NCBI GenBank assembly: GCA_025061835.1
Contig: JANXAC010000013.1
Location: 1 to 41,627, forward strand
Direction of reading: 5' to 3'
From: Spirochaetota bacterium
GTDB taxonomy: Bacteria > Spirochaetota > Brevinematia > DTOW01
Length of the DNA stretch: 41,627 nt
Under the pieces are notes generated by a model. That model was not told the DNA's origin and did no database searches. It worked only from the letters and a program-made list of their open reading frames with translations. The translations under genes were made by a program, and so were the position numbers. This document shows, in pieces, positions 1 to 41,627 of the stretch (positions within the stretch are counted from its first letter, which is position 1; each line of letters starts with the position of its first letter).

Positions 1-211
1 GGATTGAAACATATTCCTTAGTAAATCTTCGTATTGTCCTAGTTCATGTTTTTACCTACCCTTTCAGGGATTGAAACATATTCCTTAGTAAATCTTCGTA
101 TTGTTCTAGTTCATGTTTTTACCTACCCTTTCAGGGATTGAAACTCCTCCAAAAGCCAAAAAGATAGAAAAAATAAATGAAGTTTTTACCTACCCTTTCA
201 GGGATTGAAAC
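1..211 (+). CRISPR. CRISPR array, leader-distal end, 30-bp repeats
   Basis: One partial repeat (the last 10 bases, 1-10) and three complete, identical 30-bp repeats lie at 48-77, 115-144 and 182-211. The repeat begins GTTTTTACC and ends GGATTGAAAC. Three spacers of exactly 37 bp lie at 11-47, 78-114 and 145-181. The terminal ATTGAAAC resembles the 8-nt crRNA handle of type I-B and III systems, so the crRNA-sense strand is probably plus; the leader and cas genes would then lie off the left edge. No further repeat follows 211, so this is the old end of the array. Spacers 1 and 2 differ at one base only (C38 versus T105). No cas gene is in the window, so the subtype is not determined. Confidence 0.97.
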
Positions 212-278
212 ATACTCTCTTTGGATTTTTGATTTTAAGTAGGTCTCTCAATTATCATAAAGTCATGGAGGTTTGATT

Positions 279-935
279 ATGAAAGTTAAAGATGTAATAC
301 CTTATTTATCTGTAGCATTGGTTTCTTTAGGTTTAGGAGTTGGTTTAACTCTTATAGTCTCCAATCTTCTTATTGCTAAACCACAATCGTCGTCTCACAT
401 GCTTAACATGTTTGGATTGACACAGACAAAACCACAATCCTATATCCTAAGAGTAGGAGATTACTATCTATCAACAGCAGATTTTGATAAGGAGTATATG
501 TTTGTAGTTGAAACATTGTCAGGAGGAGACCCTAATAAAAAAAGTTTATATCTAAACGACTTATCAACGAAAAGGAACTATTTGGATACTCTAGTTAATG
601 AGATTGTATTAGTGATTGATGCCTACAATCAAGGGTATTTATCATCACCAGATTGGAATATCATATCAAGGGTTTCATTGAGAAAATCCGTTGTTGATGG
701 TTTCCTACTAAAGAAAATAGATGTAAGCAAGATACAAGTATCGGATAAGGAAGTTGAGGACTTGTACAACAAGAATAGAGACTATTTTAGACAAAACAAC
801 ATCCCTGCTGAGAGAGCAGAGGAACTGCTAAGAGCGCAACTTAGAAGTCAGAAATTACAGCAAGAGGTAGCAAAGTATATACAAGGAGTAAGAGATAAAC
901 TAAATATTGAGAAAGTAGAAGAAAATATAAAATAA
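279..935 (+). CDS. Membrane-anchored SurA N-domain-like protein
   Basis: The protein has 218 residues. An N-terminal hydrophobic segment (about residues 8-29) could be a signal anchor. The rest is soluble and mostly helical, with a pattern like the N-terminal chaperone domain of SurA/PrsA-type proteins: a strand leading into 'YYLSTADFDKEY', a helical 'NYLDTLVNEIVLVIDAYNQG', and a charged C-terminal helix. No parvulin peptidyl-prolyl isomerase domain follows, so any role would be chaperone-like in the periplasm. The ATG at 279 is chosen because GGAGG at 267-271 sits 7 nt upstream; an in-frame TTG at 273 is too close to it. Pyruvate kinase starts 13 nt after the stop, so the two are probably cotranscribed. 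The family assignment is an inference from pattern, not a firm match. Confidence 0.6.
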   Translation: MKVKDVIPYLSVALVSLGLGVGLTLIVSNLLIAKPQSSSHMLNMFGLTQTKPQSYILRVGDYYLSTADFDKEYMFVVETLSGGDPNKKSLYLNDLSTKRNYLDTLVNEIVLVIDAYNQGYLSSPDWNIISRVSLRKSVVDGFLLKKIDVSKIQVSDKEVEDLYNKNRDYFRQNNIPAERAEELLRAQLRSQKLQQEVAKYIQGVRDKLNIEKVEENIK

Positions 936-948
936 ATCTGGGGGGGAT

Positions 949-2394
949 ATGCTTTCAGTCTTGAGTGAAAAACATATCAATAGAACGAAAATAATTGCTA
1001 GTCTAGGTCCTTCTTCAAGGAAAAGAGAAGTGGTTGAACCTATGACAGAGATAGGTGTAGATGTTTTTAGGATGAACTTCTCTCATGGAACTTACGACGA
1101 CCATAAACTCAGTGTTACTCTAGTCAGAGAGGCGGAGAAGAAATATAACAAGGTTTCTGCCCTTATGGGAGATATCCAAGGACCTAAGATAAGGGTAGGA
1201 CAAGGACTTCAGATAGAGGTATCCGATGGAGAAGAGGTGCTTATAACGAATAAGTCTAACTTTGATAGAGTCTCAAAAAACCTACCGAAGTCTATATGGG
1301 TTGATTATGACCCTATTGTCAAGGAGATCAAGAAGGGGGATAAGGTCTTAATAGACGATGGAATGATAGAATTAGAAGTTTCTGATGTGAATGACTCTTA
1401 CTTTGTTTGTAAAACCATACATGGTGGAATAATTAAAGAGAGAAAGGGGGTTAACTTACCTTACACTACTTTGAGTATCTCTTCAATAACGGAGAAGGAT
1501 GCAAATGATATAAAGTTTTGTGTAGAACATGATGTTGATCTTCTTGCTCTATCATTCGTCAGGTCATCAAAAGATGTCAAAGCAGCAAGAGATATATTAA
1601 TAAAACATAAAAAGGTTATACCAGTGATAGCAAAGATAGAGATGGTTGAAGCCATAAGGAACCTGGATGATATAATAGATGCTTCAGACGCTATAATAGT
1701 CGCCAGAGGAGACTTAGGAGTAGAATTCGGTTTGAATGAAGTTACACTAGTTCAAAAATTAGTTGTTGAGAAAACTAGACTTGCTGGAAAGCCCGTTATA
1801 GTAGCAACACAGATGCTTGAATCAATGACTAAAAACATCAAACCAACACGAGCAGAAGTTGCTGACATAACAAACGCTATACTTGATGGTGTAGATGGAC
1901 TTATGGTAACTGGGGAGACTGCGGCAGGAGATTATCCAGTTGAGGTTGTTAGAACTCTCAAGAATATAATAACAACTGTTGAAACAAGTGAATTTTACAA
2001 GAGCTCATACAAGAATTATGACTATCCTCAAACAAACGACCTAACAGAGTCAATAGCATTCGCAGCAAGTCAGATATCTAGAAAACTTAACACGAAATTT
2101 ATTGTGAATTTTACTCAGACAGGAGCATCCTCAAAACAAATATCAAAGTTTAGACCATCCTGTGTGATAGTATCACTAAGTCCAGAAGAACAAACATTGA
2201 GAAAGCTTAAGCATGTGTGGGGTATCGTTCCTAGTCTAGTTAAAACGGCGAAATCAACAGATGAAATGCTTGAAATGGCTAGAAACCTAGTTAAAGATTA
2301 TGTGTCTAAGGGCGATAGCATTGTTGTGACATCTGGAGTCCCTGTTGGTGTTTCTGGTAGCACCAATATGCTAAAAGTTATTGAGTTTGAATAA
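949..2394 (+). CDS. pyk: Pyruvate kinase
   Basis: This is the last glycolytic enzyme, converting phosphoenolpyruvate and ADP to pyruvate and ATP in the cytoplasm. At 481 residues it has normal family length. Signatures appear in order: RTKIIASLGPSS at the N-terminus, FRMNFSHG, GDIQGPKIRVG at the start of the B domain, the catalytic-lysine region IPVIAKIE, ARGDLGVE, KPVIVATQMLESM, and RAEVADITNAILDGVDG followed by TGETAAGDYP. The C-terminal allosteric domain is present. A G-rich ribosome binding site (940-946) lies just before the ATG. The last 17 bp overlap the 3' end of the convergent penicillin-binding protein gene, leaving no room for a terminator between them. Confidence 0.97.
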   Translation: MLSVLSEKHINRTKIIASLGPSSRKREVVEPMTEIGVDVFRMNFSHGTYDDHKLSVTLVREAEKKYNKVSALMGDIQGPKIRVGQGLQIEVSDGEEVLITNKSNFDRVSKNLPKSIWVDYDPIVKEIKKGDKVLIDDGMIELEVSDVNDSYFVCKTIHGGIIKERKGVNLPYTTLSISSITEKDANDIKFCVEHDVDLLALSFVRSSKDVKAARDILIKHKKVIPVIAKIEMVEAIRNLDDIIDASDAIIVARGDLGVEFGLNEVTLVQKLVVEKTRLAGKPVIVATQMLESMTKNIKPTRAEVADITNAILDGVDGLMVTGETAAGDYPVEVVRTLKNIITTVETSEFYKSSYKNYDYPQTNDLTESIAFAASQISRKLNTKFIVNFTQTGASSKQISKFRPSCVIVSLSPEEQTLRKLKHVWGIVPSLVKTAKSTDEMLEMARNLVKDYVSKGDSIVVTSGVPVGVSGSTNMLKVIEFE

Positions 2395-3958
2395 TTTTTG
2401 GATTGTAAGACACTATTTTCTCAACAATCCTTTTAAAGGTAGGTGCTGATGATGCACCTCCTTGCTTTAGTCTTTGTGGATTTACTAATATAACAACACC
2501 AATAAGCTGTGTATTGTTGTATGGAACTAAACCTAGAAACACAGCGTTATACTGGTCTTTGTAGTATCCACCTTGAGGGTTGTATATCTGTCCTGTGCCT
2601 GTCTTACCTCCAACTTCTAGTCCAGGAATATTCGCTAATTTTCCTGTTCCGTAAACAACACTATCTCTTGCATACATCTTAACTTTCCGAATAACCTCAT
2701 AAGGTATTACCGAAGTGCTACTAAACTTACCTACTTCCTTTACACTTCCATCAGGTAGAATAACCTCTTTGACTAGTCTAGGATCAACAACCTTACCATC
2801 ATTAGCAATAGTGAGACCTAATCTCAGTAGTTGTAGTCCAGTTACTCCTATTTCTTGACCTATAGATAACATATACTTTGATAAGCCACTCCACTCATTA
2901 AAGGGTCTCAATATACCTCTCTCCTCACCAGGTAGTCCGACTGATGTCTTATCTCCAAAACCCATCTTTCTGAGAAAGAAATACAACTTCTCATCATCAA
3001 GTCTCTCAACAATTTTTAGCATACCGACATTACAAGAGTACGCTATTATCTCCGACAAACTCACATCACCATGAGATTGCTCTCTTATCGTGTGACCAAA
3101 AACTGTTATACTACCACCACAGTTGTAAATATTCTTTGATATTTCTGGAAACTCCATAAGAGCGATAGAAACAGTTGATAGTTTCATAACAGAACCCGGC
3201 TCTATTATATAACTCGCAACTCTTGAATTGAACGGTATAACCTTAAGATTATTTGGATCAAATGAAGGATAATCAACGATAGATAATATCTCCCCATTCC
3301 TCTTTGAGAAAACAGCCATACCTAGTTCTGCTTCAAAATCCCTTACACTTTTGGCAAGTTCTAGATAGGTTATCTCTTGGATATACTTATCTATAGTGAG
3401 ATAAACTTTTCCATAGCCTCCATTTTTCTCAATCAAAACATCGTCAAGACTATACTCAAAGCCTGAAATACCCCTATTATCAAGATTAACAGCCCCAACA
3501 ACGGTGCTACTCTTCTCATAAAGAGGATATCTTCTAATGTATTCTTCAGTGATCCTGATACCTTTCTTACCAAACTTTGTCTCAAATTCATTTGTTATCT
3601 TTACAACAATCTTTGCTTTATCTTCAGAAACTTTCCTAGCAAGCCATACAAATCTAGAGTTTTTACTCAATCTGTCCATCAGAGATTTTTTATCAACTCC
3701 TAGATATTCTGAGACTAGAGATGAGATAAACTTCTTTTCGTAGTCTGATAGAATACTAGCATCTGCCCATAAAGAGAAGGTTTTATAACTTATTGCTAAC
3801 ACATTACCGTTTCTGTCGTAGATAGGACCTCTGTTACCAGTAAAATCAGATTCAGATTTTTCAGCACTAGAACTAACAACAAGAGATGTTATCCTAATTA
3901 TTACAATTATTACAACAACCATGAATATTCCAAAAACAAACCACGCTCTTGTCTTCAT
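2378..3958 (-). CDS. ftsI: Class B penicillin-binding protein (FtsI/PBP2 type transpeptidase)
   Basis: A peptidoglycan transpeptidase of 526 residues anchored by one N-terminal membrane helix (about 6-29). The dimerisation domain starts at 'NRGPIYDRNGNVLA' (42-55). The three penicillin-binding motifs are all present: SVMK with nucleophile Ser256 and Lys259, SCN at 308-310, and KTGTG at 452-456. It ends soon after the transpeptidase domain and has no PASTA repeats. FtsI (septal) and PBP2 (elongation) cannot be separated with certainty; the short linker and the neighbouring SPOR-domain gene favour a septal role. The start lies 9 nt after the stop of the upstream SPOR gene, making it the last gene of the cdaA-ybbR-SPOR-PBP cluster. 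Confidence 0.93.
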   Translation of the reverse strand: MKTRAWFVFGIFMVVVIIVIIRITSLVVSSSAEKSESDFTGNRGPIYDRNGNVLAISYKTFSLWADASILSDYEKKFISSLVSEYLGVDKKSLMDRLSKNSRFVWLARKVSEDKAKIVVKITNEFETKFGKKGIRITEEYIRRYPLYEKSSTVVGAVNLDNRGISGFEYSLDDVLIEKNGGYGKVYLTIDKYIQEITYLELAKSVRDFEAELGMAVFSKRNGEILSIVDYPSFDPNNLKVIPFNSRVASYIIEPGSVMKLSTVSIALMEFPEISKNIYNCGGSITVFGHTIREQSHGDVSLSEIIAYSCNVGMLKIVERLDDEKLYFFLRKMGFGDKTSVGLPGEERGILRPFNEWSGLSKYMLSIGQEIGVTGLQLLRLGLTIANDGKVVDPRLVKEVILPDGSVKEVGKFSSTSVIPYEVIRKVKMYARDSVVYGTGKLANIPGLEVGGKTGTGQIYNPQGGYYKDQYNAVFLGLVPYNNTQLIGVVILVNPQRLKQGGASSAPTFKRIVEKIVSYNPKIIQTQ

Positions 3959-3967
3959 CTTTAAATT

Positions 3968-4852
3968 CTAGAACTTTTGAGATCTAACCTGAACCAAATT
4001 CACTTCCACCTTATAATCCCTTGATATCTTTTCACCATCCCTTTGAGCTTCCAAAAGGACTTTGTAGGGACCTATGTAAATCTTACCATCTAACTCTCTC
4101 ACTTTGAAATTCTTTGATTCAATAGAACTCCTAACAACAGAGTTATATTTTGATATTATCAAGTAATAACCTTCTTCTAACGAAGCCATAGGATCATTAC
4201 TTTCATTAGCATTATCTTGCTTCCTAGACGATAACAAAACCTTACCCCAGAAAGTATTTTGATAGTTTGACGTTATATCACTGGATAGGACTCTAGCATC
4301 TTCCTCCCTACCAAGGTTCTTAAGTATCAAAGACTCAATGAATTTTGACTTAAGTTGATAAAATTCATCTTTCGTGCTGATAACTAAAGTATCTCTATAG
4401 TTTGACATAGAGAAGTATAGTTTGATTGAAAAGTCTATATTCATCCTTCCCGTATTGCTAGCATTGACAAGAGATTTATAAACCTTTCTTTCATCTTTTG
4501 TGTTGATGATATCAATCAAGTTTGTAGTATCATATCCTGAATATGCTAGCAGAAATGACAATAACTCTCTCGCTTCAGGTAGATTTGAGTTTGATAATAT
4601 TTTTATTGCTTCACTTATGTTGGTAAAAAAGGAAAGCCTGTAATTCAGAACATTGGTTTCGTATCCAGAAAGTTTAGTTTGAGACAGTGTAGCATATACA
4701 CCTAGAGATTTGAGATACTCTCCTGACAGGAATAATTCCTCCCCTATATAAAACCTCTCTCTATCATCCGCGTAAGCATAACCTAACAATACCACTAACA
4801 AAAAACAAACTCTTAATAATTTCATACACTTACGAAAAATTATAACCAACAT
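3968..4852 (-). CDS. Secreted protein with C-terminal SPOR-like domain
   Basis: Counting from the ATG at 4852 the protein has 294 residues. A cleaner signal peptide begins at the internal ATG at 4825 (KLLRVCFLLVVLLGYAYA then DD), which is probably the true start, giving 285 residues. The middle is helical and TPR-like. Residues about 228-289 fit the SPOR fold: a strand (YYLIISKY), a helix, then a strand pair around 'KIYIGPYK', a helix with 'LLEAQRDGEK', and a final strand. SPOR domains bind glycan strands stripped of stem peptides at the division septum. Lying between ybbR and a class B PBP gene supports a periplasmic cell wall role. The SPOR call comes from the pattern and the family is diverse, so confidence is moderate. 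Confidence 0.6.
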   Translation of the reverse strand: MLVIIFRKCMKLLRVCFLLVVLLGYAYADDRERFYIGEELFLSGEYLKSLGVYATLSQTKLSGYETNVLNYRLSFFTNISEAIKILSNSNLPEARELLSFLLAYSGYDTTNLIDIINTKDERKVYKSLVNASNTGRMNIDFSIKLYFSMSNYRDTLVISTKDEFYQLKSKFIESLILKNLGREEDARVLSSDITSNYQNTFWGKVLLSSRKQDNANESNDPMASLEEGYYLIISKYNSVVRSSIESKNFKVRELDGKIYIGPYKVLLEAQRDGEKISRDYKVEVNLVQVRSQKF

Positions 4853-4869
4853 ACTTCCACTTATTCACC

Positions 4870-5514
4870 TTAATTACCTCTTTTTGAAACGTTGCTAAAG
4901 AAAAGCACATTTGGATAGTAAGACAAGAACTCCGTGTTTTCAAGCACAACAGTGCCCGATGTTGAGTTAGTATCAATGCTTACTCGTATAGTTGTAAGTT
5001 TAGGAATATTTCTTGATATTGTTCTTATCTTCACTTCGTTTGGAAATACATAGTAGTACGGTGAGTTTGCAACCTCAACAGATAGATTTGTCTCAACTAG
5101 TTTATCAATATCTACCAAAATCTCCTTTGGAGATGTATATAGTTCTAAGTTTTTCATCTCATCGGGTAGAACAAGCTTTACTTCATATATACTATTAGGA
5201 CGTTGAACTGATAGATCTACGTAGGCGTATATTGAATGACGGGGTAGCTCAAGTATCTTTGATAACTTCTCCTTACTTCCTGTTATCTTAACTAGGACAT
5301 AATTAGGAATGTTATTATGATTTACGATAGTAGCGTCAGGGGGCAGCCCGCGATAGTTAATAGGTATGTAGAATTCATAGCTATCTGTTGTAATGTTTTT
5401 CAAGTAGAACCATACTATGAACGCAAGCACGAGTGATAACAACTTCAGTGGTAGGTTATGTGTTATCTTATCTAGCGAAGTTCTCAAAATAGTTCTTAAG
5501 GACATCTTCAACAA
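4870..5514 (-). CDS. cdaR: YbbR-domain protein (CdaR-like regulator of c-di-AMP synthase)
   Basis: The protein has 214 residues with one N-terminal membrane helix (about 22-40, 'LKLLSLVLAFIVWFYL'). That N-terminal 'NLPLKLLSLVLAFIVWFYLK' stretch is the hallmark of YbbR/CdaR proteins. Beta-rich extracytoplasmic YbbR repeats follow. In Firmicutes, CdaR is encoded next to CdaA, binds it and regulates c-di-AMP synthesis. Here the first 47 bp overlap the end of cdaA, so translation is coupled, or a slightly later start is used (an in-frame ATG lies at 5505). Only about two YbbR repeats fit, fewer than the four domains of Bacillus CdaR. Confidence 0.88.
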   Translation of the reverse strand: MLKMSLRTILRTSLDKITHNLPLKLLSLVLAFIVWFYLKNITTDSYEFYIPINYRGLPPDATIVNHNNIPNYVLVKITGSKEKLSKILELPRHSIYAYVDLSVQRPNSIYEVKLVLPDEMKNLELYTSPKEILVDIDKLVETNLSVEVANSPYYYVFPNEVKIRTISRNIPKLTTIRVSIDTNSTSGTVVLENTEFLSYYPNVLFFSNVSKRGN

Positions 5515-6274
5515 CCTCTAGATCAACATCATAGTTAAAGTAAAAATCCATTGCTATTGATATTTTACCTGTTTCTTCTGAGATTATCAAAGCAATAGCA
5601 TCAGTCTCTCTTGATATTCCATATCCTGCTCTGTGTCTCGTTCCGAGTTTCTTGAATACTTTGTCGGAAGGCAAGCCCGGTGGTAGAGGCCCTATTGGTA
5701 GTATGCACGCCGCCGCAACTATTTTAAGACCTCTTACTATTGTTGCTCCATCATGGAATGAGGAACTTTTGTTAAAGATACTGAGTAGTCTGTCTTTGGA
5801 TATAGTAGCGTTCATCGTAACACCTGTGTTTATATAGTCCCCGAGTGGAACTCTCCTTTCAAAAACCAGAATGGCACCAATCCTTTCTTTTGACATTGTA
5901 TCAATAGCTTCTAGGATTTCTTTGAGTTCATGTGCGTATGGCTTCGGCTTTGACTCAGCCCTACTCAAAATCCTGAGAGACCCTATATGTAGCAGGATGT
6001 CTCTTATCTCTTCCCTGAAGATAAGTATTAAGATTAGTATTGAGTAAGTAACAACGCTATCAAAAAACCAGTTCAGGACCTCAAAGTTTAGCAATCTTGA
6101 AACTATACCTATTAGAACGAATATAAGTATTCCATTTATTATCGTTCCTGCTTTGGTTTTTTTTAGGAAGTCAAAAGTTTTGTAGATTACAAACCATATA
6201 ATTGAAATTTCTATCGCACCGATTATGTATGGCCTTACAAAGCTAATAAATTCCATAGACACGAATCTCTTCAA
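5468..6274 (-). CDS. cdaA: Diadenylate cyclase CdaA (c-di-AMP synthase)
   Basis: This enzyme condenses two ATP into cyclic di-AMP at the inner face of the cytoplasmic membrane. The 268-residue protein has three N-terminal membrane helices (roughly 14-32, 42-62 and 70-87) and then a DAC domain. The catalytic signatures are intact: DGA at 175-177 in 'FHDGATIV' and RHR at 213-215 in 'LGTRHRAGYGISRETDA'. Length and architecture match Bacillus CdaA. It is followed with overlap by ybbR, as in the cdaA-cdaR pair of Firmicutes. glmM, the usual third gene there, is replaced by a SPOR protein and a penicillin-binding protein gene. A second ATG at 6256 is an alternative start. Confidence 0.96.
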   Translation of the reverse strand: MKRFVSMEFISFVRPYIIGAIEISIIWFVIYKTFDFLKKTKAGTIINGILIFVLIGIVSRLLNFEVLNWFFDSVVTYSILILILIFREEIRDILLHIGSLRILSRAESKPKPYAHELKEILEAIDTMSKERIGAILVFERRVPLGDYINTGVTMNATISKDRLLSIFNKSSSFHDGATIVRGLKIVAAACILPIGPLPPGLPSDKVFKKLGTRHRAGYGISRETDAIALIISEETGKISIAMDFYFNYDVDLEVVEDVLKNYFENFAR

Positions 6275-6454
6275 GATAAAATTGTTTTTTCTACCATCTA
6301 TGCAAGTACTCCTATCCTGTTTATCCGTTCGTCTGTAGATAATTTGTATAATACGAGTAGTGAAATTTTAATCGTAAGTATCCTTAAAATTCTAGTTGTT
6401 TGGCACGATATGTTAATGTTGATTAAAATTAACTTTCTTGGAAAATGGTTATCT

Positions 6455-7375
6455 CTAACAAATTACTAATCCTGTAATCTCTTGTAATCTTTTGAAATCA
6501 TTGCTTAGTTCAACTTGGAATGTCATAATCTTATCAAACCTTGGATGTGGGAAGGTAATTTTCCTTGCAACCAGTGGTATAAAGCCATCAGGGAGATTGA
6601 AGGCTTTGATGTGTTGTTTGTAACTACTACTGTAAAGTGTATCACCAACTATTGGATGTCCTACGCTCTTGAGATGAACTCTTATCTGGTGTGTTCTCCC
6701 TGTTATTGGTCTTGCTATGACTAATGAGAAGTTTTCGCTTGTTTTCACTACTTCAAACTCAGTTATTGCTTCTCTACCTTCTGGTATTATATCCATCTTA
6801 AGTCTGTTGTAAGGATTTCTTCCTATCGGCTTATTTACTACGAATTCCTTTTCACTTATTCTTCCATTAACTATAGCCCAGTATTCTTTATGAACTAACC
6901 TATTTTTGAAGAAGGATGAAAGTCTGTAATGTGCTTTATCATTTAAAGCGATTACCATCACGCCAGATGTTTCTTTGTCAAGACGATGAACTATGCCAGG
7001 TCTTATGTATCCACCTGCCGTTGAAAGTTTGTCCTTAAGGTTGTGTAGTAAAGCGTTAACTAATGTGCCACTCCAGTGTCCTGGAGCAGGATGAACAACC
7101 ATATTATGAGGCTTATTTATTACTGCTATATCATCATCTTGGTATATTATCTCAAGGTCAAGCGGCTCTGGTAGAACATCAGTCTTCTCCGGTTCAATAT
7201 CATCAAAAGTTATAACATCACCTTCTTTAACCTTGTATCCAAAATTCCTGACCTTGTCATTCACATAGACTACATTCACCTTACTCTTTACTTGACTTCT
7301 AGTGTAAGGTACATACTTTGATATTACAACATCCACTCTATGTCCTTCATCATCTTTTGAGCAAACTATACGCAT
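6455..7375 (-). CDS. rluD: RluA/RluD-family 23S rRNA pseudouridine synthase
   Basis: The enzyme isomerises uridine to pseudouridine in RNA, for RluD in 23S rRNA helix 69. It has 306 residues. An N-terminal S4 RNA-binding domain (about 12-60) is followed by the catalytic domain. The hallmark HRLDKETSG is at 130-138 with catalytic Asp133. Other family marks are 'INKPHNMVVHPAPGH' and 'PITGRTHQIRVHLKSVGHPI'. The gene lies between the transglutaminase/TPR gene and cdaA on the same strand, with gaps of 130 and 180 bp, so it may have its own promoter. RluD is the likeliest assignment within the RluA family, but substrate specificity is not proven by sequence. Confidence 0.92.
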   Translation of the reverse strand: MRIVCSKDDEGHRVDVVISKYVPYTRSQVKSKVNVVYVNDKVRNFGYKVKEGDVITFDDIEPEKTDVLPEPLDLEIIYQDDDIAVINKPHNMVVHPAPGHWSGTLVNALLHNLKDKLSTAGGYIRPGIVHRLDKETSGVMVIALNDKAHYRLSSFFKNRLVHKEYWAIVNGRISEKEFVVNKPIGRNPYNRLKMDIIPEGREAITEFEVVKTSENFSLVIARPITGRTHQIRVHLKSVGHPIVGDTLYSSSYKQHIKAFNLPDGFIPLVARKITFPHPRFDKIMTFQVELSNDFKRLQEITGLVIC

Positions 7376-7465
7376 AGTTTGTATATGCTAAATAGTGTGA
7401 GTAATTTTAATAAACTTCTAAAACGAAAGTGAAAATTCTTTACTTAAAGAACCTTAGAAGACTTC

Positions 7466-7494
7466 ATTATAGTCTTGGTAGAGTGCGGAGTCCA
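7466..7494 (-). promoter_or_regulatory. Possible promoter for rluD
   Basis: Read on the minus strand, TGGACT (7494-7489) and TATAAT (7471-7466) are separated by 17 bp and lie about 90 bp before the rluD start. The -10 is a perfect consensus match and the -35 matches four of six positions. In AT-rich DNA such matches arise by chance, so this is only a candidate. Confidence 0.35.
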
Positions 7495-7505
7495 AAAAAG
7501 TAGTT

Positions 7506-9158
7506 TTACTTCTTTGAAACATAATCTTGTATCTTCTTAAGTTCTATCTCGTTAGGATATAAGTCAAGTCCTTTTTGAACCACCTCTCTTGCTTTCTTGA
7601 AGTTTTCCTCGCTAAATGCAAGATGTCTAGCCCATCCTATATATATGTTTCTTCTTATATTATCAAGCTGCTTTGAATAGTTTAACTCCAAAGCTCTATT
7701 TATAAACGACATAGAATTTTCAAAATCTTTCTTGTCAAAAGATATTTGTGAAAGTTTAGCATATGCTATTGAGCAGTTCTGTTTGAGGACATTATCTCTT
7801 GGTAGGTCCTTTATACCCTCTTCAAATACTCTTACCGACTCTTCCAGTTTTCCCCCGTTCATAAGTTCTACTCCCCAAACATTGTAGTAATATCCAAGGT
7901 TTTGCTCTGCTTCCTTACCTTCAGGAAAGATTCTAATGAACTCTTTATGATAATTAACTGCCTTCTCGTACTCCTTTCTACCAACAAAGATTTTTGAAAC
8001 CTCAACAAGAAGATTGATCCCCGCATTGTATGTTCTCTTCCTATCAAGGTCCAAACCTTGAGATATTACCTTAAATATATTATCGTAGTTTCCTTTTTGG
8101 ATTTCACTTTTACCCCAGCTTAGAACGAGATAGTCTGTCAAATCCACAAGCTCATCGTAGTATTCAGGTCTGTTTTTCTTCACATAGTTTATGAACTGGA
8201 TAGACTTTGCATAATCGCGAGTATTTATAAGGTGAAGTGCATAGTTGTAATAGGTTGCTCTCAAGAATTCTAGTATTTCCTTGTCATTCCTAAAGATTGT
8301 AAGAGATTCTTCTGCAAATTCTATTGCTTTTTCATAGTTATTCTTCTTTGAGTAATCGGTGAATAGTCCTATGTAGGCACTCCTCAAGTTTGTGTATGCT
8401 AGAAAAAGGTTTGTTTCAAGTATAAGTGCTTTTATTGATGCCTTGAGTATTTCAGCGTAATTACCTACATCTTTATAAACAAGAACCTGATTGGCATACA
8501 TTGACGCAAGGAGTCCATCATCACCAACTTCAACCCTCTTACCTTTACCTTCAGGAACATAAACATAGGATGTTCTTTCTTTTAGTTCCTTTATAGCATC
8601 TGGATTTCTTACAACATCAAACCCCTTCCTCGCAGTAGTTTCAACCTCTACTCTATAGTTATCTAGATAAAAAACGGAAAATATGTGATCTGGTAGTTGT
8701 ATAACTCTAGGTTCAAATCCAAACTTTTTCAAGATCAGGTTGTAGATCGCTGTAGAATTTACACAGTTATAGTATCCAGTGTCAAAAAGCTGATCAATGT
8801 CCGTTGATTGCTCAAGGTAAGACTTAAAGATATTTTGGTGAAGGTAGTCAAAGATAAACTTCGCGGTATCGTATCTTGATAGTTTTCTATCCTTTAGAGA
8901 ATTACTAATGTCAGTAGATATCCTATCAATCATCTGCTTATAGTATGCTATTTTTGAAGTGTCATAAACACCAGAAGCCATTATCATCCAAGTATCCATA
9001 TCCTGTATCTTACCAGTCCTTGCGTAGTCTTCAAAAAACTTCCTTTCCAGTTCGCTATTGTAAATACTACCTACTGAAGACTTGAAGTCATTAAAGTTCA
9101 AACCAAGTGATACAGATGAAAGTAGAACTAGAAGAACTATAGATAGCAGTCTAACCAT
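7506..9158 (-). CDS. Secreted transglutaminase-like protein with TPR repeats
   Basis: The 550-residue protein starts with a clear signal peptide (residues 1-19, ending SSVSLG). Residues about 90-180 look like a transglutaminase-like papain-fold domain: Cys132 in 'YYNCVNSTAIY', His158 in 'LPDHIFSVFY' and Glu173 in 'RVEVETT' line up as a candidate catalytic triad with Glu in place of the usual Asp. From about 225 to the end runs a series of TPR-like helical pairs, for example 'YEKAIEFAEESLTIF' and 'FENSMSFINRALELNY'. It probably acts in the periplasm or on the outer membrane as a scaffold or peptidase; the substrate is unknown. It is divergent from the transporter gene upstream and may begin the transcript that continues into rluD. 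Confidence 0.7.
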   Translation of the reverse strand: MVRLLSIVLLVLLSSVSLGLNFNDFKSSVGSIYNSELERKFFEDYARTGKIQDMDTWMIMASGVYDTSKIAYYKQMIDRISTDISNSLKDRKLSRYDTAKFIFDYLHQNIFKSYLEQSTDIDQLFDTGYYNCVNSTAIYNLILKKFGFEPRVIQLPDHIFSVFYLDNYRVEVETTARKGFDVVRNPDAIKELKERTSYVYVPEGKGKRVEVGDDGLLASMYANQVLVYKDVGNYAEILKASIKALILETNLFLAYTNLRSAYIGLFTDYSKKNNYEKAIEFAEESLTIFRNDKEILEFLRATYYNYALHLINTRDYAKSIQFINYVKKNRPEYYDELVDLTDYLVLSWGKSEIQKGNYDNIFKVISQGLDLDRKRTYNAGINLLVEVSKIFVGRKEYEKAVNYHKEFIRIFPEGKEAEQNLGYYYNVWGVELMNGGKLEESVRVFEEGIKDLPRDNVLKQNCSIAYAKLSQISFDKKDFENSMSFINRALELNYSKQLDNIRRNIYIGWARHLAFSEENFKKAREVVQKGLDLYPNEIELKKIQDYVSKK

Positions 9159-9260
9159 AGTTATTCTCCGTACAAACTAACTAAAATATAAGAAAGTCTA
9201 TTTATCGTTTCAAATACTTTTTGAATCAGACTTTTTTAAACTTGTATAATTGAGGCTCTT

Positions 9261-10532
9261 ATGAATAGCACTTATGTATCACTTGCCATTTTTCTATTCG
9301 TTTATATCGTAATATCTGCTAGACAGACAAGGATACTTAACTTGAACAGTGCTTCTGTCGTTTTAGTTGGGTCTGTGTTGATGGTTCTGTTTGGTATTAT
9401 GACACTAGAGGAGGCGTTCAGGTCAATTGACCCAAACACAATTATACTCTTACTCGGAACTATGATATTCTCTGCTTATCTTGAACGAACGAAGTTTTTT
9501 GAATCCACCTCTCTTTGGTTTATAAGGAAAGCAAATACTCCAAGCCTAATACTATTAGTTATAATATTGGTTTCTGCATTCTCATCTGCGTTTTTTGTAA
9601 ATGATACCATATGTCTTCTAATGACACCACTTGTTATAGCAGTAGTTAGAAGAGCAAATCTAAATCCTGTTCCTTTTCTTCTCGCATTGGTTATGTCTTC
9701 TAATATTGGAAGTGCTATGACACTTATAGGAAACCCTCAAAATATGATAATAGCAGTTCATTCTGGTCTTTCATTTTCAAAATACTTTGTATACACTTTG
9801 CCTCTAGTAGTTTTGTCTCTAGTGATTGTTTATATCTTTATATACCTTGTTTTCTTCAAAGATATGAGAAGTTATGAATTTACGAAGGATTTCCCAATTT
9901 ACAGAATACCACAGCCCTACATCAAGATACTTTATAGACTGGGAATTCTTTTTATTGTTTTCGTATTGTTACTCTTCCTACCGATAGAGGAATATTTGAA
10001 TATAGATAGAAAGACAAAGTTACCTTTGGTTGCAATAACAGTAGGTGCTATATCTATTATGATAGGTAGGTTTAGACCTGATGAGACACTCAAGATGGTA
10101 GATTGGACACTAATATTGTTCTTTTCTGGATTATTTGTGGTTGTAGAAGGCGTCAGGGAGAGTAGCACTTTAGAAAAGGTTTATTCACTTCTATCACCTT
10201 ACTTTGGTGAGACACAGTTTCAACAATATCTATCCTTCTCACTTCTTACACTTTTAGGTTCTAACCTAGTGTCAAATGTTCCATATGTTGTTATTGCTAA
10301 ATCTTGGGTTTCAAATTTCATCTCCCCCGAGAAGGTTTGGGTTTTACTAGCAGTCATAAGCACATTTGCAGGTAATCTAACGGTAATAGGTTCGGTTGCT
10401 AACATAATCGTTCTTGAGAAATCAAAGAAGATTTGTAATATATCATTTTGGACATACTCAAAAGTGGGGATTCCTATAACTGTAATAACATCTCTTATTG
10501 CGTTACTCTACATTTTGATAATACCTTTCTGA
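9261..10532 (+). CDS. Ion transporter superfamily membrane protein (ArsB/CitMHS-like)
   Basis: The 423-residue protein is almost entirely hydrophobic, with about 11 membrane helices. It has the pseudo-twofold layout of the ion transporter (IT) superfamily. The signature re-entrant segment 'SSNIGSAMTLIGNPQNMIIA' (around 145-165) and its C-terminal counterpart 'FAGNLTVIGSVANIIVLEKS' are both present. Relatives include ArsB, NhaD, the CitMHS and SLC13-like carriers and the 'P-protein/YbiR' group. The short 'SAFFVNDTICLLMTPL' also matches this group. The substrate (arsenite, sodium or an organic anion) cannot be told from sequence, and no ars genes are nearby. The ATG at 9261 follows 'TTGAGGCTCTT', a weak ribosome binding site. 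Confidence 0.8.
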   Translation: MNSTYVSLAIFLFVYIVISARQTRILNLNSASVVLVGSVLMVLFGIMTLEEAFRSIDPNTIILLLGTMIFSAYLERTKFFESTSLWFIRKANTPSLILLVIILVSAFSSAFFVNDTICLLMTPLVIAVVRRANLNPVPFLLALVMSSNIGSAMTLIGNPQNMIIAVHSGLSFSKYFVYTLPLVVLSLVIVYIFIYLVFFKDMRSYEFTKDFPIYRIPQPYIKILYRLGILFIVFVLLLFLPIEEYLNIDRKTKLPLVAITVGAISIMIGRFRPDETLKMVDWTLILFFSGLFVVVEGVRESSTLEKVYSLLSPYFGETQFQQYLSFSLLTLLGSNLVSNVPYVVIAKSWVSNFISPEKVWVLLAVISTFAGNLTVIGSVANIIVLEKSKKICNISFWTYSKVGIPITVITSLIALLYILIIPF

Positions 10533-10593
10533 TATCTATCGGTGATGTAAAATCTTTTATACAGACTTTGCAGTTTTTGAGAAAATTTTGTAT

Positions 10594-10621
10594 TTGACAA
10601 ATCGTAATTAGAATGTTTAAC
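10594..10621 (+). promoter_or_regulatory. Probable promoter of the tRNA cluster
   Basis: A perfect TTGACA lies at 10594-10599, followed after 16 bp by TTTAAC (10616-10621, four of six matches to TATAAT). The expected start near 10628 would be about 17 nt before tRNA-Tyr. The position suits a stable RNA promoter, but the -10 is weak. Confidence 0.45.
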
Positions 10622-10644
10622 ATTATATTTGCTGTTTTGGTTGT

Positions 10645-10728
10645 GGAGAGATACCCAAGCGGCCAACGGGGGTAGACTGTAAATCTACTGGCTTTACGCC
10701 TTCGGAGGTTCAAATCCTCCTCTCTCCA
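10645..10728 (+). tRNA. tRNA-Tyr (GTA)
   Basis: An 84-nt cloverleaf with acceptor arms GGAGAGA and TCTCTCC, anticodon stem GTAGA/TCTAC with loop CTGTAAA, and T-arm GGAGG/CCTCC. The long variable arm (GGCTTTACGCC) is the class II form expected for bacterial tRNA-Tyr. The discriminator is A. CCA is not encoded. It is first of three tRNAs. Confidence 0.97.
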
Positions 10729-10732
10729 CAGT

Positions 10733-10805
10733 GGGGAGGTAGCTCAGGCGGTAGAGCGAGGGCCTGAAAAGCCCTGCGTCGTCGGTTCGACTCCGACCCT
10801 TCCCA
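10733..10805 (+). tRNA. tRNA-Phe (GAA)
   Basis: A 73-nt tRNA with acceptor GGGGAGG pairing CCTTCCC (one G-T wobble), anticodon stem AGGGC/GCCCT with GAA in the loop, and T-arm GTCGG/CCGAC. The discriminator is A. It lies 4 nt after tRNA-Tyr, so both come from one transcript. Confidence 0.96.
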
Positions 10806-10810
10806 TACTG

Positions 10811-10884
10811 GGGCCTGTAGCTCAGCCGGTTAGAGCAGCTGACTCATAATCAGCGGGTCGCAGGTTCGAGTCCTGCCGGGCCCA
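10811..10884 (+). tRNA. tRNA with CAT anticodon, probably tRNA-Ile2, else elongator Met
   Basis: A 74-nt tRNA with acceptor GGGCCTG pairing CGGGCCC, anticodon stem GCTGA/TCAGC with CAT in the loop, T-arm GCAGG/CCTGC and discriminator A. It is not an initiator: position 1 is paired and the anticodon stem lacks three G-C pairs. The pairs C4-G69 and C5-G68 are the determinants used by E. coli TilS to pick tRNA-Ile2 for lysidine modification, which favours Ile2 over elongator Met. A covariance-model comparison would decide. Confidence 0.93.
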
Positions 10885-10899
10885 AATCAAGGTGGTAGA

Positions 10900-11682
10900 A
10901 TGAAAATCAAAGAAATCACTTCACAAGAAGTTCTCAATATAATCTCAACTCTCATAGAAGTTCAAAACATCTACTTTGACATAACGCAGCACAAAAAAAA
11001 CCTTGAAGAGAAATATAAGAAGATAGAAGGATACAAAAGGGAATTAAACAGACTCCAAAGGAATTTACAGAAATATGAGAGTAAGAAAAAGGAGTTATTG
11101 GTTCAGAAACAAATAGTTAGCGAGAATCTCTCCTCAAACAAGGAAAGACTTCAGGAGTTAATGCAGAGAGAAGAAGAGATCGCAAGAAACCAGAGAAGTA
11201 TTGAGTCTTTCAATATAGAAATTACAACAATAAGAGCCACTATAAGCACAATATCAGAAGAATTGAGAGATATTGATGAACAAATAAACGACATTGACGA
11301 TAGGTATGCTCAAACCAAAGCCAAATATGAAAATATCAAGATAGAGTTTCAAGCGGAAGAGAAGGTTCTAGAAGAAGAAACAAAAGAAGTTGCGAAAGAG
11401 ATAAAATCACTTGAACAGATCAAGAAAGATAAGTTATCAAAAGTTCCTCTTCACATAGCACAGCACTTCTCAAACATACTTCAAAAAAAGAGTGGTGTTG
11501 CTATAGTTCCTATAGACAAACTCGGTGAAACAAAGAAATACAAGGAGGAATATTACTACTGCACAGGATGTAATATTGTCCTACCGTATGTAGTGATTGA
11601 AAAAATAAAACACAAGGCAGATATAGTTCAGTGTCCATCGTGCTTTAGATATCTATACGAACCATCTTGGTTTGATACATAG
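10900..11682 (+). CDS. Coiled-coil zinc-ribbon protein, DUF164 family
   Basis: The protein has 260 residues. A long charged coiled coil covers about residues 15-190, followed by a C4 zinc ribbon near the C-terminus with CTGC (about 224-227) and CPSC (about 246-249). This layout, with an N-terminal coiled-coil hairpin and a C-terminal ribbon, is the DUF164 (C4-type zinc ribbon) family, widespread in bacteria with no settled general function. AAGGTGG sits 7-8 nt before the ATG at 10900. It starts 15 nt after the third tRNA, so it may share the tRNA transcript. It converges on the FlgN-like gene, with only 5 nt between stops. Confidence 0.85.
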   Translation: MKIKEITSQEVLNIISTLIEVQNIYFDITQHKKNLEEKYKKIEGYKRELNRLQRNLQKYESKKKELLVQKQIVSENLSSNKERLQELMQREEEIARNQRSIESFNIEITTIRATISTISEELRDIDEQINDIDDRYAQTKAKYENIKIEFQAEEKVLEEETKEVAKEIKSLEQIKKDKLSKVPLHIAQHFSNILQKKSGVAIVPIDKLGETKKYKEEYYYCTGCNIVLPYVVIEKIKHKADIVQCPSCFRYLYEPSWFDT

Positions 11683-11687
11683 TAAAA

Positions 11688-12170
11688 CTAAGTGATAGTT
11701 GAATAGGTGTTTATATCTATACTTATCTCTTTTCTCCCTTCTTTGTTATACTTATCTTTGAATGTGTTTGGGTCTATAACTTTTTCTAGAATTGCTATTG
11801 AGACATTCATAGCACTCTCTATCAGGATTCTATTTTCAAACGATAGCATCCTAATCTCTGATATTATGTTTGTTATTTCATCTTTTAGTGCTGTAAGTCT
11901 ATCCTTGTTTGACGCAAAGAGTACCACTCTTGATAGGTTAATTTCACCTTCTATATTGAACTTTTGAGATATCCTCTTAACTATATCGTTTCTTGTGAAT
12001 TCATACTTCTCTATCTCTCTAAACAATTTCTCTTCTTCTGCGTTTATCTCTAACAGTCTATCCAAATCTCTACATAAAAGACACTCTTTCTTCTGTTTTT
12101 CTTTTTCAACGATATCTAAAAGTATCCTTTTCTCATCCTCAAGAATATCAATTAAATCCTTCTCCCACAT
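11688..12170 (-). CDS. FlgN-like flagellar export chaperone (tentative)
   Basis: A 160-residue, almost wholly helical, highly charged protein. Its spacing of hydrophobic residues (DLIDILEDEKRILLDIVEKE, then DLDRLLEINAEEEKLFREIE, then a third long helix 'ILIESAMNVSIAILEKV') fits FlgN/FliT-type chaperones that escort hook-associated proteins FlgK and FlgL to the flagellar export gate. There are no other flagellar genes in the window to support this, and short helical proteins are easily mistaken for one another. The start at 12170 is preceded by AGAGG-type purines on the minus strand. If right, it implies a motile cell. Confidence 0.5.
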   Translation of the reverse strand: MWEKDLIDILEDEKRILLDIVEKEKQKKECLLCRDLDRLLEINAEEEKLFREIEKYEFTRNDIVKRISQKFNIEGEINLSRVVLFASNKDRLTALKDEITNIISEIRMLSFENRILIESAMNVSIAILEKVIDPNTFKDKYNKEGRKEISIDINTYSTIT

Positions 12171-12391
12171 ACAAACACCTCTGCTAGCACACCACTAAAA
12201 TTTTCGGAATATTTGAAAACCCGTGAAGTATATATTCCAATCTTAAACACTAGGATTACATCACATTGATTTGTAACCACCTTTTCGCAATAGGAGTATA
12301 ATCAACGAATACTCAAAAACATCTACTAACAGCCTAACAAAAAATCTGTAAAGTCAGAACTCTCTAGTGTAGAACTACTTTTTTAGGTTCT

Positions 12392-15349
12392 TTACTCCTC
12401 AACCTCATTAACCATCTTCCTATATCTATTTATCAATTCAAGATATTTTTTCCTAATGTGGGAGTCTTTAATATTCACATTCACTCTTGTATCAACGATG
12501 TTTGTAACATTGATTGGTTTATACTCTTTAGGTTTCTCGGCTTCTCTCCTCTCCGAAATACCTCTCTCAAACATACCTTTTTCATACTCAAGGATATTGA
12601 ATTCAACTCTTTGTGTCTTATCGTAAGCAACTTGAAGTTTTCGTTCTTTTACCTTATTCAGTATATCTTCAAGTTCTTCTCTTATTTTGCTTGCTTGCGA
12701 GCCTCCAGCACTCTTGTTTTCAAGCTCTCTGGCTTTTCTTATCGCTTCTTCTAGCATCTTCTCAAGTTGTCTTACCTCTTCTTCTCCAAATCCTTCCTCA
12801 ACCATCTCCTTGAGCATTTTGGATATCTGCCTATACATTTCCATTAACTCACTCGCACTAACACCAGAAGGAGATAAATTAAAACTATCATTAAGTTCAT
12901 CATAAAGTTCAAGCAGTTTCGCAAGAGTAAATGAAGTTTTATCAATCATATTCAAAACACTCAATGACACCGACATAATCGCACCACTTGATATAGCATC
13001 TGTGAATAGATTAAAGTCCTTCTCTATCTCTCTGAAAGCATACTCAATCTCTGAATAAACACCTGCTGTAGAAGGATTGACTGAAAATGTGTCAAGAAAG
13101 TCTCTAACAACAAGCCTAAAATCTTTCAACGCTTGTGAAACATTACCAAAGTCTTCCCTCAAAAATTCAGTGTTTATTTTGTTCTCTCTCAATCCAAGTT
13201 TGTCAATGTTCTTCCTAGATACCGAAAGCCTGTATTGAGAAGATAAAATACCAAAATAAGTCTCCCAAAACCTATCATTCTGTCTTCTAGTCATCTCAGA
13301 GTAGTTCCTCATAATCTCTCTAAACATCTCAAAGTCAATATCTTTAAAGAAATTAGATATTTCACTTTCACTCATCATTTTACGTTCCTTAAGAGATCTC
13401 TCAAGTTGCTTTACTTTATCAAGAAAACTGGTCTTGAATTCACTACTCATTCTTGAGAATTCTTCACTCTTTAGAAATTCTTTGAGTTTCTCATCAAACT
13501 CGCTTAAATCACGATTCCTAACGCCTTCCTTCAAACTTTCTTCTAACTCTCTCAAGTCAGAAATTGATTTCAAGACATCCCTAAACTCAAGTATCCTGTT
13601 TATCTCCATCTCAAGTTCATTAAGTGCTTTTGTAATATCCTCAAGTTTCTTTGAAACTTGCGATGGCTCAAATGTTTTGTCTCTTGACAACTTATCCACA
13701 ATCTCTCTAAACTCTTTATCATTTAGCAATCTTTCTAACTTCGTGGATATCTGTTCAAGTCTTTCAAACTCCTCCTTAAGCCCACCAGTCCTGTCAAGTT
13801 GTTGGTAAATGTCCTTTACATTCCTTGAAAACTCAACGAGATTAGTTGAAAGACTTTTGAGAGACTGTAATTTTTCAGAAATTTTTGATTGAGACACATT
13901 CCTCCTACTTAGCTGATACCTAGTGTTTAAAGTATCATCCTTTTGTTTTGATACCTCGTCTTTCAGATCCTGTAGTCCTTGATTTAGCATCCTAGCAATC
14001 TGTGAGAAGGTAGGTATGTAAATACTCCTTTTACCAACACCTACTGCACCGAACAAGTCCTTCGCATACACATAAACACTTATGTAATCACCAGGTAGGA
14101 ACCCAGAGGAATTTAAAGAGAACTTGAAGTTCCCATCGTAGGAGAATGAAATATTTTTGTTGTTTGTATTAAATCGTTTTTCAAGACCTGTAAGTGAGTT
14201 ACTTACAATTACTTCCATCCAACTTGAGACAATCCGATCACTATCGGTTATCTCACCATATCCATCTAGAACAAACCTTGGTATCAGAGTAAGGTCTCTG
14301 TCTGGATACTTTATCTCAACAATAGGTATATCGTTGTCTCTCACTAAAAATGTTACATTCTCAATCTTAAATTGCCTACCAAATACATCGGTAATATTTA
14401 TGTTCATAACCGAATTAGATTTAGCAACAAACGGTATGATTATTTTATTACTCTTATCGCCATACTTCCATACAGAACCTTTCCCAGAACTAACTTTTGA
14501 GACATCGTAAGAGAATTCAAAATTCATAACCACTCTGCTACCTCTCACTACTTCAGTAGAGGGAATATAGTCGTAAGATGCTATTGGTATGTCTCTGTAA
14601 AAAATATCAATCCTCTGATTGAGGAGTGTGAATTCTGATAAGTATTTAGGAGTTAGCGTTCTTATATGTCTAATAAGCCCGTATTTTCTTACGAATAGTT
14701 GAATATTCGTTGAAGTCGTTGTCATCTCTCCGATGAAGGTGTTATTTGATCTCTCTAATGCTATCGTTCTCTCCGCTGATACGAAGAATTCTCCTGAATA
14801 GTTTGGTATGACTTCTACTCTAAATGGTATGGATAGAGATACGAATTTACTATACTCAACCTTAGGATCAGCGAAAGTAAAGTTCAAAAACTCCTTCAGA
14901 CCTCTGTTTTCAATTAGTAGCAGATTTGATACGAGGATTGTAGCAATTAGAAGACCTATGAAGGTTAGAGTTTGGTTTTTGAGTATCCTAGTTAGGGATA
15001 AGTCTAAAGAACTAACTTCACTATTGTTTAAAAGATTAAAACCTTTTTTGTGTGCTTCTACGAGCGAGTCAATTAGAAATCTTCTCCTTGAGAAGATGAG
15101 TGTCTCTATCTTTGAGTAAGATAGAAGAAAGAAACTAGAAAGTCTGATTATGACAAATACGAGAGATGATGTTATCAAGATAACTATAAGGAATACAAAT
15201 ACCAGGGTAGGAATAAAGTAGTTGAAGTCAAATATGAGTAGGGTTATTGAGGTTGAAAGAGTTAGTAAAACCAAAGAGAGTATAATTACAACTACAAAAT
15301 TTACCAAGCCTAAAAGTTGTATTACTCTTATCTTATTGGTTAGTTCCAT
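12392..15349 (-). CDS. Large membrane protein, DUF4175-like, with coiled coils
   Basis: At 985 residues this is the longest gene in the window. Two membrane helices lie near the N-terminus (about 9-40 and 45-76) and a third at about 128-146. A beta-rich, Ig-like extracytoplasmic region follows to about 450, with repeated strand patterns such as 'SRVVMNFEFSYDV' and 'GDYISVYVYAKDLFGAVG'. The C-terminal half (about 450-985) is a long, strongly charged coiled-coil and helical stretch. The order matches DUF4175-type proteins of diderm bacteria, whose role is unknown. It may span the periplasm or tether envelope layers. No partner gene adjoins it: 221 bp separate it from the FlgN-like gene, and the gene on its other side is divergent. 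Confidence 0.65.
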   Translation of the reverse strand: MELTNKIRVIQLLGLVNFVVVIILSLVLLTLSTSITLLIFDFNYFIPTLVFVFLIVILITSSLVFVIIRLSSFFLLSYSKIETLIFSRRRFLIDSLVEAHKKGFNLLNNSEVSSLDLSLTRILKNQTLTFIGLLIATILVSNLLLIENRGLKEFLNFTFADPKVEYSKFVSLSIPFRVEVIPNYSGEFFVSAERTIALERSNNTFIGEMTTTSTNIQLFVRKYGLIRHIRTLTPKYLSEFTLLNQRIDIFYRDIPIASYDYIPSTEVVRGSRVVMNFEFSYDVSKVSSGKGSVWKYGDKSNKIIIPFVAKSNSVMNINITDVFGRQFKIENVTFLVRDNDIPIVEIKYPDRDLTLIPRFVLDGYGEITDSDRIVSSWMEVIVSNSLTGLEKRFNTNNKNISFSYDGNFKFSLNSSGFLPGDYISVYVYAKDLFGAVGVGKRSIYIPTFSQIARMLNQGLQDLKDEVSKQKDDTLNTRYQLSRRNVSQSKISEKLQSLKSLSTNLVEFSRNVKDIYQQLDRTGGLKEEFERLEQISTKLERLLNDKEFREIVDKLSRDKTFEPSQVSKKLEDITKALNELEMEINRILEFRDVLKSISDLRELEESLKEGVRNRDLSEFDEKLKEFLKSEEFSRMSSEFKTSFLDKVKQLERSLKERKMMSESEISNFFKDIDFEMFREIMRNYSEMTRRQNDRFWETYFGILSSQYRLSVSRKNIDKLGLRENKINTEFLREDFGNVSQALKDFRLVVRDFLDTFSVNPSTAGVYSEIEYAFREIEKDFNLFTDAISSGAIMSVSLSVLNMIDKTSFTLAKLLELYDELNDSFNLSPSGVSASELMEMYRQISKMLKEMVEEGFGEEEVRQLEKMLEEAIRKARELENKSAGGSQASKIREELEDILNKVKERKLQVAYDKTQRVEFNILEYEKGMFERGISERREAEKPKEYKPINVTNIVDTRVNVNIKDSHIRKKYLELINRYRKMVNEVEE

Positions 15350-15552
15350 AAACCTAACTGAATTTTAATATTAATACTCAATGCTTTTGTAAAATAAGCA
15401 AAAAATTAGAAACAAGCAAATGAAGGTTCATAGCACTTCTAGGGGGATTAACACCTTTACGATTGAAACCCTGGTGAGAGCATAAGTTTGTGTAGTTAGG
15501 GTTTGATATTTTATTTTTTACTTTACCTTTGTAGTATTTTAAAATTGTTTTT

Positions 15553-15912
15553 ATGAAAAAGTTTTCGTTGGAAGATGTAAAATCGCTATCGTCTCTTGAA
15601 GAGATATTTTCTTACATTCATAGGAACAACCTGTATCTATCTGACAAGGATGTTAGGGAGTTAGAAGACATAGTTTTGAAGATGGATCAAAGGGGGAAAT
15701 GGTGTATTCTTCTTGCTGAGAAGTTTCCTGATAAGGTTAATATAAGAAGGATAGAAGATGCCGTTATAAAGAAGGATAAAACTGGTCAATTCTGTTATAT
15801 ACTCGCAAAGAATGTTCCAAATGTTAATATAGATAAAATGAGAGAGGCAGTGTATAAGAAAGATACTAGTGGTATATGGAGGATGAAATTTGATGAGAAT
15901 GTAAAGAAGTAA
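15553..15912 (+). CDS. Small protein with about three 29-31-residue repeats
   Basis: The 119-residue protein has a 32-residue N-terminal helix pair and then three tandem units: 33-63, 64-92 and 93-119. Each has the pattern (I/V)..(L/I/M)(E/R)(D/E)(A/I)V.KKD..G.(W/F)C..LA(E/K).(F/V)P, most complete in 'IEDAVIKKDKTGQFCYILAK'. The third unit is cut short. Helical repeats of this kind occur in many bacterial and phage proteins with no assigned function. The stop lies 2 nt before the radA start, so the two are almost surely cotranscribed. No signal peptide or membrane helix is seen. I do not recognise a specific family. Confidence 0.75.
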   Translation: MKKFSLEDVKSLSSLEEIFSYIHRNNLYLSDKDVRELEDIVLKMDQRGKWCILLAEKFPDKVNIRRIEDAVIKKDKTGQFCYILAKNVPNVNIDKMREAVYKKDTSGIWRMKFDENVKK

Positions 15913-15914
15913 AT

Positions 15915-17258
15915 ATGGCTAAACCAAAGACTGTTTTTGTCTGTCAAGTCTGTGGGCAAGAAACATCAAAATGGATGGGGAGGTGTCCATCTTGCGGCGA
16001 GTGGAACACATTTGCTGAAGAAGAAAAAGATGAAACACCGAGAGGCAAAACTGTAATAATATCTGAAAAAATCTATCCAAAAAGTATAGTTGATATTGAG
16101 TTCTCTGATACAAAAAGGATACCTACAAACCTTAAGCAATTTGATAATATTCTTAACGGTGGGCTAGTAGAAGGACAGGTATCTCTGATAGCAGGAGAGC
16201 CAGGAATTGGTAAATCTACTCTTGTCTTACAGATAGCAGATAATCTAGCAAAGGTTGGTAAAGTTTTGTATGTGAATAGTGAGGAATCAAACGAGCAGAT
16301 AAAAATTCGGAGTACGAGACTAAAAATAGATAACCCAAACATCTTCCTGTTTCCTGAAACTAAACTTGAGAACATTGTTGATTTTATCCTTTCTGGAAAC
16401 TACCGTTTTCTGATTGTTGATTCAATACAGAATATATACTCGGATAGGTTTTTATCATCACCCGGAAGCATAACACAGGTTAGGGAGACAACAGCAAGGA
16501 TAACCGAAATAGCGAAGTATAAAAACATAACTACCTTCATAATTGGACATATAAACAAAGAGGGAATGATAGCAGGTCCTAAAGCAATTGAACATATTGT
16601 GGATACTATTATACTCATAGACAAGGATAGCAAAGGTAGTTATAGGATATTGAGAACTGTGAAGAATAGGTTTGGTCCTACAAACAGCGTGGCTTTGTAT
16701 AATCTTTCAAGTAGTGGGCTTGAGGATGTTCCAGATTTTACATTCTTTTCAACATATACTCCTTCTTTGGTTGGGAGTGTTTTGTGTTGTGTTGTTGAGG
16801 GAGTTAGAGGTATAGTAGTAGAAGTCCAGTCTCTTGTTAATGCTACACAGTTTGGTTTTGCGAAAAGAACAGCGGATGGTATAGACACAAACAGACTATA
16901 TATGCTATCTGCGATACTTGACAAGTATCTGAATACAAAATTATCAACTTATGACATTTATCTAAACATAACATCTGGTTTTGAAGTAAAGGAAACAGGT
17001 ACAGACCTTGCGGTAGCACTGTCAATACTTTCAAGTCTTAAAAACAAGGAAGTTCCAAGGGATCTATCTGCGTTTGGTGAGATAGGTCTAGCTGGAGAGG
17101 TTAGACCTGTTCCTTACTTTGACATAAGGATACCAGAGCTCAAGCGAGTAGGTGTCAGGAAAGTAATAGTTCCGAAGAATAACAAGCCCAAGAGTTTTCA
17201 AGAAGGTATAGATCTGGTTGAAGTTGAAAATATTTACGACTTACTGTCAATTCTTTAG
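15915..17258 (+). CDS. radA: DNA repair protein RadA (Sms)
   Basis: RadA is a RecA-related, DnaB-like helicase that drives branch migration during recombinational repair. At 447 residues it is full length. The order is an N-terminal C4 zinc finger (Cys10, 13, 24, 27 in 'CQVCGQETSKWMGRCPSCG'), Walker A GEPGIGKST (about 94-102), Walker B 'FLIVDSIQ', the RadA-specific KNRFG motif (250-254), and a C-terminal Lon-protease-like domain ('AFGEIGLAGEVRPV') without catalytic function in this family. It starts 2 nt after the repeat protein and is followed 38 nt later by a glycosyltransferase-like gene. Confidence 0.97.
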   Translation: MAKPKTVFVCQVCGQETSKWMGRCPSCGEWNTFAEEEKDETPRGKTVIISEKIYPKSIVDIEFSDTKRIPTNLKQFDNILNGGLVEGQVSLIAGEPGIGKSTLVLQIADNLAKVGKVLYVNSEESNEQIKIRSTRLKIDNPNIFLFPETKLENIVDFILSGNYRFLIVDSIQNIYSDRFLSSPGSITQVRETTARITEIAKYKNITTFIIGHINKEGMIAGPKAIEHIVDTIILIDKDSKGSYRILRTVKNRFGPTNSVALYNLSSSGLEDVPDFTFFSTYTPSLVGSVLCCVVEGVRGIVVEVQSLVNATQFGFAKRTADGIDTNRLYMLSAILDKYLNTKLSTYDIYLNITSGFEVKETGTDLAVALSILSSLKNKEVPRDLSAFGEIGLAGEVRPVPYFDIRIPELKRVGVRKVIVPKNNKPKSFQEGIDLVEVENIYDLLSIL

Positions 17259-17296
17259 GAATTCTAAAAGAATATCCGAAAATTGTTGAAAAAGGT

Positions 17297-18229
17297 ATGC
17301 CAAACTTTGTTGATATAACAAACAGAGTTGACAAAAAGTCTCAGAAGAAATACTCACTGACAGTCGCCTATATAGGAAAGAAGAGCCTATACGCCTTTAA
17401 AAACCGTGTTGATGATATAGTCTCTTTCTTCGGAAGTATATCAAACATTGAGATTATGTATGTTGATACTTCAAAGACTGATATAACTGATGTTGGAGAT
17501 ATTCTTGATAAAGCGAGGATTATTATACCTGATGAGGATATAACCATATCAGAAGCTGTTAGCACTGCTATTTCGCTTGCAAGTTCCCAGCTTGTTTTGG
17601 TTATGACGGTTAATTACAGACCTTCACTTCTAAACACAAAGAGCATAAGAGACATCTTCAGTGCCGAACCAACTCTTCTATGTATCACACCGACGGTAAT
17701 ATATCAAGCTAAGAGGATAACGGAGACCGTTAAGATCGGAATAAGTGGTAATAAACTTGATTGGGTTGTCTTGGATAATGCTAAAAATCCCGCAAGCTTG
17801 ACACCAAATAACTTTCTTGGTATCTACAACAGAAACTTATTCACATCCATAGGAGGTTATCTGAAGGAACTTCCAACGAATTTGTCCTTGATTGAGTTTG
17901 GAATAAGAGTATGGAGTGGTGGATGTATAATCATCTCAACGAAAGATTTTCTTATTGATAAAATTGCTGACTTTGACGTCCCAACTAGCGTTCTTGAGAA
18001 AGACGAAAAATCACCATCATTCAAACACTTTCTGTCAAAGAGACCTTTTATATCAATACTTGAAGATATTCTATCAATACCTATCCTATTGATAACTTTA
18101 AGATTTAAGGACATTTCCAAAAACATTAGAGAGTTAGTTGTTTATCTTAAGAATAAGGACAAAATTTCTATTTTCACACCTGACGTTGAGAAGATCGCGT
18201 CAATAATAAGCTATTACGAGGAGAGATAA
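17297..18229 (+). CDS. Glycosyltransferase family 2-like protein
   Basis: A 310-residue cytoplasmic protein resembling the GT-A fold of family 2 glycosyltransferases. A nucleotide-binding-like first half has alternating strands and helices ('LVLVMTVNYRP' where the DxD region is expected). The C-terminal part holds the typical acceptor-side pattern 'FLGIYNRNLFTSIGGYLKEL' followed by 'EFGIRVWSGGCIIIST'. A clear DxD motif is missing from the usual place, so it may be a divergent or inactive enzyme. There is a hydrophobic stretch near the C-terminus ('FISILEDILSIPILLI') that may bind the membrane. It converges on the ABC permease gene with 3 nt between stops. Confidence 0.55.
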   Translation: MPNFVDITNRVDKKSQKKYSLTVAYIGKKSLYAFKNRVDDIVSFFGSISNIEIMYVDTSKTDITDVGDILDKARIIIPDEDITISEAVSTAISLASSQLVLVMTVNYRPSLLNTKSIRDIFSAEPTLLCITPTVIYQAKRITETVKIGISGNKLDWVVLDNAKNPASLTPNNFLGIYNRNLFTSIGGYLKELPTNLSLIEFGIRVWSGGCIIISTKDFLIDKIADFDVPTSVLEKDEKSPSFKHFLSKRPFISILEDILSIPILLITLRFKDISKNIRELVVYLKNKDKISIFTPDVEKIASIISYYEER

Positions 18230-18232
18230 ATT

Positions 18233-19216
18233 CTAATGCTGACTTGAAAATTTTATTCTTGGGTCAGCGATCACATAGAGAATATCAGCTATCAGTAGGC
18301 TTACTAGAGTGAGTAATGCTGATATCGCACTTAATCCCATCACTATCGGATAATCTCTTGAAAACACCGCGTTGTAAAAGAGTTGTCCTATCCCGGGAAG
18401 AGAGAATATCTTTTCAATTATTATACTTCCTGCTATTAGTGCTGGTAAGACAGTACTGAATATCGTTATCACTGGTATCAGGCTATTTCTTAAGATATAG
18501 TGAAATCTAACTTTTCTTTCCAAGATACCTAGAGACCTAGCGAACTTAACATACTCCTGATTTGATACTTCAATTATTGATGTTCTTACTACTTTTGCTA
18601 CGAATGCTATTCCAGCGTAAGATAGAACTATGACTGGTAGAGTAACGTGGTATGCTACATCCATAAGTTTTTCAAAGAAATTCATCTCGTCAAAGTTTAT
18701 AGATGTAAAACCACCGATTGGAAAGATACCAAGCCAGATTGCAAGTATAAGAAGCAACATTAGTGCAACCCATGGCTCAAAGAGAGAGTATAATCCAAAT
18801 AGGACAACACTAGATGTTTTGTCAAACAACTTACCTCTGTGTATTCCAGCTAGGACACCTATCGTTATACCAAATATGAGTATTATGAGTTGGGATAGAA
18901 TGTTTATCGTTATCGTTACAGGTAATCTTTCAAGTATGAGTTCTGAAACTTTCTTTCCGTATTGAAAAGAATTACCAAAGTCAAACAATATAAAGTTTCT
19001 AAACCATATTAGGTATCTCTCAAGTATAGGTTTGTCAAGACCGTAGGAGCGCTTGAAGTTTTCATAAGCTTCTGGGGAGAGTTTATTGCTTAACTCGCCA
19101 ATCATTCCTTTTATCGGATCTCCAGGAGCGAGATGAACGACTAGGAATATTACTATAGTTATTCCTATAAAGGTTGGGATTATGAGTAGAATTCTTTTGA
19201 CGATATATAAAAACAT
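18233..19216 (-). CDS. ABC transporter permease, DppB/OppB type
   Basis: A 327-residue inner membrane permease of peptide/nickel-type ABC importers. The family N-terminus 'YIVKRILLIIPTFIGI' and 'LVVHLAPGDP' are present. So are the 'YGLDKPILERYLIWF' segment and the EAA-like cytoplasmic loop 'FAKVVRTSIIEVSNQEYVKFARSLG' region (about 205-230), and there are about six membrane helices. Its usual partners (DppC permease, DppD/F ATPases, solute-binding protein) are not beside it; instead it follows the CorA-like gene by 1 nt. It may work with subunits encoded elsewhere. The substrate is unknown. Confidence 0.92.
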   Translation of the reverse strand: MFLYIVKRILLIIPTFIGITIVIFLVVHLAPGDPIKGMIGELSNKLSPEAYENFKRSYGLDKPILERYLIWFRNFILFDFGNSFQYGKKVSELILERLPVTITINILSQLIILIFGITIGVLAGIHRGKLFDKTSSVVLFGLYSLFEPWVALMLLLILAIWLGIFPIGGFTSINFDEMNFFEKLMDVAYHVTLPVIVLSYAGIAFVAKVVRTSIIEVSNQEYVKFARSLGILERKVRFHYILRNSLIPVITIFSTVLPALIAGSIIIEKIFSLPGIGQLFYNAVFSRDYPIVMGLSAISALLTLVSLLIADILYVIADPRIKFSSQH

Positions 19217-19217
19217 A

Positions 19218-20174
19218 TTATCTTTTGGATCTTCTATACATAAACCTATTTATGTATGCGTTGAGGATGAAGACTATACCTATTCCAAGAATGAAAGTGA
19301 AAACGAGAAAAGAAAGGTAAGCGATAGGCCAGGAAATACCTAGACTTTCTGTCATCATCGTATATTCGGACATACCACCTATACTCGCTATCAGATTGAG
19401 TGGTAGCATAACTACATTTATGATAGTAAGGTTTTTTATAAGGATATTCATATTATTATTCACTATGCTTGCTCTTGCATCCATTACTTCAGCTAAAACC
19501 ATAGACAGTATCCTTGCCTGCTTGTAACACTGTCTATTATCTATTATGAGGTCTTTAAGCTTTTCAAAGGATTGCTTACTGAAACCTATCTTATCCCTAT
19601 ACTCTTTGATCTTTATCAGAACACCAAGATTTGAGTTTAATGCGTTAAGATAATACACAAGACTTTCACTCAAACTGAACATTTGAAGAAGGTATTTGTT
19701 ATCAAGAGATGTATTAATTTTTGTTTCTATCTCTGATGAAACAATTTTTATACCTCTAAGATGTCCGTAGAAATGGTTTATAGTAGTTTGAAGAAATGCC
19801 AGAAGAATATCTTGTATGCTATTTATGTTTCTAAAGTACTTTGACTCAAATATTCCCATTTCGTCTGGCAAGATGAATACAATTTTATTATTGTCAAAGA
19901 ATATACCAACCGACGAGACATTGAAAACTAACTGCCCTCCATAAGAGTAATTCTTTGGTATCTTCCAAACAATAAATACACCACCATCGTCGTATATTTC
20001 AATACGAGCTATCTCCTCAATGTCAAACGATGATGTTATATCATGTTCGCTTATACCTAGTTGCTTGAGTGTTTCTAACTCATCGTCACTTGGTTCAACG
20101 AAAACGATAACTGGAGATTGCTGATCATTAGAAACCCTTGCTATACCATTCATTATCTGGTAATATTTTACCAT
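19218..20174 (-). CDS. CorA-family divalent cation transporter, GMN motif changed to GMS
   Basis: A 318-residue CorA/Mrs2-family protein: a cytoplasmic N-terminal domain of alternating strands and helices (1-125), a long stalk helix (about 130-245) and two C-terminal membrane helices (about 250-266 and 283-305). The positively charged tail 'NRFMYRRSKR' is typical. In CorA the loop between the helices carries GMN, which forms the selectivity site. Here the positions read Gly267-Met268-Ser269, followed by 'EYTMMTE'. This could alter ion preference. On the minus strand GGAG lies 8 nt before the ATG at 20174. The ABC permease starts 1 nt after its stop. Confidence 0.88.
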   Translation of the reverse strand: MVKYYQIMNGIARVSNDQQSPVIVFVEPSDDELETLKQLGISEHDITSSFDIEEIARIEIYDDGGVFIVWKIPKNYSYGGQLVFNVSSVGIFFDNNKIVFILPDEMGIFESKYFRNINSIQDILLAFLQTTINHFYGHLRGIKIVSSEIETKINTSLDNKYLLQMFSLSESLVYYLNALNSNLGVLIKIKEYRDKIGFSKQSFEKLKDLIIDNRQCYKQARILSMVLAEVMDARASIVNNNMNILIKNLTIINVVMLPLNLIASIGGMSEYTMMTESLGISWPIAYLSFLVFTFILGIGIVFILNAYINRFMYRRSKR

Positions 20175-20231
20175 CTCTTACTCCATGCATTAAGAAATTT
20201 TAAACTATTGAAAATTTTGATAACAATTTTT

Positions 20232-20610
20232 AAGCAAGAGAGGTTGTGAAGAGAAGATTGGTGATAGACATCCACACCTCAAACATACACTACCGTTTGA
20301 AGAGATTGGGAGAGTTGATGGATGTGATTAATGAGAAGATACTTGAGATAGGGATGAGTTTTTTGAGGGAGGCTGGTGTGAGGGGAATAGATGTTGATGG
20401 AACTGGTGTTGGGGGAATTGGGATTAGGGAAGTCAATAGACATTAAGGTTGTTGTGATAGTGGGGCATAGTAGAGAGGTAAGGCAAGAGTTGTTGGATGT
20501 TTGATGGGGATACTCTTGAAGATGGTTCTGGGTGGTAGGTTTTTTGATGAGGGGGTGTTGAATAGGAGAGGATATAGGTGAGAATATGGGGGAGTGTTAA
20601 GTTGACAGAG
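20232..20610 (+). pseudogene. Decayed transposase remnant, copy 1 (internal and 3' part)
   Basis: The stretch is clearly similar at DNA level to 27351-27710. Up to 20445 an uninterrupted frame encodes 'VKRRLVIDIHTSNIHYRLKR' and later 'GIDVDGTGVGGIG', where the Asp in DGTG resembles the first catalytic Asp of a DDE transposase. Then a frame shift near 20440 and a stop near 20500 break it. The N-terminal third present in copy 2 is absent. The part past 20570 is uncertain. It lies between the corA start and the marR promoter. The IS family was not identified with confidence (IS5-like is a guess). Confidence 0.75.
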
Positions 20611-20683
20611 TTTGTGAAAGGTATGGGAGGATGATATGTTCTGTTGCAGAATATACATTTTTTGAAAACCATCAGAAAAAATC

Positions 20684-20696
20684 TTGATATTATCAA
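20684..20696. promoter_or_regulatory. Perfect 13-bp palindrome, candidate MarR operator
   Basis: TTGATATTATCAA has two 6-bp arms around one central base. It lies 7 bp upstream of the proposed -35 of the marR gene, where an autoregulatory operator would sit. MarR-family proteins usually bind AT-rich inverted repeats. No second copy was sought genome-wide, so the link to this regulator is an inference. Confidence 0.4.
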
Positions 20697-20702
20697 AAGT
20701 TA

Positions 20703-20730
20703 TTGTTAATAATTTTTTACTATGTAAAAT
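20703..20730 (+). promoter_or_regulatory. Candidate promoter of marR-hisIE-rnpA-tsaC
   Basis: TTGTTA (20703-20708) and TAAAAT (20725-20730) are spaced by 16 bp. The -10 matches five of six consensus positions and the -35 four of six. The start would fall near 20737, giving a short leader that just contains the GGAGG ribosome binding site at 20742-20746. Confidence 0.4.
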
Positions 20731-20751
20731 TTTGAACTCTTGGAGGTCTGG

Positions 20752-21111
20752 ATGGAAAATATATGTAGGCTTAGGAGAATATTCTCTTTGGTTTATAGGC
20801 TTGAGAGGAGTATAAAGAAAAGGTTTGGTATAACTGCTAATGAGATAATGGTTTTGTGTCTTCTGAACGTAACAAAATTATCTGCTGGCGAACTTTCAAG
20901 GGAGATGGGGATATCGGAATCTAGGATGTCAAAGATAATTGACTCCCTTGAAAAGAATAAATACATTGTTAGGGAAGTAGGTCTCAACGACAAGAGAAAA
21001 ATGATGTTTTCAATAACTGAAAAGGGTATTGATAAAGTTAGGGAATTTGCAGAGTCTGACTTTGAAGTTCCTGATATTGATATTGATAAACTCTCTAGTT
21101 TAATATGCTAG
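20752..21111 (+). CDS. MarR-family transcriptional regulator
   Basis: A 119-residue winged helix-turn-helix regulator. The recognition region reads 'SAGELSREMGISESRMSKII' followed by 'DSLEKNKYIVREVGLNDKRK' and the wing 'MMFSITEKGIDKV', which is the MarR core. Family members are dimers that usually repress their own operon and release DNA on binding a small molecule or on oxidation. It has one Cys near the N-terminus and one as the penultimate C-terminal side residue, so redox sensing is possible but unproven. The ATG at 20752 is chosen because GGAGG (20742-20746) lies 5 nt upstream; an earlier TTG at 20740 overlaps that site. hisIE starts 3 nt after the stop, so it begins a four-gene run. Confidence 0.9.
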   Translation: MENICRLRRIFSLVYRLERSIKKRFGITANEIMVLCLLNVTKLSAGELSREMGISESRMSKIIDSLEKNKYIVREVGLNDKRKMMFSITEKGIDKVREFAESDFEVPDIDIDKLSSLIC

Positions 21112-21114
21112 GTT

Positions 21115-21738
21115 ATGGTTAAGGTTAGTTTTTCTATTGAAGAGATTAGATTTGATGATAAAGGGCTTGTGCCTGCTATAATTCAGGATGTATCTAGTGG
21201 TGAAGTTTTGATGCTTGGGTATATGAATAGAGATGCCCTTGAAAAAACCATTGAGACTGGTAAAACTTGGTTCTGGAGTAGGTCAAGAGGGAAGTTATGG
21301 AACAAGGGTGAGACTTCAGGTAATTACCACGAGGTAGAGAGTATTACTATTGACTGTGATAACGACACTTTGCTTGTTAAAGTTTATCCTAAAGGCCCTA
21401 CCTGTCATACAGGTAATTATTCTTGCTTCTACAGAGGTGATGACAATTCCGTTTTCTCTTCTAGTGTGATAGACGAAGTTTATCAAGTCATACTGGAAAG
21501 AAAGAAAACTATGCCAGAGGGTTCCTATGTTGCTAAAAAGATGAAGGAAGGGATTGATAGGATTCTTAAGAAAGTTTCAGAGGAAGCAGGAGAGTTTGTG
21601 ATAGCATCAAAAAATGGTGATGAAAAGGAAATTATACACGAACTTGCTGACTTAGTTTTTCACTCGCTCCTGGTTTTAGGTTATCTGGATATTCCTGTTG
21701 TAAGGTTATATGAAGAACTTGGTTCAAGAAGAAAATAG
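21115..21738 (+). CDS. hisI: Bifunctional phosphoribosyl-AMP cyclohydrolase / phosphoribosyl-ATP pyrophosphatase
   Basis: This fusion catalyses steps two and three of histidine synthesis: pyrophosphate removal from phosphoribosyl-ATP, then ring opening of phosphoribosyl-AMP. It has 207 residues. The N-terminal cyclohydrolase half (1-110) carries '[19 protein letters not shown]', metal-site '[20 protein letters not shown]' and 'SCF'. The C-terminal half (about 120-207) carries the nucleotide pyrophosphatase helices with '[10 protein letters not shown]' and '[12 protein letters not shown]'. No other his gene is adjacent, so the pathway genes are scattered. Its last 29 bp overlap the rnpA reading frame. 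Confidence 0.96.
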
Positions 21739-22084
21739 TTTATCATTTCCGTCTAAAATACACAAGATAAGGAATTTGAGAGACTTTAGGAAGTTGGTAG
21801 AGAGGGGTAGAAAGATAGAATTTAAGTTTGGTTTTGTAAGGGTGTGTTATAATGACATGGATGTTTTAAGAGTTGCTGTATCCGTCTCTAAAAAGTTCAG
21901 TAAGAAATCGGTAGTTAGGAATAGAGTGAAAAGAATTATCACTGAAATTCTAAGAAATAAGAAGCATCAACTTAAGAGTTTTGATCTGTGGATACACATA
22001 AAGTCATTCGTAGAACCTGAGTTGATAAAGGAAGATATTCTTGTTTTTACCTCTTCGTTAAGAGTAAGAGAGAGTGATTACTAG
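21710..22084 (+). CDS. rnpA: Ribonuclease P protein component
   Basis: RnpA binds the catalytic RNase P RNA and helps process the 5' end of pre-tRNAs. The 124-residue frame includes the family core: 'GFVRVCYND' leading to '[20 protein letters not shown]' and 'KRIITEILR', where the RNR motif is the RNA-binding signature. The start at 21710 overlaps hisIE by 29 bp; a later start inside '[18 protein letters not shown]' would also leave the core intact. In most bacteria rnpA follows rpmH (L34) and precedes yidD and yidC. Here it sits between hisIE and tsaC. Confidence 0.93.
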
Positions 22085-22088
22085 TGTT

Positions 22089-23162
22089 ATGAAGACTAAG
22101 ATAATAAGGGTATCTCCTGAAAGTATTGAGACAGATTACGAGGTTTTAATAGAACCTGCCACTGCTTTGAGGAATGGTGAATTAGTCGCTTTTCCAACTG
22201 AAACGGTATATGGTATCGGCGCAAATTCACTTCTAGATAATTCTGTCAGAAAGATATTTGAAGTCAAGGGAAGACCACAAGATAATCCTCTAATAGTTCA
22301 TCTACACTCAAAAGATGTTATAAGAAAATATGCTATTATATCAAACGAAGTTGAAGAAGGTATAATTAGCAAGTTTATGCCAGGACCTATAACTGTTGTT
22401 CTTAAGAGTTGTGGTGTTGTGTCTTCAGTTGTAACCGCTGGACTCGATACCGTTGGAATAAGGATACCTTACAACATTATCGCTCAAAAACTTTTAGAAC
22501 TTGCGTGTGTTCCAGTTTCAGCTCCGAGTGCTAACCTGTCGGGTAAGCCAAGTGCTACCGATCCAGTTTCCGTTATTGAAGAGTTCAGAGGGAAAATACC
22601 ATATATAATAGATGGCGGTAGGACTCATATAGGAATTGAGTCAACAGTTGTATTGGTTAAGGAAGAGAGTGATAGGTTTAAGATACTTATACTAAGACCT
22701 GGTTTCATTACGAAGGAAGACCTTGAGGGTTTTGTCAGTGAAAATAAGTTTTCAAAACCAGTTTTTGTTGAGTATTCTGAGAACTTTTCATCTGAAAGAC
22801 CAATCTCTCCGGGACAGAAGTATAAACACTACTCTCCAAAGTCAAAAGTAGTTCTTTTGAATGATAAGAGTAAGTTGGATGAATTCTTTAAGGTTGTTGG
22901 AAATGGTAGAATAGGAATTTTAGGAAAGTTTGATTTTATAAATGACTTGGAACTTTATCTTATAAATTTGGGTTTTAAGGATATTCTTAAGGTGGAATGG
23001 TGCGGGAACGATTTACTTGAGTGCGCTAGAAATCTCTTTCTATACTATAGGTTTTTTGACAGAGAAGGTGTTGAATTCCTATTTGTTGAAAACCTCGGTA
23101 ATAGTGGGATAGCATATTCAATTATGAATAGGGTGAAAAAGTCTGCTAGTTATGTTCTTTAG
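22089..23162 (+). CDS. tsaC: Threonylcarbamoyl-AMP synthase (Sua5/YwlC/TsaC type)
   Basis: The enzyme makes L-threonylcarbamoyl-AMP from threonine, bicarbonate and ATP, the first step of t6A37 formation in tRNAs reading ANN codons. The YrdC domain (about 20-200) shows 'GELVAFPTETVYGIGANSL', 'KGRPQDNPLIVH', 'FMPGPITVVLK' and 'VSAPSANLSGKPSATDP'. A linker with 'SPGQKYKHYSPKSKVVLL' leads to the C-terminal Sua5 domain, so this is the long Sua5 form (357 residues from the ATG at 22089). An in-frame GTG at 22074 would overlap rnpA by 11 bp and is an alternative start. The 3' end overlaps the convergent ABC ATPase gene by 17 bp. Confidence 0.95.
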   Translation: MKTKIIRVSPESIETDYEVLIEPATALRNGELVAFPTETVYGIGANSLLDNSVRKIFEVKGRPQDNPLIVHLHSKDVIRKYAIISNEVEEGIISKFMPGPITVVLKSCGVVSSVVTAGLDTVGIRIPYNIIAQKLLELACVPVSAPSANLSGKPSATDPVSVIEEFRGKIPYIIDGGRTHIGIESTVVLVKEESDRFKILILRPGFITKEDLEGFVSENKFSKPVFVEYSENFSSERPISPGQKYKHYSPKSKVVLLNDKSKLDEFFKVVGNGRIGILGKFDFINDLELYLINLGFKDILKVEWCGNDLLECARNLFLYYRFFDREGVEFLFVENLGNSGIAYSIMNRVKKSASYVL

Positions 23163-23880
23163 ACTTTTGTCGTCTTTTTCTTTGGTATGTTTCTTGTTCT
23201 ACTCTTTTATGTTCTGTAATTGTAATCTTTGAGTTTATAATTGATATTATTTTGTTTGAGTATTCCATCACATCCTGACGGTGTGTTATAAAAACCACTC
23301 CAACATTCTGCTCCTGATTTATCTTCTCTAGCAGTGATATTATCTCAAGTGAGTTCTTTTCATCAAGGTTAGCAGTAGGTTCGTCTGCGAATATGTATTT
23401 AGGAGACCTTATTAGTGCTCTTGCTAGAGAAATTCTCTGTTTTTGACCACCAGACAAGATCCTAACATCACTGTTTATATACTCTTCCATTCCTACATAT
23501 CTTAAGATTTCTTTCGCTTTATCAACATACTTACTTTTAGACTCACCTGATATGTATATAGGAAGAAGGATGTTGTCAAGGACAGAAACCTGTTCAACGA
23601 GCTCAAATGTTTGGAATACAAAACCAATGTTTTTGCCGCGATAGTTTGAGATGAATAGATCCTTAAAGACTCTAGGCACAACTCCATCATAAACTATATA
23701 TCCTGAAGATGGTGGTTCAACTCCTGCTATGATCTTAAGAAGTGTTGTTTTACCACAGCCAGACTCACCTGTCAGAGATATGAAATCACCTTCTCTTATC
23801 TCAAAGGAGACATTTTCAAAAATGACCTTCTTCTTTTTGTCAACGAAGAAGTGTTTTGACAGGTTTACAACCTCTATCAT
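23146..23880 (-). CDS. ABC transporter ATPase, LolD/MacB/FtsE-like
   Basis: A 244-residue ATPase with all core motifs: Walker A GESGCGKTT (about 38-46), Q-loop 'GFVFQTFELVEQVSVLDNIL' (which matches LolD/MacB/FtsE-type subunits), ABC signature LSGGQKQRISLARAL, Walker B 'YIFADEPTANLDEK' and the H-loop 'VVFITHRQ'. The C-terminus is short and lysine/arginine-rich. No permease gene is adjacent. Its ATG shares an A with the stop codon of rpmC (TAATG on the minus strand), so it is translated by coupling with ribosomal protein L29, in the position normally occupied by S17. Confidence 0.92.
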   Translation of the reverse strand: MIEVVNLSKHFFVDKKKKVIFENVSFEIREGDFISLTGESGCGKTTLLKIIAGVEPPSSGYIVYDGVVPRVFKDLFISNYRGKNIGFVFQTFELVEQVSVLDNILLPIYISGESKSKYVDKAKEILRYVGMEEYINSDVRILSGGQKQRISLARALIRSPKYIFADEPTANLDEKNSLEIISLLEKINQEQNVGVVFITHRQDVMEYSNKIISIINSKITITEHKRVEQETYQRKRRQKSKEHN

Positions 23881-24095
23881 TACTTCCTTATACCAAGTTC
23901 TTTCTCTCTTATGAGGGTTTTTATCAATGCTATTAATCTTCTAGTTCTTCTAATTTTCATCGGGTTATCAGGTTGTTTGGTTGATTTGCTTATGATCATT
24001 GATGTATACTCTGATGTAAATTTCTCAAGCTCTTTTTTGAGTTCGTCTATTTTCATATTTTGGTAAAGTTGTTTTGTCTTTTTTGTAAAGGACAT
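23880..24095 (-). CDS. rpmC: 50S ribosomal protein L29
   Basis: A 71-residue protein near the polypeptide exit tunnel of the large subunit. The family pattern is clear: the N-terminal helix 'MKIDELKKELEKFTSEY', and the C-terminal 'KIRRTRRLIALIKTLIREKE'. It carries a roughly 13-residue extension before the usual MK start, but a strong AGGAGG upstream of the first ATG on the minus strand supports this start. It is the last ribosomal gene of the fragment; the next gene is the ABC ATPase. Confidence 0.95.
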   Translation of the reverse strand: MSFTKKTKQLYQNMKIDELKKELEKFTSEYTSMIISKSTKQPDNPMKIRRTRRLIALIKTLIREKELGIRK

Positions 24096-24105
24096 TGTTA
24101 TCCTC

Positions 24106-24525
24106 CTAGAGTATTTCGCTTCTTTTGATTAATTTAACATTGATACCTATTTTTGCGGAGATTTTTTTTGCAATCTTTTTTGAAAACTCTTCATCTACAC
24201 CAGACCATTCAAATATCACCTTACCTCTTACTACTGCTGCTTCCCAGTGATCAATATCTGACTTACCTTTACCCATTCTTGTCTCAAGAGGTCTTTTCGT
24301 GCGAGACCTGTCGGGGAAAACCCTCAACCAGAATTTACCACCTTTTGGCATCTGTCTTGACAAAAGGACGCGGACTGTTTCTATCTGCTTATCTGTTATG
24401 AATGTAGGCTCAAGTGCAATCACACCGTACTCTCCGAAAGCAAGATGTGTATCAGTAGCAACTCCGTTTAACTTTGCGGTGTGTGGCTTTCTCCATTTTG
24501 GGTTAGCGGGACTTAACAAAGGCAT
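24106..24525 (-). CDS. rplP: 50S ribosomal protein L16
   Basis: A 139-residue large-subunit protein at the A-site side of the peptidyl transferase centre. Family features include 'HLAFGEYGVIALEPTFIT', 'QMPKGGKFWLRVFPDR', 'KRPLETRMGKGKSDIDHW' and 'VVRGKVIFEWSGVDEE'. The N-terminus 'PLLSPANPKWRKPH' departs from the usual 'MLMPKRTKYRKQ' form but is in place. AGGAGG lies before the ATG on the minus strand. It lies 10 nt downstream of rpsC and 10 nt upstream of rpmC. Confidence 0.97.
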   Translation of the reverse strand: MPLLSPANPKWRKPHTAKLNGVATDTHLAFGEYGVIALEPTFITDKQIETVRVLLSRQMPKGGKFWLRVFPDRSRTKRPLETRMGKGKSDIDHWEAAVVRGKVIFEWSGVDEEFSKKIAKKISAKIGINVKLIKRSEIL

Positions 24526-24535
24526 AACCTACCTC

Positions 24536-25165
24536 CTATTCATATATCCAGACTTTTACACCGACTATTCCTACGGTGCTGTTTGCTTCAGCAAAGCCGT
24601 ATTTTACCTTTGCTGTTAATGTACTTAATGGAATAGTTCCAAACTTAAGCTCTTCTGATCTAGCAACATCAACACCACCCAATCTCCCAGAGCATCTTAT
24701 TCTTATACCTTTTACTCCTAAATCAACTGCTTTCTGTAATGCTCTTCTCATCGCTCGCTTGTAAGGTATCCTCATCTCAATCTGTTTTGCTATGTTTTCT
24801 GCAACTATCTGTGCGTCCGTGTCAGGTCTCTTTATCTCAATAACTGATACATTAAGTTCTTTATCTGAACTTTTTAGGACATTATTTCTTATCTCTTCCT
24901 CAAGTAGCTTAATTTCCGTTCCTTTTCTACCTATTATCACGCCAGGTTGTGAAGTGTAAATAATTACATCAATCCTAGAAGCAAACCTAGATATTTCAAT
25001 CTTTGAGATACCTGATAGTCTATACCTTGATGTTATGAATTTTCTTATATTGTTGTCTTCAACTACATTATTAACTTGTTCTTCTCTGCTTGAAGCAATC
25101 CAGTTTGAAATCCATTTTTCAGATATTCCTACTCTCAATCCGAATGGATGAACTTTCTGACCCAT
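24536..25165 (-). CDS. rpsC: 30S ribosomal protein S3
   Basis: A 209-residue small-subunit head protein forming part of the mRNA entry site. It has the N-terminal 'MGQKVHPFGLRVG', a KH domain with 'PGVIIGRKGTEIKLLEEEI', and the C-terminal 'RAMRRALQKAVDLGVKGIRI' followed by 'CSGRLGGVDVARSE'. AGGAGG lies 8 nt before the ATG on the minus strand. Its length is at the short end for S3. It starts 3 nt after the rplV stop. Confidence 0.97.
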   Translation of the reverse strand: MGQKVHPFGLRVGISEKWISNWIASSREEQVNNVVEDNNIRKFITSRYRLSGISKIEISRFASRIDVIIYTSQPGVIIGRKGTEIKLLEEEIRNNVLKSSDKELNVSVIEIKRPDTDAQIVAENIAKQIEMRIPYKRAMRRALQKAVDLGVKGIRIRCSGRLGGVDVARSEELKFGTIPLSTLTAKVKYGFAEANSTVGIVGVKVWIYE

Positions 25166-25168
25166 ATA

Positions 25169-25522
25169 CTATGCCTCCTTTTTCTGAATTTCATCTGATA
25201 CAAGAACATATACACTAGAAAACCTTCTTCTTATTATGTCTGCACTACCTCTTGATCTCGGTATAACTCTTTTTAGTGAGATTGACTGATTTACCTTAAT
25301 GTCTTTCACATAAACATCCTTCATTTCCGATTTAGAACCTTTGTGTTTCAAGTTCGCATAAGCGGATTTCAAAGCCTTTGAAAGGAGTTTTGCTCCTTTG
25401 TGCGGTAGGATGTCTAGATAGGATAATACAACATCCAGTCTTCTTCCTTTTACTACATTAACAAACCTTACCATCTTTTTTTGAGATATTTTCAGATACT
25501 TTGCTCTACAAACTGCTTCCAT
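25169..25522 (-). CDS. rplV: 50S ribosomal protein L22
   Basis: A 117-residue protein lining the exit tunnel. Typical segments are 'AKYLKISQKKMVRFVNVVKG', 'LDILPHKGAKLLSKALKSAY' with 'ANLKHKG', and the tip region 'SLKRVIPRSRGSADIIRRRF'. A good AAGGAGG ribosome binding site precedes the ATG on the minus strand. The gene order rpsS-rplV-rpsC-rplP-rpmC is standard here. Confidence 0.96.
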   Translation of the reverse strand: MEAVCRAKYLKISQKKMVRFVNVVKGRRLDVVLSYLDILPHKGAKLLSKALKSAYANLKHKGSKSEMKDVYVKDIKVNQSISLKRVIPRSRGSADIIRRRFSSVYVLVSDEIQKKEA

Positions 25523-25531
25523 AGCCCCTCC

Positions 25532-25816
25532 TTACTTCTGTGGTGTTACTTCTGCTTTTTTACCACCGTGTGCTCTGAATATCCTTGTCGGAGCAAATTC
25601 ACCAAGCTTGTGCCCTATCATCTGATCTGTTATGTATACGGGTATGAATGTTTTGCCGTTATACACTGATATTGTTAATCCTACCATTTCGGGTATTATA
25701 GTAGATCTTCTGGACCAAGTTTTTATTGGTGTCTTCTCTTTTCTTTCAGACATTTCCAATACCTTTTCGTATAAGTGCTTATCAATAAACGGACCTTTCT
25801 TTACCGACCTAGGCAT
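25532..25816 (-). CDS. rpsS: 30S ribosomal protein S19
   Basis: A 94-residue small-subunit protein that binds 16S rRNA in the head with S13. It carries '[19 protein letters not shown]', '[20 protein letters not shown]', '[18 protein letters not shown]' and 'HGGKKAEV'. The start at 25816 is chosen over a TTG four codons upstream because it gives the conserved N-terminus and GGAG lies 7 nt before it on the minus strand. It is the first ribosomal gene of the fragment: rplB (L2), the usual upstream gene, is missing and a 100-bp gap leads to a lipoprotein gene. Confidence 0.97.
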
Positions 25817-25918
25817 AACTTTCTCCAAAACTCCGACTAATTCTAAACATTGGTGTAAAATGATTTCAAATTTTTGAAACCGGAGTTTGGATAGCGTAAT
25901 GTTGAGAATTAACCTAAT

Positions 25919-27046
25919 TTAGAAGTATATAGACAATTTCCAGTAAGGACCTATTTGAACATTTTGAAATCCTATAAACGATGTGCTTAACCCTATATCA
26001 AGTTTAGCGAACCCAATCTCTCCTCCTACACCTATTGCTAAACCGAGAGACCTAGATATTTGATTGTTATAATAACTTAAATAGATTTTTGATAAACCTG
26101 AAAGTGAGAATATATCTGCACTCCAAAAGTTGTATCTACCACCTACTTCAGTAGAGAATTTTGTAAGAATCGTATCATCTATCGGTAGGATACTTGTACC
26201 TACTGCAAATTCACCAATAACTTCTCTTGAAAATTTGTATAATATCCCTATAGATATCATACCAAGACTTCCACTGCCAACCTCAAAGAATAATCTCCTA
26301 CCGATAAGTTCATCGGCTCCTAGTATTTTTACTTCCTTTGAGTTGTGTATAACTAATGATTTAGTGTTTTCTCTTTCTATACTAACTAATCCGCTTGCTA
26401 AACTTTCCTTGGTATCACTGTCGGATATCTTTATATTATAGTCCATTCCACTTATTACTGGAATGCTACCTCTGAATCCATTTCCTACTTTACTATAAAC
26501 CATCTGATCGTTGAGATGAATATCAACTAGTCTTTCGTTTGTTCCAGTTATCTCAATTGATATCTTACTGAAACCTACTTCTTTGTTCATAAGGATGCTA
26601 GAGTATTTCAATGATATGGTATCTGCCACTTCAAACAATGTTTCTTCAATATTATCGTTATCTAAAACTTTCTCAAGTTTGTAAGACCAGATTATATTCC
26701 CTTGATTATTATGTATATTGATTGTGTATGATAGTAAGCCTTTGTTTATAGAATATGTACTTGTTAGGTATAGGTCAGCATTTTTGTTGTTATTAACCAT
26801 TTCAGTGTAGCTATTATAATTGAAGTTAGGGGCTATAGGTTCTGATATACTATAACCTTTAAGAAATCTCATAGTGTTGTAAGAAGACATCAAAACGCCA
26901 TAGGAATATTTATTCCTTTCGTAAGTATAGTTTGTTTTTTCTTCCTTGAAAGAACTAAAGATAATTACCTTCTTGGTAGGGGTAAAACATCCAAGTAGAA
27001 TTATTGTTGTAAAAATCCATACTAAAGTTATCCATTTTATATTCAC
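25919..27046 (-). CDS. Putative outer membrane lipoprotein with barrel-like C-terminus
   Basis: A 375-residue protein with a lipoprotein signal: hydrophobic stretch then LLGC, with Cys20 as the likely lipidated residue. The middle (about 150-235) is beta-rich with repeats like carboxypeptidase-regulatory or PEGA-type folds. The last 120 residues alternate polar and hydrophobic residues with many Gly and Tyr and end in '...WKLSIYF', a pattern seen in outer membrane beta-strands with a terminal Phe. I do not recognise a family. The only start in front of the signal is a GTG with no good ribosome binding site, so the first few residues are uncertain. It lies just upstream of the ribosomal fragment on the same strand. 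Confidence 0.65.
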   Translation of the reverse strand: MNIKWITLVWIFTTIILLGCFTPTKKVIIFSSFKEEKTNYTYERNKYSYGVLMSSYNTMRFLKGYSISEPIAPNFNYNSYTEMVNNNKNADLYLTSTYSINKGLLSYTINIHNNQGNIIWSYKLEKVLDNDNIEETLFEVADTISLKYSSILMNKEVGFSKISIEITGTNERLVDIHLNDQMVYSKVGNGFRGSIPVISGMDYNIKISDSDTKESLASGLVSIERENTKSLVIHNSKEVKILGADELIGRRLFFEVGSGSLGMISIGILYKFSREVIGEFAVGTSILPIDDTILTKFSTEVGGRYNFWSADIFSLSGLSKIYLSYYNNQISRSLGLAIGVGGEIGFAKLDIGLSTSFIGFQNVQIGPYWKLSIYF

Positions 27047-27094
27047 AGGAATATTATAATAAGACCTTCAATACATTTCAAGATTCAATGAGGG

Positions 27095-27710
27095 TGTTCG
27101 AAAAATTGCTGTATGTCTTTAGAGATAGGGTAGGAAGAAGAATGGGTTTGTGAAAGTATATTGAAATCATGTCTCTCGGAGATAGGGTATGGTGTTCTTC
27201 TTGTTGGAAGGTATTGAGCAAATACACAGCAAGATAGAAAGAATAATTTGCAAAGCCTATTACAAAGACAGATGCATAAGGAAGAAACACAAGGATACTA
27301 TGATTGTCATGATGGATGTTCTTATGACCCTGGGGAGGCTTTCATATAGGCAAGCAAGAGGGTTGTGAAGAGAAAACTAGGGGTAGACATACACATCTCA
27401 AACATACACTAACCGTTTGAAGAGGTTAGGAGAGTTGAGGAATGTAATTAATGAGAAGATGCTGGAGGTGGATATGAGTTTTTTGAAGAAGGCTGGTGTT
27501 AGAGGGATAGTTATTGATGAGAATGGTGTTTAGGGAAGAAAGATTAGGAATGTCAAGGGACACATTAAGGTTGTTGTAATAGTGGGGATTAGCAAGAGGG
27601 AAGCAATGGTTATTTGGTTTTTGACGGAGTCGGTATACTCTAATGAGGTAGGGATGGTTTTGGGCGGTAGGGATTTTGTTGAGAAGGTGTTGAAGGAGAG
27701 TTAGTTTGAC
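27095..27710 (+). pseudogene. Decayed transposase remnant, copy 2 (longest)
   Basis: Around 27211-27365 one frame reads 'IEQIHSKIERIICKAYYKDR' and then 'DVLMTLGRLSYRQARGL', an N-terminal pattern of IS transposases. The frame then breaks at a stop near 27368, re-forms in another frame ('VKRKLGVDIHISNIH'), hits a stop near 27410 caused by one extra base compared with copy 1, and continues with 'GVRGIVIDENGV'. It ends with a stop at about 27702. The whole matches copies 1 and 3 in different parts. It lies between the lipoprotein gene (minus) and ymdB. No terminal inverted repeats or target duplications could be confirmed by eye. Confidence 0.8.
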
Positions 27711-27737
27711 AATAAATAATTCATCACCGTTACTGCC

Positions 27738-28541
27738 CTAACTAGTTGGAAGTGAAAGGTTCAACCTTCTTATGCTAAATGTTTTACCACTTGTCACATC
27801 TACATCTGCTATAACACCATTTATCTGGAATTCTCCCTCTGTTGATGGGTCAAGTCTTTCAGGAACACCTAAAACTATCCTTTTCATAGACTCATCAATC
27901 TTGCTGCCTATTACTGATTTTTGAAAGCCACACATACCAATATCTGTTATGTATCCTGTGCCATTTGGTAGTATTTTCTCATCAGCAGTTTGAATATGTG
28001 TATGAGTTCCAAAGACGAGAGAAACTTTACCGTCCAAAAACCATCCCATCAAAACCTTTTCAGCAGTAGCTTCTGCGTGAAAATCTACTACAATCAAGTT
28101 GGTTTCTTCTCTTAATTTACTTACTTCGTTTTCAACAGAATAGAATGGTGAGACAAATGGTGCATCCATAATAACACTGCCGATCACATTCACAACAGCA
28201 ACTTTTAAGTTATTTACACTTACAATAGTAGTACCTCTTCCTGGTAATGAAGGATGATAATTTATTGGCCTCAATAATCTATCTGACTCGTTTATGAACT
28301 TATAAACATCTTTTTTGTTCCATATATGATTACCAGTAGTTATAACATCAACTCCAGAAGATATGAGAAGTTTGTATTCCTTTTCGGTTATTCCTATACC
28401 TCTATCACTTGAATTCTCTCCATTGACAATGATGATATCAGGATGTAGTGTTTCCCTGAGTGTAAGAATATACTTTGAAAGTATCTCAACAGCCCTAGTT
28501 CCAACAACATCTCCAAGAGCAAGTATCCTAATACTCTTCAT
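27738..28541 (-). CDS. ymdB: YmdB-family metallophosphoesterase
   Basis: A 267-residue member of the TIGR00282-type family; in Bacillus, YmdB hydrolyses 2',3'-cyclic nucleotides and affects biofilm and motility choice. The metal-binding motifs are present: 'LALGDVVG', 'VNGENSSDRGIGIT', 'DVITTGNHIWNKKDV', 'VVDFHAEATAEK' and 'FGTHTHIQTADE'. The first 14 bp overlap the end of the V-ATPase subunit D gene, so the two are translationally coupled. The native substrate in this organism is not known. Confidence 0.93.
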   Translation of the reverse strand: MKSIRILALGDVVGTRAVEILSKYILTLRETLHPDIIIVNGENSSDRGIGITEKEYKLLISSGVDVITTGNHIWNKKDVYKFINESDRLLRPINYHPSLPGRGTTIVSVNNLKVAVVNVIGSVIMDAPFVSPFYSVENEVSKLREETNLIVVDFHAEATAEKVLMGWFLDGKVSLVFGTHTHIQTADEKILPNGTGYITDIGMCGFQKSVIGSKIDESMKRIVLGVPERLDPSTEGEFQINGVIADVDVTSGKTFSIRRLNLSLPTS

Positions 28542-29175
28542 CTACCAATTCCTCTCTTGTCTTTCTACCTTTTATCCTCTGGAGTTGGAATATTACCTCT
28601 CTATCCCTGTCTTCAAGAGAGTCAACAATGAACTTAATATCCTCTAATATCTCTGGTATTATAACATTATCAAGTGCATTAACCCTTCGCTGGGTTTTCT
28701 TTAGATCCTTTATTAAATTCCACAGCACTGTCTCCTTTTCCGAAACCTCTATCATTTTTTTCAAGAATATTTCAAACTTACCTTTTAGTGATTCTAACCT
28801 GTATGAAGAGAAGAACACCGAGTTATTCACAGAAGTATTCATCTTAACATTCATTGACTTGACAACTGGAACGATAACACCTATCACATTCTTGTATATT
28901 ATATCAAACTCAACCTCTCGTATGTTAGCACATTTAAGTTCGTTATAGATAAACTCATCACCGAGTATGGACTTTATGTATATGAATTCATTGTAGATTT
29001 CCCTAGTAAGTTGGTCAAACTCCGCTCTTACCTTCTTAAGTTCCTTAATGACTGAAAGTATGTTAGTTATTAGGATCTCTTTTTTTTCGTCAAGTAGGTT
29101 TCTTCCATCTCTTGCAAGCTTCAAGAATTCTCTTGCGTTTATTAGGTTCAACTTTGTAGGAACAACCCTAGCCAT
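28528..29175 (-). CDS. atpD: V/A-type ATP synthase subunit D
   Basis: Subunit D is the central rotor shaft of the V/A-type ATPase. The 215-residue protein is a long antiparallel coiled coil with the family start 'VPTKLNLINAREFLKLARDG' and the C-terminal pair 'QRRVNALDNVIIPEILEDIK' and 'REVIFQLQRIKGRK'. The other ATPase genes are not adjacent on either side; this subunit is transcribed with ymdB instead. Spirochaetes commonly carry this type of ATPase. In the V/A nomenclature the gene is also called ntpD. Confidence 0.93.
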   Translation of the reverse strand: MARVVPTKLNLINAREFLKLARDGRNLLDEKKEILITNILSVIKELKKVRAEFDQLTREIYNEFIYIKSILGDEFIYNELKCANIREVEFDIIYKNVIGVIVPVVKSMNVKMNTSVNNSVFFSSYRLESLKGKFEIFLKKMIEVSEKETVLWNLIKDLKKTQRRVNALDNVIIPEILEDIKFIVDSLEDRDREVIFQLQRIKGRKTREELVDEEY

Positions 29176-29303
29176 GTATTCTACCTATTACTCAAAGATT
29201 ATATACATACCTCTTAAAACTTTTCAAAATAACCTAAATTCCTCGTTTTTTATTGAAAAACAACTTTTTTACATTTAGGATATAATTTTAGGAGGTAATG
29301 GAT

Positions 29304-29624
29304 ATGGAGGTCCTGATAGAGGGCAAAGGGTTTGTGATAACCGACGATGTTAGGGAACACATAAACAATAAATTATCAAAAATATCTTTTGCAGAGGATA
29401 AGGTCACCAAAATACACTTCTTCATCTCCACAACTCCGACTACTTCAGTACTGTGTGAAATGGATGTATTCGTTGACCATACGAAGGTTTTCGCAAAATA
29501 TGAGCATACCGATTGGAAGATAGCAATCACTGACACAATAAACATGGCTCATGACCTAATAATAAAGGAGAGAAAGAAGAAGAAAACAACCAGAATGAGA
29601 GAGGCAAGAAAGAAGAGACAATGA
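29304..29624 (+). CDS. hpf: Ribosome hibernation promoting factor / RaiA family
   Basis: A 106-residue protein of the HPF/YfiA family, which binds in the mRNA channel of idle 30S subunits. The fold is clear: first strand 'EVLIEGKGFVIT', helix 'DDVREHINNKLSKI', and strands with 'KVTKIHFFIST' and 'SVLCEMDVFV', then helix 'DWKIAITDTINMAHDLI', ending in a Lys/Arg-rich tail. This is the short form with no ribosome-dimerising extension. The ATG at 29304 has AGGAGG at 29290-29295, 8 nt upstream; an ATG at 29298 is only 2 nt from it. Its TGA overlaps the hprK ATG by 4 nt. Confidence 0.9.
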   Translation: MEVLIEGKGFVITDDVREHINNKLSKISFAEDKVTKIHFFISTTPTTSVLCEMDVFVDHTKVFAKYEHTDWKIAITDTINMAHDLIIKERKKKKTTRMREARKKRQ

Positions 29625-30520
29625 CTGTAGAGGATTTTGTAGAGATCGCCCTTAGAGAGTATAACCTGAACTTAGAAATAATAGGGGGCAAAGAAAACGC
29701 TAAGGTAAAAGAAATAACCTCTGTTGTTACAAACAGACCCGGTCTGTCATTAGTTGGTTTTTTTGATAATTTTGCATACGACAGGGTTCAAATAATAGGA
29801 AGAGGTGAGCAATCCTATATACACAAAGTCTATCTTGATAGGAATACTGAAGGTATAAAAAACTTTGAGAAGTTTCTATCTTTTGACATACCTTGCTGTA
29901 TTATATCTGACGGTAAGGAGTTGCCAGAAGACTTTCTTGACCTTGCAGATTCCAAAGGTATTCCAATGATAACTAGTAATATTGATACCTATCAACTTAC
30001 CTTTTCAGTTGAACTCATCCTAAACAACGAGTTAGCTCCTAGGGTTGTTGTTAATGGGGGGATGTTTGACATCTTCGGATATGGAGTTTTGATTATCGGT
30101 AGGAGTGGTATTGGAAAAAGTGAGGTTGGGCTAGAATTACTAAGTAGGAGACATAGGTTTGTTGCCGATGATGTTGTGCTTATAAAGAAAATACGCTATC
30201 CTGAAGGATACAGAGCAGTTGCATTCCCATACAACCAGAATCTTTCAAACCTTATTGAAGTGAGAGGTATAGGTATCATAAATGTTGAACAAATGTTCGG
30301 AACAGGTTTTACTATCCCTAAGAAAGAAATAGACATCGTAATAGAACTAGTTGATTGGGATAATTCAATGGTTATAGACAGAATAGGTAATAATGTTGAA
30401 ATCTATGAGATTTTAGAAATAAAATTACCAAAGAAAACGATACCTGTAAGTCCTGGTAGAAATATTTCGTTCTTGATAGAAACTGCTATAATGAATGAAA
30501 GAATAAAGAGAAGAAGGTAA
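29621..30520 (+). CDS. hprK: HPr kinase/phosphorylase
   Basis: HprK phosphorylates and dephosphorylates Ser46 of HPr using ATP or pyrophosphate, linking carbon status to regulation. At 299 residues it is full length. The N-terminal domain covers about 1-130. The C-terminal kinase domain has Walker A GRSGIGKS (160-167), 'RRHRFVADDVVLI' with the conserved HR.VADD, and 'RGIGIINVEQMFG'. Its start overlaps the end of hpf (ATGA) and HPr follows 4 nt after the stop, a tight three-gene operon. In spirochaetes such genes often serve regulation without a full sugar PTS. Confidence 0.95.
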   Translation: MTVEDFVEIALREYNLNLEIIGGKENAKVKEITSVVTNRPGLSLVGFFDNFAYDRVQIIGRGEQSYIHKVYLDRNTEGIKNFEKFLSFDIPCCIISDGKELPEDFLDLADSKGIPMITSNIDTYQLTFSVELILNNELAPRVVVNGGMFDIFGYGVLIIGRSGIGKSEVGLELLSRRHRFVADDVVLIKKIRYPEGYRAVAFPYNQNLSNLIEVRGIGIINVEQMFGTGFTIPKKEIDIVIELVDWDNSMVIDRIGNNVEIYEILEIKLPKKTIPVSPGRNISFLIETAIMNERIKRRR

Positions 30521-30524
30521 AACA

Positions 30525-30803
30525 ATGATAAGAAAAAAATTTACTATAACAGGTAAATATGGTGTCCATCTCAGACCAGCAGTTAGAATTTATGAAACAG
30601 TGAAAGATTTTAAGTCAAGAGTTGAGATAAAAAAAGATGATAATGTTGTTGATGCACGAAGCACTCTTGGTATCATCGTTCTTAATATCCTACCAGGTGA
30701 TACAATTGAAGTAATTGCTAATGGTGTAGATGAAGAGGAAGTTATTCAGAAACTAACTGAATTAATTGAACATAAAAGGCTAGAAGAAGACAAAGATGAT
30801 TAG
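30525..30803 (+). CDS. ptsH: Phosphocarrier protein HPr
   Basis: A 92-residue HPr. The phosphotransfer histidine is at His15 in GVHLRPA (normally G-L-H-A-R-P-A), and the regulatory serine is at Ser46 in 'VDARSTLGII', so both the EI site and the HprK site are kept. The C-terminus has a charged tail. No EI or EII genes are seen in the window. It is preceded directly by hprK and converges on pyrF with 3 nt between stops. Confidence 0.95.
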   Translation: MIRKKFTITGKYGVHLRPAVRIYETVKDFKSRVEIKKDDNVVDARSTLGIIVLNILPGDTIEVIANGVDEEEVIQKLTELIEHKRLEEDKDD

Positions 30804-30806
30804 AAA

Positions 30807-31472
30807 TCAAATGTAGGATAATATATCATCAACTTTAGTCAATCTTATTAAGTCTCTACCCATAACTATGTAGTCAGCACCACTGGCGAATGCTTCTCTA
30901 GGGGTCGTTATCCGTTTTTGGTCGTCAACATTTGAACTTATCCTCACCCCCGGTGTAATTACCGTTATGCCATCAAACCTATTCTTTAAAATCTTAACCT
31001 CCATCGGAGAGCAAACAAAATGTGTGATACCACATCCAATACCTAACTCAACTAGTCTCAAAACTTCATCAACAATACTATTACATATACCAATTTCTCT
31101 GATAGTATCATCAGTGAAACTCGTTAGCACTGAAACACCAACTGGTATTGTGTTACACTCTTTGGAGACTTCAGCGGCAACCCTAATTGTATCTCTACCC
31201 GAGAGTAAGTGAATAGTTATCATATCTGAAAATCTTGACACTACCCTTATGTGTTTCTCCACCGTAGCAGGAATGTCAAAAAACTTAAGGTCAAGAAATA
31301 TCTTCTTTCCATTTTCCTTCAACTCATCACAAACCCTACTATGTTCCGAAAGAAATATTGAATGTATCTTATACCATGAGAAAAGTTCCCTAGTCCTAGA
31401 AAAAACTTTCTCAAATTCTGCGTAATCTACAACATCAACGGCTACTATTACCCTTTCAAGATAACTACTCAT
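30807..31472 (-). CDS. pyrF: Orotidine 5'-phosphate decarboxylase
   Basis: This catalyses the last step of UMP synthesis. At 221 residues it fits the bacterial short form. The active-site signature is 'FLDLKFFDIPATVEKHI' (normally D.K..DIP.T), preceded by the first-strand 'VIVAVDVVD' and followed by 'VSVLTSF' and 'VITPGVRI'. The phosphate-binding C-terminal 'ASGADYIVMGRDLIRL' is intact. Its ATG overlaps the TGA of the epimerase gene by 4 nt, so the two are cotranscribed. Confidence 0.95.
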   Translation of the reverse strand: MSSYLERVIVAVDVVDYAEFEKVFSRTRELFSWYKIHSIFLSEHSRVCDELKENGKKIFLDLKFFDIPATVEKHIRVVSRFSDMITIHLLSGRDTIRVAAEVSKECNTIPVGVSVLTSFTDDTIREIGICNSIVDEVLRLVELGIGCGITHFVCSPMEVKILKNRFDGITVITPGVRISSNVDDQKRITTPREAFASGADYIVMGRDLIRLTKVDDILSYI

Positions 31473-32386
31473 CTTTCATACCTCAACTTTTTAATCTCTT
31501 CCTCTATGGGGATGTTCTTTATTGGCATTTTCTCAAGAACATCAAAGTAGAATGTATTACCCTTTAAGAGCATATCCAAGTTTTCGCTAGTTATAGGGAA
31601 AAACCTAAACCTACCGAAGATACTTGCAAAGAATCTGACTAATGGGACAGGTAGATGAACCTTTGTGTAATTCCTCTTTCCTATGGCGGATGCAAATGTG
31701 TCTATAAACTCTTTGTAAGTGTATTCTTTAGGTCCTACTAAATTGAATTCCTTTTTGTTAATAGAAGGTTCGGTAATCAAATATGATATGAAATTTGACA
31801 AAGTTGTGATTGATATAGGTCTTATAACATAACTGCCATCTCCTATTATTGGAACTATACCAATTCTAACCATTGAGTAAATAAGTCTTGTGAATTCTCC
31901 GTCAGGACCTATTATTATTGAAGGTCTTAAAACTATCCAATTCTCAAACGATTCTATAACATACTTTTCTGCTTTGTATTTAGTAAGGTAATATTGTGAT
32001 TTTGTTGTCCCAGAAGCACCTAAAGCACTCATCTGTATGAACCTTTTTACACCATATTTTAATGAATTATCTACCAAATTCTTAGTTGCCTCGTAATGAT
32101 ACTTCCAGAATGTTATACCTCTCTTTGGAAACTCTCTTATTATGCCGACAAGATTGAGAACCACATCAACATCTTTGAGGTAATGTGAATAACTTTCGGG
32201 AAGAGTTATATCACCGTTTATTATCTCTACATTCTTAAGGTAAGATTTATTAGGAAAACTCTTGAATATCTTTTCTAACTTACGATAATCTCTTATCAAA
32301 ACCTTTACATTAACATTTTTCTGGAGTATTTTTTCAAGAACATTTCTACCTACAAAACCCGTAGCACCTGTTATAAATACATTCAT
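31469..32386 (-). CDS. NAD(P)-dependent epimerase-like protein, NDUFA9 type
   Basis: A 305-residue atypical short-chain dehydrogenase. The N-terminus 'MNVFITGATGFVGRNVLEKI' holds the GxxGxxG nucleotide-binding loop. The catalytic-type YxxxK is in 'YYLTKYKAEKYV'. The pattern around 'VDVVLNLVGIIRE' and 'RPSIIIGPDGEFTRL' matches NDUFA9/YfcH-like proteins, whose substrates are unknown and which often act in quinone or lipid metabolism. The start at 32386 is chosen over an ATG three codons upstream because it gives the standard beginning. Downstream pyrF overlaps by 4 nt. Confidence 0.85.
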   Translation of the reverse strand: MNVFITGATGFVGRNVLEKILQKNVNVKVLIRDYRKLEKIFKSFPNKSYLKNVEIINGDITLPESYSHYLKDVDVVLNLVGIIREFPKRGITFWKYHYEATKNLVDNSLKYGVKRFIQMSALGASGTTKSQYYLTKYKAEKYVIESFENWIVLRPSIIIGPDGEFTRLIYSMVRIGIVPIIGDGSYVIRPISITTLSNFISYLITEPSINKKEFNLVGPKEYTYKEFIDTFASAIGKRNYTKVHLPVPLVRFFASIFGRFRFFPITSENLDMLLKGNTFYFDVLEKMPIKNIPIEEEIKKLRYER

Positions 32387-32444
32387 AACAGTCAAATTTT
32401 AATCAAAAAAACCACAGAAAATCCAAGAAATTTTTAATATCTTG

Positions 32445-32688
32445 GTTTGATTAAGTGAAAGATAGTGTAAAGAGTGATATAAGAACATCTATCAGGACAA
32501 TTAGAGTATCCTCCTGCCTCTTTCTTCTGCCTCTGTTCTCACACCGATTATCCTTTCTATTTTGCTTAATATTCGTTTGATACCTTCTAACAAGAAGAGC
32601 TTCATACTCTACCTTTGAGAGACATAATTACAACATACCACAAACTTACTCCTCTTCCTGCATAAGACATACGGCAAATTTTTTGAAT
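32445..32688 (-). pseudogene. Decayed transposase remnant, copy 3 (N-terminal part)
   Basis: Read on the minus strand, this stretch matches the first part of copy 2 (27101-27345). It encodes 'GIKRILSKIERIIG' and, after a frame break, 'DTLIVLIDVLI', which line up with 'IEQIHSKIERIIC' and 'DTMIVMMDVLM' of copy 2. The similarity begins near AAAAATTTGCCGTATGTCTT (minus strand, 32688 downward) and fades near 32450. It is in opposite orientation to copies 1 and 2. It fills most of the 382-bp gap between the epimerase and the histidine-rich protein gene. Confidence 0.65.
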
Positions 32689-32768
32689 GCTATCTTAATA
32701 AAAGTTGACAGATTCACAAAATTTTGATAAATTTTTATTCAAAATATCCATATGGGGAGGATAGGGAT

Positions 32769-33557
32769 ATGAGAAGGATAATATTTTCAACTATAGTGCT
32801 ACTGTGTCTGGTAGCAATTGCTGAGGGACATGGCATCGCGAGAGACATCACTGAAGGTTTCTCGTTTGACATTGGATATATGATAGGCTTCGCACCCGTT
32901 GAATATGAATTTAACTTTCTAGGAGGAGTCGGGTTGTTTCACAACCTTGATTTGCTCGTAAATCTGACAACTATCAAAATAGAAGACGATGTAGTCAAAT
33001 GGAAAGAGTTCTGGTTTATGCCAAGATTTGATGTTGGAGGGATAGGTCCCGTAATGTATAACATATTCGGACTCGGATTAGGTTATTCACTTGAACCACA
33101 CTATAGCCACAATGGCGATAATCATAGTTCTGAAGCATCAAAGCACACTTTCCCACGCAAGGTTAAAATTCATAACGGCAGTCACCACCATCACTCACGT
33201 CACAGTGATCATTATTCAAATCCCTTAACTCAAGGTAAGTTTATTGGTATGCTAAATTATTTCTCTGAAATAGACATAGTAAGCCATCTTTTCGTTACTG
33301 GATTGGAATCTAAGTTCAGCTTTGCTCCCGAACTATGGCTTGATGTAGGTCTATCACCTGCATTAATACTTGAAAGCCTAATCGGAATTCATTTGGGCGT
33401 ATTAGCAGAACTTCATATACATACGCACTTTGATGATGTACACTTTGGAGCTGGACTAGGACTTGATCTAGAACTGGATTGGTTCAGGTTTAGAATTGGT
33501 TATGATTTCCTACATAGACACCTAGGGGGAGAAGTAGGTGTTGTATTCCTACCATAA
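32769..33557 (+). CDS. Secreted, beta-rich protein with histidine-rich loop
   Basis: A 262-residue protein with a signal peptide (about 1-20, 'RRIIFSTIVLLCLVAIAEG'). The rest alternates strands typical of a small outer membrane barrel. Between about residues 111 and 148 lies a loop with 11 histidines, including a run of four, such as 'SHHHHSRHSDHY', plus several Asp and Ser residues. A single loop of this kind is a plausible site for binding zinc, nickel, copper or iron; the metal is not known. The start at 32769 is supported by GGGGAGG (754-760) and by the signal peptide; the frame extends 15 codons further upstream without one. The DsrE-like gene follows 19 nt after the stop. Confidence 0.75.
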   Translation: MRRIIFSTIVLLCLVAIAEGHGIARDITEGFSFDIGYMIGFAPVEYEFNFLGGVGLFHNLDLLVNLTTIKIEDDVVKWKEFWFMPRFDVGGIGPVMYNIFGLGLGYSLEPHYSHNGDNHSSEASKHTFPRKVKIHNGSHHHHSRHSDHYSNPLTQGKFIGMLNYFSEIDIVSHLFVTGLESKFSFAPELWLDVGLSPALILESLIGIHLGVLAELHIHTHFDDVHFGAGLGLDLELDWFRFRIGYDFLHRHLGGEVGVVFLP

Positions 33558-33576
33558 TTTTCCTTGGAGGTAGTCT

Positions 33577-33978
33577 ATGAGAGTGGCATATCTTGTCTCA
33601 TCACCAAGAGCTGCTTCTTACAAGATAGCACAGATGGTTTTACCACAGCTTGAAGTAGGAACTCATGTAGCACAGGTTGTAGCAATGTTCTTCTTTGATG
33701 ACAACACTATGGTTCTACAGAAGGGTAATCCTATAGGTGAAAGGTTATCAAAAATAGCGAAAGAAAAAGGAATAATACTTATGATGTGCGATGCTTGCGC
33801 TCTTGAGAGAGGACTTGCAAAAGGTGAGCCTAAGTGGTGTGATCCTATAACAGGAGAAGGTAGAAAGAATCCCGCCGAGTGCTATGTTGTGAATACTGTT
33901 GATGGAGTTGAAGTTGGATGCTTCCCTGACTTGTATTCAAAACTCGCTGGAAAGGTTGATCTCGTAATAACACTTTAA
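33577..33978 (+). CDS. DsrE/DsrF-like sulfur-related protein
   Basis: A 133-residue protein of the DsrE-like superfamily, which includes sulfurtransferase and sulfur-relay subunits. Features are the N-terminal strand 'MRVAYLVSSPRA', the helix 'YKIAQMVLPQLEVGTHVAQV', then 'VVAMFFFDD', and Cys residues in 'MCDACALERGL', 'KWCDP' and 'AECYVV' with a later 'VGCFP'. A CxxC pair (MCDAC) plus further cysteines could bind metal or carry a persulfide. TTGGAGG lies 8-9 nt upstream of the ATG. It is followed by a hairpin terminator, so it ends the operon with the histidine-rich protein. Confidence 0.7.
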   Translation: MRVAYLVSSPRAASYKIAQMVLPQLEVGTHVAQVVAMFFFDDNTMVLQKGNPIGERLSKIAKEKGIILMMCDACALERGLAKGEPKWCDPITGEGRKNPAECYVVNTVDGVEVGCFPDLYSKLAGKVDLVITL

Positions 33979-33999
33979 TAGTGTATTATAGTTCTGCTT

Positions 34000-34028
34000 A
34001 TAGGGAGAGGTCGTATCTCCCTATTTTT
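34000..34028 (+). terminator. Intrinsic terminator after the DsrE-like gene
   Basis: A 9-bp perfect stem ATAGGGAGA / TCTCCCTAT with a 7-nt loop (34009-34015), followed by TTTTT to 34028. It lies 22 nt after the stop of the DsrE-like gene. Confidence 0.85.
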
Positions 34029-34110
34029 ACACAACCCGCAATCGTAATTGCTGTTTCCTTAAGTTTAGATTAGTTAGATAGAAAACTAGAGTTTATGGTA
34101 AGGGAATGTT

Positions 34111-34116
34111 TATAAT
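34111..34116 (+). promoter_or_regulatory. Candidate -10 element for tRNA-His
   Basis: A perfect TATAAT with TG 2 nt upstream lies 15 nt before tRNA-His. No good -35 is seen at 17 bp. The place is right for a tRNA promoter. Confidence 0.4.
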
Positions 34117-34131
34117 ACTATTATAAGTTAT

Positions 34132-34206
34132 GGCGGACGTAGCTCAAGTGGTCAGAGCACTGGACTGTGGCTCCAGTGGTTGCGGGTTCGAGTCCCGTCG
34201 TCCGCC
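34132..34206 (+). tRNA. tRNA-His (GTG)
   Basis: A 75-nt tRNA including the extra G at position -1 (34132), which pairs with discriminator C at 34206, the tRNA-His identity mark. Acceptor arms are GCGGACG / CGTCCGC, the anticodon stem is CTGGA/TCCAG with GTG in the loop, and the T-arm is GCGGG/CCCGT. The hydrogenase protease gene ends 2 nt away on the other strand. Confidence 0.97.
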
Positions 34207-34207
34207 C

Positions 34208-34657
34208 CTAGAAGCTATATATCAACTTCTTCACAACTTCCTTGGCTTTTGGAACTGCTTTTTCTACGTCTTGGGATAGTTTTTCTTCATACATAACAAT
34301 CTCACTTATCGTGATTCCAACTATCCTAACCTTATTATCAACATTTATACCTAACCTTCTAGCTGTCTCTAAAGCTAACACAACACCAAACCCGTGAGAC
34401 GATATTGGTTTTAGATGTTTTGGATAATCACCTGATGGTATAATATAAACCTCACCTGCTTTTTCACCTATTACTGCATCAACAACTATCATTAAATCAT
34501 ACTCCTCAAGAAGATAGATTATCCTTGAAGGGTCCATAGTTGTCAAAAATTCAACATTTTTCTCTTTTACCTCATAAGATAATTCCTCAACAACCCTTAT
34601 ACCAACGAAATCATCACCACCTAAAGCATGCCCAACACCTACAACAACTACTTTCAT
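34208..34657 (-). CDS. Hydrogenase maturation protease-like protein
   Basis: A 149-residue protein of the HyaD/HybD/HycI family, which removes the C-terminal tail of the large subunit of [NiFe] hydrogenases after nickel insertion. The N-terminal 'VVGVGHALGGDDFVGIRVVE' has His where the family GxGN motif usually has Asn, but the acidic metal ligand region (DD) is kept. The second-site 'MIVVDAVIGEKAGEV' and the 'SSHGFGVVLALETARRLG' with conserved His are present. No hydrogenase genes lie within the window. It implies a [NiFe]-type hydrogenase elsewhere in the genome. The stop is 2 nt from tRNA-His, which is convergent with it. Confidence 0.82.
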   Translation of the reverse strand: MKVVVVGVGHALGGDDFVGIRVVEELSYEVKEKNVEFLTTMDPSRIIYLLEEYDLMIVVDAVIGEKAGEVYIIPSGDYPKHLKPISSHGFGVVLALETARRLGINVDNKVRIVGITISEIVMYEEKLSQDVEKAVPKAKEVVKKLIYSF

Positions 34658-34796
34658 ATCTAACTCTGTAATAACTAATTACTCACAACATTTGGAACAT
34701 ATTTAAGGATTTCAATACCAAATTCGTATGCTCATAACCTATTGCAAAAACTTACACGGTTTTCAAAGGAAAGTTTTGTAAAAATGGCAATTCCTT

Positions 34797-36233
34797 CTAG
34801 TTGCTAAGGAGTCTAGTAAGCGTTTCATTTACGAGTTTGGGATTTGCCTTGCCTTGTGTCTTTTTCATAACCTGTCCTACTAGGAAGCCAAGGACATTAG
34901 TTTTACCTGACTTATATTTTTCAACTTCCAAAGGATTTTCTTTTATAACATCAATACAAACTTTTTCTATTTCCGAAGTATCTGAAACCTGCACAAGTCC
35001 TCGCTCTTCTATTAACTTTGACGGTGGCTTTGGATTTCTCACTATATCAGGGAACACATCTTTTGCGATTTTTATACTTATCTTTCCTTCGTCTACCATA
35101 TTTAGAAGTTCAGAAATATATTCAGGTGGAACACTAAACAAACTGATGTCTATGCTGTTCTCATTGAGATACCTCATAACTTCACTCATTATCCAGTTTG
35201 AAACTTTCTTTGGTTCTCCTCTGTATCCTTTAACGGCACTTTCAAAGTAATCTGCTAGGTTTTTGTCCGATGTCAGTATTTCAGCATCGTATCTAGGTAG
35301 AGAGTATTGTTCAATAAACCTTCTAAACCTCTGGTATGGAAGTTCTGGTAGCATAGACCTTATGCTTTCAATAATGTCTCTTTTCAAGACTACTGGTGGC
35401 AAATCAGGATCTGGGAAATATCTATAGTCTTCTGCGTATTCCTTGGTCCTCATAGTGTATGTCTTTCCTGTTTCTGCGTCAAACAACCTTGTCTCCTGTA
35501 TAACATTCTGCCCCTTCTCAAGAACCGAGATTTGTCTATTTATCTCATACTCCAGCGCTTTTCTAAGAAACCCAAACGAGTTCATATTTTTTATCTCAAC
35601 TTTAGTTCCAAGTTTATCTGACCCCTTTGGCCTTACAGATACATTTGCATCTACCCTCAAAGAACCTTCTTCCATATTCACATCGCTAACGCCAATGTAT
35701 TTCATCGTGTTCCTAAGTGTTTGAAGATAGTAATATGCCTCATCAATACTAAACATATCTGGATATGAAACAATCTCAACGAGTGGTGTTCCAGCTCTGT
35801 TCAGATCCACATAACTCTCATTTCCATTCTCCGAATGTATTAACTTTCCAGCATCTTCCTCAAGGTGTGCTCTTATAATTCTTACTCTCTTCACAGTCCC
35901 ATCCGGTAGTTCAAAGTCAAGATATCCTTCATAATTAAGAGGGATATCATACTGAGATATTTGGTAGCCTTTAGGTAAGTCAGGGTAGAAGTAACTTTTT
36001 CTATCAAACTTAGTGTATTCTGCTATTTTACAGTTCAGTGCAAGTCCAACCATTATCGCTTTTCTAAGTGCTTCGTAATTGAGTCTAGGTAAAACGCCCG
36101 GATACCCCATACACACAGGACAAGTATTCTTATTAGGCTCTGCTCCAAACTCTGTAGAGCAAGAACAGAAAAGTTTTGATTTAGTGTTGAGTTGAACATG
36201 AACTTCCAAACCTATCACTGGCTCGTATTCCAT
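34797..36233 (-). CDS. gatB: Asp-tRNA(Asn)/Glu-tRNA(Gln) amidotransferase subunit B
   Basis: GatB phosphorylates and amidates the misacylated tRNA within the GatCAB complex. The 478-residue protein starts 'EYEPVIGLEVHVQLNTKSKL' and contains the zinc site 'CSCSTEF' with 'CPVC', the 'YFYPDLPKGYQISQYDIP' and 'EEDAGKLIH' signatures, and 'SLRVDANVSVRP'. The C-terminal tail domain (about 330-478) with YqeY-like helices is present. A purine-rich GGGAGATAGGA lies before the ATG on the minus strand. gatA and gatC are not adjacent. Confidence 0.97.
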   Translation of the reverse strand: MEYEPVIGLEVHVQLNTKSKLFCSCSTEFGAEPNKNTCPVCMGYPGVLPRLNYEALRKAIMVGLALNCKIAEYTKFDRKSYFYPDLPKGYQISQYDIPLNYEGYLDFELPDGTVKRVRIIRAHLEEDAGKLIHSENGNESYVDLNRAGTPLVEIVSYPDMFSIDEAYYYLQTLRNTMKYIGVSDVNMEEGSLRVDANVSVRPKGSDKLGTKVEIKNMNSFGFLRKALEYEINRQISVLEKGQNVIQETRLFDAETGKTYTMRTKEYAEDYRYFPDPDLPPVVLKRDIIESIRSMLPELPYQRFRRFIEQYSLPRYDAEILTSDKNLADYFESAVKGYRGEPKKVSNWIMSEVMRYLNENSIDISLFSVPPEYISELLNMVDEGKISIKIAKDVFPDIVRNPKPPSKLIEERGLVQVSDTSEIEKVCIDVIKENPLEVEKYKSGKTNVLGFLVGQVMKKTQGKANPKLVNETLTRLLSN

Positions 36234-36521
36234 ACATCCTATCTCCCTCTAATACGATTCTAAATAATCACACTTACATAAACCAACTTGTTGATCCACT
36301 GATTCATAGAAACTACACAAACACCCTTCTAAACAACCGCTTGACAGTACTAAGTGAAACTTTAGAACTGACAGATTTAGAGACATAAGGTAGTAACTAA
36401 TCAAAAAGTCCAGGAATCTCACTTACCCTACTCTCCTAATGGAGATTGGAATTTATTACAACTGGATTATGGAACTTGTAAATTGATAGTCCTATACGAA
36501 TAATATTCTAACTAAACTGCT
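36234..36521. other. 288-bp divergent intergenic region
   Basis: Lies between gatB (minus) and the P-type ATPase homologue (plus). A TTGACA at about 36342-36347 has no matching -10 and TTGATA at 36483-36488 has only TATTCT at a 15-bp spacing. No RNA gene, repeat or open frame is evident; promoters for both genes are expected here. Confidence 0.5.
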
Positions 36522-38495
36522 ATGAACATAGACTACTTTCAAGTATCGCAACTCAAGATACCTGAATTATACGATTATATTGAACAAAGGAAACGAGAGT
36601 TTGAAATAAGAAACACCTCTAGGTTTGATTTACATAAGATTTTGAAGATCTTTTCTTCTTTAGGACCTGAGTTTCTAATCTTCTTATTCGGAGTTGTAAG
36701 TTTAATTCTCTTCAATACGACTGCATTTATCTTAGGTTTAACTTCTACTTTAGTTTTTATTGTTTTCTACTACACTCTATCAAATAGGATCATAAGTTTT
36801 GAGATATTTCTTAAGAATTTACATTCAAACAGGGTTAAGGTTTTACGCGATAGAAAGGTTGTTTTGGTTCCAGAAGATGATGTTTCTATTGGTGATGTTG
36901 TAGTTGTATCAAAAGGAGAGAAAGTTCCTTTTGATTTAAGAGTTATAGAGTCAAACACACTGGTAGTTGATGAGTCAAAAGTTTTTGGTGAGAATAAGAG
37001 TTCTGGTAAAAGTGCAACTACCCTTCCAAAGAAAGAATTTAAGATATACGAACTATCAAATATCATCTTTGCAAACTCCGTTATCCTGAAAGGCAACGGC
37101 AAAGGGATTGTAATAAACAAAAAAACTCAAACTCCCTACAAACCTTATTCCATAATTAACTATAGGTTTAAAATTAAAGCGTTTTCATTCAATCTACTAA
37201 TATCTTCTCTGTTATCCCTTCTTGTATTCTACATACTCAAAGACATTATAACCACAATTGTCTTTTTTTCAAGCATCTTTTTCTTGTTATCCTTGATGAG
37301 ACTAGAAATTGTGAATCACTATGCTAGATACAACCTGACTAGAAAGCTATTACAAAACGGCATTTTCTTACCAACGATCACCAAGATAGACGAACTTATA
37401 GATATAAATAGGTCAGTCATTGCTGTTGACAACTTCTCTTTTGATATCTACCATCCCATATACTACCTACCCTCAACTAACAAGCTTCTTGACGCAAACG
37501 ACTTAATCTATCACTCCCATGCATTACCAGAGGAGATACTTGAGATTTTTGTGTTGTTCGGACAGATATACCCAAAATTGAAAAGTGTTGATATGAAGAT
37601 TGTTTTTAGTTCAATTCTAAACAACCTTACATCCATCGGTTTAAGTAAAGATTATATTTCAGAATATAAAATTCTAGATGTCAATCTAAACAACTCTTTC
37701 AACTCCCTTTCAACTATTAGGATGTCGGTTAATAAGAAAAGTCCAGATGCTGTTAGTCAGGAAGAAGTAGTATTCGGAATAATAAGCCTCTCTCACTACA
37801 CTAGTCAGTTTGGTGGTATTTTAGGAATAAAAGACAAGGAAGGAATAGTCGTTATTAAGAAAACATCCGCTACTGGAATGTCAGATTTCTATCCATCTGT
37901 TGTCATAACATTCAGAAAATATGATTTTGATATTAGAGATATTGAAAAGTTTGAAAATTTTAGGTTTTTCTTGCTAACCGAATTGAACTTCAACGAGATT
38001 AGTAAGTTTCTGAATACGTTAGATGTTGATCCTTCAAGATTTCCCGCTATCGGTTTTCAGGAGTTCTTGAGTTCTTCTGATGAACAGAAGAGTTTCTTCT
38101 TGGAAAAGTTTCATATCTTCCATAGCATACCAAGGTCTAAATTTCAAGAATTCGCAAGGATGTTTTATAATGAAAGTTCGGTATTTATTGACAGTTTTGT
38201 AGAAGTATCTCAAACTGATGTTGGCTTAATGAAGATACCATATCTTGGTATGTTCTTCAGGTCTACACCTATACTATCATCCACCAAAAGTATCCTCTCA
38301 CCATTCATCCTCATCAATTATGCTAGAAAACTACCAAAAATTATCGCTAAATCAAAGGTTTTTAATATTTCTATAACAGTTTTTGCTTGTTTGGTTTTAT
38401 CTCTTCTTCATATCTATGGACTTTGGATTGCATCCATTCTTGTTCCTTTCGTTTTAGTTCCAATGGTAAACAGAACGAAAAATCTAGCAGTTTGA
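36522..38495 (+). CDS. Catalytically degenerate P-type ATPase homologue (pseudo-enzyme)
   Basis: A 657-residue membrane protein with the P-type ATPase layout: two membrane helices (about 47-88), actuator domain (about 105-200), two helices (about 220-260), a large cytoplasmic region (about 275-605), and two C-terminal helices (about 613-650). The actuator domain is recognisable: 'DVSIGDVVVVSKGEKVPFDL' and 'VDESKVFGENKSSGK' match the canonical lines, with TGES changed to FGEN (155-158). At the phosphorylation site the helix 'LLQNGIFLPTITKIDELIDI' leads to 'VIAVDNFSFD', so DKTGT has become DNFSF (303-307). TGD has become TEL, GDGxND is missing, and 'TDVGLMK' stands where ADVGIAMG is expected. 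The M4 PEGL or CPC ion site is also gone. The frame is intact. Confidence 0.78.
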   Translation: MNIDYFQVSQLKIPELYDYIEQRKREFEIRNTSRFDLHKILKIFSSLGPEFLIFLFGVVSLILFNTTAFILGLTSTLVFIVFYYTLSNRIISFEIFLKNLHSNRVKVLRDRKVVLVPEDDVSIGDVVVVSKGEKVPFDLRVIESNTLVVDESKVFGENKSSGKSATTLPKKEFKIYELSNIIFANSVILKGNGKGIVINKKTQTPYKPYSIINYRFKIKAFSFNLLISSLLSLLVFYILKDIITTIVFFSSIFFLLSLMRLEIVNHYARYNLTRKLLQNGIFLPTITKIDELIDINRSVIAVDNFSFDIYHPIYYLPSTNKLLDANDLIYHSHALPEEILEIFVLFGQIYPKLKSVDMKIVFSSILNNLTSIGLSKDYISEYKILDVNLNNSFNSLSTIRMSVNKKSPDAVSQEEVVFGIISLSHYTSQFGGILGIKDKEGIVVIKKTSATGMSDFYPSVVITFRKYDFDIRDIEKFENFRFFLLTELNFNEISKFLNTLDVDPSRFPAIGFQEFLSSSDEQKSFFLEKFHIFHSIPRSKFQEFARMFYNESSVFIDSFVEVSQTDVGLMKIPYLGMFFRSTPILSSTKSILSPFILINYARKLPKIIAKSKVFNISITVFACLVLSLLHIYGLWIASILVPFVLVPMVNRTKNLAV

Positions 38496-38749
38496 GATAG
38501 GCTTACATTTTGATATCAGTGTTATCTTTATGATATGTAGTACAACTATAAATACGATCTAGTTTCCCATTTTCAACAATGAACAATGTAACTGTTCCAG
38601 CTGATTGAGTCGTAATTAGCAACCAGAGTAAGATTCGTCTTTACTTTATGATTAAATTAAGAACTTGCTACCTTACCCTATTAGAGTTCGTTACTTGAGT
38701 CCTATCTGATTGAAAAGTACGTTAGCAGTTATTGATAATTACTAGAAGT

Positions 38750-39550
38750 ATGAACGACGACAAGAATCTTTGGATAAAGTGCCCAGAATGTGGCACAATG
38801 ATGTATAAATCAGACTTTGAGGAGAACCTTAATGTCTGTATAAACTGTGGTTATCACTTTAGGATTGATGCAAGAAAGAGAATCAACCTAATTGCTGACA
38901 AAGACACATTCAAAGAACAGTTTTCTAATATAGTTTCATCTGACCCACTTGATTTTTATGACGGTAAAGAGTCCTATAGAGATAAGATTTCAAAGATTGC
39001 AAGCGAGAAGAACATCAACGAGGCTGTAATAACTGGAACATGCGAGATATATGGTATTCCGATTGAGATTGCAGTTATGGATTTTGAGTTTATGGGTGGG
39101 AGTATGGGAAGTGTGGTTGGTGAGAAGATAACAAGGGCTGTAGAATATGCTACCAAACACTCTCTACCTCTTGTGATATTCTCGGCATCAGGCGGAGCAA
39201 GGATGCACGAAGGAATACTATCCCTTATGCAGATGGCAAAGACATCTGCCGCGATAAGAGAGTACAAACAGAAAGGAGGTTTTTATATATCGGTTATCAC
39301 TGACCCAACGACAGGTGGTGTTACCGCTAGCTTCGCTATGCTTGGAGATGTGATAATTTCCGAACCTAAGGCACTGATAGGCTTCGCAGGCCCTAGAGTG
39401 ATTGAACAGACTATAAAAGAAAAACTACCCGAAGGCTTCCAAAGAGCAGAGTTTGTAAAAGAGCACGGATTTGTTGATATTGTAGCACATAGAAAGGAAA
39501 TCAAAAATATTCTTTACAAGTTAATATCGCTTATTTATAATAAATCCTAA
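38750..39550 (+). CDS. accD: Acetyl-CoA carboxylase carboxyltransferase subunit beta
   Basis: AccD is half of the carboxyltransferase that moves CO2 from carboxybiotin to acetyl-CoA for fatty acid synthesis. The protein from the ATG at 38750 has 266 residues. An N-terminal C4 zinc finger (CPEC and CINC, 19 residues apart) is followed by the crotonase-like carboxyltransferase domain with '[20 protein letters not shown]', '[20 protein letters not shown]' and '[16 protein letters not shown]'. It ends with '[20 protein letters not shown]'. accA is not adjacent. The TTG 18 bp upstream lacks a good ribosome binding site, so the ATG is preferred. Confidence 0.96.
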
Positions 39551-39567
39551 ATAATAGGAGGAGTTGT

Positions 39568-40671
39568 ATGGCCAAGGTAATCCTAAAGCATGTTTCAAAG
39601 ATTTATGAGAATGGTGTTAGAGCAGTTGATGATTTTAACCTTGAGATAAATGATGGAGAGTTTATAGTTATCGTTGGACCATCAGGTTGTGGAAAGACTA
39701 CAACCTTGAGGATGGTAGCAGGACTTGAAGACATATCCGAAGGAGAACTATGGATTGATAATGTTCTTGTTAATAACATACCACCAAAGGACAGAGATAT
39801 AGCGATGGTTTTCCAGAACTATGCCTTGTATCCTCATATGACAGTCTATAAGAATATGGCTTTCGGGCTTAAATTGAGAAAAGTTCCACAAGAAGAGATT
39901 GACAAAAGAGTTAAGGAAGCAGCAGAAATACTTGGACTTCAAGCACTCCTTGACAGAAAACCAAAACAGCTTTCAGGTGGTCAGAGGCAGAGAGTCGCTC
40001 TCGGTAGAGCAATAGTGAGAAAACCAAAAGTCTTCCTCTTTGACGAGCCATTGTCAAACCTTGACGCTAAACTCAGAGTTCAAATGAGAGCCGAGATAAG
40101 CAAACTACACGCAAGACTAGGTGTTACTACTATCTATGTTACTCACGACCAAGTTGAAGCAATGACATTAGGAACAAGAATAGTCGTTATGAAGGATGGT
40201 AAAATACAACAGGCTGGAACTCCTCTAGAGGTTTATTCATCACCTGTCAATAAATTCGTTGCTGGTTTCATCGGTAGCCCACCTATGAATTTCATGGAGG
40301 TCACAGTAGAACAGTCTGGAGATAATTATTACATTAATGAAGGTTCCTTCAGAATACTCCTACCAAAAGGCAAGTTTAAGAGTATAGGAGAATACACTGG
40401 CAGAAAGGTTATAATGGGTATAAGACCAGAATTTATCTACGATAGAGGAACATATACTGGAAGTGTCAATGAGAATGTGATATCCGCGAATGTAGAAATA
40501 ACAGAGATACTAGGAGCAGAACAGTATGTCTATTTCGCTACAGAAAAACATCCGTTTATCGCTAGATTTGACCCATTCATCCATGTCAAACTAGGAGAGA
40601 GAAGAGAAGTAGTAGTTGATCTAGAAAAACTCATACTCTTTGACTCAGAAACAGAGTTCGTTATAAACTAA
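39568..40671 (+). CDS. MalK/UgpC-type ABC transporter ATPase
   Basis: A 367-residue ATPase of the sugar-import (CUT1) group. Walker A is GPSGCGKTT (about 36-44), signature [16 protein letters not shown], Walker B '[16 protein letters not shown]', and H-loop '[13 protein letters not shown]'. The C-terminal regulatory (TOBE/MOP-like) domain begins near 240 ('[10 protein letters not shown]') and runs to the end, as in MalK, UgpC and MsmX. No permease or binding protein is adjacent, so it may energise several importers, as MsmX-type ATPases do. TAGGAGGAG lies just before the ATG. It starts 17 nt after accD. Confidence 0.96.
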
Positions 40672-41015
40672 AAGACTAACCTTAAGCAATAACTAAACAC
40701 AGACCGTAGAAGACATAGTATAAACGGATGTACTAGAGTCTTCTAGAATACTCCTAAGCAGTGTGACGAGGTGTTTTTAAGAATACCGTCAGATTGTCCA
40801 AAGATTTTGGCGAAAATTTATTGTTCAAGATTGTTGATTATGTATTCTTGATTAAGTTAGGTGATGAAAATAATCAAAGTTTTCTAAAACAGCACAAAGA
40901 CTCACGTTATCATTTTAGAGTTGGAAAGTTCCTGTTTAAGGAAAGGACAAATGGTTGAACTAATTGAAGTTCTAATTATCAAAAATTAGAACACAAGTAG
41001 ATAAGGTAGTAAATG
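40672..41015. other. Intergenic region with an 8-bp hairpin
   Basis: The 372-bp gap between the MalK-type gene and the CBM9-like gene. It holds one clear inverted repeat, GTTCTAAT at 40969-40976 and ATTAGAAC at 40985-40992, with 8 nt between, and no T-run after it. No RNA gene, open frame or repeat is seen in the rest. Confidence 0.5.
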
Positions 41016-41045
41016 AAAAAGGGGGCCAAGGCCCCCTGATTTTTT
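41016..41045 (-). terminator. Strong intrinsic terminator, bidirectional
   Basis: A GC-rich stem GGGGGC / GCCCCC (41021-41036) with a CAAG loop is flanked by a run of A on its left (41016-41020) and of T on its right (41040-41045). On the minus strand it directly follows the stop of the CBM9-like gene at 41044 and ends in five U. It could also stop transcripts from the plus strand. Confidence 0.88.
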
Positions 41046-41627
41046 ACTGAATCTGGTATTGTATCATAGGAATGATAGAATAATCATTTGTTCCTACGGT
41101 CTCGTATTCATAGTTACTTGTGTGGTTTGTATTTACGACACTGAAGCCAACTTTAATATTATCTCCAGTATTCAATCCCAATGCAGATAGTTTAATTCTA
41201 AACTCTATCGCTTGAGCATTACTAACGGGTTTTGGTTGAGCCAGCCAGTTTGTTGGGGTGTTTGACCAGTTTTCAATAGGATTGTTATCGTATGTGTTTA
41301 AGACACCCCAAGCTTCACCTGGAGTTGAAGATTTACTATTATACAACAGGAAGAAATCAAATGGAGCTTCATTAGTCTGATTAGCGTTAATCCAAGAGTA
41401 TACATCTTTCAATACATTCGTTCCTGTCATATCGTTAGTTGAGATGAATAGTATGTTTATAAGACCATCGTCTGAGATTCCTGGATACCAGGATGAGTCA
41501 CGGAACAAAACGGCGACATATAAGAAAGTACCGTCATTTGTGATCAGCATATTGGTAATGTCTGCTCCTGCTCCACCTTGAGTATCATTAGTAGGGTCAT
41601 CTACGCTTAGCGCATCGCTCCATCCTG
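41044..41627 (-). CDS. CBM9/DOMON-like sugar-binding surface domain, 3' part
   Basis: The frame is open to the right edge, so the start and most likely a larger N-terminal part are outside the window. About 194 codons are seen. The visible beginning has 'GWSDALSVDDPTNDTQGG' and 'GADITNMLITNDGTFLYVAV', a pattern of CBM9-like or DOMON-type carbohydrate/ligand-binding beta sandwiches, and strands such as 'IEFRIKLSALGLNTGDNIKV' and 'VGFSVVNTN' continue it. Such domains occur in secreted enzymes and surface proteins that bind polysaccharide. The terminator follows immediately. The protein type upstream is unknown. Confidence 0.75.
   Translation of the reverse strand, partial: GWSDALSVDDPTNDTQGGAGADITNMLITNDGTFLYVAVLFRDSSWYPGISDDGLINILFISTNDMTGTNVLKDVYSWINANQTNEAPFDFFLLYNSKSSTPGEAWGVLNTYDNNPIENWSNTPTNWLAQPKPVSNAQAIEFRIKLSALGLNTGDNIKVGFSVVNTNHTSNYEYETVGTNDYSIIPMIQYQIQ

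Follow-up and report, generated by a model that had tools for sequence, protein, structure and literature searches.

The window analysed here, a stretch of 41,627 nucleotides from a Spirochaetota bacterium (contig JANXAC010000013.1), carries an open reading frame that starts with ATG at 36522 and ends with a stop codon at 38493-38495. It encodes a protein of 657 residues with no internal stop, which confirms the uninterrupted frame described in an earlier, sequence-only reading of this DNA. Judged from its sequence, the product is a real pseudo P-type ATPase with P2 ancestry, conserved within one taxonomic family and restricted to it, hereafter the pseudo-pump. Its features are collected in Table 1.

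Table 1. Features of the pseudo P-type ATPase gene (window coordinates; residue numbers of the window protein)
Feature	Coordinates	Strand	Basis
Pseudo P-type ATPase, 657 aa, full ORF	36522..38495	+	ORF, Pfam, profile comparison
M1-M2, residues ~41-95, weakly conserved hydrophobic	36642..36806	+	Hydropathy; mean identity 25-26% per helix
Actuator (A) domain, residues 97-205, with VDESKVFGEN 149-158 (TGES region)	36810..37136	+	Pfam PF00122, identity
M3-M4, residues ~217-268, no PEGL/CPC	37170..37325	+	Hydropathy, alignment
DNFSF (303-307) at DKTGT position	37428..37442	+	Alignment; D303, S306, F307 invariant in four orthologues
Reduced nucleotide-binding-like region, residues ~311-480, no recognisable KGA motif	37452..37961	+	Alignment
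TEL (486-488) at TGD position	37977..37985	+	[TS][ED][LM] in orthologues
DSFVEVSQTDVGLMK (557-571) at GDGxND...DVGIAM position	38190..38234	+	Alignment
M5-M6, residues ~607-652, no M7-M10 after	38340..38477	+	Hydropathy

The sole Pfam domain of the window protein is E1-E2_ATPase (PF00122), matched over residues 100-205 with a score of 58.5 bits (E 7.8e-16), above the curated cut-off of 28.1 bits; the orthologues score 36.9-56.5 bits. The Pfam Hydrolase domain is absent from the window protein, and no family model matches the C-terminal half, either in the window protein or in the C-half of the orthologue from a second genome, G002. Many P-type models of NCBIfam match the N-terminal half of the window protein, all far below their own cut-offs. 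The top ones are of the Mg, PMR1 and SERCA types at 50-52 bits, with P2/P3 models best. The PDB sequence matches listed are P-type pumps and cover residues ~28-207 of the window protein at most. Hydropathy predicts six helices in the full-length copies, and since it shows this six-helix core and nothing beyond it, M7-M10 are missing. Thus the P-type order of helices that had been read from the sequence stands for the core around a recognisable A domain, but not for M7-M10.

The gene is present in all five genomes examined from the taxonomic family, four of one genus (the window's, G001, G002 and G003) and one of another (G004). Three copies are intact (window, G001, G003), that of G002 is split over two contig ends, and that of G004 is cut at a contig end. 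Identity to the window protein is 45% for G003, 40% for G001, 47% and 33% for the two pieces of G002, and 34% for G004. No further genome gave a meaningful score among 13 other members of the class and a sample of 393 genomes of the phylum. A profile of the C-half matched the four genus members only among 18 genomes of the class, and found two additional weak matches (E 0.003 and 0.009) in the 393 phylum genomes; since the C-half of G004 is off its contig and was found nowhere else, absence by this profile says less for distant families. The G002 record alone was returned by a scan of a genome contig collection, and a viral contig collection returned none. In a phylogenetic tree, the five N-halves, which hold the A domain, form one clade (support 100/98) that joins the P2 rows against the P1B outgroup (100/97), in agreement with P2 ancestry, and forms, with a long branch, the sister group of all P2 rows.

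To relate the C-terminal half to P-type pumps, a profile of four orthologue C-halves was compared with 19 canonical P2-type pumps from related genomes. The full-length profile aligned to P2 pumps with a probability of 99.6% (E 6e-25), a match owed mostly to the A domain. The C-half profile was colinear with the pumps from the N region into M5, but its E-value was just 0.02 in one comparison. The soluble N/P half scored 27.3, whereas profiles with shuffled columns gave 17.0 ± 2.5 (maximum 26.5, so that none of 100 shuffles reached it) and the reversed profile 13.8, and the P part alone scored 27.2 against 15.0 ± 2.4, again reached by none of 100. The DKTGT region by itself gave no profile signal, and in the MAFFT alignment D303 is not exactly under the phosphorylated Asp; we pair the two because of the position of D303 after M4, the hydrophobic strand preceding it and its invariance. 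The spacing from T486 to D557 is 71 residues, compared with 72-74 from TGD to GDG in the P2 pump L075, and the distance from the DVG/DIG segment to the next I-L/V segment, judged by eye, is equal in the window protein and the pump. In the hhalign alignment, D557 is paired with the second Asp of GDGxND. The N/P half, which has no family match of its own, thus appears tied to canonical P2 pumps by profile comparison.

Structure prediction adds little to this picture. An AlphaFold model from the window protein and one partial orthologue had a mean pLDDT of 36.5. With canonical P2 sequences added, the mean was 46.2 and the model was limited to the A domain and some of the P segment (blocks of pLDDT 61-84); the underlying alignment misplaced the DKTGT region. 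The Foldseek matches listed are P-type pumps and cover ~96-198 columns; they are not independent evidence, because the model was built with P-type sequences. Of the homology checks proposed earlier, the Pfam A domain and the profile match to P2 pumps hold up, while the Hydrolase match is missing and the models are poor. P-type homology is nevertheless present at the sequence level, and the earlier caveat that no structural match to P-type ATPases might be found has not materialised.

The DKTGT phosphorylation motif is a defining feature of P-type ATPases. At its position the copies read DNFSF, DLSSF, DQYSF or DSFSF, and none carries the motif. The TGE(S) loop reads FGE or FNE, its Glu (E157) kept in five of five copies with no motif intact. 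The TGD position reads [TS][ED][LM] and the GDGxND position D[SC]F[VAI]E after a deletion, so that both motifs are gone, and DVGLMK occupies the DVGIAM position in the window protein. Neither a PEGL-type ion site in M4 nor the ten helices of a P2 pump are found. In one MAFFT alignment, the three full-length copies retain 9 of the 18 A-domain residues that are near-invariant in P2 pumps, compared with 2 of 48 such residues across the P1, N and P regions. The motif readings that had been given for the window protein (FGEN at 155-158, DNFSF at 303-307, TEL at 486-488) are correct, and the losses are common to the family copies wherever these are covered. Since no copy has intact motifs, they do not reflect a recent pseudogene or a sequencing error. 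M4 has no Pro in the readable copies of the window's genus. The claim that M4 lacks both Pro and Cys holds for the window protein but not for the G004 copy, which has a Pro near the PEGL position (LSSPSVMG, ~257-262 in window numbering) with no PEGL, and which may be less degenerate than the genus copies.

The conclusion that all catalytic signatures have been lost is too strong, since D303 and E157 are invariant wherever they are covered and an HAD-like pattern of T/S plus DxxxE is kept, even though the motifs are gone. In HAD enzymes, motif I has an Asp, motif II a T or S and motif IV acidic residues. In the pseudo-pump, D303 is invariant in four of four C-halves, residue 486 is T or S in all four, D557-x3-E561 is invariant there in one alignment, and every sequence has a basic residue close to where motif III would be. 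D566, G568, M570 and K571 of the 557-571 segment are likewise invariant. Because these residues and E157 survive, some HAD-type phosphate or Mg chemistry may remain. The protein could then be a re-tooled HAD-type enzyme or phospho-sensor, in which the residues kept in the P-like domain, with E157, would allow it to bind Mg and phosphate, or to accept phosphate from another donor, and the A domain would be switched without ion movement. We consider this unlikely, though the strongest of the alternatives: 59 of 313 aligned columns of the C-half (19%) are invariant anyway, the DxxxE alignment at motif IV was picked after the invariant columns had been seen and differs from the hhalign pairing of D557, and the motif III Lys, KTGT and the two Gly residues of GDG are gone. 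The more specific proposal of a P-type-derived family that no longer pumps, in which Asp phosphorylation or Mg/phosphate at a rewired HAD site with the A-domain Glu would switch the A domain in membrane signalling, is on these sequence patterns somewhat less likely still.

The neighbourhood of the gene differs between genomes. The pseudo-pump gene is followed by tsaC (Sua5/YrdC) in G001, G002 and G003; the two genes overlap in G002, and in G003 tsaC comes directly after it. In the window, tsaC is at 22074-23162, ~13 kb from the pseudo-pump, and an accD-like gene at 38732 comes next instead; upstream, in the opposite orientation, is a gene that we take from its sequence to be GatB-like. Adjacency to tsaC was set aside as a functional clue, since the window lacks it, and because this neighbour is common to G001, G002 and G003 but not the window, the neighbourhood names no pathway. 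The window block at 22074-25522 holds tsaC, an ABC ATPase and ribosomal protein genes (L16 by Pfam) as in those three genomes, with no pseudo-ATPase beside tsaC: either the gene has changed place or its surroundings were rearranged. Scans for promoters and terminators gave nothing beyond chance. Elsewhere in the window, an ORF at 32724-33557 encodes a predicted secreted or outer-membrane-like protein of 277 residues with a His-rich stretch, GSHHHHSRHSDHYS, and no Pfam match at E 1; it is followed by a DsrE-like ORF (33577-33978, below cut-off). A HycI-type hydrogenase maturation protease is encoded at 34208-34657 (48.4 bits). ORFs of 985 residues (12392-15349, reverse strand) and 375 residues (25919-27046, GTG start) have no Pfam match at 1e-5, and an ORF open at the window end (41044-41625) has no Pfam match.

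The window's genome has three matches to PF00122, namely the pseudo-pump and two P1B pumps, L044 of the Cu type and L045 of the Zn/Cd type, and no P2 pump among them. No P2-length match to PF00122 was found in the other family members, G002 having fragments at contig ends. The idea that the protein regulates a real pump is weakened by the presence of the two P1B metal pumps only. In a narrower form, it could be a regulatory partner of one of them through A-domain contacts; both are intact, and inactive relatives that regulate active ones are a common pattern among pseudoenzymes. We find this doubtful. In the window's genome the pseudo-pump is on different contigs from both pumps, a P1B pump lies ~5 kb downstream in G001 but none in the stretches read of the window, G003 and G002, and the ancestry of the pseudo-pump is P2, not P1B.

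The conservation pattern shows purifying selection with the A domain as its main target. Between the three full-length copies, pN is 0.36-0.40 against a pS of 0.75-0.82, and third codon positions vary more than first and second ones. These figures go only part of the way to the check on dN/dS that had been proposed, because pS is saturated and no dN/dS value can be given. The A domain is 62-69% identical among the three full copies, and 46-69% (mean 58%) over the ten pairs of five sequences; the N-like and P-like regions are 32-51% identical (six pairs of four sequences) and the membrane helices 18-31% on average per helix, values that are only roughly comparable, the non-A segments being measured on fewer sequences. 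As a yardstick, tsaC from the same genomes is 59-70% identical. In pairs of P2 pumps that are 34-58% identical overall, M4 is 39-73%, M5 21-61% and M6 26-78% identical, and in a P1B pump pair (G000/G001, 50% overall) the CPC helix is 69% identical. Pumps of a divergence like that of the pseudo-pump thus conserve M4 and, in most cases, M6. In this comparison of few sequences, the M5 and M6 identities of the pseudo-pump overlap those of pumps, and it is M4, which holds the ion site in pumps, that sets the two apart most clearly, because P2 pumps keep it at 39-73%. The six hydrophobic helices that remain might suggest a passive channel, leak or flippase that has kept its core with no ATP coupling, but as they are the least conserved parts and the three full copies have no common charged residue in M4-M6, this is very unlikely. 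A decaying pseudogene, as the loss of every P-type signature and the high divergence could suggest, is already contradicted by the intact frames of the three full copies (together with the assembly-cut pieces), the conserved A domain and a pN well below pS, and we give it almost no credence. Selection rather than decay, as first proposed, agrees with these frames, the family-wide orthologues and the low pN.

The reading that we prefer, with moderate confidence, is that the pseudo-pump has ceased to pump and acts in the membrane as a scaffold or sensor centred on its A domain. That pumping is lost, that the helices anchor the protein and that it is a scaffold or sensor are our inferences. From a P2-type ATPase ancestor, M7-M10 and the ion site would have been lost, and the ATP-binding and phosphorylation loops rewritten, at least partly before the genera of the family diverged, so that the ATP-driven ion transport cycle would be gone. 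The motifs indeed predict no known P-type pump cycle, in line with the proposal that the protein cannot run the Post-Albers cycle. The six helices would then be mainly a membrane anchor, and the conserved A domain with the remodelled P-like domain would form a binding or sensing platform on the cytoplasmic face that may change its partner contacts or conformation. No support emerged for a membrane shaping factor.

The pseudo-pump shares the order M1-M2, A, M3-M4, N/P insert and M5-M6 with P2-type pumps such as Listeria LMCA1, Na,K-ATPase alpha and L075-L079, the last being intact P2 pumps of 925-931 residues from related families of the same class. Its A-domain region is ~24-31% identical to that of P2 pumps of related genomes, and the hinge and DVG(I/L) segments are recognisable with similar spacing. 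Unlike them, it lacks PEGL, DKTGT, TGES, TGD, GDGxND and M7-M10, its N region is ~40 residues shorter, and its length is 657 rather than ~900 residues. The two P1B pumps of the same genome, used as the tree outgroup, have a six-helix core and an A, P, N order as in the pseudo-pump, but keep CPC, DKTGT, TGD, GDGIND and N-terminal metal-binding segments. In a recent superfamily review (PMC10654040), a word search brought up no family of inactive or pseudo-ATPases, and our search for literature on inactive or pseudo P-type ATPases found nothing direct. Among named precedents for a P-type module that takes part in signalling, the nearest that we found is the P4-ATPase-like domain in guanylyl cyclase alpha of Plasmodium, one of the apicomplexan guanylyl cyclases with such a domain, in which the conserved DKTGT Asp is kept and reported as needed (PMC7858053). 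The pseudo-pump, by contrast, has lost the DKTGT context and is not fused to a cyclase.

If our reading is true, selection on this scaffold in a bacterial lineage whose copies lack the pump motifs would show that the A domain and helical core have a function that can be separated from pumping, and the pseudo-pump lineage would offer a natural way to test what it is.
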